Made by a program: the position numbers and the translations under genes. 64,000 nt of DNA, from NCBI GenBank assembly GCA_033065855.1, contig JAVXUO010000138.1, positions 310,001-374,000 of the forward strand, read 5' to 3'. Shown here one piece after another: positions 1 through 64,000 of this stretch. Every line of letters starts with the position of its first letter. Positions within the stretch are counted from its first letter, which is position 1. This stretch comes from Escallonia rubra. Its lineage: Eukaryota > Streptophyta > Magnoliopsida > Escalloniales > Escalloniaceae. The notes beneath the pieces are model-generated. The model did not search any database and was not told the origin of the DNA. It worked only from the letters and a program-made list of their open reading frames with translations.

Positions 1-1053
1 GGTGGAGGATGCTCCGATGCTAAAGTCAGAACGTCGCTACTAGGGTAGGAGTCTGAATAATCGAAAATGAACTGGGTGTTTGTGTGTGTGAACCTGTCTG
101 TGTACCTGAGGATTCGCCCTATATATAAACCGCTTCCAGACTTCCTTCTTCTTTAGAACTCTATTCTGATTCACCCTTTTGTAGAAGAGTCATACCAGGA
201 CTCTTCTATTAGTGCATGAGTCCTAACCAATCTCTATCTGTCCTCTGAAGTTTATCCGATATGAGTCTGTTAGCCCACTCAGAATTGGTTACGCCACGTG
301 TCAACAGTTGGTTGGACGGATATATTTAGCTATATCAGTAACCAAAGTCATCACCAAACAAACAAAAAAGACCCACCAAAGTCATCACCGAATTAAACAA
401 AAGAAACATGATATCAGATGTAAATCTTTTTCCTCTTTTGGGTAACACATATGAAACCCAACCTTGAACAACAAATCAAACCCTAGCCAGCCACGTACCT
501 ACACTAATGGTATAAAGAGGACAGGAAGTAATTGTCGGGTTGATGCTGAATGAATTTCTCCGAAGTTGCATAAGAATGCTTGGGATCTCAATCCAAGATT
601 TAGGGTATACGTACTATATTCAGAAAACAAAGCCATGCATAATTGGTTGCCCTGTCTTGTCTTTAACAACAGATTATCTGCAATGCATAATCAACACAGG
701 CTGGCACTCTCCCCCTCGTGCATGTATGTGCTACTATGTTGGTCTCTATCACCACCAGCACTATATATATTTAATCTTAACGCCTAATTCTCTAATCTCT
801 ATATGCTCGGAAAGTTCCTGTGGACATTTTTGGTCCCTTAGCTGTTGCCAATTGTAAGCAGTCCGTACAATAAAGGATACTTCATGTACTTCTTCCTTGA
901 GATCTGAGATCTAATGATGCCAGTACAAGATAATTGATGAAGTTGTGTTAACTATATATTTGAAGATAGGGTGATTAGACTGTATACCTTCATCTAACCC
1001 TATCAAGCCTTAGACCCTCCTAAAAGTTAATCTACTAAACCTATATCTCAGCC
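1..1053. other. Intergenic, no gene recognised
   Basis: Ordinary AT-rich DNA upstream of the DUF241 gene. The short open frames near 540-857 overlap each other, resemble no family I know and lack coding character. A promoter for the downstream gene should lie here, but I could not pick a convincing TATA box. Confidence 0.6.
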
Positions 1054-1734
1054 ATGTCGCGCCCAAATTTTGATGCTCTCAGAGACCTACATAACTCGGC
1101 CAATGACATGCTTCACTCTCCGGTTATCAAACGGGTTCTCGTCCACCATCAACACGAGAAATGGGTGACTGAGGTATCAGAAGCATCTCTAAGAATGTTG
1201 GACATTTGTGGCACCACCAGAGATGTTCTTTTGCTTGTGAAAGACCATCTTCAAGAACTTCAATCTGCATTTCGCAGAGTAAATGTTGGCGAGACCGCTG
1301 CTGAAGATAGGTTTGCATCTCACCGTGTCCATAGGAAGGTGTTGAGGAAAGAGATGTTGAAGCGCTTGCGCTTGCTGAAAGGAATGAAGAGCCAACTTAT
1401 CACCCTCTTACCTGATGACCATAACCTTACTGTGGTGGTCAACGTGCTTAGAGAAGTGAGAATGACCACCATGTCCATCGTGGAGTCGCTAATGGCGCTA
1501 ATGGCCATGCCCGGGCCAATGCAGAAAACAAATAAAGGGTCGTTCGCCTCAAAGTTCACACGCGTTAACAGCCTTAGCTTTTGGGAAAAATGTGATGCAA
1601 CAGCACTTCACAGTGCACATAAACGACTGGAGGCAGTTGAGATGGCCATCGAAGACCTCGAAGTGGAGTTAGATTGTATCTTTAGGCGCTTGATCCGAAC
1701 AAGAGTTTCGCTTCTCAATCTACTCACCAACTAA
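1054..1734 (+). CDS. DUF241-family protein, N-terminally short, intronless
   Basis: This 226-aa open frame matches the plant DUF241 family (PF03087), whose biochemical role is unknown. The family block around residues 46-75 is clear (LRMLDICGTTRDVLLLVKDH followed by LQELQSAFRR), and so is the typical C-terminus (EDLEVELDCIFRRLIRTRVS then LLNLL). The middle is helical and rich in Leu, Lys and Arg. Family members are usually about 280 aa and begin with a basic Ser/Arg/Pro-rich stretch. Here the protein starts almost directly at the LRDLH block, so roughly 40-50 N-terminal residues are missing, either as a natural short form or because the upstream part has decayed. The ATG at 1054 is the first in frame. 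Single-exon structure is normal for the family. Confidence 0.9.
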   Translation: MSRPNFDALRDLHNSANDMLHSPVIKRVLVHHQHEKWVTEVSEASLRMLDICGTTRDVLLLVKDHLQELQSAFRRVNVGETAAEDRFASHRVHRKVLRKEMLKRLRLLKGMKSQLITLLPDDHNLTVVVNVLREVRMTTMSIVESLMALMAMPGPMQKTNKGSFASKFTRVNSLSFWEKCDATALHSAHKRLEAVEMAIEDLEVELDCIFRRLIRTRVSLLNLLTN

Positions 1735-2240
1735 GAGATACGGCAGCCCGTTGTTTAAGAGGTTGCCTGCCTAGGTTCTGTCACTTACAGCTCATAGATA
1801 AGCATATTGTAATCTAGTGTTGAGACTTAATTTCCTTGCTGTAATGTATTCTTTGATTCATTCTTAATAAACTCGGTTAACCCATTTTGCTTTCTACTTC
1901 GAATGCCTGCTCGTGCAGAAGTATCGCATAATTTCATGCCATGCTTGATTTGAGGTCTGTTGCATGCTCCCTGCACAGCCTAGTGTATAATTCTGGAGCT
2001 CTAGAATTGACGTATATTATGAAAGAAAATCATTTGATTTGGAATTTTAGACCAATTACCTGTATAAGCAGAACCCTCTCTTGTAATTGATAACCAAATA
2101 GAGAAGGTCTTGTGAAAATTTCCGTGTTTATTTCCCTTCACGATACATTCAAGGAATTGAATAAAGCATCAGGAATCAGGGCTTCATTAATGCCTCTCTC
2201 TCTTCTCCGAATATATCATCCAGTATATCCACTGCATTAG
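1735..2240. other. 3' flank of the DUF241 gene, no gene
   Basis: AT-rich 3' flank. AATAAA-like signals occur at about 1866-1871 and 2160-2165, and the nearer one could serve the DUF241 transcript. Nothing else recognised. Confidence 0.5.
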
Positions 2241-2578
2241 GCACTCCGGGGCTGCTGGTTTAGCTCGTAATCTGCGTGGTAATGGGTATTTGGTTCCATG
2301 CCCAACTTGGGTATGGCTACTGCAAGAGAAGCCGAATTATGGGCTATATTAATGAGTGTGAGAATTGTCTGGACCAAAGGTTTGCGTCATGTTTTACTTG
2401 AAATTGGACGCACTGAAACCACTCCAAGCTTCAAAATATTTAGAGACAGACCCGGATGGCAATCTCCCATTGCTCATTCATACCATGTTACGCAAATAGT
2501 GGACGCTGACCTAGTCTTTAATTGGGTGAGGTAAATCATTGAGCCGACAATCTCGCCAAAGCAAGCCGGACTCTCTTG
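2241..2578 (+). pseudogene. RNase-H-like domain relic (RVT_3 type)
   Basis: The translation contains fragments typical of the plant RNase-H-like domain found in LINE-derived genes. SGAAGLARNLRGNG lies in one frame, NLGMATAREAELWAILMSVR then WTKGLRHVLLEI in the next (from about 2298), and a tail reading VNH-stop-ADNLAKASRTLL in a third (about 2532-2580). One domain spread over three frames with an internal stop means a dead copy. It is probably a decayed LINE or an RNase-H domain protein fragment. No reverse transcriptase was seen beside it. Confidence 0.65.
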
Positions 2579-4912
2579 AATGGCCTTCGTATGTTATTAT
2601 CACCACCCCCCACCCCCACAAACAAAACCAAAACTAAGCTCTTAGTAGAAATACATCAGGATGCTATGAAGTTAACCTTGAGTAGTCTCTTATGTACCAA
2701 AAGAAATGAATTAGCGTCACTCTTCAAATTTTAGGTGCTTCAAACTAGCCTAGATGCTTTCCTCTCTTACTTGTCTCAGTGACTTAACTTTATAGTCAAC
2801 CAAAACATATCATGCAAAAGTTCGTAACATTAGTACGAAACACGTTCTGGCAAACGGCAAAGATTTTTAAAAAAATACGGTAGTAAAGTTCAGCTCCAGA
2901 GTCCAAGCAGCAGTCTTTTTCTTTCCCTTCTACTCAGAAGCATGCTGCATATATGAAGCATCCCTGGAGGAGAGAATTCACCACAGAGGGAACTTCATGC
3001 GAGATCTACAGACTGCAAGGCCTTTTGTTTGCTCTGAGTTGGGTTCCAATCACTGTTTCTATATAGTGCCATCAACTGGATGGTGTTAGCTGACTAAATG
3101 TTGAGGCCTGAATGGAAGAGGTCGGTCCCTCTATTCCCGCACCTTGTACCTTTTTGCATCTCCTTCGGTCTAAAGTTTTCTTTCAAAAAAGCCCCTTCAC
3201 TGCCAATCAGTGATTGTCAGTCATGTATAAGAGCTTCTTTTCTCGTCATGTTTACTTCGCAGGTAATCTAACCACTTCCGGAAAAAGGAAGTAATCCTTT
3301 GAAAAGACGAACGGGATAGTGAATATGTTGTATGCGTCCGTGAAAAAAACATTTCTCATCTGAGCAAATGTAGATAGTTCATCTACCTTCATTTACGTAA
3401 AATATACTTCTCAAAAAGTTAAAAAGGGAAGAGCATGTGCGCGCACAGGTTACACGTCAAATCACATAACATGTTCTCCGTCTTTTTTTCAATTTTGACA
3501 ATTTATTGGAACAGAATAAACAAAGATGTCCAGACGGCATTTCACCAACACCCCCAGGGCTTGCAAACGCATCATGCTTTGTCTCAGCTTGATGGAACAC
3601 CTGAAAGCAACACAATATAATCTGTATTCATCCACTATGGAAAACAAACACGTTCCCTAAGAGAGAAATGAATAAAAGCACCTACAATGGTGAAAAATTA
3701 AATATCTAGACTCATAGTCCATTTGCATTGCAAGCTACCTATGCTTAGGAGTAGGCTTGCCATGACTGAAGCAGCTTGGCAGTAGCTCACTTTGCTAGAT
3801 CGACCTAAGTCACAAGCCCCAAACCATTCTAAAGCTCGTACACCCAAAAAGGACTACACTAAAAAGAGTCTCAGAGATGTCCAGATACGAGGTTCACAGG
3901 CTATGAAGGTACAATTCAGCTACAGGGAATGGTCGAATTATTTTCAAAAATCTCCACCGGTGCTTTTAAAAACAATATACCCGTTTTGGTCGCCCTCAAC
4001 CAATAAAGTTTATTTCTTGCAGAGACTCCCTTCTGTCAGAAAAAGGGAAAGCCTCGTGCTTCCCATGATCAGCCAATCTCGGCTAGCCAAACCACGTATG
4101 GACAAAAACCTGACTTAAAAAAACGTCCTTTTTAGCCAAGTCATGCCCGAAACCACCGCTCTGGTTGGCTTTTTTATGCAAATACTACACCGGGTGAATG
4201 GGCATGACACCCGAGTCCATCTACAGGCACTAGATGCTTTCAGTGAGTGTCTTTAGACTACACAAATTACTCGAGAGTGCCTGATTTACTCTCCTTACCA
4301 TGATTGATACTGATTCCAGGCAACACTTGCATAGATCTTCACATACCAAACGAGCATATCAGGACATGCATAGTTAATCACCATCATTGACTGCTTACAA
4401 GAAAAACCATGAAACTTTTGAGATTGCAGAAAATACTTACACCTTGGTCCCAAAGTAGTTGAAGCACCTACATAAAGTAATTAATCGAGTGATATATTTC
4501 TAGCAAGCATCCCTATCCATGTCATCTTTTCGTGTACCCACATCTCTTCTATTCTTCATCAACTTGGCAAAATTAAGGAATGGTGACATCCCAAGGCCTA
4601 CACAGAAACCATCTCAAACTTCCCATCTTTCTTTTCCTCCATTACCACTCAGATCTCAATTAATCCTTCCTTATCTGGCCGCCCATTGACCTAACTACTT
4701 GTAATTCTAGCAATTAAGACCATTTTTCAGCACGATTCATCTTATTTAATATCTACCCCATCTATTCTTTCCCCGTCAACTTCACACGAGTCACTTTCCT
4801 TCACTAAAGCATCCCAGGCCTATGATAATAGTCGAGTGATTCTTCCTCGCCTTTCCAGTAAGTTGTGGCACCTTAGCTTCCTCTGGGTACTTTCGTTCTT
4901 AGTTGCACAAAG
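2579..4912. other. Intergenic, no gene recognised
   Basis: About 2.3 kb without a supportable gene. The short open frames at 3435-3620 and 3792-4118 have no recognisable family and no splice context. Confidence 0.5.
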
Positions 4913-4913
4913 C

Positions 4914-4948
4914 GGGGGCGGGGGCGGGGGCGGGAACGGGGGCGGGGG
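4914..4948 (+). repeat. G-run tract, potential G-quadruplex
   Basis: Six runs of three to five G lie within 35 bases (4914-4918, 4920-4924, 4926-4930, 4932-4934, 4938-4942, 4944-4948) with loops of one to three bases. This satisfies the usual intramolecular G-quadruplex pattern. No gene is adjacent, so any role is unknown. Confidence 0.75.
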
Positions 4949-6740
4949 AGCGTAAGCACCAAGAAGAATCTGAGGTTGGAGGCGGCTTGAATAAATAAAT
5001 GCGTAAAGAGTATTATCATTTGTTTAGTATAATTTACATAGCCAGCAACAACAAACAAGGAGGCTTTAAGGACTTGAAGGAAGAGAGAAACAAGGAATTG
5101 AGTTGAAAAGGGCTTGATTTTCAGATATTCTCTCACTTGTTCCATGCATCTCTATCCAGCTAACGGGATCGAGTTCCCATATTAGCTTGGGACGAGATCC
5201 CATGGAGCTCCTAACTTGGGATCGCAAAAGCGAGTTTCCGAGAGAGAAACGTCACCATATTAGAAGTTTCCTGCAACTTTTCGTTCCTGAGCTCTTTCCT
5301 CCCCGAATGCCCATCCACCTGGGCACTCGCATTTTAACTGATTTCAGATAACACCCATTTCATGTGGTGCTTCTTACTGGGCCAAATGAAGCGTACTGTA
5401 TAGGTGCATCACAACCATCTTACAATATGTTGCAAATTTAACCAGAGAGAAATCTTTCGCTAAATAACACCCTTGAAGCAGTTCTCCACTTCATCGAACT
5501 GCTCCTACTCTACTGATAACAGCTTCATCAATCTCTCGCTCTTTATGCAATGTTGGTCGTACATACCAAAAAACTGTCCCCCCTAATTACCTCTGACCAC
5601 TCTAAATTTACTTCGGCGATAATCATCCTCACGCTTACTGTCTTTGTCGTACTCTACTTCTCCATAACTCGATGTTGATCCGTCTAGCCTCATAAAGTCA
5701 CACAAATCCATCCAACCCAGTAAAATAGACCATGGCACCTCATCCGGCATTAGTTCAGTAAGTTAATCAATAACTAAGCAAATAAGTGAGGACTAACAGC
5801 TGACCTTGTTGGAGTCCTATTAGAAATAGAGCTTTCTAAAATAGATACAAATTTTTGACACCTAAAGAAGCACAAATTTAACTAGGAATATATATGGAAG
5901 CTGCTCTAGCATTCATATAAATATCGGCAAAAGTGGGTAAGGTGGACCTCAATACTACGTAATTTTGATTAATTGTTTCAAAACTTCCCCTTCCCTTTTT
6001 TTAACACTTCTGTTTGGAAGAATTTCTATTACCACTCTCCTACTGCCATATCTACCACCACCACCACCTACAGAAAATCTGTATCATCACTTCACCTCCC
6101 ATGTCCTCGGCCCTTATTTTTCCTCCCGATTGAACCTTTCTCTCTCCTAGTTCCATAGTTGACTAACCCACACCATACGCAAAGGAACCACAATAGATAA
6201 CAGCTTTAAAAAGCATACTGCTACATGCCATATTCAGATCTGTGAATTCATTATTAAAGAAAGCTAATTTCTTATTGTAATAAAGCTTCAAAAACCCATT
6301 GACTTTGCCGTTGAGTACCACTGCACATGTCCTAGAATCCCTAGGTGAAGGCGAGAAGACTGGGATGAATTCTCGTCGACGCCGCTGTAATGCGTGCCAC
6401 GAGGTTTTGTCAAGATTTTCACCGTCAGTAGGTTGAGGACCTGAGTTTGTGGAGCTTGAAACAGAGAGTTCCACTGAAATCAGACAGAGGAGATGAAGGG
6501 GTGAAGATGAGAGGACTGGGGTTAATACTTTTCCCCACGCTGTAATTCATCTGGCAAAATCTTGTCTGTTGGAATTTCCAGAGTTGCTGGGTAGAAAAAG
6601 TGTGGAATTGAAGGGCTGAACTTGTAGAGCTCGAAATATCAAGTTTTGACTTATGAGGAAGATAAATTATTGTGTTCAAAAAAGCAAGAAATTATCAAAT
6701 CATGTAGTATTGAGGGTCAACTTAGGTATATCGCCTAAGG
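4949..6740. other. Intergenic, no gene recognised
   Basis: No coding sequence could be supported on either strand. The open frames here (for example minus 6163-6474) have no family resemblance. Confidence 0.5.
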
Positions 6741-6816
6741 TGTCACCTTACTCACTAATCCCGCTGTGTGTATACGTGTGTCACCTTACTCACTAATCCC
6801 GCTGTGTGTATACGCG
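6741..6816. repeat. 38-bp direct tandem duplication
   Basis: The unit beginning TGTCACCTTACTCACTAATC occurs at 6741 and again at 6779, end to end and nearly identical. Confidence 0.85.
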
Positions 6817-6845
6817 TGCGCACGTGAAAGGGGAACAACGTCTAA

Positions 6846-7016
6846 GTTGCTATGCCGTATATAAGTTGTCCAAGGTATGCCCATGAAACAACCTGGTTTG
6901 AATTAGATCATTAGTAGCATTTCTGTCATTCAATAAGTCCTTGATGGCATTTTTGTCAATTCATTTTCAAGTCGTGTTGCAAGCACACCTGGACAACTTA
7001 TCTAAGGCATAGCAAC
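6846..7016. mobile_element. MITE-like inverted-repeat element, about 170 bp
   Basis: The left end (GTTGCTATGCC, a short gap, then ATAAGTTGTCC) is mirrored by the right end (GGACAACTTAT, then GGCATAGCAAC at 7016). This gives imperfect terminal inverted repeats of about 25 bp. There is no coding capacity. The target duplication is not obvious, so the superfamily is open. It lies 135 bp beyond the NDUFB2 stop codon. Confidence 0.65.
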
Positions 7017-7151
7017 ATACTAGTAGGTACAGATGAAGAGCATCAGTCTGGCTTTATTAACAAATGAAAGCAAAACAAGGTTCTTGCTATTTATTCTCTA
7101 TTCAGTCAGCCTCAGTCGACAACCCATGAAGTGAAGAGCGCAACACATTAC

Positions 7152-8489
7152 CTAATGCTCATGCCCATGGCCGTGGGAATGGTCATCATGGCCTTCCCAA
7201 GGATGTCGCCAGCCCTGAAAGATACACCAACCACGTCAGAATACATCTAGAAGGTACTTAGAAGATAAATAAAAGGTGGAGCACACTAAAATTAACAAGG
7301 AACAAGTGCTATGCTTACCAATACTACCGGACCATCTTGCTTAGCCCTGTACAGAATCCAAAACCTGAAATATCAGGCCAACATAGTAGTGAGTAAGTTA
7401 TTGGCACTGCGATGTAAGTGGACTGCGCTGGGAGTGGGTATACTGCAAACACCCGAAAGGTGCATACGTTTTGACAGTTTTGTTCCAAGAATCTGATAAA
7501 TTTAATGAGCGTCCAATCGTAAACAAGATATTGGCAAAGTTGTACATTGTATCTTCTATTCCAGGTCAAGGACACAGCGAACACTTACAAACTTTACATA
7601 TCATAGAGAAGTCAAGAGCTTGCTTCTCATACCTTGACTGTAAGGTTGGCAAACCTTAGACAACTCTCACCAAAAAAATATTTACCAAAAGGTACTTCTC
7701 CTTTCCTCTTTTGAGCACCTGTGATTCCTATCACCAATTGTGAAGACCACTTCTCTTGCGACTTATTTACTGAATAAACAGCCGCGAATATACATGAACA
7801 GACTACTCGAGGTTTCGGATGCATTTCACCATTATTTTATCAAACTGGAAATGACAATGGTAATCTTATAATAAGATCTTTTTTATTTTTGGTATTTACA
7901 CCGCCAGCTTTTCTTTTTATTTGATCCGTTCCTAAAACAAGTGCTGTGCCGAATTTAAACCCAAATTCGAACAGAATCAGCTGAAGATGACTGGAAATTG
8001 GCCTTTCAGATCATTGTGTTACCAGTATTTAAAAACCTAAGACAAAATAGACGTCTAACTAACAGATACTCCCTCTGTTACATTCGGTTTTCCCATTTGA
8101 CTTTTTGCAAACTCCTAACATGGATTTGTATCATCTAAACATCGAATTGAATTGGCAAGTCAAGCTAGAGTAAAAATCTCCATGTACCAAATCTACCATA
8201 AGAATTCGCGAATGTTCAAACAGGAAACGTCCAATGGAACGGAGGGAGCTATAACACTCAAAGCTCCTATTAAAACAGGACTCAGATCGGAGATAACGAC
8301 GAGAATGAACTGGCAATCAAAATCAGATAGGGTTACTGTGAAGGAATGGTGATTAGAAAGAAGAGGGGGTGGTTACCACATCATGGCGCACATGCCCTTC
8401 CCGGTGATGGAATGCCAGCGCTTTGGCTGATGCAGAGTCACGCCCTTGTATGTGGTGCTATGTCCATGGCCTCCTCCTCCTCCTCCCAT
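7152..8489 (-). CDS. NDUFB2: NADH dehydrogenase 1 beta subcomplex subunit 2 (complex I), 3 exons
   Basis: A spliced minus-strand gene with exon 1 at 8489-8377, exon 2 at 7364-7319 and exon 3 at 7214-7152. Both introns are GT-AG (GTAACC...TTTCAG and GTAAGC...TTTCAG) and the frame is continuous (113 + 46 + 63 nt), giving 73 aa. The protein starts with a Gly-rich MGGGGGGHGH, followed by the family core TTYKGVTLHQPKRWH, a short hydrophobic stretch with MCAMMWFWILYRAKQDGPVV, then GWRHPWEGHDDH and a His/Gly-rich tail. This is how I remember the plant NDUFB2 subunit (Arabidopsis At1g76200 type), a small accessory protein of the mitochondrial complex I membrane arm. Length is normal and all exons are intact, so the gene looks functional. 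Intron 1 (about 1 kb) carries a Stowaway-like MITE. Each exon is too short to stand out as an open frame. Confidence 0.93.
8069..8249. mobile_element. Stowaway-like MITE in NDUFB2 intron 1
   Basis: The left end CTCCCTCTGTTACATTCGG follows a TA at 8067-8068. The right end, about 8240-8249, reads ACGGAGGGAG and is followed shortly by TA. CTCCCTC ends with a TA target are typical of Tc1/mariner-derived Stowaway MITEs. It is about 180 bp, non-coding and imperfect at the right boundary. Confidence 0.6.
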
Positions 8490-9535
8490 CTCTCTCTCTC
8501 TTTTTCTCGTCGACTTCCCAATCGAGCCCTAAGCTCTTCCCAATTCTTGTTAAATGTCAAAAAAATCGGGTGTTTCGGAAACCGGACGAGTAATCGAACC
8601 GGACAAGGGACTGGTCCGGTTCGTTTTGTTTTCATTTTTCTTTGGGGAAACTGCACTTTGGCCCCCATACTTACACTAGTGTGCGGTTTGGCCCGCTATT
8701 GTTTAGAAAGTTGTACTTAATCTACTTCTATTCCCTGAAATTGTGCACATTGGACAGGTCGTAACAAATCCCGTTGGAATGTCCTAAACATCCCTTCTTA
8801 AACCAATAAAATAACCCTAGAGGGGGGAGGGGGGGAGGGGAGGGGGTGAATAGGATTTTAAGACTACTTTAAAAATTAACAACCAACAAACCTCAATCTC
8901 AATAACTCAAATAAACAAACAACCAATCTTAACACAAATGTAAAACGATAAAGTAAAGAGAGAAGGGTTTAGAGATACTTGACAAGGAGAATTAAATGGT
9001 TCGGCTTGATATACTCACAAGCCTACGTCCACCCCTTCAAGAAAGTCGCCTGAAAGGCCCTAGAATCTACTAGTATGATCTTCCTTATGGGTCAAGATCG
9101 AACCACTTACAATCCCTTGATGCTATGCCCACATCAAGAACAAGCTTTGACAAACCCAAAGCTCCAAAGCTTGACAACCCCAAGCTTTGATATAAGAACC
9201 TTTCAATGAAAAAATGTGTACAAGATTTCACTCTCAATAAGTAGATGAGTACAAGTTGAAGTACTAGAATAAAAGAGATGAGTGTATGATGACTTATGAA
9301 AGTGTATATCTCTCAAATGTAAGCTCACAATAAATGCTCTCTTGAAAAGGATGAGAATTCAATGAAAACCAAGAGAGATTGAACAATTGCTTTGATCTTT
9401 GAGAATATGAAAAATAAGAGAGTTTTGAATGCAATTGAAGAATCAAAACAATGCCCAAAATGAGTATTTATAGAGGTGGGAATAAATATGACCGTTTGGA
9501 GTTAGGTGGAGCATTAAATGCGTCAAACGATAAAT
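8490..9535. other. NDUFB2 upstream region and AT-rich repeat DNA
   Basis: The first 100-200 bp should hold the NDUFB2 promoter and 5' UTR (pyrimidine-rich just upstream of the start, on the minus strand). A G-rich tract lies at 8822-8846. It is followed by a GGTGAATAGG motif that I associate with dispersed plant repeats. No gene found. Confidence 0.45.
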
Positions 9536-9704
9536 GCAGTCGACTGCAATGCACCATTGCAGTCGACTGTAACCCAAAAGTAGCCGTTGAAAATTCAAAT
9601 TTCCAACTTGCAGTCGACTGTAATCCAATGTAGTCGACTGTAATAGGCTACTGGAAGTATTGCAGTCGACTGTAATACATCACTGCCCAACTTGCAGTCG
9701 ACTG
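9536..9704. repeat. Six spaced copies of the palindrome CAGTCGACTG
   Basis: The palindromic core AGTCGACT, usually within GCAGTCGACTG, recurs at about 9536, 9559, 9610, 9631, 9662 and 9694. Spacing is irregular at 20-50 bp and AAT often follows. It ends a few bases before the duplicated OPCL1 promoter begins. It is probably the end of an unidentified dispersed repeat. Confidence 0.8.
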
Positions 9705-9707
9705 CAA

Positions 9708-10206
9708 TTTCTTTTTCTCTTTTTCTTTTAGGAATGTTCAACTTAGACTTTATAAATGTCCCAAGTTCGATTATTTACCTGTTAGTCAGAGCTCATAAGT
9801 ATCACCAATTGTGATGAGTGTTTTTTCATGTTAGGCTCATTTTAGTAAGTTCCTATAATTGAGTATAACATGCAAGAATCAAGAATTGAACTATCAATTA
9901 AAAAGTCTGTTTGGAATTAATTTTGAAACGATCAAACTTAATTTGTTTTAAATTAATTTAATCATGACTATGTTTCGAAAAGATAAATAAAAGAGTTTCG
10001 AAGAATTACACAATTACACGTCATCGGTCAACACATTTCCCACGGATGCCAATTGTTTATGTCGCATGTTATACTTATTTTCTCATGTAACACGAGGCTG
10101 GCGCCGTCACGCGGTGTACATTCAACCCCCTCACTCACCCTCTCCATGGACCATCTACAAAAATCAGCGGCAGCCAACAGCAACTCTTGACCAGTCTCAG
10201 ATTCCA
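9708..10206 (+). promoter_or_regulatory. Promoter region of truncated OPCL1 copy (left duplicate)
   Basis: From about 9708 to 10140 this is nearly the same sequence as 14965-15440, upstream of the right OPCL1 copy. Shared landmarks are GGAATG then TCAACTTAGACTTTATAAATG, and ACACGAGGCTGGCGCCGTCA. The left copy lacks both the 38-bp duplication and the foldback element found on the right. It therefore approximates the older promoter arrangement. Confidence 0.7.
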
Positions 10207-11454
10207 ATGGCGACAATCGACCCGAGAAGTGGCTTCTGCAAATCCAACTCCGTCTTCTACAGCAAGCGCAAGCCCATACCTTTGCCCGCAAGCGCCTCGC
10301 TCGACGTTACCACCTTCATATCTTCCCGCGCCCACCACGGCAAGACCGCCTTCATCGATGCGTCCACCGGCCGCCGCCTCGCCTTCTCCGACGTCTGGAG
10401 AGCCGTCGACTGCGTGTCCTCGGCGCTCTCCGGCATGGGGACTCGCAAGGGCCAAGTCGTCCTCATCCTGTCCCCCAACTCCATCTACTTCCCTATCGTT
10501 TGCCTCTCCGTCATGTCGCTTGGTGCCATCATCACCACCACCAATCCCCTCAACACCACCCGCGAAATCGCCAAGCAAATCGCCGATTCCAAACCGGTGC
10601 TCGCCTTCACCACCCACCAGCTCGCCCCAAAACTCAACAACTCAAACCTTCCGATCGTTCTCATGGACAAGAACGACCCCTCAAATCCCATCAAAATTTT
10701 GACGACCCTAGACGACCTGATGAAAGCAGAACCAAAACAGAGTATGATCAAGGAGAGAGTCAACCAGGATGACACCGCAACTCTGCTTTACTCGTCCGGT
10801 ACAACTGGTGCGAGCAAAGGCGTGGTGTCTACTCACAGAAACCTCATCGCGATGGTTCAGACTATTGTATGCCGGTTCCGTTTAGACGAAACAGCGCAAA
10901 CGTTCATCTGCACCGTTCCCATGTTCCACATCTACGGCCTAGCGGCGTTCGCGACGGGCCTACTAGCATCAGGATCGACGGTGGTGGTGCTCTCGAAATT
11001 CGAGATGGACGAAATGCTGTCGGCCATCGGAAAGTACAAAGCTACCTATTTACCACTCGTGCCGCCGATACTGGTGGCGATGGTGAATAACGCGGACGCT
11101 ATCAACAAAAAGTATGACATGTCCACGTTAAAGTCTGTTCTGTCTGGTGGAGCGCCGTTGAGTAAGGAGGTGATCGAGGGTTTTGTGGAGAAGTATCCCG
11201 CGGTGAACATCTCGCAGGGGTACGGACTGACGGAATCAACGGCGGTTGGGGCATCGACGGACACGGTGGAGGAGAGCCGGAGGTACGGCACCGCAGGGCT
11301 GTTGTCTCCGAGTATGGAGGCGAAGATCGTTGAGCCGGAGAGTGGAAAGCCGTTGCCGGTGAACCGGACGGGGGAGCTTTGGCTGAGGGGACCTACTATA
11401 ATGAAAGGTACGGTTATTATTGACAATGTCGGCCATGCTATTTTGCTGCTTTAA
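10207..11454 (+). pseudogene. OPCL1-like acyl-CoA ligase, exon 1 only (truncated duplicate)
   Basis: Exon 1 runs 10207-11407 (1,201 nt, same length as the right copy) and encodes residues 1-400 of an OPC-8:0 CoA ligase-like protein. The adenylate motif [21 protein letters not shown] and QGYGLTES are intact. The start is ATG 10207 ([10 protein letters not shown]) by family match and by the right copy, although the frame is open from 10066. The donor site at 11408 (GTACGG) survives, but exons 2-5 are absent. Only about 250 bp of intron 1 remain, split by a Helitron, before the duplicate ends near 14545. Reading through the donor reaches a stop at 11452-11454. Any product would be an N-terminal domain without the C-terminal catalytic lysine or the SKL signal, hence almost surely inactive as a ligase. 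It differs from the right copy at only about 10 residues. Confidence 0.88.
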
Positions 11455-11560
11455 CAGGTCATGTAATGTTATATGCTTTTCATATGCCATGTGCTATGTA
11501 ACATCTATCACCTCCAACCAAACCATTACTTCAAATAATGCGCTATTTTATAGCGCATTA

Positions 11561-14445
11561 TCTATATATATATAATATATATATAATAAGCAAAGCAAGA
11601 AAGACATCGATGACTTCTTTGTGCGACACATCATCAGATCCTTATTACGAGACTTACAAAAAAATAATTTAACAATTGATTTGAATTTCGATAGATACCT
11701 TATTTTTAAATTTGATTAGTTTCGCAAGAATAATGAGGGTTGTATGATTTAAAAATTAATTCTAAACATTTTAGAACTCAACCTAATCAATATACTTACT
11801 TATTATGACTTAAACTTGACTATTGCATTCTTAAAACCACTCCTTAATGTGAATATAAAAATTCATATCTCAAAAATCGAAATAACATATTAGATTTAGA
11901 AGGAAAAAAAATAACATTCTAATTGAGTTAAATGTACTATTATTATTCATATATATTGACATATACATAATATATATAAGAGAGTCATCGTTAAAAATGA
12001 ATAAATTGATATAATATATATATATATATATATATAAATGAACTATAAGTCAGTATTTTTAAATAAGACCTCACGACCATCAAACTGGTTATATTCCATA
12101 TATAAGGATTTAGAAAACAAATCAAACTCTTTACTAAAATTTATTGTTAAAAAATTTGTGGTATAAATATCGCGATATTTATAAATCTTATAAATTTAGA
12201 AAAATTATTGTACAACGTTTAAACTCTATGCTGCAGACATAAATTTACATATTAAGCTTTGATTTTGACTATTAAAATCTTGATTAAATTGTCATGCAAT
12301 TCTTGCGTAATATTTGCCTATGCATATATATTTGCTCTAGTTCCTTTGAAATGTAAAAATAATGAGTATATTATGTTACAATACCGCTTGACGATGTAAT
12401 AGAAGTTTAAAGAACATAAAAATCTAGCGACATAAAAGAAAAGTTTAAAGAACGTAAAAATCTAGCGACGGCACTGTAACACAATGTGCTCATTTTCATT
12501 TAAACTTACAGTTGAGAGGAACTAAAGCAAACAACATATATACATATGCAAATATTCTGTAATAATTGTATGACCATCTAATCAAGACTGCAATTTTAAA
12601 TGTGTATAAGAGACGAAAAAAATATTCTACTGGATATCATGTTCGTATCTTAATGTTGGTGATTTCTTGAAACATTGACTCATGAAAAAGATAAGAATGG
12701 ACTATGACATTTATGATTCCTAAGATAAAGAAATCTTAACCTAACATTTCAAGCTAAGGGACTTGGTTTTGAAAGGTTACATGTTGGACTACTAAAAAAC
12801 CTTAATAATAATATAGTCTTGACAAATTAATTGAGCTGTTACAAATGAAGTACTAAAAATTTCTTACCAACAATTATAGTTTTAGTAAAAGCATACTTCT
12901 TTTTTTTCATAAGATGTTAATCTCTTTTTGTTTCTTAAAATGTGGTATGCATTGATACACTTTTTGTAACTTTTTAAAATATTTAATTAGCTAACTCGAG
13001 CTTGACTCAGGATCTTGAGATCTAATAACTGAGGCGAGAAATATAATGATAGTTCATGACACCTCATTGCATTGTGTTTCTAATATAAAAAGAGTAATAA
13101 AACCAATGTTAAACATATTAATGTTGCTAAAGATCTTCAAACTTTATTTTGAACGGATCCTTAATTTTGTGATTAATTAAATCGACAAATATAGTAAACA
13201 TTTATATAATAGTCCTTATGCAATGTACTAACCTAGTATGACTTTGTTTGAATATTATATATTGAATTCATATTTGAGAAAAATTAGGTACTATTTCGCA
13301 TTCTGTAAATTCACATATGAATCTAATTTGATAAATATGTTGGTTAAAAATTTTGGTCGGTAATTTCTTTACTCTAAGGTTTTGCGCGATCATATTTACC
13401 CGCAATGGTTAAATGTAGAAATACCATAATATGCAGATTCTATACGAGATATATTGAAAAAATAATGAAATTTTAAAACGTTAATTATGTGAGTATTTCT
13501 TAAATCCAACTAATTTTATGTTGAAAAGTTTTGAACGAATTATTTTTTATGGTACTTTTATTGTGAGTAATTAAACTCTTAAGCATTCTAAATTTTGCAT
13601 TAATAATATACCATTTATGATTTTATGTTCATTTTTATAATTCTGAATATTGCATATAAAATCTAAAAAGATATTAATTATGTTGTGATGAATGTAGACT
13701 AAAACTTAGATCGAAGACTTTATTATATCTGAAGATAAATCTTACTTAGTAAGCATGGTTATTGTATACTTTATGAAATCTTGATTAAATTTTCTTCAAC
13801 AATTTTCTTACTACGATGTTTTGAATTATCCTATATAGTCATATTGGTTAAACTTTTTATACTTTATGTAATTACCTCATACAATTATTAATATTTTCTC
13901 TGCATACTTTGTTGTTGGATTACATTTGCTTTTAAAAAATGCACATCATCCTTACTTAATTAGTCGTGTTGATTGACTTTTGTAAATCACATGCTATAAA
14001 CAAATATATGGACCAAAATTTTCTTTATCAAAATTAAACTAATATGTAATTAACGTTATGAGCAACCCATTCAAAGATACAAATTATTTTCAAAAGATAC
14101 TTAGAGAATAATAAAATTGTCTTGTGTAATAGGAAATTAATCTCAATATGTTCTATACTATCAGTTTACTTTTTTTTCTGTATTAAATAAACTTTTAATT
14201 TTTGTTCATCTATGTAGTTACTAATAATCAGAATTAGCAAGTATGCACAAGAACATTGCTTATTGATATTTCACTAGAAGTGTTAATTTATTTTATCACA
14301 AGAAAGTTCAAGCCAAAATTAAAGTAACTAGTTTTGATGAAATAATCATAAAATTATACAATATATTTTACTATGCATTTCAAAACTATTAAAATAAATT
14401 ACTGTTAATAAACCGTCCCATGCTTAGCACGAGATTCTGGACTAG
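11561..14445 (+). mobile_element. Non-autonomous Helitron, 2,885 bp, in OPCL1 duplicate intron 1
   Basis: The element begins with TC (TCTATATATATA) and ends with CTAG (GATTCTGGACTAG). A short stem-loop around CATGC-TTA-GCACG lies about 12 bases before the end. The host A at 11560 and T at 14446 flank it. The right OPCL1 intron gives the empty site: its GCGCATTA / TTTGGCATAAG junction (18524/18525) is what remains when 11561-14445 is removed. These are the defining features of a Helitron (TC...CTRR ends, A^T target, no duplication). The interior is very AT-rich with no long open frame and no Rep/helicase, so it is non-autonomous. A 12-bp-arm palindrome (11535-11561) abuts the left end. Confidence 0.88.
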
Positions 14446-14545
14446 TTTGGCATAAGTCGCTTGCAATAGTAGCGACTAGCGAAAGCCCTGTTTGGTTGTT
14501 ATATTTTTGGCATAAATTGCTTTCAATAGTAGCGACTAGATAAGG
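14446..14545 (+). pseudogene. Remnant of OPCL1 intron 1 (left duplicate)
   Basis: This piece continues the left intron after the Helitron. Two units of the GGCATAA...AGTAGCGACTAG repeat match 18525-18625 of the right copy. Homology stops around 14545, marking the 3' break of the left duplicate. Confidence 0.75.
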
Positions 14546-14964
14546 ACTGGCCCCGGTAGTGGAATTAGGTGTCAAGGACCTCACTAAAGAAAGAAAATCA
14601 GGAATTAGGTGATCAATGTTTAAAGGAGTGACGATCCACATACCTAAAAAACTTATAACATTTATGAAAAATAACTTCCACATCCAGATATTGGCACTCA
14701 AATTAGGTGATCAACACTTTTAGTTTAAAGTTCATCTGCCATGGCTTGTTAATTCCATAAAATTTTGTTCTCTTTATTTTGCTCTGCCTTCGATCAGCAA
14801 AAAAAATATCTTGACTGCATTGTCATTGTGTAAGTTTAGCGGGTAAAATTTGAGTTTTAAGGACATGTTATACGTAGTTAAGAACTAGTATGTTGGAAAA
14901 ACATAAAAGTGAAAGCTCTTTCAAAGACTAGCGTTAACCTTGAAATACTTTAATTAATCCCTAA
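14546..14964. other. Spacer between the two OPCL1 duplicates, no gene
   Basis: About 420 bp with no homology to either side of the duplication and no convincing coding sequence. The minus open frame 14405-14701 crosses the Helitron boundary and is spurious. Confidence 0.5.
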
Positions 14965-15462
14965 ATTTCTTTTTCTTTTTTGTTTTAGGAATGCTCAACT
15001 TAGACTTTATAAATGTCCCAAGTTCGATTATTTACCTGCTAGGCGGAGCTCTTAAGTATCACCAATTGTGATGAGTGTTTTTTTCATGGTAGGCTCAAGT
15101 TTAGTAAGTTCCTATAATTAAGTACAACATGCAAGAATCATGAATCGAACTATCAATTAAAAAGTCAGTTTGGAATTAATTTTAAAACGATCAAACTTAA
15201 TTTATTTTAGATTAATTTAATCATGACTATGTTCCGAAAAGAAAAATAAAAGAGTTTCGAAGAATTACACCATTACACATCATCAGTCAACACATTTCCC
15301 ACGAACGCCAATTGTTTATGTCACATGTTATACTTATTTTCTCATGTAACACGAGGCTGGCGCCGTCACGCGGTGTATAGTTGTCGTCAAACATTCAACC
15401 CCGTCACGCGGTGTATAGTTGTCGTCAAACATTCAACCCCCTCACACTCGAGAAAATTTTTA
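14965..15462 (+). promoter_or_regulatory. Promoter region of OPCL1 (right copy), with 38-bp duplication
   Basis: Homologous to 9708-10140. Near its 3' end a 38-bp unit starting CCGTCACGCGGTGTATAGTT is present twice, end to end (15363-15400 and 15401-15438). The left copy has only the beginning of one unit. A foldback-like element now separates most of this region from the OPCL1 start codon by 1.6 kb. Confidence 0.65.
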
Positions 15463-17088
15463 GTAGTTGTCTAACACCACGTCATCACCTTACGTGGTGT
15501 TAGACTACCACTAAGCATTTGCCAACTAAGCAAGATGATAAAGATAGTCAGAAAACTAATCAATTAAATAACGAATCTTAATTAAATAACAAATCTTAAC
15601 CATGGTCAACACAAATTGAAATATTCAAAATTTTAACAAATGTTTGAAAATCCCGCCCACCAATTTTCTACGATCAATATGTTTTCAATTCTCATCTTTC
15701 TCCTTCCAACCCTCTCTTTTCTCTTTTCATTTTCAGGAGAATCACCAAACCCTCTTCTCATTTATCTACTCTGACTTCTCTTTCATTTCTCAACTACAAC
15801 CATAATTGAAATATAGACACACAGATAGTATATTTAGTAAAGCTAATGCGCAATTCTTGATACAGTGTAAGTAAGTTCCACATTTCTGCAGCTATTTCCT
15901 TCAGGTTTTATATTGAAACTTGAATATACCCATGTTGTTACCATATTCAAGTAGTTGGAACCCACAAAAGAAGAAGAAACAAATTATTCTTGAAAAAGGT
16001 TATACTCATCACCTGCACTGTTGGGGCATTCAACTTCAGCCCCACTTCCATATTCTTACTAAGTTAGGAATCGGACATCCTTTTTTTTGCTTAGTTCGTC
16101 AAAAGTTGCGGTTTATTAGTATTAGCATAGGGACGAGACATATTCGATTGAACTTATTGACATTCAGGAACCATGTTAATTGATTGAAGCAATGAGCAAA
16201 ATTTTGATAAACAGATGAAACTCATGCTTCTTGGTTACATCACAGAATTTTGCAGCAAGGTAAACTGACTTCCTGCTCACTCGCTAAAACAAAACAATAG
16301 GCCTTAAGAAATGGGAAGGAACTGGAAGTCCTAACGCCCAATAAGCCAGCATACTTTCAGTAATCACAGCATATATATAGATAGAAAGACGAAAACTGAC
16401 ACAGAATAATGAGTTAAAAATAACTGTTTAGAGTACAAAGAATTTACACAAAATTTCCCAACCGAAAACATTGCAAATGGATGGATTGTTAATATACATG
16501 GGATTCCTACAAAAGAAAAACTGTAAGTATCTTAAACAGATCTCAAAACTTGCGAATTGGCCGTAGATGCTACTTCTTGATCGGTGTTGTGTGTGCGCTT
16601 GAAGAATTATGGAAGTTCCATCATGGAATACATCAGATCTAGTCGTGAATATTGCTTCTTCTGGAACACCAATCCGTTGATGCGATTGTCAAGCGAGAAT
16701 ATGGTCATTAACCGTATCTATGGCAGCAAACTCGATAACGACTCCAGCGATTTGGAAGAAATCCGAGACTTCAAATATTGTGTTCGTCTTGTTATAGCAC
16801 ACTGTCAACAATCTTGTGTGGAAGTGGTGATCGGGGAACTCACAAGGTGGGGTGTGTGTGGAGAGAGAGAGAGAGAGAGAGAGGGAGGGACAGGATGGAC
16901 GTGGAGTGGTGGCTGTTGCAAGAAAATGGAGATTAGGGTTGCAGTTGTGGCTTATGTATTTTGTGTTTGTTTTTTATTTTTTTTATTATTGTTAACCATG
17001 ATTAAGATCAATATCTAGCTGTATACTTACCTAATCTAACACCACGTAAGCAGATGAGTAAGCAGATGACGTGGTGTTAGACAACCAC
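15463..17088. mobile_element. Foldback/MULE-like element in OPCL1 promoter, 1.6 kb
   Basis: The outer ends are inverted repeats: GTTGTCTAACACCACGTCAT at 15466-15485 is the exact reverse complement of 17066-17085, and one more mismatch extends it to 15463/17088. Each end is also a hairpin by itself. On the left, GTCTAACACCACGT pairs with ACGTGGTGTTAGAC (15469-15482 with 15492-15505). On the right, CTAACACCACGT (17036-17047) pairs with ACGTGGTGTTAG (17069-17080). The left promoter duplicate lacks the block. Flanks GAAAATTTTT and GGAATATTTT may be a decayed target duplication. The interior holds a GA microsatellite (about 16861-16883) and open frames of no known family. There is no transposase, so it is non-autonomous, and the superfamily is undecided. 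Confidence 0.75.
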
Positions 17089-17170
17089 GGAATATTTTCT
17101 TCCGCTCACCCTCTCCGTCAACAAAAATCTGTGGAAGCCAACAGCAACTCTTTACCAGTCTCAGATTCCA

Positions 17171-19617
17171 ATGGCGACAATCGACCCAAGAAGTGGCTTC
17201 TGCAAATCCAACTCTGTCTTCTACAGCAAGCGCAAGCCCATACCTTTGCCCGTAAGCGCCTCGCTCGACGTTACCACCTTCATATCTTCCCGTGCCCACC
17301 ACGGCAAGACCGCCTTCATCGATGCGTCCACCGGCCGCCGCCTCGCCTTCTCCGACGTCTGGAGAGCCGTCGACTGCGTGTCCTCGGCTCTCTCCGGCAT
17401 GGGAATTCGCAAGGGCCAAGTCGTCCTCATCCTGTCCCCCAACTCCATCTACTTCCCTATCGTTTGCCTCTCCGTCATGTCGCTTGGTGCCATCATCACC
17501 ACCACCAATCCCCTCAACACCACCCGCGAAATCGCCAAGCAAATCGCCGATTCCAAACCGGTGCTCGCCTTCACCACCCACCAGCTCGCCCCAAAACTCA
17601 ACAACTCAAACCTCCCGATCGTTCTCATGGACAAAAATGACCCCTCTACTCCCATCAAGATTTTGACAACCCTAGACGATCTGATGAAAGCAGAACCAAA
17701 ACAGAGCATGATCAAGGAGAGAGTCAACCAGGATGACACCGCAACTCTGCTTTACTCGTCCGGTACAACTGGTGCGAGCAAAGGCGTGGTGTCTACTCAC
17801 AGAAACCTCATCGCGATGGTTCAGATTATTGTATGCCGGTACCGTTTAGACGAAACAGCGCAAACGTTCATCTGCACCGTTCCCATGTTCCACATCTACG
17901 GCCTAGCGGCGTTGGCGACGGGCCTACTAGCATCAGGATTGACGGTGGTGGTGCTCTCGAAATTCGAGATGGACGAAATGCTGTCGGCCATCGGAAAGTA
18001 CAAAGCTACCTATTTACCACTCGTGCCGCCGATACTGGTGGCGATGGTGAATAACGCGGACGCTATCAACAAAAAGTATGACATGTCCACGTTAAAGTTT
18101 GTTCTGTCGGGTGGAGCGCCGTTAAGTAAGGAGGTGATCGAGGGTTTTGTGGAGAAGTATCCCGCGGTGAACATCTCGCAGGGGTACGGACTGACGGAAT
18201 CAACGGCGGTTGGGGTATCGACGGACACGGTGGAGGAGAGTCGGAGGTACGGCACCGCAGGGCTGTTGTCTCCGAGTATGGAGGCGAAGATCATTGAGCC
18301 GGAGAGTGGAAAGCCGTTGCCGGTGAACCGGACGGGGGAGCTTTGGCTGAGGGGACCTACTATAATGAAAGGTATGGATATTATTGACAATGTTGGCCAT
18401 GCTATTTTGCTGCTATAACAGGTCATGTAATGTTATATGCTTTTCATCTGCCATGTGCTATGTCACATCTATCACCTCCAACCAAACCATTACTTCAAAT
18501 AATGCGCTATCTCGTGGCGCATTATTTGGCATAAGTCGCTTGCAATAGTAGCGACTAGCGAAAGCCCCGTTTGGTTGTTATATTTTTGGCATAAATCGCT
18601 TTCAATAGTAGCGACTAGCTAAAGCCCGGTTTGGTTGGTTATATTTAGTGAAACTTGTAAGCTTGAGCTAATGGTTGGAATGGTTTTGTTGCAGGTTACT
18701 TCAGCAATGAAGAAGCAACTGCATCAACTCTAGATTCAGATGGGTGGTTGAGAACCGGAGACCTCTGTTATATTGACGAGGATGGCTTCATTTTCGTGGT
18801 CGATAGGTTGAAGGAGCTGATCAAGTACAAGGGCTATCAGGTGTAAATCGTGAATCCACCCCCCCAACGTCTTTCTTTAGTTTTCTTCTTAGGTTCAATG
18901 TACTCTGTACCTTAACGTGGTTGGTCCATTTCCTTGGTGATGAATTTGTTCATACGCGTTGGTTTTTAGTAAGAGTGCGTTTATGTATCATGTCAATTTA
19001 GAGATTCCCATCTAGGTTTCGTTTCAGTTATGTGAATAAGCTCATTATTTGATGCAGGTTCCTCCAGCAGAACTAGAGGCTCTGTTACTCAGTCATCCAG
19101 AAATTGCTGATGCTGCTGTTATTCCGTAAGTTCCATTCCCCATCATATCAAACAATTAGTAACATCCGTGCCACGAAACAAAATGAAAATTAGCAATACT
19201 TATTTGGTCCATAACCCCTTCCAATAGTTATGCAAATGATCTACTTATGAATTGCCATTTTTGGACTTTGGGAGAGCTAAGTTTTGATGATTCGGTTTGC
19301 AGTTTCCCAGATAAGGAGGTCGGACAGTATCCCATGGCATACGTGGTACGAAGAACTGGAAGTGATTTGTCGGCGAGTGCAGTCATGGATTTCATTGCTA
19401 AACAGGTTCCATTCGTTTGTTGTTCAATGCGTACTGCAAGCATAAAGCGGTTTAATAATGAGGTAATCTTTGTTAACGTTTCGGTGGTTTTGTTGCATTG
19501 TAGGTGGCTCCATACAAGAGAATCCGGCGAGTGGCGTTTGTAACTTCCGTTCCCAAGAATGCATCAGGGAAAATACTCAGGAAGGATCTGATAAAGCTTG
19601 CCACCTCCAAACTTTGA
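17171..19617 (+). CDS. OPCL1: OPC-8:0 CoA ligase-like (4-coumarate--CoA ligase-like), 5 exons
   Basis: Exons are 17171-18371, 18695-18840, 19058-19125, 19303-19405 and 19504-19617. All introns are GT-AG and the frame is continuous, giving 543 aa. It belongs to the ANL adenylate-forming superfamily. Visible motifs are [14 protein letters not shown] (193-206), PMFHIYG (238-244), QGYGLTES (337-344), the RTGD element in exon 2, [11 protein letters not shown] at the hinge, and [13 protein letters not shown] with the catalytic Lys529. It ends in SKL, a type-1 peroxisomal signal. Length, N-terminus ([20 protein letters not shown]) and SKL fit Arabidopsis OPCL1 (At1g20510) better than true 4CL. That enzyme activates OPC-8:0 before beta-oxidation in jasmonate synthesis. 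Exact substrate is inferred from family. Exon 1 is markedly GC-rich. Several exon 1 residues differ from the left duplicate and from the family as I recall it (A28V, T79I, T219I, S257L, S310F, A349V). It appears functional. Confidence 0.93.
18505..18650. repeat. Intron 1 palindrome and tandem repeat
   Basis: A near-palindrome ATAATGCGCTAT...GCGCATTAT precedes two tandem units of about 66 bp beginning GGCATAA(G/A)TCGCTT and containing AGTAGCGACTAG. The same structures lie at 11535-11561 and 14446-14545 in the left duplicate, where the Helitron separates them. Confidence 0.75.
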
Positions 19618-21074
19618 AGGGATCCGGGTTTCTGCTTAGGACTGTCACGAGAAAGTGATCACATTTGGAAGCTCGGTTAGTTTCGGATCCATGTTAATGG
19701 CGAATTGCACTCTCGTTGATGTTCTTGTTTGTTCAAGGGGTGTTATATGAGGGCAATTCTGTCGGTACTGAGTTATATGAGGGCAATCTGTGTGTTGTAA
19801 GTGCAATCTGTTGATACTACAACATTAGACTGCATATAAAGGGCATGTTTGTTTCATGTAAAACGTTCTCACCATTTTCTAGCGTTGTTCATGTAAACTT
19901 TTTTTGGAAAAAGTTCTCTCCGTTTTACTTCGTTTGGTACAAAATGATTAAACGATATATGTGTCCAGTCAAGAATATAAAGCCAAATTCGAAGAAAATG
20001 TCTTAGGGATATAAAGTCTGTAAGTCAGTTTCCGAAAAATCCCCAACGGCTCTCATCTTGTAAATGTTTCTACACAACCCCAGCTTATGCGGTGGCATAT
20101 TCATTCATCCTCGCAGCAAGCCAATCATAACGGGCATTTTGGACAAGGAAGAGGGTTATGGAAGAGGCGTTACCTAACTGTAAATTTTCATTGCGATGAA
20201 AGATACAGTTCAGATCTCACCTTTGTGAATGCAAACCCAGTATTAACGTTATTAATCTCCATGTGTTGCATCAACTTTTGGTGGTGTATGTGGAGGTGTA
20301 GCGGTGGCATGGGGAGGGGGAGAGGAGAAGGAAAGGCGCACCCTTTTGGTGGTGCGTACGGTGGTGGTGGTCAGTTGAAACATGCTTATGAGATCCGTGG
20401 GGGTGGGCAGATTTCTCGTTCTTGTGGTGGATGGGGTGGGGCGAGGGGTGTGATCGGAAGGGAAGAGATAACAGGCATCACAAGTAATTAGAGGCAAAAG
20501 TGGTTTGGGTAGCTTCTTCATTGTTAGATTTCAAAAATAGGAAAATAGCATGCACTTTTTTTTTTTTTTGTTCTCGATAAAAACTTCTTTTCTAAAAAAA
20601 GTTTTACGAGTCATTTTCCGTGGAATAAAGGGGACAAAGATGCATACATTTTATCTTCCAACTACTGGCATAGAGTACGAAACTTGGTTTGGCCTGTTTG
20701 GTGCCTCGGGAGTAACCTTTCTTCTTGTGTGGTCGTGGCTTGAATGATCACTTGCAATTAAGGAATTAAATGCTAGTAGCAATCTGCACCTACTGCACCT
20801 TTAAATCTGGTCCTGACATGTGAGTGATGTCTGGAATTGACCATGCTTAGTCCAGTACTCCAGTAACACTCAAGGCCTCTTCTAGGCTTACCGAATCAGG
20901 TCCAAGTCACAGTAACACTCCAGGCCTCGTCTAATCCTACCGAATCAGGTCTAAGTCAACTCATATCATACTTATGGATATTCTTATACAAATATGACTG
21001 ACTATACATAAATGAAACTTCGGTGTTTAGGCAATGTTAAGATCGGTATAGCTCCGTGCATTAGGTCGTGGGAT
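19618..21074. other. OPCL1 3' flank and intergenic DNA
   Basis: The OPCL1 3' UTR is expected first. A GGT/GGGG-rich stretch lies at about 20278-20450, and its open frames (plus 20087-20491, minus 20252-20521) are low-complexity with no known family. A T-run lies at about 20558-20569. No gene supported. Confidence 0.5.
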
Positions 21075-22515
21075 TACACATGTCTGGCTCGTTTTCTGGT
21101 CCAACGCTTATGTGTACGCACCCCTGCGCTAAGCACCCACACAATGAGAGATCGAGTGCTTGGTTGTTTGGTTGTGCGTAAGCGTCATGCTTTTAGTTGT
21201 CCAATTGAAGGTTCTTCTTAGTTCAGGGGCAATGAAATGAAACAACGAAACAAGGTTTAGCAACATCTGGCCTGAGTTTCATTGTTTTGATTTTTGAAGA
21301 GAATTAGCAGCATGTCCCTCTCCCAAGTCAGTCCTTGGTCATCAGTCATCGGCCTTTATTTCGTAGAAATTAGTGACTATGCTTAACCTTCTGTTCACGT
21401 AAAAAGTGTTCACGTTTTATGAATTTGACCAAAATGAATCAATAATCTGTTCGTTCTGTGACATCAGTTCACCAATATGGAGGACATCTATACACGTGGG
21501 AAATTGCCTTAAGGGACGATCAGGGCAGAGGCAGCACGGTACACCAGTGGACACTTGTCCACCTCTCTCTTTGCAAAAACATACTTAATAGTTGTGATAC
21601 TTTAGACATATGTGTCCACTTCTACATGCAATTCTAAGTTCCTTCCCTAAATCATTATGCAGTCAGAATTATCACGCTCGATCGGTCAGAGCAAGCACAC
21701 TAATGATCAATCAGATGGAACCAGCTACGAAGGATTTAGGGAAGGAACTTAGAATTATGAGAGAGAAAAGACTAGGAATAATTTAATGCCACTGGACAAA
21801 CCTCTCAAACTTTGCATTGCCTCACTGAGATGGAAACATCCAATTTTAACTCATTATGCAGTCAGAATTATCACGCTCAATCGGTCAGAGCAAGCACACA
21901 AATGATCGATCAGATGGAACCACTACGAAGGATTTGTGGGAAGAAAAACTGAGTCAGTGGTAACTATGAGTACAAAAAGACTAGGAATAGCTCCGATTAA
22001 ACGTGGTGAAACAAATCATTGATATATAAAAGAAGGTGCGCCACCAACAAGTTGCACTAATAAACATAGTGCAAGTTGCACTATTATTACGTGGAGACCA
22101 AGTATGCAAGCAGAAATAATCAGAGTCAAGACCTTGCACAACGAGTTAGCGGATTATGAAATCTGTTGTTCTAAAAGTTTAAGCTGATAGAAAATGTGTC
22201 CAACAATGTTATCATGCTTTTGTGTAGCGGCACCATGTTAACTTCTGCGACAAAAAGCGAGAGAAACATATTGGCGCATGCATGAATTTGGGCATATCCT
22301 TATCATTGATTATGAAAAGAAAAAAAAAATCTGGTGCCTTACCCAACTCAACATTTCTGGCTCTGTCGCGATGAAACTCGCAAAATACAAAATAGTATTA
22401 CATCCTCAAAGTTGTTGACAGGGGAATATAACCACCTTGCCACGAAGATAATAGATGTCATTCCTTGTTGCAAATATAGGTGATGATACAAGTAATTAAA
22501 ATGGTATTTATGTAA
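21075..22515. repeat. Tandem repeat unit 1 (about 1.46 kb)
   Basis: This segment closely matches 22536-23101 joined to 27143-28050. Landmarks include ACGCACCCCTGCGCTAAGCA, a block reading AATATGGAGGACATCTATAC, and the end GATGATACAAGTAATTAAAA. Within it a unit of about 200 bp (CATTATGCAGTCAGAATTAT ...) occurs twice. This copy preserves the uninterrupted site (CATATGTGTCC, about 21608-21618) that the CACTA element occupies in unit 2. Confidence 0.85.
21630..21756. repeat. Inverted-repeat hairpin, 23-24 bp arms
   Basis: AATTCTAAGTTCCTTCCCTA (from 21630) is the reverse complement of TAGGGAAGGAACTTAGAATT ending at 21756, and the match extends a few more bases inward. The same pair recurs in unit 2 just right of the CACTA element (27160-27290). 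A MITE-like origin is possible. Confidence 0.75.
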
Positions 22516-22535
22516 CGTTTATGTATACGCACACA

Positions 22536-23101
22536 TGTCTGGCTCTTTTCTAGTCTAACGTTTATGTATACGCACCCCTGCGCTAAGCACCCACACAATG
22601 AGTCCACAATAATTTTCTCCGGTATTTATGTAAGAAGAAGAGAGTGGTTGGTTGTGCGGTTGTGCGTAAGCGTCATGCTTTTAGTTGTCCAATTGAAGGT
22701 TCTTCTTAGTTCAGGGGCAATGAAATGAAACAACGAAACAAGGTGTCGCAACATCTGGCCTGAGTTTCATTGTTTTGATTTTTGAAGAGAATTAGCAGCA
22801 TGTCCCTCTCCCAAGTCACTCCTTGGTCATCAGTCATCGGCCTTTATTTCGTAGAAAGTAGTGACTATGCTTAACCTTTTTTTTCATGTAAAAAGTGTTC
22901 ACGTTTTAGGAATTTGACCAAAATGAATCGATAATTTGTTCATTATGTGACATCATTTCACCAATATGGAGGACATCTATACACGTGAGAAATCGCCTTA
23001 AAGGACGATCAGGCGGAGGCAGCACGGTACACCAGTGGACACTTGTCCACCTCTCTCTTTGCAAAAACCTACTTAATAGTTGTGATACTTTGGACATATG
23101 T
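22536..23101. repeat. Tandem repeat unit 2, part left of the CACTA element
   Basis: Matches 21085-21617 with a few small differences. It is interrupted after CATATGT by the CACTA transposon. Confidence 0.85.
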
Positions 23102-23929
23102 CACTACAAGAAACAAGGGCTTTAGCGACCGCATTTTACGACCGCAAAACATGCGGTCGCTAATATATTTTAGCGACCGATTTTGCGACTGCTATATTTC
23201 GCGGTCGCTAAATATTCATGGTCAACGAAAATTTAGCTTTAGCGACCGAATTTTGCGATTGCTGTTGCCGTCGCTAAATTAGCGACTGATTTGGCGACCG
23301 AAGTTTGCGGTCGCTAAAGTTTTAGTCAACATTTAGTCCCATAAAACCCTAAATTGAATTTAGTCTTGAACTTTTGTCATTTCCCAGCTACCGCCAAATA
23401 CAAACGGGACAAATCTGGGCGAGAGAGAAAGGGAGCGGCGGCGACTGCTCCGAGCGACCGATTTTCCGGCGACATCAGGCGACCGATTTGCCGGCGACGA
23501 GGAGCGGCAGCGGCAGGTTTGTTCTTATTTCGGCGTGTAGGTCTGTTTGTTCTTCTATTGCATCATTTATGTAGCAAAAGCGTTCCAAACGAGAGGGGTC
23601 TGATTGTCTTCCATGGTTATTCCCTCTCTAATTCTTAGTTGATCCGTAAATCGTTAGGATTATGCATTGTTTGTACGCCTTTCATATATAAGGCTTTGTT
23701 AAAGCAGCCGGCCCTATATTATTCATACCTATTTTCTGAAAACGGCAGAGAGATAGAGAGCGGAGAGAGAGAGTGAAGAAAGGAATCCGGGGAAACCTCA
23801 GGTAAGGTCTTTACTTTTTCTTTGAATCAAATTTATTTTGGGATTGGGTATGTGGGTTAAGGCAGTTTGTGTTGGGCGTAATGGGCGTGGGTTGTAATTG
23901 TAAACGAGAGAATAAATTGTCGTAGACGT

Positions 23930-25035
23930 TTGAGTGCGGGAGTGAGTGTTTGTTTAAATCTGTATGACCTGTGCATGAGTGAATATGTGTGTTTTGTATG
24001 TGCGTGAGTGTTGTGCGGAGGTGGTTGTGTGAATGTATATGTATGTGAGTTTGCAAGGAAAGAGAGAGAGATGATTGTGGGTTTGGGGGTTGAAAATGGG
24101 TTTAGTCTTTACTGCGGGTGTGCTTTGTATGGGCGTGTACATGAAAGGAGGCGTGAAACAGGCACAACAAGTTTGTGTTTTGTTGGTGGAACAAGTGTGC
24201 TACGTGAGGATCTGTAAGGTGGAAGAAGGGCTGAAATGGCAGCCATGGAAGTGGTGATTACAGCGTGACTGTGTGTAAACAGGGTGTGAAAATGTGTGGC
24301 TAGGTGTGTGTAAAAATTGGTATAACAAGTTTGTCCTAAAATGTTTTGTGTATGGTGCCAGCAGGTGCTTATGTATTGTGTGGGTGAAGTGGGTTTAAGC
24401 ATGAAGAAGGATGGGAAGGAGCAGCCGTATAGCAGTGAAGTGCTGTGCAAGAGTGTGTGTTTTGCGAGATGCGTGAGTGTATGTGTGTATCTACGTGTTT
24501 ATGCGGCAAGAAGGAGGGCTACCATGAAGTGGGTTTGGGGAAAGTCCATGTGGGTGTGAGAGGAGATGTGTGTGTAGCTGTGTTGTGTGTCTTATGTGTG
24601 AATATGTTTGTGTGTATAATGGGTATACAGGTGTGAGTTTGTGTGTGTGTTAAGGAAATAAAGGAGGGAGAAGATGTGCAAAGTGTGTGTCTGCGCATGG
24701 TGATGCTGCCAAAAGGCAGCTCATTTTGAGCTGGGTGCTCATGTGTGTGTGCGTGTGAATTGAGTGCTCTAGGGTGTGTGTGTGTATACGGGGGTGTACT
24801 ATGAGAGTATGTGTAATGCTTGAGTGGAACAAAGCAAAACAAAAAGAAAAATAAAAGAGAAGAAGGGGAGAGGGAGACCCACTGGCTTACGGCAGTGGGC
24901 ATGGTGGATGTATTTATTTATATATTTGTGGATGTGTTGTGGAGGTAATGGGTTGTGTGTGTTACATGAGTGCATAGTGCATATATGTGTGTGTATAGTG
25001 TGTGTTATGAGTGGTGTTTCATGTGTGAGCAAGTG
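23930..25035 (+). repeat. GT-rich strand-asymmetric tract inside the CACTA element
   Basis: About 1.1 kb in which the plus strand is heavily biased to G and T, with many TGTGTG and GTGTGAGT stretches, and C is scarce. Many spurious open frames arise on both strands (Thr/His-rich on the minus strand). None resembles a known protein. Confidence 0.6.
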
Positions 25036-26015
25036 ATGGTTATGAGATGAAAATGGGGAGCAAGGGAAGCTTCGTGAACAGTAACCATGAGCTGGTAAGT
25101 GTGTTTTGGTTTGGAGAGAAAGTAAAGAGAAGAAGAAGAAGAAGAAAAGTACCGAGCGTGTAAATTTTGTTAGCGTTAAGTGCGACACATGCGTAAACTT
25201 GTAAACTTGTGGACACTCCAATTGAAACTTGAATTATAGTCATTTCATTTTTAAATATTCAGTAAAACTTGGTTGAACCGGCTAGCTTCGGTCGTGAGGC
25301 ACGAGATCTATGTTAGCTCCTGATCATGACACAATAGAAGGTCTAACTTGGCTCTTTTGGTAGACAAGGTAATCCATAGTCATTGAGAGTCTAAGCATCC
25401 TTTATTGAATAAACAACTTCAAGTTTGTTACGAGTATGAGTTGAACTCGATCACACCCTCAAACTATGTGATTGTTAGCTCAAGCACACCCTCAAGTCGT
25501 AAGTACACCATTGAGCTGAGCTTGAGCACCCCTAAGTGAGCATTGGCTCGATTCCAGTCTGCTCTATACTACCTCCTTGGTGGTACTCAACAGTCTTCTT
25601 ACACATGGGGTCTCACGCATACTTCACATACTAATTCTCTTTTCTTCTTCAGTTTGGAGTATTGATATCTTAAAGTCTGTTCTTTTGGACCTCAGTGTGC
25701 AATTACTAGGAAGAGAATCCAAGGGGTATGCATTTCTTTCTACTACTTACTTTTGATTTTAATGGTTTTAATGTGGCGGGCATTTCTTTCTACTACTTAC
25801 TAAATCATCCTATCCATTACTGGTAAAACTCGTGCTGCAATTCGTCTTTAATAAATATGCTTAGGCCCTTATGGAATTCCCATCATCTGGTGAGATATAA
25901 TGTGTAACGTTTGCGGTGAGCACGTAACTCATGTATTACTTTTGTATTCCTATTGCATTTTTTGTGATTATGGCCAATAGAATTTCTCTAACATTTTTGT
26001 TGTTTTCTTATACAG

Positions 26016-26534
26016 AGTTTATTTAAAGAGAGAGTTCAGGCCAACTCCCAGCCAAACGGTAGCCAGACAGTGGACGAGTTCTCGTTGTGGTCAGACACTA
26101 CTGGGGGTCCTAGGAAGGACCGTATACTCGGCCACCCTCGTCAGTCCGCACGAGCGTTGCTAGCCGGCAGACCTCAATCGACAGGCGAGACCAGTTGTAC
26201 CGGTTCTCAGGCAAACGCGGCAGCTGCGACGTTGGTAGAGTGCTTCAACACAATGTTTGATACGCGCATGCAAATGCTGCTGGGTCACGGTTATGTAATT
26301 ATGAAGGACCCCAAACTACATGTAATACAATTTTTTTCAATTACTTATGTATTTTGTGCTCTATATGTGATCTTGATTTGATATATGATGTTGAATCATT
26401 TGTATGACTTCGTGCAGGGCGATACCGATGATCCTAGTGCCGGTGACTCCCGGGGCGATGAAGATGTTGGATCGAACGTGCCATCGAGGAATGAAGAAGA
26501 CGATGACGGGGCTGGTTGTTCTGCCGACGAGTGA
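26016..26534 (+). CDS. C-terminal fragment of a CACTA-encoded protein (Transposase_24-like), 2 exons
   Basis: Exon 26016-26321 follows a TTATACAG acceptor and is open for 102 codons. A donor (GTAATA) at 26322 joins it to exon 26418-26534 after GTGCAG, in phase 0, ending at a TGA. The segment DEFSLWSDTTGGPRKDRILG followed by an Ala/Gln-rich stretch resembles the C-terminal region of plant Transposase_24 (PF03004) proteins, where a Gly-Gly-x-x-K motif precedes a helical tail. The last exon is strongly acidic (SRNEEDDDGAG). The 5' part was not recognised, so treat this as a partial gene. The family call is tentative. Confidence 0.5.
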
Positions 26535-26822
26535 TTTAGATAGGGGTTTGGTTTGATTTATGCAATGAATGTTATTTTCTTGTTTTGAATTGATCGTCAG
26601 TACTTAATTGTATGAATTTTATTATTTTAATGCATATGTTAACGTTTATTTATATTTTGATGAATGCGAGCAGCTGTTTGAATGAATGCGGGACATGGGG
26701 TTAAAACGGTTATGCGACAGGTTATTTGACCAGCAAATTTTTTTTTTTGCAAAGCCAGGTTTTTCGACCGCGATATACGGTCGCTAAATAAAACAAAGCG
26801 GTCGCTAAATATTTTTAATATT

Positions 26823-26858
<36 letters not shown>

Positions 26859-27142
26859 GTTAAATTATTTAGCGGCCGCCAGTCGCGGTCGCTAATTCGG
26901 TCGCTAAATATATAATATAATTTAATAAAAAAAATTAATTTTTTTTTAAAATTAAAAAATATTTAGCGACCGCCTTATGCGGTTGCTAAATATAGTCAAC
27001 GCGGTCGCTAAATTTAGAGACCGAAATTAAAATGCGGTCGCTAAAATTTAGCGACTTGGGCTATAGCGACCGTTTTAGCGACCGCGTTGACACCTTTAAC
27101 GACCGCCAGGCGCGGTCGCTAAAGACCCTTTTTCTTGTAGTG

Positions 27143-28050
27143 TGTGTCCACTTCTATATGCAATTCTAAGTTCCTTCCCTAAATCATTATGCAGTCAGAA
27201 TTATCACGCTCGATCGGTCAGAGCAAGCACACTAATGATCAATCAGATGGAACCAGCTACGAAGGATTTAGGGAAGGAACTTAGAATTATGAGAGAAAAA
27301 GGACTAGGAATAGCTTAATGCCTCTGGAAAAACCTCTCAAACTTTGCATTGTCTCACTGAGATGGAAACATCCAATTTTAACTCATTATGCAGTCAGAAT
27401 TATCACGCTCAATCGATCAGAGCAAGCACACAAATGATCGATCAGATGGAACCACTACGAAGGATTTGTGGGAAGAAAAACTGGGTCAGTGGTAACTATG
27501 AGTACAAAAAGACTAGGAATAGCTCCGATTAAACGTGGTGAAACAAATCATTGATATATAAAAGAAGGTGCGCCACCAACAAGTTGCACTAATAAACATA
27601 GTGCAAGTTGCACTATTATTACGTGGAGACCAAGTATGCAAGCAGAAATAATCAGAGTCATGACCTTGCACAACGAGTTAGCGGATTATGAAATCTGTTG
27701 TTCTAAAAGTTTAAGCTGATAGAAAATGTGTCCAACAATGTTATCATGCTTTTGTGTAGCGGCACCATGTTAACTTCTACGACAAAAAGCGTGGAGAAAC
27801 ATATCGGCGCATGCATGAATTTAGGCATATCCTTATCATTGATTATGAAAAGAAAAAAAAATCTAGTGCCTCACCCAACTTAACATTTCTGGCTCTGTCG
27901 CCAGGGACGATGAAACTTGCAAAATACAAAATAGTATTGCATCCTCAAGTTGTTGACAGGGGAATATAACCACCTTGCCACGAAGATAATAGATGTCATT
28001 CCTTGTTGCAAATATAGGTGATGATACAAGTAATTAAAATGGTATTTATA
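27143..28050. repeat. Tandem repeat unit 2, part right of the CACTA element
   Basis: Continues unit 2 and matches 21612-22515. It includes the hairpin arms and two of the 200-bp subunits, with small indels relative to unit 1. Confidence 0.85.
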
Positions 28051-28700
28051 CATGTCAATTGCGCATGTGTTCTTTCTAGGCTTTCAAAGTTTTGTATTTA
28101 ACCCTACTCGTAATGATACTGTGACAACGTTGAAGCGTCCTCAAGCTTGTGGTTATATATACGGTAATGGCTTGATCTCCTGAAAGAAGAAGAAATTTTG
28201 ACCGTAGTCGAATTCGTAGAAAGAGCTTCCGTATTGCGACAAGTGAACCCATTATGATAGAGTGGTCCAAAGGCGACACCTTTTCCAAAAGAAAGTGAAA
28301 TAGAAAGCAGATACACAGCCCTCAAAGAAGGATACATTAAAACACTTGGATCAATTAAAGGAGTTGTTTAATTTTCTCTCTTTTGGTAGGCAAAGTTAGA
28401 AGACTATATAGAAGAAGACGAATGGAAAGGAGAAAAAGGAAAGGAAACCATTCAGAAAATGAATGAATATGGGAGCTCTTTAGTTCCACTTGTCATCTAC
28501 GGTCTTAACAAATTAGTGATCTTCTAAAGTTGAATAAGAAGTTGGTGAAACAAAAGCAGTTTGAACAGCAACAGAGGAGATATAAAGGCATGGCAAGGGC
28601 AAACTAGTTGGCCCTTTATAGGCCAATCATGCACCAAAAGTTGCCTCCCTCCCCAGTCCAAGACCCTAAAGACCACCTCCAACGTCAGGATATAACATCA
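28051..28700. other. Intergenic, no gene recognised
   Basis: No supportable coding sequence. The minus open frames at 28076-28337 are short, overlap in two frames and match no family I know. Confidence 0.45.
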
Positions 28701-28730
28701 CTACCTACGTAAACCCACGAAGAGACATCC

Positions 28731-29118
28731 AATTTTGAATTATTATGCACTGTCGATTGCAAGTACACAAATGATCAATCAGATGGAACCAGCTACGAAG
28801 GAGTTGAGGGAAGGAACTTAGTGCGGTAGCTATGAGAGAAAAAAGACTAGGAATAGCTTAATGCCATTGGAAAAACCTCTCAAACTTTGCATTTACCTTA
28901 CTGAGATGGAAACGTCCAATTTTATCTCATTATGCAGTCAGAATTATCATGCTCAATCGGTCAGAGCAAGCACACAAATGATCGATCAGATGGAACCAGC
29001 TACGAAGGATTTGAGGGAAGAAAAACTTAGTCAGTGGTAACTATGAGTACAAAAAGACTAGGAATAGCCTAATGCCATTGGAAAAACCTCTCAAACTTTG
29101 CATTTCCCTTACTGAGAT
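28731..29118. repeat. Two further diverged 200-bp subunits
   Basis: Two head-to-tail copies of the unit found inside the 1.46-kb repeats (ATGGAACCAGCTACGAAGGA ... CCTCTCAAACTTTGCATT) lie here, outside the main tandem block. The subunit was therefore repeated before or independently of the larger duplication. Confidence 0.75.
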
Positions 29119-29542
29119 TAGGCCGCTGCACACACTGAACACCCACTTGAGCATGGGTAATTGAAACTACGTACATTGACTTCTTCCTCTTGATCGGTGC
29201 TTCCACATCCGAGAATCAGACGTGACGTAAATTGCATCGCAGCTGCGTACGACATCAAAGTAGAAAACGGGACAAAGACATCCAACGTGGTAAAGCACTG
29301 CAGGCTTTTGTAATCTTAAAAGCCTTTGTTAGTCATGTTTAAGCAGCAGCCTAGTGGGGTTCAGTCAAAGATGTCTCTCACTTTACTAATTACTCAGCCC
29401 TCACGTCAATCGCCGAAAAACTGCAAATCTCAAAAGGCGTCTGCCAAGTGCTAACTATAAAAGTAAAACCTCTCTCACTGCATGTCTGAAAAACGAAACC
29501 CTCCAAGCCCGAGAGAAGTATACAAACTGAGAGCAGTGAGTC

Positions 29543-32500
29543 ATGGGAACCGAGTTGAAAGTAGTCATCTCCGACACACCCGTAGAGACAAATCAGGCAA
29601 GAGAGAGAGGAACAGAGACCCCGAAAAGCCCGTTTGCGGCGGCGGCCAGCCCGATAGTGAAGAAGGCCATTGCCAGCGTGCAGGGTTACTTGGAAGAAGT
29701 TGGCCATTTTACCAGGATTGACCCTCAGGAAGCATGGCTGCCCATAACTGAATCCAGGAACGGTAACGCCTACTATGCCGCATTCCACACCCTCAGTTCT
29801 GGAATTGGTGTTCAAGCTCTCCTTCTTCCTCTCGCTTTCGCAACCCTTGGTTGGTAAGTAAATGATGATATGACCAAATACAAGTCTCTAAACACGACAC
29901 CTAAAGTCATCAACCCTTTGAGCCACTAAAGAAGGCAAGCCCGGCCATTACCTGATTATAGCCCAGTTCAACTGTAGAAGACATACAAAAATAAGCCATA
30001 GATCGACCATAGTTACTAATTTTGTTCGTGCCAACCCATTGAATTGTTGTGCCTGTTGTATATAATTTCTCGGTTTGTTCTCTGATCATGTTGGTTATTT
30101 GGCTAATGTCTGGAATGGTTGCATGCAGGGCTGGGGGAATTGTAAGCCTAACAACGGCTTTTGTTTGGCAATTGTACACACTGTGGCTGCTGATTCAACT
30201 TCATGAATCAGTTCCTTCGGGGACACGATACAGCCGATACCTCGGGCTTTCCGTGGCTGCTTTTGGTAAGCATCGCATGAACATTCAATTAGGTTAAATG
30301 TTTGCCCGATCAGGCCAATCAAGATGGGTGTGGAGGAGCAATAGAAAAAGGTTGAGATTTAGGTTCTATTCAAATTCACCACCAAAACACCTGTATATAA
30401 TTGAATATGGACTGGTAGGCTTCCTCTAGCACTGTCTCGAAAAAGATATTAGTGCAAACATTTTGCATTAAAATTCAGCTATTGATTTCCACCTACACCG
30501 GCCGCCACAGATAGTCATTACCTACAACCTAAGACCCAAAACAAAACTCATTCTACCCGATTTTACGCTCACGAGTTTTACGACCATTCTAATCTGAGTC
30601 CTCATGGACAGTCGACACCCGACCCCCACACCCGCTACAAAATTCAAAAAGTAGATAAAGATGTGACTTAATCGACCCCTATCACTTAAAAAGCGAAGTA
30701 ACTACCATCTTGTTTGATTCAAGCACGTTATTGTCAAGGCATATTTGTGTATATAATACGATCCCTTCAATATCAAGCATCTTGTGTATATAATAGCTTT
30801 GGGACATTTATGTCTTCAATGTTGCATGTTATCCGCATGTTGCATACTAAAAATTCTAACTCACGTGTCTAAGCTATCTTAACATATAAGTGTACAATGG
30901 AATTTCGAGGGTATCATCTCTATTATCACAATGTTTACTGCATTACTTAAATACTAATTAGTTAAATATATTTCCTCTCGCATAGGAAAGTACTCACTGA
31001 AAACAAGAAGCAAAGGTCAAATCTTCATGTAACATCCGCCTAAAAATCTTTGAAAAGTCAAAGTAACTCAGTTTTATTTGTGTGGTTCTTTTCTTAGTAT
31101 AATAATAAAAATAATTATCATGGACCTCTATCTGTGGGTCCCAACATGGAAGTGTTGAGACCCTAATGGCTAATGCAAAGCCCCTCGGACTCATCATGCC
31201 TCGAAAAAGGAAGAATTTTTTATGTGACAATAAAGTAAGATCACCAACTGAATAAAAGTGTAAGCTAAAAAAAAAAAAAAAAAAGGCTAGAGCACATGAG
31301 CAATCGAGATTCGTACCTAAACAAACTCGTGAACAGCGTAGCCAATTATTTCACAAGCTTAATTTTTGAGAATAATTATTTTATAAGCCCAATTCAGATA
31401 GCCTAACCCAAAACCAAACCTGAACCTAAACATTAATCTTAACATCGATTGTCTTAACTGTTCTTCTAGTTAAAAATAAAAATTAGCTATGCCTTTTAAT
31501 TTGTAAAATTCGATAAATTTTCTGGTCTTTTTTTCTTTTATTATTCTCTTTTTATGGGCCGGGCCGGGCCGGGCCGAGCCGAGCAAAGCTTTCCTCGTGT
31601 TCACGTAAATTTCATGAACACTAGTTTGAGCACGAATTTAGAACTCGTGACGAACACGAGTCGAGCTTAAACGCTGTCAAACTCAGCTGAGTATCCATGC
31701 ACCCCTAAGTATTTCTCCATACCGCTAGTGTGGCGAGCCTCCATTTCTAATACATGTGAAACGGTCATGTGTTCAGGTAACAAGCTAGGGAAGGTGATGG
31801 CGTTGTTTCCAACAATGTATCTATCAGGTGGCACGTGCGTTACTCTGATCATGATTGGAGGAGGAACCATGAGAATCTTCTTTCAGACCGTATGTGAAAC
31901 TGCTGCGCAAGAGTTTAACCCGCTAACCACAATCGAGTGGTACCTTGTGTTCACTTGCTCGGCCATCGTTCTTGCTCAGCTTCCCAACTTAAACTCCATA
32001 GCCGGAGTTTCACTAATGGGCGCAATCACGGCAATCACTTACTGTACTACGATATGGGTGGTGTCTCTCACCAAAGAAAGGCCCATCGATGTCTCTTACA
32101 GAGCACCAGGGGCAAAATCTGATGTGGCTAGGATTTGCGACATTCTCAACGCTCTCGGCATCATCGCTTTTGCTTTCAGAGGCCACAATCTAGTGCTTGA
32201 AATTCAGGTTTTGCTACCAACAGCAGAAATACAGATTTTTGTACATTTCATACACCACCGCTTGCCTAGTGCTAAACGTTTTACAATTCATTCACCAATG
32301 CAGGGTACAATGCCTTCAAGTTTGAAACGCCCATCGCGTCTGCCAATGTGGAGAGGAGTCAGAGCCTCGTATGCAATCATCGCAATGTGTTTGTTTCCAC
32401 TGGCAATAGGGGGCTATTGGGCTTATGGAAACTTGGTAAGCACTCGTATTTTCGATTGGTTCATTCTGTCCAGAATAAGCACCCAATCCTTGCTCTCCAA

Positions 32501-33074
32501 CCAACGAATTTCTGATATAAAACCCTATATTGATAGTCATGGAAAGAGAAGCTAATACTTGATATATTTGATGTCATCTCAGATACCTACAAATGGAGGA
32601 GGAATGCTGAAAGCCATGTACAAGTACCATGGACATGACACATCCACATTAATTCTAGGGTTCACGAGCCTGTTCGTTGTAATCAACTGCCTAACCTCCT
32701 TCCAAATATATGCAATGCCAGTCTTCGACAACCTAGAGTTGAGGTACACGAGTAATACGAGCAAGCCGTGCCCTTGGTGGTTGAGGAGAGGGATTCGCAT
32801 ATTCTTTGGATGCCTGGCATTCTTTATAGCCGTTGCACTGCCATTCTTGCCAAGTTTAGCAGGGCTGATTGGAGGAGTCGCATTACCAGTCACCTTAGCA
32901 TATCCTTGTTTCATGTGGATAGTGATGAAGAAACCCCAGAGATATGGTGCAATGTGGTGTCTTAACTGGGCACTAGGATGCCTGGGCATGATATTGAGCG
33001 TTCTACTCGTCATCGGAGCAATATGGACAATAGTAAGACTGGGAGTTGAAGTCCACTTCTTCAAGCCCAAATGA
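29543..33074 (+). CDS. LHT8: Lysine/histidine transporter-like 8 amino-acid permease, 5 exons
   Basis: Exons are 29543-29853, 30129-30265, 31777-32207, 32304-32435 and 32583-33074. All introns are GT-AG and the phases fit, giving 500 aa. It belongs to the AAAP amino-acid/auxin permease family (Aa_trans, PF01490). The N-terminus is hydrophilic (about 85 residues). The permease core follows, with GVQALLLPLAFATLGWAGG at the first membrane segment and LYTLWLLIQLHESVPSGTRY after it. Further on are GGTCVTLIMIGGGTMRIFFQ, CLFPLAIGGYWAYGNL, SFQIYAMPVFDNLE and the hydrophobic C-terminus ending HFFKPK. Order and wording fit Arabidopsis LHT8 (At1g47670) as I remember it. A plasma-membrane amino-acid/proton symporter is the family expectation, but the substrate is unproven. 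Intron 2 (1.5 kb) holds repeat remnants. It converges on the small membrane-protein gene 730 bp downstream. No defects seen. Confidence 0.95.
31555..31715. mobile_element. Repeat remnant in LHT8 intron 2 with (GGGCC)4
   Basis: Four GGGCC units (31556-31575) and two GAGCC-like units lead into a Cys/Arg-codon-poor, CGAGC-rich stretch (AACACGAGTCGAGCTTAAAC). It ends with TATCCATGCACCCCTAA, resembling the end of non-autonomous hAT-type repeats. The left end was not located. A poly-A run lies nearby at 31268-31285. Confidence 0.4.
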
Positions 33075-33804
33075 CAAAACTAAGAAATGGGTGCCATAAT
33101 TTACTTAAGGTAACCTGACCTGAAGCTAACCTCATGAACTTACTTAAGGGCGGTTTTCAGATGCAGCGGCTGGCTGGAGAGCTACTACATACTGAAGGAT
33201 ATGATGATCCCTACCATTATGATTAAAGCCCGCCTCATTAACTTGTAGCTGGGAGCAGTTTGATCGGGCGTAACTGCTTGATGGAGAACCACTACCTGCT
33301 GAAGGATATCATGATCCCTAACATAACCTACCATGTATTTCCTGAAGTAAAGTTTCACAGAGTAACTTTCTTGCTAATGTCTACAACTGTAGAATATCAT
33401 ATTACCAAAACAAATGCCAGCACCTGCATATCTAACTCATGTGCAACATAACAGTATAATTGCCAAATTTCAGTATTTAGAAGTCCGCAGAGAAACACCT
33501 GTAAAGAGCATATGACCTTGCTAGACAGAGAATGAAGTATATATTAGTACAAAAAAGGGCCTACAACCAAACATCATTATTCAGCACAAACATCAAAAAA
33601 ATCCAGCACAGAATTACAAGGCACGCCAGTCTAACTCTTGTGTTGACGTAATCATATCAATTCTATTCTTTAATTAGCTAGCTTTAAGTGCAATTACATA
33701 TACCAGTAGACCAAAAAAGGATGGACCAAAAGCAAGGGCCAAAAATTGTCAGAATTTATACAACAAAATCAAGTCTCTTGAAGACGAGTTGCAACTTAAG
33801 ACGT
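33075..33804. other. Convergent 3' intergenic region
   Basis: This 730-bp stretch between the LHT8 and membrane-protein stop codons should contain both 3' UTRs. No gene found. Confidence 0.5.
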
Positions 33805-36113
33805 CTACATAGATAGGGGAAGTAGCATTCTGCGTTTCTTTTTCCTGGCCAGTCTTACTTGTTTTGTAATTTTCATGCATAAAAGTAGTAGCAATGTTAC
33901 GCATATCAATGTAAAAGCTAGTCTCAAATGCCTGAAATATAATGACACAGCTGAGAAAACCAGGAAAGCTAAAACAACAAGTTCCCATATGACGAAGACC
34001 ACAACATCCACCCTGCATTCAGAAAACAGCACAGAGCATATCAGAACAGATGTTTTAACCATAGAAGAAATGCACATTAGTGAACGTGTATGGACAAGTA
34101 TACATTTCAGGACTGCAAAAATGGATGAATACTGCATCAATGAAATTAAGGATGCTTTAAGACAAGACCTTATGACTAACTTGTTTTCTGTTTGGGTGTG
34201 GCGGGGGGGAAGAGAAGATGGATGAGTAGGTCTTCCTAAAACAGTAAAACAATTGTAGGGCAACCTGATAGAAATCAAGGTCATGTAAAAGAGAACTTCA
34301 TGACAGTCGCAGCAAAGTTCCATTGCCAAGCATCTACGACACTCAACCAATTCAATTTGCCTGAAGGTCAATTTTAATGCCAAATTTAATTTCGAAGGAA
34401 GTCACTTCTACATTATAGCCTTCATTTGATATGTTATGCTATTAGTGCCTTGGCAAATGATCATCAGCACCAGAATAGGGCAGCTATTCGCCCCTTGTTG
34501 CAAAGTCCATTATATGATCAGAGAAAACACTAAGAAGAACATAGATTCTACAACTTAAGATCAGGTAACATCTGAAACAGTAGAAAAGTAGCCTGATCAC
34601 GTCAGATGAAAAACTTGAAGAAAGCAAGAAAGGATGCAAAGTGACAAGCATGGTAAATTCACTAATGGGTGTAAATTAATGTCATAGTGCAGAGCGTGCA
34701 CAAGGGTCTATAAAGATGATTGTAAATGAAGTGGTACAACTGATGGTATAGTTATGATCAAAGAAGTATTTACAGGTCGGATGGGAATTGCTAGCAGGGT
34801 CAGGCGTTTGCAATTCTTCAATCTCGTCTGTTGTTTGTACCTTGTGGTTATTTGGTCATCTGTTTGTTTATAAGTTGCCATGCATCAAACTTGGTGGGCA
34901 TTATCGGTCATATCTATCACCATTGAAATGTATAGTTTTCTAAAAGAGAACCTCGGACCATCTCTATTCTAAGCTTAAGTGAGGACTCATATGTAGTTAC
35001 GAATCACTCAAGCCTCGAGTATTGACCTGCATAGCTGTCAATTGGAACACAGATTGTGTATCCAAATCCCATTACTGTGAACCTAGTTTCCTAATAAGTA
35101 TAGATGTCCGTTCCCGTAAACCCCATCACCTCAAAACATTCCTAAAAGTAAGGAGCAAGGCATTATGGATTGCAGGTGGACATCAGAACACGTGATTTGG
35201 CTGACAACTCTCACCACCCTCTACTTTTCTTTATGTCATAACTTCTCGAACTTCCTTTTAGTAAAGATAAAAGAGGGCATTGCCAAATAGGTCATAATAA
35301 GGCCATATATGACAAAATAGTAGCTAACTATCGAAAGCAACTACAAGTCTTTCTTCTTCTTTCGGCTTTTTCTAAAGCTTCTTAATTGCTGGGAGTAAGT
35401 CTGCTTCTAAACTTTCATGCATCAGTTAATAATTATTTGAAGTATTCCAAAAAAGGTAGACACATACCCGACCTTCATCTTAGGAAACATATAAATGACC
35501 ATGAAGAAAAGGTCATATATTGTGAATAGTTACGAGGTACAAAGATTGTGTATTTTACTTTAATGCATCGTAAACTTGTGTAATATCAAGTAAGGAGGCC
35601 TTTCTTTTTTATCAAATTAGGTCTCCCACTAGAATTGACATTCATTAAGTTCCATCCGTTCTTATTTCGAAAATTAAGGTAATATACTTGTCTACTCCAT
35701 TTTCATCCTTGAAAGATAAACACATCGTTCCTAATGAAACTTTAGCAACAAATGTAGATTTTAACAGGAACGTCATAGTAAGTATAAATTTTAACAAATA
35801 TACACCAAACCCTAAGCCAATCGCCTCCAAAAGCGCGATCCGGTCGACGATACATTTCATCGCGCTAATCAAATATTCAAACAGTCGGATGGCATAAACA
35901 TAATCAGAAAATTCAATCATAACGACAAGCGGAATCACAACAGGAACTACGAAATCGAACAAAAAATCATCGCTGACGGAGGGGGGGGAAACGGCAGTAC
36001 CTCGAAGAAGAAAGATTGGAAGTGGAGGAAAAGAAGGAGACGGAGGCCCAGTCGTGCTTGGACCGAATCTGGTACTCTCTCAGCTGCTCCGCCAGATTCG
36101 ATCGCGTTATCAT
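33805..36113 (-). CDS. Conserved small membrane protein of unknown function, 2 exons
   Basis: On the minus strand, exon 1 is 36113-36001 and exon 2 is 34012-33805, with a 1,988-bp GT-AG intron (GTACTG...ATGCAG). The frame is continuous and gives 106 aa. Exon 1 encodes MITRSNLAEQLREYQIRSKH and then DWASVSFFSSTSNLSSS. Exon 2 encodes two hydrophobic segments (about 39-63 and 66-86, the first beginning VDVVVFVIWELVVLAFLVFS) and a very basic tail (KQVRLARKKKRRMLLPLSM). I recognise the pattern as a conserved plant protein without an assigned role but cannot name a family with confidence. The Lys/Arg tail after the last membrane segment suggests a cytosolic C-terminus by the positive-inside rule. 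Start choice: the ATG at 36113 fits the conserved N-terminus. Confidence 0.87.
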
Positions 36114-36466
36114 TTCTCCTTCTCTTCCCGTTCCGAACGCTTCTTCGATCTGGAAGTTCTCGCGAAGAGAATAAGATGCTTCTCAATGCTGTCGCGATGA
36201 TGACGAATAGTGCTGTGTATATCTACTACAGCTCTCGGTGGCCGATGGAGACTTCGCCCAGACTCGAAGGATTGTGAATCTGAACCATGGAAGACAGGCA
36301 GAAACGAAGAAGAGCCCCAGTTTTCGTTTTTGCCTCTCTTGTTTCTGGTTTTCGTTTTGGTTTGCCTCTTTTTTCCTCTGTTTTTGCCAAAAACACTTAA
36401 AACTGAAAATTAAAATCATTTTTCCCCTTTTTCCTTTTTAGATTTTCGTTATTGACATGTTTTCAT
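36114..36466. other. Upstream region of the small membrane-protein gene
   Basis: Contains its expected 5' UTR and promoter, reading leftward. Open frames here on both strands (for example plus 36210-36441) are pyrimidine-rich noise. Confidence 0.45.
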
Positions 36467-36730
36467 CTATACTCTATACTATATATAAAGGCAAATGACA
36501 CAAAATATAAATCTTAAATGGTAATAACCACCTATAAAGACATGTTTTGTTTCATAAATTAAACTTCATTAAAAAATATAGTTAAAATAAGTTATAAAGC
36601 CCAAAATTGGTTTTACAAAAATATATTTTGCTAGCAGTTTTATCGAATGTGATAATAAATACTTATACATACTTGATTTTTTTTAACAAAATTGATATTA
36701 TCAACTTTATTTTGCACACGCATCGTAAAG
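36467..36730 (+). mobile_element. Helitron-like fragment
   Basis: Starts TCTATACTCTATACTATATA and later has GCACACGCATCG. The same two landmarks appear near 63066-63467, and in reverse at 59205-60047. I read these as a dispersed, AT-rich, non-autonomous family. The 3' end here is not a clean CTRR, so class is tentative. Confidence 0.35.
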
Positions 36731-37309
36731 AGAAAACATGATTTGGTTTGGTATAACATCTTTTTGGTATTACATAACTACATATCTAGAATGGTGACAA
36801 GTGGCATTCTATAATTTTTTCTTTAAAATTTCACAAAATAAAAGTTTAAATAGTGAATAACTACTGTTACTTTTTAGAATGTACAATTCATTTTATCGAA
36901 TGCACCTTATACATGGTATTATAACCAAGTTTAATGCCCGTATTTGTAAACCTCATTTTTCCTCTTTATTGAGGTAGAATGTTGTCCTAGTGCCTTTTTT
37001 GGTTTTTTTAAGGAAGAGATTGTTGTCTTTACGAAATGTACATATTCTTTGATTATTTGGTGACCAAAACAAGAGAGAAGAATATTCTCTTTCATAATCT
37101 TTCAATAACCAATCGAAACTTAGAAGAATGACACATTTACTTTCTTTTTTCCTTTTTGACAACTAAAGACCACTTGAGCTTGAGAAAAAAATAAATTTTG
37201 CTTTGAGAAAGTTCATGTTAATATGATTCCGATTTTCGAAAGGCATCTCATAATGTCGAAACAATGTATAGTTACTCAATCATGAGGTACAACTACTTCG
37301 AAGCGCATA

Positions 37310-37649
37310 CTTCTTCTGTTTCACATAATTTGATCAACTTTTTTTTTGGACGGTCCCACAAAAATTGCATATTTTCAAATTAAGAAAGATTTTGTATGTA
37401 CTTTTACATATTTACCCTTTTATTTTTTTCACTCTCTACATTTAAGTCTCCTTCAACTCATCTCTCCCCTGATCCACTTTCTTACACATTTTTATTCATT
37501 TCTCTCCATATTTAGCACTCCATTAATCTATTTTCTCTCTCATGTCCCACTTTCTTCCCCTCCTCTCTTTAAAGAGTACACAATATATCACTTAAATCAT
37601 TAATCTGGATACAAAAATAAGTTAATCAAATTATATGTGACGGAGGGAA
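37310..37649. mobile_element. Stowaway-like MITE, about 340 bp
   Basis: The left end CTTCTTCTGTTTCACATAAT and the right end ATATGTGACGGAGGGAA form imperfect inverted repeats (CACATAATTTGATCAAC against GTTAATCAAATTATATGTG). A TA lies just outside each end (37308-37309, 37650-37651). The interior is pyrimidine-rich and non-coding. Confidence 0.7.
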
Positions 37650-40600
37650 TAATATTTTTGTGGATGCCATGTCTATTTAGCTAATTGGGCTAGCCTTTTG
37701 AAAAAGCAAAAAAGATTCTATTTCCACAGGTTAAGTTTTTTTGTCCATTGAAGGCACTTGGGCTTGTGCTACAATGTGGAGCATTCTCTTTAAACCTCCC
37801 AATTCCTAGTGTGGGCGCAAACTGAATCGAAATCTTTTGTTACCTTTTATAAGGGTATAAGTTTTCGTTAGTTCCTTTATTTCCTTGAAATTGTTTCAGT
37901 ATAGGTCTTGAAAAGAGAATACCTTAACGTTCCTCTTGGAACGCGAGATAAAAGCTACGAATATGATAGGATAAGTTGGGATGAATAAGAATTATTTTTT
38001 CTCCAGTCACGCATAAGAGATGATGAGGATTTGTGTTCCTCTCGTGTTTGGATGACCATAGGACTACATCCTGGATAGAATTTTAATTTTATCATTTTCT
38101 TTTTAATTAAACATGCTGCCCACGTGCCACAAAACGATCCATTAACATAACACACATAAATCAACGGATAAATTCTCACAAAAAGCAGATTGAGAGCAAT
38201 ATTGGATCACCGCAAAATTGAATCCACATGGTCTTCACCGCAACCATTCATGAAACTGAATGACAATAGAGCATATCGAGAGCAAGTGGAGGTGGTGGTA
38301 TCATGGTGGAATTTTATTAAAGTCCGTGGGAGCAGCAATGAAGGTTGTGAACAGTGAGTTGGTCGAGGTTGTGGAGTTTGAGCGTGGTGGTGGAGGTGGC
38401 CGACAACAGTAAGGTGGCAAGGGTTGCAAAGGGTAGTAGCACCATGGTGAGGGTGCTCGATGGTGAGAACATTGAAGTGGGAATGTGCCTACAGTGACCA
38501 GTTGGATGGTGGGGTGGTGTTGACTAAAAAGAGAAGAAGAGGGGAAGAGTTTTTATCTAATCTTGGTATAGTAAAGCTTATACCCTCCAACGGTCCAACC
38601 CAACCCCTCAACCCCCCGTGGATAGAATTACTCTGCTCGAAATGGGATAAAACCCATTCTTCAAATTTCCTATTAGACCATTATTTGATGCCCCAAACAC
38701 ATGGATTCTTTGGAAGCACAAATTTGTTCATCATATACGTAGCATTTACTCGACATGCCAAACACAACTTAAGAGAAGATAAAATCTTTTCAATGACTAA
38801 TGTTTTTGAAATTTATTTCCTTGCAATGAATTTCAAGTGTGTATGTTTTTATGTCATTATTTTAATACCACGCCTGATTTTCCTTAGTCATTTGTGGAGA
38901 CTTTATCTAGAATATACTTGAGATGAATGGGACTGGTATCAGATGTTAGTGAGTTATGTGTCTCGATATTGTTTTAATTAGGTTTCTTAACATGTTTTCC
39001 TTGCATGTTCTTATGTAGGCAGATATTGGTTCCATCAATAGCTGCCTCCCAAGAGAAGTTCCAACCACACCGGTTGTTCGATATGGACCAAACAATCACA
39101 GAGTTAACCATGATGACAGAAGTTACACGGTCGTCATGTACGACTTCTTTAAGAGATGCAGTCTTACCATGTGTGCAACATATTAGGTCATTGGATCTCA
39201 CGTTCTCAGGTCATAGCAACCTCACCGTCGGATCACCCTTCTATAATAGGCCTTCATAAGTACTACAAAATTCTAATGATGATAATATGTTGTTGATCGG
39301 CTTATAATTCGTAAAGCGTGCTAAAGTTTGGTGTTCAACTCGAAAGCATACTCGTAAGAAGAACCAGTCTTTCAGGTATAAGAACTGATCACAATTTCCA
39401 TATATAATTAATATGACTTTAACACCCGTCCTTACGCAGAGCGCAGAATATGAAGTGATTCCAAGTCTTGAGGTGAGTAAAGGGAACCTTCAATTTGAAA
39501 AAAGCCGACAAGGTAGTAACTTGAAGATCACGAGACATGAGCAAAGCTCAACTCTTATACTATATTAAAGTGATGTCCAAATACAAAGCATGCTAACATA
39601 AAGTATAAGCCTACAAAGTATGACAACAAATCCCATCTAGCTGTATCACGTGCGTTGCATACGGATGATCATATTTCTCAAAACAAAATTTGTGGTAACT
39701 TTGCCTGTAGCTTTAGGCTACAACCCCTTCCCCCGTCCCCGGTGATAGTTAATTTTTCATTAATTACTTTTAGTGACAAATGGTAAAAAGATATTGCAAA
39801 GAAAATGACTCGATAAATGTAACGAACAACATTGAAGTACAATTGAGGCTATTTATATTGTCACATTGCCTAGAATAATACACATGATATATATTGTATC
39901 ATTGTTAACTTACAAATAATTAATTACTAATAAATATTACCGAAGCATGAAAGGAATATACATGGCCAATATAGTGTGAAACAAATTTTAATTAGATCAA
40001 TGAGAAAATAATAATTGTGGAAACTTGATTAAGGTGCTATAATTGCAATTACTTTTGAAATTTAAATTGATTAGATAACTTTAATTGATCGGTGAGAGAA
40101 CATAATTTAAAAATGGAAAATGATAATGATAAGTGATTAAAATCGGTTTCAGATAACAATAAATAAAATTCACGTGGAACAAGAGAAAGTGTCCACATAG
40201 ACAATGAGGTTGACACATTCTCTCAGCTTCGACTTTCATGTATCTATACTATTTTATAATGAGAACAATACTTTTGGTGTAATACCCTTTTGGTGTTACA
40301 CTGAAATTCATCCGGCTATTGACACTTGTCCTTTTGAGGGATAAAATCGTAAAACACTACTCTCCAATAACTTCAAACTCCCCCACTTTACACTTACGTA
40401 ACTGCCTTTCCATTCTGATTTTTGGCATCTCTTCATTTTCCACTCTCATTCTCCCTTCATTTCCCCTCCCCTTCTCTACAATTATAGGAGACGTTTTGTG
40501 CGATTGGTGGCGGTGGGTGGCGAGACTTGAGGGTTGTGGGTGGGCCGATCGATGGAAGCCGTACAATGGTTGGTCAATTGGTGGCCCATGGTGCGCAACA

Positions 40601-40946
40601 GGTAGTGGTGGTTGTGCGGCGGCGTACATGGATGGTTGGTGTCGGACTGCTCCGACAGCAACCATGGGTGGGTCGATCGATGGAGGCTGTGGGTGGGCCG
40701 ATCTATGGAGGACATGCGTGGTCGATCAGTGGCCTCGGCTGGTGGCTGTTGATTGCCCTCGGCCCTCGCCGGAGATAGTGTACGGCGGCGAGCAGGAGAC
40801 TTCGGCAGGCATATGGGCACTCGGGTTTGCGGTGGCGGAGATTGTGATCGGAGCTCCGGTGTGGAGGAAGACCGACATTGGCAGGCAGTTGAGCCGTTGA
40901 GGAGGTGTCGGAGATTGATGCATGGTTTTAAATACAAATATAAAAT
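37650..40946. other. Gene-free repeat-rich stretch
   Basis: No supportable host gene in 3.3 kb. The longest open frames (plus 38460-38921, plus 40319-40900) have no recognisable domain. The latter is a GC-rich Trp/Gly-rich low-complexity translation of GGTGGG-type repeats. A TCTATACTATTTTATAATGA motif near 40246 may begin another Helitron-like repeat. Confidence 0.45.
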
Positions 40947-41756
40947 GGGTTAATTACAAAACTGTCAACTGAGGTTTACACGTTTTTGCACTTTGTCCCC
41001 CGTGTTTATAACTTTTGCAATAATGTCCCTCGAGGTTGACAAAACCGTTGCAAATAGTCCGTCCAATTTTGGACGTTAAGTGATCACATGCCATATTGGC
41101 ATGGGAAAATTTGTAATTTGCCTACTCATATTCCCCATGTCTACCAACTGAGTCTCTCCGAGTGAACTCGGTCTCTCAGCTAAGTTTCCAGGGCGAGGTG
41201 GTAATGAGTGGCCTCGAATGCCAACCCAGCATGAGACACCCATCATGCTCATCCACCATATACCCAACCCCACCGGTGAAGAGGGCCAACAACATGCTAG
41301 CCTGCTTGAATGCGTTGGATTAGAGCCCCGATGGACCGACCCGAACCAGTCCGAGTCGAGCTGAGCCCTCCACTGAGCCAGGGTCTCGTGTCGCTCAACC
41401 CGGTCCACCCCTTCGGACGCCACCAAGTTGCAGATCTGCCTCCCCAGATACACATCGGACATCACCTTGTCCTAGCTGCTCACTGTTGACCCACCATCCC
41501 TACCACCACCGCCACCCTACCTCCACAACCCTCCAGCGAGTCAAACAGGGTCGAGTAGTAATGCAACGACTAGGTAAACCGGTCCAAGAACACTGACCCA
41601 TTATGGTTAGACTCCTGCTCAACCACAGTCAAGATCTCCGGCTTCATTTCCTTCACAGCAAATAACACCTTCTCAATCGCACCGGGTCGAGCTAACAAAG
41701 GGTGCAACTCGAAGACCGAGTTGACAGCCACAACTTCATCTTCTCTGAGGTCAAGC

Positions 41757-41787
<31 letters not shown>

Positions 41788-42314
41788 TAAAGAGACTGTA
41801 TAATACGCTATACAAATAACTTGAGCATGAGGCTCTGTAACAGCTCTAAGTTACAAAAAGCATATTTTTTATATGAACGCTGAGAGCCCATCTCGTTTTA
41901 GTCTGATTCTGTATTTTTTGCATCCGATGACCATGAAAGAGTGTTTCCTTTTCCATTCTTCTCTGCTACAAAAGCTGATCCTAGTTTCCGTTTGAATTTG
42001 ACGGGATAGAACACATGAGGTTTTACTTGACTAGCTTGCGGTGGAAGAGCTGTAAGGGCATACGTAAGCCTTGACGAGGGGTTCTCAATTAAACCAGTGG
42101 GGAAGATGGGTAAGCAAATTACAAATTTGCCCATGCCAAAATGGCATGTGCACCGCACATGATCACTTAACGTCCAAAATTGGACGGACGTCCAATTTTG
42201 GACATATTTGCAACAGTTTTGTCAACCTCGAGGGACATTATTGTAAAAGTTGTAAACACGGGGCGCAAAATGCAAAAACGTGTAAACATCAGGGGACAGT
42301 TTTGTAATTAATCC
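40947..42314. mobile_element. Pack-MULE (Mutator-like, long TIR) carrying DELLA sequence, 1,368 bp
   Basis: Starts GGGTTAATTACAAAACTGTC and ends with the near reverse complement (...ACAGTTTTGTAATTAATCC). Inverted repeats extend about 190 bp on each side and share GTTTACACGTTTTTGCA and CCAATTTTGGACGTTAAGTG. Flanking 9-mers ATATAAAAT (40938-40946) and ATATGAAAT (42315-42323) differ at one base, fitting the 9-bp MULE target duplication. No transposase. The interior is a captured piece of a DELLA/GRAS gene, with a GA microsatellite at about 41757-41777. A second member of the family lies at 54658-55794. Confidence 0.92.
41176..41758 (-). pseudogene. Captured 3' end of a DELLA (GRAS-domain) gene
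   Basis: Minus-strand translation gives [55 protein letters not shown] and SLHYYSTLFDSLEG, then [20 protein letters not shown] and HETLAQWRA. It finishes with [32 protein letters not shown] and S-stop at 41178-41176. This is the C-terminal half of the GRAS domain (VHIID-distal, PFYRE and SAW regions) of a GAI/RGA-type DELLA repressor of gibberellin signalling, including the native C-terminus. It is not functional: there is an in-frame stop after DRFT (about 41570) and at least two frame changes. The protein is lost, but sequence similarity to a true DELLA gene should remain high. Confidence 0.9.
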
Positions 42315-42949
42315 ATATGAAATTAGAAGCACATCGTCATCGTCCATTTCGCAAGTGATCAGTTGGTGTGTTTCTGACAATTGGGTCAGAGTCAGGTGAT
42401 TGAGAGAGAGACAGATTCTAAGACTTTTTTCAAGATTTTTTTTTTCCAATGATTTTTTATTTTAGATTTAGGTATCAGTGATGATAATAGTATTTGTTTG
42501 AGTTGTAAAGTGAATAGGTAGGAAGAAGGGTGGCAGATTAGATAGACCAGTTTTTGGTATAGAACTAAGAATTATTAAATGCAAAGAGAGAAATGAGAAA
42601 CAATTACAACTTGCAAAAATAATGTTTGGATGTGTTAGGCTCTTGCAAGTAAGATATTTGACCCACAATGTATGCTTCCACTTGATTCATGTATGCTTTT
42701 TGGTGCCGTAATATTAAATATATTTTTCTAATTTTTGTCATATAACCCGTAAATAGTGATTAAAAGTTATTTAATGACATATATGCACACGCATCGCGTG
42801 TGCACGGCAACTCGTTGCCAATTATGTAAATCTTACAAGTAAAAAATCTTGAAGAACAAAACGAAAAAAAAAAGTATAAATTCTTGGCTTAGAGAACACT
42901 TGACGCAGTTTTTTTTTCAGTTTTGAAAATTGAAAATTGAAAAAAAAAA
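42315..42949. other. AT-rich intergenic DNA
   Basis: No gene. A GCACACGCATCGCGTGTGCA palindromic stretch at 42786-42805 resembles the 3' stem of the Helitron-like family noted at 36467 and 63066. Confidence 0.4.
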
Positions 42950-43373
42950 GTGCGTTTGGTAACCATTTTTTTTTTCCTTCTCCAATTTAAAAAATCAGTT
43001 TTTAAACTAAAGAGTAAAAAAAAAACTCCTAAAACTAGTTTTTTTTTCACTTTTGGTTTTTTTTTTTGTGAGACCACCACCACCACCCTCCCACCGCCGG
43101 CAGCCACCTTAGGCTACCACCGCCGGCCGCCACCTTCGACTGCCGACAGTCATCTCCGGCAGCCGGCCACCACCTCCACCACCACCGCCGAGCCACCGGC
43201 CGCCGCCACCACCACCAAAAAAAACCGCAAAAGGGTTACAAAATACAAAAAAAAAAAAAAAAACTCAAAAAAAAAGGGTTATCAAAAACCCACTTATTTT
43301 TATAAAAAAAAAATTTTTAACTGTTCTTTAAAAACTGAAAATCAAAAAAAAAAAATTTGTCAAACGAACCCTT
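42950..43373. mobile_element. Small non-autonomous inverted-repeat element with CCACCG-rich core
   Basis: The left end GTGCGTTTGGTAACC and right end TTTGTCAAACGAACCC are imperfect inverted repeats. Next to them come poly-A/poly-T-rich arms (TTTTTAAACTAAAG; TTTAAAAACTGAAAATC). The core (43075-43220) is CCACCACC/GCCGCC-rich. It is low-complexity and not a gene. Confidence 0.45.
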
Positions 43374-44394
43374 AGCTTCACAATTGGCAAGGCAACGACG
43401 AGTATAAGATTCCATATGTAGGCCATGGGAGACTTCAACAATGAGTATAAGAATATGGCGTTTTGCTGGGGGACCATAACCATGATATTGCTTATTTTGA
43501 CAAGATACTTTGAAATAGGATATTTATCAACAAAATTTTTGCCTGCTACGGGGATGGAGGCCTACTCGTCGTTAAGAATTTAATCGAATAGGAACGGAGA
43601 ATACCTATGTCGACCGTTAGATTTTTTTTTTCTTAAGACGATATTTTTTTCCCTATATTGCAACGGGTTGTAGCATGTCTAACTCTCAAGATAAAACAAG
43701 TGATCATTAGCAACTCTATGCAGAGTAGTAACTGAACGAAAGATTTCATTATTTATGAAGAAAAGCCTTGACGGTTATAACCAGTGCACCAAAAGATGTC
43801 TTTAAAGAGATTTAATTAATTGTAAATACAAGGAAACCCAAAGGTCCATTAAACCTCGCTTGAATAATATGGTCTGAATAATTTCCGTGCCCTCCCCATT
43901 AAGAAATAGAAATTCGTCACTAAAGCTCATTAGTGGGCCCAGCCTTGATCAACATTTGGGCCTTCTCCGTAATGTGATTCTTCTGGGCTATTTGATCCAT
44001 TTATCGGGTAATGCAAAGCTTTGAGTCCAGCCTACACACGTTACCTTGAGAACGGATATCTGCTCCAACTCTACCTGGAACTTCTACAACTAACTCTGTT
44101 TAGAAAAACAGAAAATCGTCACTAAAACTCATTAGTGGCATTTTTATGTTGTCGCTACCTTAAAATTGTTGCTAAAATCTTTTTAGAAATGTCGCCACAA
44201 ACTTATAGCGAGAACGAAAGCTCCAGAAGCTATGAAAGTATAACAATTCTTCTCAATAACTTCTGTTTTTGCTAATACTCTGTGTCATTTCATAGTTATT
44301 AGAAGCAATGCCCGTGCATTGCGCGTTGCTATAGTAATGTTTTATGCAACAACAATCTTTTTATTTTGTTTTAAAGCCCAAAGGTTATGAAGCC
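43374..44394. other. Intergenic, no gene recognised
   Basis: Short repeats such as CGTCACTAAA(G/A)CTCATTAGTG appear at about 43914 and 44117. No coding sequence supported. Confidence 0.45.
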
Positions 44395-45810
44395 ACCTCC
44401 ATCTCAATTGTTCTGAATAAAGAATAAGCTTTGAACATAAATGTAAATAACTGAATAATGGTAACAAATCATTTTCACTTAAAGTAATGCTAAGCCTCTT
44501 CATTTTTTTTGTTACAAACTGATTCCAAGCTATGATGTAGGAATAGATGTTCTGCAAAGCATAAAAAACTGTTTAACTTGGTGAGTATTAAAATTGTTTA
44601 ACTTCATAAATACTGTATTTTTTACTTTTACATTTTATTTTTCTTAAGCGTAATATGTAGGGGATATCAACGGGCTTTCTCAATACGTCCTAACTTAGCC
44701 ATGGTGATGGCTATCTTTCGTACCCCTTAAACCACTCTTGTAATGGTATTTTATGTATATATGACTTCATGTTATTATTATTAAGTAAAATGCAATGCAG
44801 AAATACACATAATGTTAGATATAGATGCTTGAAAAGTCGATGAACTACATCATGTATGATTTATGAAGGTGGGAACGTGACATGCATTCAACTTGTGAAT
44901 GAATTAGCAACATTATTTCAGAGCCACATGCTACACACCTAAACAAGTTTTGCTACTATGAAATGATCAAAAGCATCACACTAATTAAAGCAAAAAAAAT
45001 AAAGTTGGTGAAAGAATGTGAAGCATGTACGTACGCATGGTAAAAAGGTTCATTAATGGTTCCTTTATCTTTTCATTTCCACCTTGGCCGGAAAAATACG
45101 AGATTTGGGTAGACAAGGACTATTTAGGATCTTCTCTAAATTATTTGACCGACAAGAAAATTAATAAACAATTTCAGTTCTCCAAATAATGATTTTGACA
45201 AGTCCATGCTGTTATAATAAGTAGTATTAATAATTGAGAAAATAATTATTGAGCGTGATCCTCACCACGACATCAATGTTACTTAAACAGTCAGAGAATA
45301 GACTCAGTAACCTCTAAAGATTTTGACGATAAGAAGTAACAACTTAAATACAATGACATCCTTGCTAAAAAAAAGGACGAAAGAAAAGAAGAAAAAGAAA
45401 AAGAAATGCTAGTTGCACCTATATGTATTTGAATAAAATTTCGCTCTTACACGGGTTGTAGGAATCTTCCTCTAATCCCGTATATAGTAACAATTAATAG
45501 TTGTTAAATATATTTAGTGACTTTTCTTTTAACACTTTCAACGATAATTATTAGCAATACATTTTTAACGTCATTAAATAAATATCACTAAAAATATTTA
45601 TAAACGATTTATTATTACTATATTGAGAATACGAGGAAGATTCATCTGATCGGAGTAGAGCCAACTATTTTCTTATTTATAACCGGTCATTCATAATTGC
45701 AGCAACAAATTAAGGCTTTAATGTTCTCCATGCCGACACGGTACTACGTATATGCGTGCGTGGCGCTCATATGATAATGACACTTTATTACAAGGTAACG
45801 AAGCATAAAC
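44395..45810. repeat. Segmental repeat copy A
   Basis: Matches 52160-53475 (copy B), and in part 53488-54260 plus 56083-56200 (copy C). Landmarks are AGCTTTGAACATAAATGTAA, ATATGTAGGGGATATCAACG, a GATGAACTACATCATGTATG block and TCATATGATAATGACACTTT. No gene inside. It lies upstream of dehydrin 1 as copy C lies upstream of dehydrin 2. Confidence 0.8.
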
Positions 45811-46727
45811 CATTATTATTATTATTTGTTTAACAAATGTTAGTACAGAATTAGACCGCGTCACGTGATTAAGATCCGGCAGACACGTGCGCGCCCAGGT
45901 GGAAGGTACGAAAAGAAGAAAGAAGAGTTTCATGTGAGAGCGCAACTGCAGCAAACTTAGCTCCAAAGGAACAAACTCTGCAATAAACGTCAAACCGACC
46001 ACCTGTCACCAGGCGGGTCCCACTCCCCATCGGGAAGGTGACAAACGACTGCGTATTGGGAGATGGTAGCCCCACATGAAAACGTATCATTATGCCGTGG
46101 CCCCACACACACAAATCTCGAAACTCCTCCGTTTCACCCCTTCCATTCACAGTCCTAGAAAATTATAGCCTGGTCTGATATTTTTTATCTCGAGTACTTC
46201 AGACCGTCTAAATTCTAGCTTCTCAGTCCCATCAGATTAATTACAGAGTATTATTCAATATACAAAGTTTATACGTTCTATCACCGTGTCGCACGATTAG
46301 CTTTTGAATAAACCTACCACGTACAGAAGATTAGGTTTTGAATACACCTAGCACGTACAGAAGTAAATTATATGAAGACGATGAAATTCATTTTTAAATT
46401 GTCTGCTATACTTGAATCGATCAGTTCTGATATCACGTGAAAGTATCAAATTCAAAATCAATTAATTATAAAGAGAGATGCCTACAAGCCTTGTATATTG
46501 AAGGAGTATTACTTATTAGAAAAAAAATTGGTTGCTAGAATCTTCATCTAACCACATGTATATTGACAATTTACAGTTGTTAAATGTTTATAGTGACTTT
46601 TCTTCTAACACTTTCAACAAGAATTATTGCAACACTTTTTTAATGTCACCAAATAAAAGTCACTAAAAATATTTAAAAACGATGAATTACCGCTATACAT
46701 AAGATAGAAGGAAGATTCTTCCGATTT

Positions 46728-47483
46728 AGAGCCCGTTTGGGATTGATTAAAAAAAATAGATTCTGCTTAAATCTTAATCAGTTTTCAAAATCTGATTTAA
46801 TCAGAATCAGTTTGTTGTTTGGCAAAAGTAGTTGTAAATTAGATTAAATTTATAAAAAGTATTTGGATAAAAAGTACTTAAATCAGTTTCACTATGACAA
46901 AATGACCATAGAGGGCATTCAATAAACAATTTTATAATATCCAAGTAACGTTAACATAACTTTTATTCGTAAATAATTATAATGTCCAAATAAATTATGA
47001 AAATAACTATTTTCACGTCCTACAAAAGTTGTTACTTTTTATTTTAAATTAAAAACATAAACAATCTCACGTTATTGCTTATAGTAGGACAACATCCCAA
47101 AATTACAAATAAAATTTATCTTGAGCAAAAAAAAATATATTTATCTAGTAGAAATCGCATCACAAATACCATCACGAACATTAGTATGGAAAAGAGGTTA
47201 GCAGAGAAGAGATAAACTCAAGCAATTATCTAATTAATTAAGGGGTATGAGAGGTCTTTTTGTAAAAAATAGAGGGATAGGATGGTAAATTACATGGTCA
47301 AACCTGATTTTGAAAAAAGTGATTATTTCATAATTCTCACTTTTGAGGATTATGAATTAAATCAGTTTTTAGTTTTTGGAGATGGATTAAATCTGTTAAT
47401 CTATTTTGCCAAACACTCACAAACCTGATTTAATCTAGATTAAATCAGATTTGACCAAGATTTAATCAATCCCGCACACACTC
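46728..47483. mobile_element. Non-autonomous inverted-repeat element, about 755 bp
   Basis: The left end GAGCCCGTTTGGGATTGATT mirrors the right end (AATCAATCCCGCACACACTC) with scattered mismatches. The inner arms repeat GATTTAATC and TTGGCAAAA on both sides. Non-coding. The GCCCGTTTGGG style of end is common in small plant DNA transposons, and I leave the superfamily open. It ends about 30 bp before the dehydrin 1 distal promoter. Confidence 0.6.
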
Positions 47484-47514
47484 TTATATAGCAGTCAATT
47501 TTTTTTTTCACTAA

Positions 47515-48113
47515 AGGTGCTACCAAGTGGCACTCTGTAGTCCGCTCCAATACCGAGTACCGACCTCCGCCTGTTTGTCCAATCGAGGCCGACATTTTCT
47601 GGTCCCACAAGTACACCCTCCCACGTTCGCATCCCACGTGTCCATTCTTTACTGGTCAAGCACGCAACGCATGACAGCGTGTATCCCTCTGCCTTGTCCC
47701 TTTCCTTTTTCCTACACTCCGTCCGCGCGTCAAGGTAAGCACGCTACTCGCCCTAAACATCTAACACCTGGAATTCCACCAGTCTGTCCCTACACGTGTT
47801 GAGGAAGCAAAGCGCGTTTGTTAACCGCGCAGAATCTGAGATTATGGGCAACTTTACCCCGATTTTATCTTTTGTGTAATAATTAATAAACACGTCGGTT
47901 GCACAAAGTGTACTCGATTGGGCCGTGGGCTTTTGGGCTTAATCGCGTCACCTCCGCGTATGAGAAATGTCCTATAAAAAGCCTCCCCCAAGTCTTCTAT
48001 TTCAGAACCATCAACTTTCGTAAAGCTTAGCATCTTACAACTGGATCAAACTTTCGTGTTACACTCCCTAAGTTCTGCGTTTTTGATCTCACTGTGTTGA
48101 GGTAATTGTCGAA
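47515..48113 (+). promoter_or_regulatory. Dehydrin 1 promoter with ABRE, DRE/CRT and TATA elements
   Basis: DRE/CRT cores ACCGAC (47559-47564) and GCCGAC (47588-47593) lie upstream of two G-box/ABRE cores CACGTG (47635-47640 and 47793-47798). A TATA box TATAAAAA is at 47973-47980. The 5' UTR is about 100-110 bp long if transcription starts some 30 bp beyond the TATA box. This arrangement fits control by ABA (bZIP ABF factors) and by cold/drought (CBF/DREB factors), as is known for COR/ERD dehydrins. The control itself is inferred. Confidence 0.75.
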
Positions 48114-49299
48114 ATGGCTGAGGAGCATCAGAAGGGCGGGTACGAGGGTGGCGAGACTGAGGTGAAGGACAGAGGGTTGTTTGACTTCATGGGCAAGAAA
48201 GAGGAGGTGAAGAAGCCGTGTGAGGAGGAGGTGATGGTGACGGAGTTCGAGAAGGTTCAGGTGTCCGAGCCGAAGCCGGCCAAGGTCGAGGAGGAGGGGG
48301 AGAAGAAGCATAGTCTGCTTGAGAAGCTCCACCGCTCTGGTAGCTCCTCCAGTAGCTCTGTAAGTTCTTTTTCCAAATCTAGTACCTTAATATTTTAGAT
48401 TTGTTTTTTATTCAAGATCTTGATCAACAATGTTTTGATCATTTACAGAAGAATATAATACATAAGACGTTATGCTTGCATACATGCACTTGCCACTTTT
48501 TATGTAGTCCAACCATCACCCATGATTGCTGATCGATCATCTTCACTTGAAGTGGCCCATAATTACTAGTTATTGTTGGATTTAAGAAAAATTAGTTGGT
48601 CAAGTGGATGCTCTATGCTGGTGGAATTAAAGGATCTGACTTTTCTACATTAAATATGATGATTTAAATGCCAACTCTGCTCTTGATGATATCATTTTGT
48701 GGTTGCCTTATTGAGATATGTTGATTAATGTTTATGGAATCCTGCAGTCGAGCGACGAGGAAGAGGTAGAAGGAGAGAAGAAGGAGAAGAAGAAGAAGAA
48801 AGATAAGGGACTCAAGGAGAAGATCAAGGAGAAGGTATCAGGAGGAGATGAACACAAGGAAGAAGTGAAGGAGGAGAAATACGAGGACACGTCCTCGCCC
48901 AAGGGACTCAAGGAGAAGATCAAGGAGAAGATATCAGGAGGAGATGATCGCAAGGAAGAAGTGAAGGAGGAGAAGTACGAGGACACGTCCGTGCCCGTCG
49001 AGAAGTACGAAGAAGTGGTGCCTCCTCAAGCAGAGCCTGAAGTACCAGCAGAGGAGAAGAAGGGTCTCCTAGACAAGATCAAGGATAAGCTGCCCGGAGG
49101 GCACAAGAAGCATGCCGAGGAGGTGGTGGTGGTCACCGCTCCTCCGCCTCCTGCCCCTCATGTGGCTGCCGCCGAGTGCGCCAGCCCCGACGGCGAGGCC
49201 AAGGAGAAGAAGGGCATTTTGGAGAAGATCAAGGAAAAGATCCCCGGGTACCACCCCAAGACCACTGAAGAGGAGAAGGAGGAAAAGGGAAAGTGCTAG
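48114..49299 (+). CDS. Acidic dehydrin (COR47/ERD10/ERD14 type), FSK4, 2 exons
   Basis: Exon 1 48114-48359 and exon 2 48748-49299 are joined by a GT-AG intron inside the Ser tract, giving 265 aa. The F-segment is [11 protein letters not shown] (residues 21-31) and the S-segment is a run of serines followed by DEEE, spanning the intron (about 75-88). Four K-segments follow at about 102-114, 134-146, 186-199 and 237-249 (KGLKEKIKEKVSG, KGLKEKIKEKISG, KGLLDKIKDKLPG, KGILEKIKEKIPG). K1 and K2 lie in a near-identical 96-bp tandem repeat (48805 and 48901). The rest is Glu/Lys-rich and disordered. Acidic dehydrins protect membranes and proteins during freezing and drying, and the Ser tract is a known casein-kinase/ion-binding site. 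The intron position within the S-segment is typical. No defects. Confidence 0.96.
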
Positions 49300-50350
49300 A
49301 GGAATGCCAAGTGTGGTTCCTTTGAAAAAGCAAGTATTGTGATTGTGCCTCTTTTCTACTTTGGAGTTTGGACTCTGATATTATAGGCTACATGGGGTCA
49401 TTGCTTTCGATTTGCTGTGTGAATTATGTTTAGGGTTTCATACTTTTATTTTGATCCTTTTGGTTTGTAGTTCCCCCCCCCTTTCTCGAGAGACTTTAAT
49501 TTGGTTGTAAAATTTGGTGTGGAAAAAGCAAAAAAGTAAGGAAATGTTACATCTTTTGTTGTGGAAATAGAAAATACTAGTACACCTTTTGCTTTTGGAC
49601 GACTTGCTGCTTGATTTTACATGATTTGATTGCTACTGCTAATGTTATTAATCTTATCGTGACCTTAAAGATCGAGAGCATGACTAGGGCAGGATGTAAG
49701 CGATGATGGCTCTAGATCCCCAACCAGGAGCAATCAGCTCCGTCTCTTTTTTCAAAAGCAATAAAGTTGATAGAGAGGGCATTGAATATTCGTGTGGATA
49801 GACGTCCGGAGTCTTCTGCAAGTTGGCTTGGTACTTTACAGGCACCAAGTTGTTTGTTTAGTGTATAACGTATGGGAAGGGTGAGTATGGGAAGGGTGAA
49901 GACGACAAACCAGAGCTGGCTAATAAGTAACATGGACTGCCACCTGATTCAAAAGAATTACCTGCTAGTCACAGGAGCTCAGACCAAGCACTAAGGTTGA
50001 AGAAGATTGTTACGTAGACATTTTGATTGTACGAATGAAGCGTAATAAACACACGTTGTGGCTCTACTGTTGTACCAAAAATTTCTGAGGTCACGGGCTT
50101 GAGTGACCGATACGAACGTTAGGATGACAACAAATTCTAAGGTTGTGATCACGGTGGTGCCTTGCTTGGATTATAGTGCTTGAGTAGATTGGGAACATTA
50201 TCATGGGTTTCTCAATGCATGTCAAGATTCTCATTCACAATACCTAAAATGTGAAAGATCATCAAACCTAAATCATGTGTACTAATTTTGCCGAAGAGAC
50301 AGCCTAGTTATTAACAAGACTCAACTTGTCGATAACTCTCGCATTCGGAG
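49300..50350 (+). repeat. Dehydrin 1 downstream region, duplicated at 61863-63985
   Basis: 3' UTR and flank. Homology with the region after dehydrin 2 is continuous for about 700 bp, then resumes in blocks up to the motif GCCGAAGAGACAGCCTAGTT (about 50291). This defines the right side of the dehydrin segmental duplication. No other gene found. Confidence 0.75.
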
Positions 50351-50750
50351 CAACCCATGATAATTATGCTCTTATGCCATTTATTTTTTGAATGTTTAGA
50401 ATTGCAATTTAATATGGCCCGTCGGTATGGGAATCGAATTCGGGATCTGGGATCATTCCTCGAGGCCCTTTGCCTCTTTTACCACTTCTAGGGGTTTTAT
50501 GCCAACTTGAAGCCATTGGGAGCTGACAAAATAGTCCCAAAAAATCATAAATTTAAAATCAACAAGAAATTCTAAGCCGACTATAAGCTTTATATGTAGG
50601 ACGACGATGACTGCAAGAACCACATTCCTTTACGATCAGACTTAACAAAAATGAGTAGCACATCGCCACCCCGACCATCGCTCTGTTCACTCGTTGTTGC
50701 CCCGTTTGGTTGTATATTTTTTGCGGTTTTTAGTGCTAATGGAGAGTATT
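50351..50750. other. Intergenic, no gene recognised
   Basis: No coding sequence supported, including the minus open frame 50590-50823. Confidence 0.45.
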
Positions 50751-51560
50751 TGATCGGAGTGGGAAAAATAAGGCAGTATGAAAAAAAACTGGACTGAAAA
50801 TGCCTGAGTCGAATGCGTTGCACTCTTTCCTTAAGACATTATTTGCTCCCTTATAATCTGCTTAGGGTAGCAGCAAATCTGTCTCATAAGATAAAACAGG
50901 CGAAACTCACAACAGATTGCAATCAACAGACATAAATTTGAGAGAGAGAGAGAATTCGGAATGAGAAATGATATGACCATCAGTCCTATTTACAGACTCC
51001 AAAAGGTGCTTTGAACATGTGCAAACAATTGGGGCAGTTACGTGACTCTGCATATGTCACAATCTGTAAACACAGTAAAGAGGTGAAACATTTGAACTAA
51101 AAGGCATCATAAGCATTTGCTATTTCGAATTTAAACAGATCAGAAATCTGTTTAATTTCCCAACAGACACACTGTTTCAGTTCAAACTGCGGCTCAAGGT
51201 TGGGCTCGGAGCGAGGGCTCCTAGCGACGATGTGCACATGAGACAATAGCGCCTTTACGCAGCCGTCGCCGGCACGCTCGTGTGCGGTGCATCGCACATG
51301 TGCGAGTGCATGGCCATGCATACCATGTGTTTCTAGAATAATATGGTATGTCACATGACCATTTAAATACCCTTAACCTTTTCATTTTCCAAGTCATGTG
51401 GGAATCCACATCATGACTCTGTTCAACTTTATTAAATGCGTTTGTTTCAGAGTTAATATCTCTCAAACCAATCAATCAATTTGATTGATTTTTTTGCAAA
51501 TTATTCCTTGTAGTACAAAGTTTGATAAGGTAGGAGTCAATTATTGAAAAATTCCCAACA
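50751..51560 (+). mobile_element. LTR-like sequence related to the one in dehydrin 2
   Basis: Shares with 61325-61814 the blocks CACTCTTTCCTTAAGAC, GGGTAGCAGCAAATCTGTCT, AGTTAATATCTCTCAAACCA and the end ATTGAAAAATTCCCAACA (51560). It is longer owing to internal insertions and includes a GA tract (50941-50952). The left edge (TGATCGG...) is uncertain and no target duplication was seen. There is no internal retrotransposon coding region, so it is a solo LTR or degraded copy. Confidence 0.6.
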
Positions 51561-51562
51561 GG

Positions 51563-52016
51563 GCGTTCATTGTAGCTGAGAGTTTCGATGGTGCAAGGTT
51601 TGCGTTCGTCAACCTCGATGCAGGCATGGCTTCGCAACTTGTCACCATCAAAGTACTCGAACGACTTAAAAAGAGCTAAGCTTAATTCGTAGGCCAAATT
51701 AGTGTCAAAGAACTGTTAATCATTCTCAGACCGATTCTCAGACCCGACAACGGCCGAGCTTCGAATTCGATTCAATTGGAGTATATATTGCTTATTTTTA
51801 TTGTAAGTATGGAAAAGTGTATAACGAAGATAATGTAGCATTCAGTGGCACCCATACTCATGCTGGTCCTGGGGGCTATTTGCAGTATGTGGTTTATTCA
51901 GTTACTTCACTCGGTTTCGTTCGACAGTCATCTGATGCCATTGTTACTGCTATCGAGGTGAGCATTGTCCAAGCTCATGACAGTCTCAAGCCAGGTTCCA
52001 TTTTTATTAACACAGG
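51563..52016 (+). pseudogene. Neutral ceramidase gene fragment
   Basis: Frame 51563-51680 reads AFIVAESFDGARFAFVNLDA then GMASQLVTIKVLERLKKS before a stop. From about 51805 a second piece reads YGKVYNEDNVAFSGTHTHAG, PGGYLQYVVYSVTSLGFVRQ, and IVQAHDSLKPGSIFINTG, ending at a possible donor (GTGAGC). Both match consecutive parts of the plant neutral ceramidase N-terminal domain, including the metal-site THTHAGPGGY motif. The bases between them are not a clean intron, and no other part of this roughly 750-aa enzyme is near. Hence a dead fragment of a sphingolipid-degradation gene. It begins right at the end of the LTR-like sequence. Confidence 0.85.
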
Positions 52017-52159
52017 TGAGCAAATAGACCTTTTGCACTATGTGTCATTGGTTTCGCATTGGCCCTACTTCTTAATTTCTACGCGTAAGCTGTCAAACGA
52101 TGGACCTTTTCTTGTCACTTTTGCAACTTTAATCGCACTTCCCTGTCCACTGCTCTTGG

Positions 52160-53475
52160 TAAAGAATAGGCTTTGAACATTAATGTAAATAACTTAATAA
52201 TGGTAACAACTCATTTTAACTTAAAGTAATCCTAACCTAGCTCTCTTTTTTTGTTAGAAAGTGATTTCACTCTGTGATAAAAGAATAGATATTCTTCACT
52301 GAAACTTCCAATACTACTTTTGATAGTATAAAAATTGTTAAACTTGGCAAGTACTAAAATTGTTTAACTTGACGAGTATTGTATTTTTTACTTTTGCATT
52401 TCATTCTTCTTGAGTGTAATATGTAAGGGATATCAACTGGCTTCCTCAAGAGGTCCTAACTTAGCTGTAGTGACGATCTATCTTTCGTACCCCTTAAACC
52501 ACTCTTATAATGGTAATTCATGGTTATATGACTTCATGTTATTGAGTAAAATGCAATGAATAAATACACATAATGTTAGATGAATACTTGAAAAGTCGAT
52601 GAACTACGTCATGCATGATTTATGATCGAAGATGGGGACGTGACGTGCATTCTACTTGTGAATGCATTAGCAATAACATTTTCCAGAGACACGTGTTACA
52701 CACCTAAAAAGGTTTTGCTACTATATATGAAATGATTAAAATCATAACTTTGAAAAAATTCGCATACCTCTGAATGCTTCGTAATAATTAAAGGAAAGAA
52801 AAATAAAGTTGGTGAAAGAATATGAAGCATATACGCATGATAAAAAGGTTCATTAATGGTTCCTTTATCTTTTCATTTCCATCTTGGCTGGAAAAAGACG
52901 AGATTTGGGTAAAGAGGACTATCAAGGATCTTCTCTAAATTATTTGACTGACAAGAAAATTAATAAACTATTTCAGTTCTCCAAGTAATTATTTTCACAT
53001 GTCCATACTGTTAAACAGTAAGTATTAATAATTGAGAAATTAATTATTGAGCGCGATCTTCATCACATCATCAATATTGTTTAAACTGTTAGAGAATGAA
53101 TTCAGCAATTTCTAAAAAAAATTGAATTTTAAAGGAGTAACAACTCAGAATATACAAAGACATTTTTGCTTAAAAAAAATAAAAGAAAGGGAAAAATGAA
53201 ATGCTAGTTGCACCTATTTATAGCAATCCGTAATAATCGTAGCAACAAGTAAGGCTTTAATGTCTTTGTTAACCCTACGGTTATTTAACCTAAGATTAAC
53301 GCTGGCTGTTGTGCCAGGACTATACGGAAATAAAATTGCGCCCTTACTAACAGCAATTGCTTTTGGTGTAGTGGTAAGCGCTTGATCCAAACAGTCTTCC
53401 ATGCCGACAAGTTACTATATATATGTGCGTGGCGCGCATATGATAATGACACTTTAAGGTAACGAAGCATGCGGC
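52160..53475. repeat. Segmental repeat copy B
   Basis: Colinear with copy A (44395-45810) from AATAGGCTTTGAACATTAATG to CATATGATAATGACACTTTA. Small indels and point changes throughout. No gene. Near 53361-53390 a GTGTAGTGGTAAGCGCTTGATCC stretch looks like part of a tRNA D-arm but does not fold as a tRNA. Confidence 0.8.
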
Positions 53476-53487
53476 AATGCCATGTAT

Positions 53488-54261
53488 TTATTAGATGAAT
53501 ATTTGGGAAAGTTGATGAACTACATCATGTATGATTTGTGGAGGTGGGAGCATGACATGCTTTCTACTTGTTTTGCTACTACAAATAATTAAATGCATAA
53601 CTCTGATATCAGCATACATCTGAATGCGTCACACTAGTCAAAGGAAAGAAAAATAAAGTTCGTGAAAGAATATGAAGCATAGTAAAAAGGTTCAACTATC
53701 AGTTAAGAATGGTAAAATGATGGTAATGAGGCAGAAGAAAGAACTAGAGGTTTTGTAACCAAGTGTCTACTATCGATACGTATTTGCCCAATTAACAGTT
53801 CCTTTATCTTTTCATTTCCACTTTTTGGTCCGTAAAAGAGGAGATTATGGTAAATAAGGAGTATCAAGGATCCTTCTAAATTATTTGGGTGGTAAAAAAT
53901 TAACAAATTATGTCATAGAGCTATAGTTGTCCAAATATTAATTTTTTACGTATAAATACTTTTATAAGTAGTATTGGTAATTGAGAAAATAATTTTTGAG
54001 CGCGATCTTCACGACGCCATCAAGCTGACAGCCAAAGGAGGCTCACCTCTAAAAACTTCTCCCCACGAACCCATGAAGTAAACTAACAAAATTGCACTAG
54101 TTAAGTTATCAATTGTTTCGAAACCTTACATTATTAGAGAATGAACTCAACAATCTCTAAAAGTTTTGAGTCTAAGGAGTAACGACTCAAAATATAAAGA
54201 CATTTTTGCTCAAAAAAAAATAAAAGATAAAAGAAAGGGAAAAAATAAAATGCTAGTTGCA
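53488..54261. repeat. Segmental repeat copy C, left part
   Basis: Colinear with the middle and 3' half of copies A and B (GATGAACTACATCATGTATG onward). It breaks at GTTGCACCTATTTA, where a nested element begins. It resumes at about 56083. Confidence 0.75.
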
Positions 54262-56083
54262 CCTATTTAGGGGTGAGAGCGGGTTTGGGTTGGTTCAGTT
54301 TGGGGGTCAACCCGCAAACTAAACCGTTATCCCTCGAATTGAAAAATCTTGAACCGAAGCATACTAAACATTATCTGTTTGGACGGTTTCAACGGTTCGA
54401 TTTAGATCGATTTGTGCCCATTTAAAAAAATTATCCCTCTGCAAACATATTACCGAATCCAAATGTTATTCGAAATTGAAGTTATAGTTTTCTTCTAAAT
54501 TGCATGTAACGTTGTTACATTCAATAACTAACTACTCGTATTATTATATGATTTAACTATTATTTAAGACATATGTTACAAGAAAGAATAAAAAAATATA
54601 TAAGACATATCAATAACTAGACTTTTGTGTTATAACAGTTTTCATTATTTTATTTTAGGGTTAATTACAAAACTGTCCCCTGAGGTTTACACGTTTTTGC
54701 ACTTTGCTCCCCGTGTTTACAATTTTTGCAATAATGTCCCCCGAGCTTGACAAAACCATTGCAAACGGCTCCAAAATTGGACGTCCGTTCAATTTTGGAC
54801 GTTAAGTCCTCATGTGCATTTTGGCATGGGCAAATTTGTAATTTCCTCTACCCATCTTCCCTTTCTCAATCTGTTCATCTCTCTCTCTCATGCGTCCTCC
54901 CCGGAATTTGGCCCAAACGGTGTAGTTTCTCGGATCTGAATCTTGGAGGACGCATAAGAGAGAGAAAAAGTAAAGATACCGAGCCTCCAAATTGAATCAT
55001 CAACAAATATATTGCAAGTTCATAATATAATCTCTGATAACAAGCAAGTGCCGGCAACATATACTGTCCAGTTCATATTAAATGAAGCCCACAGCCATAG
55101 TAATAAGCAAGAAAGGATTCCGTTGAGTAGGGGATGACAAAAGAAAAGGTTTCCCTAAAATTACTCCCCAGAAGGAGGGAGAAAGACAGCCCTAAAGCTG
55201 ATTTAGAAACAAAATCAAATGCTGTTGGCCTTACCTATCCAATCACCCTGTACCACTTCCTTGGTTGGAGTGTTTAGTCAACTAAGTTCAATCTTTTTTT
55301 GAACCCCTCTCTTAAGATGGGCTGATCTGATCTCAGTTTCTCGGTGCTGGCACAATTGATTGCAATTTTCCTGCTTGTGCAGTCCTTGGCGACGGACAGA
55401 AGTTCGCCGCTGTATCTTTATACGCCGGACAGCCGCTAAGAGGGAAAATGTATTCACTGGTTTACCCAGGTAAATCTGGTGTACTTTCTGCTTCCCTGTT
55501 ATGGAGAGTTCACTTGATCCTAATCTTACAGGGAGGACGCATGAGAGAGAGAGAGAGAGAGATGAACAGATTGAGAAAGGGAAGATGGGGTAGAGGAAAT
55601 TACAAATTTGTCGATGCCAAAATGGCATGTGCAACGCACATGAGGACTTAACGTCCAAAATTGAACGGACGTCCAATTTTGGAGCCGTTTGCAATGGTTT
55701 TGTCAACCTCGGGGACACTATTGCAAAAGTTGTAAACACGGAGAGCAAAGTGCAAAAACATGTAAATCTCAGGGGACAGTTTTGTAATTAACCCTTTATT
55801 TTATTTTATTTAAGGTTTTGTTTATTTAGATTTGCATAGTACTATGTATATAAAAATTATCAATGAATATAACCAAAAATATATTAGTATATCATAGGTA
55901 GGTTCGGTTCAGTTCGGTTCGTAATCGGTTTAAAAAAGTGAACCGAATCTAACCGTGGTTAGTTTGAGAAATGTGAAACCGAACCATTAAGATCTTTGAA
56001 CGATTTAAATTGGATTGGTTCGATTTGATCGGCTTGAATGGTTCGAATCAATTTGAAGCTCACCTTGACACCTAACAATCCAT
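54262..56083. mobile_element. Outer inserted element splitting repeat copy C (hAT-like?)
   Basis: Copies A and B lack this 1.8-kb block. The left end reads TAGGGGTGAGAGCGGGTTTG and the reverse complement of the right end reads TTAGGTGTCAAGGTGAGC. Both ends carry GGTTCGGTT-type stretches. Such TAGGGGTG-like ends are common in plant hAT-derived repeats. No transposase, and no clear target duplication. A MULE (54658-55794) is nested inside, leaving under 700 bp of the element itself. Confidence 0.5.
54658..55794. mobile_element. Long-TIR MULE, 1,137 bp, perfect 9-bp target duplication
   Basis: Starts GGGTTAATTACAAAACTGTC and ends with its reverse complement at 55794. The inverted repeats extend over 200 bp on each side (shared GTCCAATTTTGGA and GTTTACACGTTTTTGCACTT regions). 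TTTATTTTA flanks it exactly on both sides (54649-54657 and 55795-55803). Same family as the Pack-MULE at 40947-42314. The interior includes an exon-like piece at 55382-55470, between a GTGCAG acceptor and a GTAAAT donor, encoding VLGDGQKFAAVSLYAGQPLR then GKMYSLVYP. I cannot assign it to a family. Confidence 0.93.
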
Positions 56084-56200
56084 AATAATCCTAACAACAA
56101 GTAAGGCTTTAATGTCCTCCACGCCGACAGAGTACTAAATATATGTGTGTGACATGCATATGACAATGACACTTTTAAGGTAATGAAGCATGCAGCAAAA
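56083..56200. repeat. Segmental repeat copy C, right part
   Basis: Matches 53222-53475 and 45700-45790 (CAATCCATAATAATCCTAAC; ATATGACAATGACACTTTTA). Confidence 0.7.
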
Positions 56201-56889
56201 TTAATTGGTTATGAGAAGAGAGGCTTACAAGATTTGTACATAAAGTTATTATTTGTTATTTATGCGATTTGAGATTTACATCTCTCAACAGCTACATTTT
56301 CTCGTGCGTGCACTCTAGTCATATATAGTTAACGTATCGGTCGATAAAGGTCAATAAATAGTATTATCACGGGCACGACAAAGCGAATCTGAATCACTTG
56401 CAACTAGCTAAAACTCCGTGCTATGCACTACGTCGTTGCTAGACAGTTCCACAATATGCGTATGCGGGTGTTTGAGATTGATTTGGGGTGAGATTAAATA
56501 AGGTATGTATCTTTTACTGCTAATACTCATGGTCAAAGGTACATTTTATTTTTAAGGTGAGATTAACTTGACATCTCTTACTTTTTAAAGAGCTCTAAAA
56601 TGTCAATAATACTTGTTTTATTAATAAAATAGTGCGCCCTGTTATAGATGTATTATGTGGTAATACAATTCAAAAGTGTTAAAGCACCAAAAGTTGTATA
56701 TTGATGATATTGGGTAAGGGAAGCTATACCAACTCCTTTTAATAGTATAAAAAGTCGTATTATCACGCGCACGACAAAGCGAATCTGAATCACTTGCAAT
56801 GACTCGTACCATTCCTACTCAAAATGCAAGTTTCACTATTCTTTGTGTCACCTGCAATTAATCAAAGATTATAATATGACAAAGAAATA
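56201..56889. other. Intergenic, no gene recognised
   Basis: A stretch GGGCACGACAAAGCGAATCTG...CACTTGCAA occurs twice (about 56370 and 56769). No coding sequence supported. Confidence 0.45.
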
Positions 56890-57106
56890 AAACTAAGGGT
56901 GCACCAAGTGGTACTTTGGTCCGATCCGCCTCCAATACCGATCCACCTCCTGTTTATCCAATTAAGACCGACATTTTCAGGTCCCACGAGTACACCCTCG
57001 CACGTTCTTATCCCACGTGTACGTCCTTTACTGGTCAAGCACGTAACGCATGACAACGTGTCTCTCTCTGCCTTCCCCTTTCCCCCGTTCCGCCCCGCGT
57101 GAAGAT
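56890..57106 (+). promoter_or_regulatory. Distal promoter of dehydrin 2 (separated)
   Basis: Homologous to 47515-47725 of dehydrin 1. It has a DRE-like ACCGAC at about 56967 and the ABRE core CACGTG at 57014-57019. The insertion that starts at 57107, plus a second one at about 59205, puts it roughly 3.1 kb from the TATA box (60157-60164). In dehydrin 1 the same spacing is about 340 bp. Confidence 0.75.
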
Positions 57107-57270
57107 TGTTCACAACCTATCCGGACCGCACCCTTTGGGCCCGCTAAGGAACACGTATTGCACGACACGTCATCCACTTGTCAGTCAAATTTTCTCAACA
57201 TCATTAGTCGGTCAAAGCGCTCCATGCCTCGAGCATCCAGACGGCAGTCAAAAGTGCAGCTTCCCCCCCG

Positions 57271-57458
57271 AGGGGTCGGCCACCCCCCTGAGAAGGGGGT
57301 CGGCCACCCACTTTGTAAGGGGGTCGGCCACCCACCTTGTAAGGGGGTCGGTCACCCTCCTTTTAAGGGGGTCGGCCACCCTCCTTGTAAGGGGGTCGGC
57401 CACCCACTTTGTAAGGGGGTCGGCCACCCTCCTTAGAAGAGGGGGGTCGGCCACCCTT
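57271..57458. repeat. 24-bp minisatellite, about 8 copies
   Basis: Unit GGGGGTCGGCCACCC plus CTCCTTGTAA-like bases repeats head to tail within the LTR. It is divisible by three, so open frames on both strands run through it, but they are not genes. Confidence 0.9.
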
Positions 57459-57639
57459 GTCTTTGGGGGGGAGACCTGCTCTACACTGCTGACTTCTCAC
57501 TCAACAACGCTCACCCACCATCATCAGTAACGCGAGGCCCATTGTCGCCCACACGTCATCGTCGCAACAACCGCCACGCACGAACACGCATCATCATCTA
57601 GGTACTATTCCGCGACACTCGTCGCCGTTCCGGCCCTCG

Positions 57640-58255
57640 CGATGGGATGGGCTCACAACCCTAAAGCCCTCGTCGACATAATCAACCAGGGGCTCCGGCC
57701 CTCGCACGCACATCAACCGACGGGCTCCGGCCCTCGCGCGTGGGATGGGCTCACAACCCTAAGGCCCTCGTCGGCACACTCAACCGGGGGCTCCAGCCCT
57801 CGCCCGCACAATCAACCGACGGGCTCCGGCCCTCGCGGCGGGATGGGCTCACAACCCTAAGGCCCTCGCCGGCACACTCAACCGGGGGCTCCGGCCCTCG
57901 CCCGCACAATCAACCGACGGGCTCCGTCCCTCGCGGCGAGATGGGCTCACAACCCTACGGCCCTCGCCGGCATACTCAACCGGGGGCTCCGGCCCTCGCC
58001 CGCGCAATCAACCGACGGGCTCCAGCCCTCGCGGCGAGATGGGCTCACAACCCTAAGGCCCTCGCCGGCACATTCAAACGGGGGCTCTGGCCCTCGCCTG
58101 CACAATCAACCGATGGGCTCCGGCCTTCGTGGCGGGATGGGCTCACAACCCTAAGGCCCTCGTCGGCTCACTCAAGCAGGGGCTCCGGCCCTCGCCGCAG
58201 GATGGGCTCACGACCCCGAAGCCATCGCCGGCACAATCGTCCGACGTGCTCGTAG
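57640..58255. repeat. 98-bp tandem repeat, about 6-7 copies
   Basis: The landmark GATGGGCTCACAACCCTA recurs at about 98-bp spacing (near 57645, 57743, 57841, 57939, 58037, 58135), and a shorter last unit is near 58201. Between them are GGGCTCCGGCCCTCGC blocks. Inside the LTR-type element. Confidence 0.9.
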
Positions 58256-59204
58256 AGGGCTCCGCTCATACTGCTACGGCGCGAGGACCCCTCGCCACGG
58301 ACTCTGAGCATTTAGCTGCAAGCATGTCCGCTTATGTTACCATTAATCATCGACACCGCCAGGGCAATGACCACCGGGTCACTCCGGGACGGGAGCAGGT
58401 CCTCGGAGGGCATCGCACCTAGCTCGCCTGACAGTTGGCTACAGGGGCAACCCTCGCCGCTGTCAGGATCTTCGCGCGTCTCTTGACGCATCTCGTGGGA
58501 TTCAGTAAGGGCTTGGACTAGAGGCTGGGGCAACGGGCTACTTTGACCATGCTACCGCGGTATGGTCAGTCTCCTCTGACAGGCAGAAGGATGATGCAAG
58601 AGCAGGGCAACACTAACTCGGGGACCGGCAATTCAACGGACAATGAATACTCTGGGACCCCCATCGGCGACGTGTCACTCCGGGGGACGACACATATTGG
58701 CTGATGACACGTGCGCATTTGTGCCTATATATAGTGGACTTTAGAGCTTATTTGGGGACTTCTCTCTCATTTCGACATTTCACTTTCTCTCTCTAAAACT
58801 TATTCTCTCTGGATTTTTAGTGAGAGAAATACATCTGGACTCTTGACATTTGACCTTTGACGCTGCACCCTTGACTCGGACTGTCGACCTCCTGCCCTGT
58901 TCGTCTCAGCCTTGCCTGCGCGGCGCTGCCAGCCCTCGCGACCTGTCTGGGGAGCCTTGCTCTCAGCCCTTACTCTGTCTCCCACTTGGCCATCTGGAAG
59001 CTGACTCTGACTGCATCCTTTGTGGCACCTCTACGTGGCCACGGACCCTCTTTCATTGGCAACAAAGATTAAGCACGCTGCTCGCTCTAGATATCTAACA
59101 CCTGGCATACTACCCATCTGTATGTACACGTGTTAGCCAAGCATAGAACTTGAGATTATTGTAACATTACCCCGATTATATCTCTTTTGTAATAATAATA
59201 AACG

Positions 59205-60047
59205 AGTCATCGTGGCAAGTCGTGTGTGCGAAAATAAAATTAATAGTACAAATTTTGTTTTAAACAAAAATTAAACACCACATATACGTGTTTATTGTCA
59301 TATTCAGTAAAATGAATCTTAGATAACAGAAAAATATAGTTAGTCATACATGTCCAAAAATAAGCTAGCAAAATATTATTATCGTATCAAATTTCACCTT
59401 TAAATTTTTTTGACTATATTTTTGATGAATTTTAACTTGTGAAAACTAAACATATTTTTGTAGGTAGTTACTAATCAATTGAAATTTTTATTTTTTGTCA
59501 TTTTCTAAAAATAAATTTTGGAATGTCACATGTCATCATTGTAGGTTGATATTTATGTAATACTAAAATGATATCTATACTATACGAGTCACTGTGGCAC
59601 ACGCGATGCGTGTGCGAAAATAAAATTAATAGTATAAATTTAGTTTAAAAAAAATCAAGCATCACGTATAGGTGTCTATTGTCATATTATGTAACACCAA
59701 AAAAGTTTTATACCAAATCACGTTTTTCCTTAATAAGTAGTATAGATATATTTGGATTTGGTTGGCATCTTCTATGCCTTCCAAACCCCAAATCCTATTT
59801 TCTTGAATTCTTAAAATTTTAAAATAGAACTTAATAGGTGTTTAATTTTGATTGGTTACAAAATAACTTCAAACCCATAAACTCTAACCATCCAACCTCA
59901 TGACCTCCATTCTTCCATTTTATAATTAATTAATACTACTTTCATACATAACAGGAGATATTAACTAACATCCTTTTCGTGCATAGCACGGAATTTTAAC
60001 TAATTATATCAAATTAAATTTTGACTTAATAAGTAGTATAGATAGAT
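59205..60047 (-). mobile_element. Helitron-like insertions in dehydrin 2 promoter
   Basis: Dehydrin 1 lacks this 0.84-kb block. Read on the minus strand it starts TCTATACTACTTATTAAGTC, like the copy at 63066. Stem-like GCACACGCATCGCGTGTGC sequences occur (59598-59617), followed by ACTCGT. A second start-like TCTATACTA in the middle suggests nested copies. Ends are not clean CTRR, so class is tentative. Confidence 0.45.
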
Positions 60048-60156
60048 CAATCGTGGACAGTGTAGTCGATTGGGCTGTGGGCCTTTGGGCTTCTCTGACG
60101 ATTAATAAAGAAGACACTAAAAGCTTAATCGCGTCACCTCCGCGGTTAGAATGTCC

Positions 60157-60164
60157 TATAAAAA
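60157..60164 (+). promoter_or_regulatory. TATA box of dehydrin 2
   Basis: TATAAAAA aligns with the dehydrin 1 TATA box, with similar spacing to the start codon. One ABRE core CACGTG (59127-59132) remains upstream, about 1.0 kb away because of the 59205-60047 insertion. Confidence 0.7.
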
Positions 60165-60299
60165 CCTCCCCAAGTCTTCCATTGCAGAACCATCAACTTT
60201 CATACAACTAAGCTTAGCATCTTACAACTTGATCAAACTTTCGTGTTACACTCATATTTTTGCGTTTTTTTATCTCACTGTGTTGAGGTAACTGTCGAA

Positions 60300-61862
60300 A
60301 TGGCTGAGGAGCGTCGGAAGGGCGAGTACGAGGGTGGCGAGACTGAGGTGAAGGACAGAGGGTTGTTCGACTTCATGGGCAAGAAAGAGGAGGAGAAGAA
60401 GCCATGTGAGGAGGAGGTGATCGTGTCGGAGTTCAAAAAGGTTCAGGTGTCCGAGCCGGAGCATGGTCTGCTTGAGAAGCTCCACCGCTCTGGTAGCTCC
60501 TCTAGTAGCTCTGTAAGTTCTTTTTCCAAATCTAGTACCTTAATATTTTAGACTTTTCTTTATTCAAGATCTTGATCAACAATGTTATGATCATTTACAG
60601 AAGAATACAATACATAAGACGTTTTGCATGCATACAGGCACTTGCCAATTTTTATGTAGTCCAACCATCACCCCAGATTGCTGATCATATTTGTTTGAGG
60701 TGGCCCATAATCACTAGTTATTGTTGGATATAAGAAAAATCAGTTGGTCAAGTGGATGCGCTCGGCTGGTGGAATTAAAGGATCTGACTTTTCTACATCA
60801 AAAATATGATGATTTAAATGCCAACTCTGCTCTTGATGATACCATTTTATGGTTGCTTTATTGAGACATGTTGATTAATGTTTATGGAATCATGCAGTCG
60901 AGCGATGAGGAAGAGGTAGAAGGTGGAGAAGAAGAAAAAGAAGGGACTCAAGGAGAAGATCAAGGATAAGGTATCAAGAGGAGATGATCACAAGGAAGAA
61001 GTGGAGGAAGAGAAGTATGAGGACACGTCCGTGCCCGTCGAGAAGTACGAAGAAGTGGTGCCTCCTCAAGCCAAGAAGTACAAAGAAGTGGTGCCTCCTC
61101 AAGCAGAGCCTGAAGTACCAGCAGAGGAGAAGAAGGGTTTCCTAGACAAGATCAAGGATAAGCTGCGTGGAGGGCACAAGAAGCAGGCCGAGGAGGTGGT
61201 GGTCTTCACCGCTCCTCCGCTTCCTCCCCTGGTGGGGGCCGGCCGAGTGCACCAGCCCCGACGGCGAGGCCAAGGAGAAGAAGGGCAATTTGGAGAAGAT
61301 CAAGGAAAAGCTCCCCGGGTACCATGTTGGAAAATATGGTAGTATGGAGAAAAACTAAAGTGTGCACTCTTTCCTTAAGACAGTATTTACTTCCTTATAA
61401 TCTATTTAGGGTAGCAGCAAATCTGTCTCCCAAGATAAAACAGGCAAAAGATCATCAACCCTATTTATAGGCACCAAAAAGTGCTTTGCAAAGTGCGCCT
61501 AAAAGCGCTAATAGCGACTTTACGCCGGCACGCGCGTTCTGTGTGCACATATGCGGGTGCATGACCATGCATACCATGTATTTCTAGAACAATATGATAT
61601 GTCATATGGCGATTTTAAATACCCTTAACCTTTCCATTTTCTAAATTATTTGGGAATCCACGTCATGACCATTTTTCAACCTTATTAAATCCCCTTCTTT
61701 GAGAGTTAATATCTCTCAAACCAATCAATCAATTTGTTTGATTTTTTTTGCATATTATACCTTGTACTACAATGTTTATTAAGGTAGGAATCAATTATTG
61801 AAAAATTCCCAACAAAGAGCATTGAAGAAGAGAAGGAGAAGGAGGAAAAGGGAAAGTGCTAG
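60300..61862 (+). pseudogene. Acidic dehydrin 2, disrupted duplicate
   Basis: Exon 1 (60300-60512, 71 codons) is intact: [14 protein letters not shown]-segment [11 protein letters not shown] and the Ser run. The intron is GT-AG as in dehydrin 1 (acceptor 60896-60897). Exon 2 has an extra base near 60922-60925, which brings a stop at 60967-60969. The first K-segments lie in the next frame (KGLKEKIKDKVSR, KGFLDKIKDKLRG). A net 2-base loss around 61230-61250 shifts frame again before KGNLEKIKEKLPG. Finally a 490-bp LTR-like sequence (61325-61814) splits the end of the exon before the original tail and TAG (61860-61862). It has three K-segments where dehydrin 1 has four. A cryptic acceptor at 60918-60919 could restore the first frame. 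Confidence 0.92.
61325..61814 (+). mobile_element. Solo-LTR-like insertion in dehydrin 2 exon 2, about 490 bp
   Basis: Begins TGTTGGAAAATATGG and ends TTGAAAAATTCCCAACA, giving TGTTGG...CCAACA tips typical of plant LTRs. A related longer sequence ends at 51560. The 5 bases on either side (TACCA and AAGAG) do not match, and about four host bases seem lost compared with dehydrin 1. Either the insertion was imprecise or the target duplication has been lost. Confidence 0.7.
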
Positions 61863-63065
61863 AGGAATGCCTAGTGTGGTTCATTTGCAAAAAGCAAGTA
61901 TTGTGATTGTGCTTCTTTTCTACTTTGGACTCTGATATTATAGGCTATGGGGTCATTGCTTTCGATTTGCTCTGTGAATTCTGTTTAGGGTTTCATACTT
62001 GTATTTTGATCCTTTTGGTTTGTGTAGTTTTTTCCCCCTTATTTCGAGAGAGACTTTGGTTGTAATATTTGGTGTGGAAAAAGCAAGGAAACGTTACATC
62101 TTTTGTTGTGGAAATAGGAAATACTAGTACATCTTTTGCTTTTGGACTTTTCTGCTTTGATTTTACATGATTTTGATTGCTACTGCTAATGTTATTAATG
62201 TTATCGTGACCTTAAAGATCGAGAGCATGACTTGGGCAGGATGTAAGCGACGATGGCTCTTGATCCCCACCCAGGAGCAATCAGATCCGTCTCTTTTTTC
62301 AAAAGCAATAAAGTTGATAGAGAGAGTATTGAAAATTTGTGTGGATAGACGTCGGAGTCTTCTGCAAGTTTGTGTGGTACTTTTATAGGCACCAAATTGT
62401 TTGTTTAGTGTATAACGTATGGGAAGGGTGAAGAAGACAAACTAGAACTGGCTAATAAGTAAGCATGGATTGCCACCTGATTCATATTATTTTCTTGCCA
62501 TAATGTGAAGCAAACTGGATTTGCATCGGTGAATTTGCTTCACGATTATGATGCTTGAAAGAATTGCCTAATGGTCGCAGGGACCATGCACTAAGGCTGA
62601 GGAAGATTGTTAGGTACTGATTGTACGAATGCAGCAGTAATAAACACATACATTGTGGCTCTACTGTTGTGCCCAGAACTTTCTTTGGTCACGGGCTTGA
62701 CCGCATCGACACGAATTCTAAGGTTATGATCTCGGTGGTGCCTTGGTTGGGTTATGGTGGCAGATAGAAGTTTGGGAACATTAATCGAAAATGTTCTATC
62801 GATTTTAAAGTTTCTTAACGTATATGTCAAGTGAGAATACATACCTAAAATGCAGAAAGTGTTGGAAATCGCAATTAGGTTTTGATCATGAATAATCACT
62901 GTTCTTAAAGAAATATGCCCACATTATGATTGCTGCTGATTTAATGGCAGATTCCTCTAGGATAACAAACGCAAATGAAATTTTGACCAGTAAATTAGAA
63001 TTTTCTCAAGAACATATTTTAGAATATTGTGTTTCTGATGATGAAAATTGAAGGATTTACATATC
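61863..63065 (+). repeat. Dehydrin 2 downstream region, duplicate of 49300-50180
   Basis: Follows the dehydrin 1 flank closely (for example GATCGAGAGCATGACTTGGG and GGCTCTACTGTTGTGCCCAG). No independent gene. The open frames are shared noise. Confidence 0.75.
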
Positions 63066-63467
63066 TATACTACTTATTAAGTCAAAACAAGAATTGGTGT
63101 AACACTTTTTTGGTATTACATAACTAGCAACCTACAATAATGACAAGTGGCATTCCAACAAAATTTCTAAGAAATGACACAAAATAAAAATCTAATTGGT
63201 AAGTAACTACCTATATAATTATGTTTACTTTTCACAAATTAAAATTCATCAAAAAATAGAGTTAAAGTAAAATTTAAATGTCAAGTTTAATACGATAATA
63301 ATATTTTGCTAACTTATGTTTGGACACATATGACTAACTTATTTTTCAGTAATTTAAGATTCATTTTACTGAATACGACAATAAAAATGTATACGTGATT
63401 TTTTTTTATAACAAAATTTGTATTATTAATTTCATTTTTGCACGCGCATCACGTGTGTCACAGTGTA
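63066..63467 (+). mobile_element. Helitron-like copy, about 400 bp
   Basis: Starts TCTATACTACTTATTAAGTC and has a GCACGCGCATCACGTGTGTC stem-like 3' region followed by ACAGTG. It resembles the reversed copy at 59205-60047. AT-rich and non-coding. Confidence 0.4.
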
Positions 63468-63628
63468 TTAATAATATCTAAATTGACACAACACTTGGCA
63501 GCAAGGGACAGAACTAATTGGGCAACTATCAACAATTAACTGATGTCACAGTGTATTAATAATATCTAAATTGACACAACACTTGGCAGCAAGGGACATA
63601 ACTAATTGGGCAATTAACTGCTAACTGC
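63456..63628. repeat. 88-bp direct tandem duplication
   Basis: TGTCACAGTGTATTAATAAT ... GCAAGGGACA starts at 63456 and again at 63544, nearly identical. Confidence 0.85.
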
Positions 63629-64000
63629 AGTAACTGCTAAATAAAACAAAATTAATTAAAAAACATTAATTAATTTCAACCAAGACCCAAGTGTCCATCT
63701 TTTGACCATTAAATATTGTTATATTTCAAGCCCAATTTAAGGTCAAACCTCTCTCCAACTCTTCCCACCATCCAAAGTTAATTGGTTTGGTGAATGAAGC
63801 CTTATAAAGGTTTTGCATCCTTGTTACTTTTTCAATGTGGACAACAAACCCACACTTGTCACTAACTATTCTAACCGAAAGATCGTCAAACCTAAATTAT
63901 GTGTACCAATTTTGCCGAAGAGACAGCAAAATGGTGCCGAAGAGACAACCTAGTTATTAACAAGACGCACCTTGTCAATAACTATCTTACTAGTTTTGAA
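63629..64000. other. Right edge of window, duplicated dehydrin flank
   Basis: The stretch at 63880-63985 matches 50255-50345 (TTTTGCCGAAGAGACAGC). Here a further small internal duplication of GCCGAAGAGACA is present. No gene before the window ends. Confidence 0.55.

Follow-up and report, generated by a model that had tools for sequence, protein, structure and literature searches.

The 1368-bp segment at 40947-42314 of the window, the 64,000-nucleotide stretch of Escallonia rubra DNA analyzed here (G000:C2177:310001-374000), is a non-autonomous Mutator-like element of the Pack-MULE type. Our preferred reading, to which we give a probability of about 0.88, is that the element belongs to a multi-copy Pack-MULE family that was probably mobilized in trans by a MuDR-type transposase and whose members would share one capture of a DELLA gene fragment, followed by replacement of the interior. 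The element itself is of an ordinary kind; the history of its family is unusually readable.

Both ends of the window element begin with GG(G/A)TTAATTACAAAACTGTC. Inverted-repeat comparison placed the left terminal inverted repeat (TIR) at 40947-41132 (plus strand) and the right TIR at 42098-42314 (minus strand); aligned with each other, the two TIRs are about 190 (191) and 217 bp long and differ by 15 mismatches and 26 gap positions in 217 columns. The arms at 40937-41056 and 42205-42324 are complementary at 89% over 120 nt, and more arms lie further in. The element is flanked by two 9-bp copies of the target site, ATATAAAAT on the left (40938-40946) and ATATGAAAT on the right (42315-42323), which were delimited by flank comparison and by empty sites and which match at eight of nine positions. 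A genome search with the joined flanks found three places (C865, C864, and C605) where the flanks run on uninterrupted, the element is absent and a single target site, ATATGAATT, is present. The C864 sequence ends at the end of its contig, and a fourth match, at 71% (C592), was not counted. These three unoccupied related sites confirm that the window element was inserted, and because they carry a single ATATGAATT, the mismatch in the left copy of the target-site duplication (TSD) is most simply a later change. A search against a plasmid collection gave no match.

The TSD comparison took in 24 members of the TIR family, including two without DELLA sequence. The flanks agreed at eight or more of nine positions in 22 elements and at all nine in 14, vs. 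6 and 0, respectively, of 552 mismatched flank pairs, so the flank match is not due to chance. The count of 22 includes C473, which reaches 8/9 only after its end is shifted by 1 bp (the unshifted total is 21/24), and the ends of C3128, C3127, C2655, and C2088 were extended by one to three bases where the match had started at query base 2 or 3. The two elements below eight matches were C3199 (7/9) and C2088 (5/9). Flanks were 95-96% alike within the pairs C3127/C3128 and C1658/C782, which are therefore not independent insertions. The TIRs, the TSDs of the family and the empty sites together uphold the initial annotation, made from the sequence of the window, of a Pack-MULE with long inverted repeats and a 9-bp TSD matching at 8/9.

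The interior of the window element is accounted for by two pieces of host sequence and its longest open reading frame (ORF) is 129 aa, so the element has no transposase of its own. The larger piece (41133-41762; element positions 187-816) was aligned to an intact DELLA gene at G000:C2705, an uninterrupted 586-aa ORF of 1761 coding nt, with 92% DNA identity and with GRAS similarity present. The piece lies in sense orientation on the minus strand and contains the final 571 coding bases (41176-41762; 2972-3542 of the donor locus L009) together with 43 bases past the stop codon (41133-41175, minus strand; L009 3543-3585). It is thus the 3' third of the coding sequence and not the 3' half that had been proposed. 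The GRAS domain (PF03514) was detected on two translated pieces (E = 1.2e-22 and 2.1e-9) and, with the donor match, bears out the earlier claim of a captured DELLA/GRAS C-terminus with its native stop. The GRAS domain in the window element is partial and frameshifted; an intact GRAS domain and the N-terminal DELLA domain are absent from it. Comparison with the donor revealed a 5-bp insertion that shifts the frame (41318-41322, minus strand), a 2-bp deletion and two in-frame stops, one of them at 41570-41572 (minus strand; translated as LDRFT*). A third insertion scored at the far end of the piece is probably an alignment artefact. The annotation of the piece as frameshifted and unable to make DELLA protein agrees with these indels and stops.

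At C269 (L010 2774-4209) lies a truncated copy of the C2705 DELLA gene that spans its 3' part and the sequence downstream of it; this duplicate is about 1.5 kb long (89%) and contains a 217-aa ORF. This duplicate was rejected as the donor: diagnostic sites favored C2705 by 13 vs. 4 of 19 in the window copy and by 14 vs. 5 of 19 in five other copies that span the full piece. C2705-like and C269-like sites were nearly even in short copies (4:3 in C1749 and 3:2 in C2327), and the others cover two sites. Judged by these diagnostic sites, the source of the DELLA piece is C2705, or else a close ancestor or an allele of that gene. The existence of the C269 duplicate lends something to the idea that the window fragment is itself a segmental duplicate or a processed DELLA pseudogene that lies between repeats by chance, but this idea is refuted by the empty sites and by copies that are bounded by TIRs and carry TSDs, and the second, unlinked donor piece within the same element also makes it virtually impossible.

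The second piece (41763-42097, minus strand; with its overlap, element positions 811-1151) matches C2482:176182-176520 at 92%. The two captured pieces meet in a GA-rich repeat (41757-41785), and the left limit of the second piece falls inside this repeat. C2482 was the only non-element site of the piece when all 15 of 15 candidates were scored, and family TIRs were absent from the 4.0 kb read at that locus.

A search of the 566-Mb genome with the DELLA piece, in which 32 of 32 candidates were scored, detected 24 element copies with at least 59 bp of DELLA sequence (two of them at C1749) and five with 46 bp. This census sets aside the donor, the C269 duplicate and a paralogue, C1653, and does not count extra short pieces of the same copies. 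TIRs adjoin the DELLA piece in all 24 of the longer copies and in all five of the 46-bp copies. Twenty-two of the 24 copies were aligned (C1031 and C1010 were left out, and C1031 was added for the tree), and 16 of these 22 have the identical donor start base. The junction in C2327 is a 5-base variant of the common one; in C2088, C1461, C1881, C1658, and C782 the DELLA sequence starts nine donor bases deeper, and the TIR edge before it is longer. Four sites have the same base in C2705 and C269 and one other base in every copy that covers them (22, 22, 22, and 19 copies). The element copies form one clade with 97% ultrafast bootstrap, within which the deep branching order is poorly resolved (supports of 12-55%).

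Given the four shared substitutions, the tree and the junction common to most copies, the simplest reading of these sequences is that all DELLA-carrying copies would descend from one capture. Repeated, independent capture of this DELLA region would account for the many different inner breakpoints and for the five copies with a different TIR junction. Such a history is highly improbable when substitutions common to every covering copy, a single clade and a donor start base shared by most of the aligned copies are set against it. The junction of the five-copy class may reflect either conversion of the TIR or a separate capture.

Under a single capture, the copies differ mainly in what follows the shared junction: the DELLA sequence beside the left TIR is kept across copies and the other side varies. 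The longest DELLA piece, about 1.0 kb, was found in C831, where it extends to donor position 3914. In the class to which the window element belongs, the DELLA sequence runs to about 3530 and is followed by the C2482 piece. In C1749 and C1395 it runs to 3230 and is followed by a piece of a LEA_2 gene, and in the five copies with the longer TIR edge it runs to about 3227 and is followed by a piece from C1843 and then by the end of the C2482 piece. The DELLA sequence stops at 3110 in C2327 and at about 3055 in C816, C2655, C2412, and C1031. An internal stretch is missing from C1486 and C3199, and part of the interior is duplicated in C408. C1843 is the sole non-element site of its piece (11 of 11 candidates scored), and the 1.7 kb read there contains no family TIRs. 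No Pfam match was obtained with the peptides tried from the C1843 and C2482 genes.

The LEA_2 insert of C1749 and C1395 has DELLA sequence on both of its flanks. Its donor is at C2367:1547004-1547546, which is 94% identical to the piece in C1749 and 93% identical to that in C1395 (40 of 54 candidates scored); family TIRs were absent from the 3.5 kb read at this locus (L084). Past the LEA_2 piece, C1749 and C1395 read GGAACAGCCGGTAA before the TIR, which is the end of the DELLA sequence as in C831, with one mismatch in C1395. The DELLA tail at this join is 14 nt only, and the 14-mer GGAACAGCCGGTAA is on neither strand of the 3.5-kb L084 sequence. DELLA sequence on both sides of the insert is the footprint predicted for internal gap filling in an existing Pack-MULE. 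Short matches at the joins, TAC and GGA, were noted by eye; they would fit microhomology-guided repair and are too short to serve as proof.

Two side observations concern the LEA_2 class. C1749 (L016 663-3487) is a compound element in which two DELLA/LEA_2 units are combined with three TIRs, and the 9-mer TATTAATCC is present at both of its outer ends and between the units; its structure resembles what a tandem duplication of an element together with its target site might produce. Numerous LEA_2-like matches lie at about 0.91-1.59 Mb of G000:C2367, probably a large gene cluster.

The mechanism that we propose begins with a family with ends GGGTTAATTACAAAACTGTC in which DELLA sequence came to adjoin one TIR, the first capture being probably about 1 kb, as C831 still has. 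Away from the shared junction, the DELLA sequence was replaced, in different lineages, by pieces of C2482, the LEA_2 gene and C1843, presumably through repair of internal gaps in which the template switched, at short homologies, to ectopic donors. C831 is the copy furthest from the donor (8.4% divergence) and, because the deep supports are also weak, a C831-like ancestor is suggested by structure and not by the tree. On this reading the copies form a natural series from one capture, from about 1 kb of DELLA sequence, through elements in which the middle has been replaced and both edges kept, to those with 46 bp left. With such a series, gap filling as a model of Pack-MULE formation can be examined in plants.

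The transposase is probably supplied in trans, by relatives of a 5.8-kb element at C847. A 20-base TIR end occurs 288 times in forward and 295 times in reverse orientation in the genome, vs. 0 and 0 for a reversed control. Among the matches listed, at least 27 inward-facing pairs were counted by eye, 24 of them spanning 923-1610 bp and three spanning 5829-5847 bp. The C847 element is 5829 bp long and has 219-bp TIRs at 95% identity, a 9/9 TSD, a MuDR-family DNA-binding domain (PF03108) and a SWIM finger; the first 111 bp of its TIR are 88% identical to those of the window element. Stops or introns interrupt the transposase reading frame of C847, and a 113-aa ORF between PF03108 and the SWIM finger had no Pfam match, so that a catalytic domain was not seen there. 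Elements at G000:C2239 (L027) and G000:C1684 (L028) share the TIRs and have no DELLA piece. L028 presumably resembles the N-terminus of a CDPK-related kinase; this kinase-like reading had no Pfam match.

Coding function of the DELLA piece was rejected. At least one frameshift and at least one in-frame stop were present in each of the 10 copies with a long DELLA piece, and distinct variants among 22 copies were spread over codon positions 1, 2, and 3 as 64:56:73 (chi-square p = 0.32). Frameshifts and even variation among codon positions show that the DELLA piece is not a protein gene. That the element encodes a short GRAS peptide under selection would have a candidate in the 129-aa ORF, which starts from GTG at 41465 on the minus strand, but against the disrupted frames of all 10 long copies and the even codon positions this proposal carries almost no weight. 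Rfam returned 0 structured-RNA matches at the gathering threshold for window 38000-46000.

A role through small RNAs, which the initial annotation had put forward as inference, was also considered. As DELLA is a central repressor of growth, a small-RNA effect, if any, might show in plant stature. In the window copy, 148 perfect 21-mers to the donor coding sequence are antisense on the plus strand and 0 are on the same strand, with a longest run of 96 nt. The copies jointly cover 782 of 1761 nt of the C2705 coding sequence, 22 nt of the paralogue C1653 and 0 nt of C3100 (23 DELLA units counted, without C1010 and the five copies with 46 bp), and a link of this sort would possibly be specific to one DELLA gene. 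The family could then act as a dispersed source of small RNAs that tunes the C2705 DELLA gene, with antisense transcripts made from TIR promoters, processed by Dicer and altering mRNA or methylation of the donor. There is precedent for parts of this route: TIR promoters drive expression of Pack-MULE interiors (PMC3310237), and Pack-MULEs, Helitrons and Sirevirus elements of maize that contain pieces of 1629 donor genes are described as siRNA reservoirs in the available text of PMC13317346. Nonetheless, we consider such tuning rather unlikely, since perfect matching already follows from a recent capture, the donor remains an intact ORF, and there is no sign of selection that keeps the DELLA piece, many copies retaining only part of it. 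Within the single-capture history, the DELLA piece would instead be a non-coding passenger, the copies would mostly be silenced like other transposable elements, and any small-RNA effect on the donor would be weak at most.

The genome contains a second MULE family that has captured the N-terminal part of a DELLA gene. A search with the DELLA domain model (35 of 35 candidates scored) gave 24 matches, three of them in ORFs of 543-601 aa. Nine loci and then ten more were read, and two matches on C358 were left out. Inverted repeats of 98-235 bp were detected in all nine of the first loci, and both ends were found in seven of 18 loci scanned; five of the seven have a 9/9 TSD, one has 8/9 and one 7/9. 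Comparison of the window element with one of these loci, L037, revealed no TIR similarity (best E = 0.023). In the six copies that were compared with C3100, similarity over the captured N-terminal part is about 76-77%. In L071-L075 and L080 (G000 contigs C613, C3195, C2910, C917, C1983, and C2231), an A20 zinc finger (PF01754, tested on L073) lies in frame with the DELLA domain in a 168-aa ORF that starts from ATG. The other members are L032-L040, L078, L079, L081, and L082; among these the A20-DELLA ORF is cut short in L081, frameshifted in L033, changed at the N-terminus in L078 and L079, and absent from L082.

The A20-DELLA ORF was examined for signs of conservation. Five copies differed by 11 synonymous and 14 nonsynonymous changes, with 6.9 synonymous changes expected (one-sided p = 0.059). 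Among ten copies the mean difference was 3.58% vs. 3.67% in the preceding stretch; the stretches behind the ORF differ more (14.6% and 21.6%), in an alignment that crosses repeats and TIRs there. By this measure the ORF shows no greater conservation than the sequence preceding it, and selection, though possible, is not claimed. Two MULE families with unlike TIRs have thus captured and amplified opposite ends of two DELLA genes in one genome. The N-terminal DELLA region is the part that binds GID1. If both families acted, the gibberellin pathway would be tuned jointly by small RNAs that the C-terminal pieces direct against C2705 and by decoy peptides encoded in the A20-DELLA ORF, a suggestion that we regard as very doubtful.

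The family resembles several known systems. Rice Pack-MULEs, reportedly those of Jiang et al. 2004 and Hanada et al. 2009, are likewise non-autonomous MULEs with TIRs and gene fragments of unlinked donors; unlike them, the family described here has captured the 3' end of a DELLA gene and has graded interior replacements beside one shared junction. Helitrons are a different class of transposon, not known to have TIRs and TSDs. Fragments of GIGANTEA associated with Helitrons, which have reportedly been described, are, as here, pieces of a key regulator gene. Serial gain and loss of gene fragments is also a feature of the stepwise-capturing Helitrons of maize (PMC3288121). The tomato element PM-ZIBP is similar in that one gene fragment was amplified and variants with multiple TIRs arose (here at C1749); 13 copies of PM-ZIBP have tandem TIRs and one has a single pair (PMC3310237). 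The variation described for PM-ZIBP is in the number of TIRs (PMC3310237), whereas here the captured interior itself was exchanged. About one third of rice Pack-MULEs are multicopy (PMC8277862), and two or more parents are given for 5-10% of MULE-derived putative genes (PMC4858842).

The mechanism by which Pack-MULEs acquire sequence was described in 2012 as not yet understood (PMC3310237). The internal replacement observed here fits either the gap-filling or the FoSTeST model of Pack-TIR formation, which were studied in animals; testing them for plant Pack-MULEs was called worth exploring (PMC8277862). A literature search of titles and abstract openings among the matches listed, with few subscription journals represented, found no capture of DELLA by a Pack-MULE, and DELLA is not mentioned in the available text of a 2026 review (PMC13317346). 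PMC8616336 was set aside as a DELLA-capture paper, as the match in its available text was to the name Dellaporta.

The window contains 17 ORFs of at least 150 aa. Of the five compared with Pfam, one is a BPS1 gene, two are AMP-binding (4CL-like) ORFs, one is an amino-acid transporter and one a dehydrin. The transporter ORFs precede the element by about 8 kb, and the dehydrin ORF follows it at a distance of 6.4 kb. The two AMP-binding (4-coumarate:CoA ligase-like) ORFs, at 10066-11454 and 17171-18418, are 97.6% identical over 1248 bp and form a tandem duplication about 7 kb apart. An ORF at 57740-58255 consists of tandem repeats, as seen by eye, and is probably a minisatellite.
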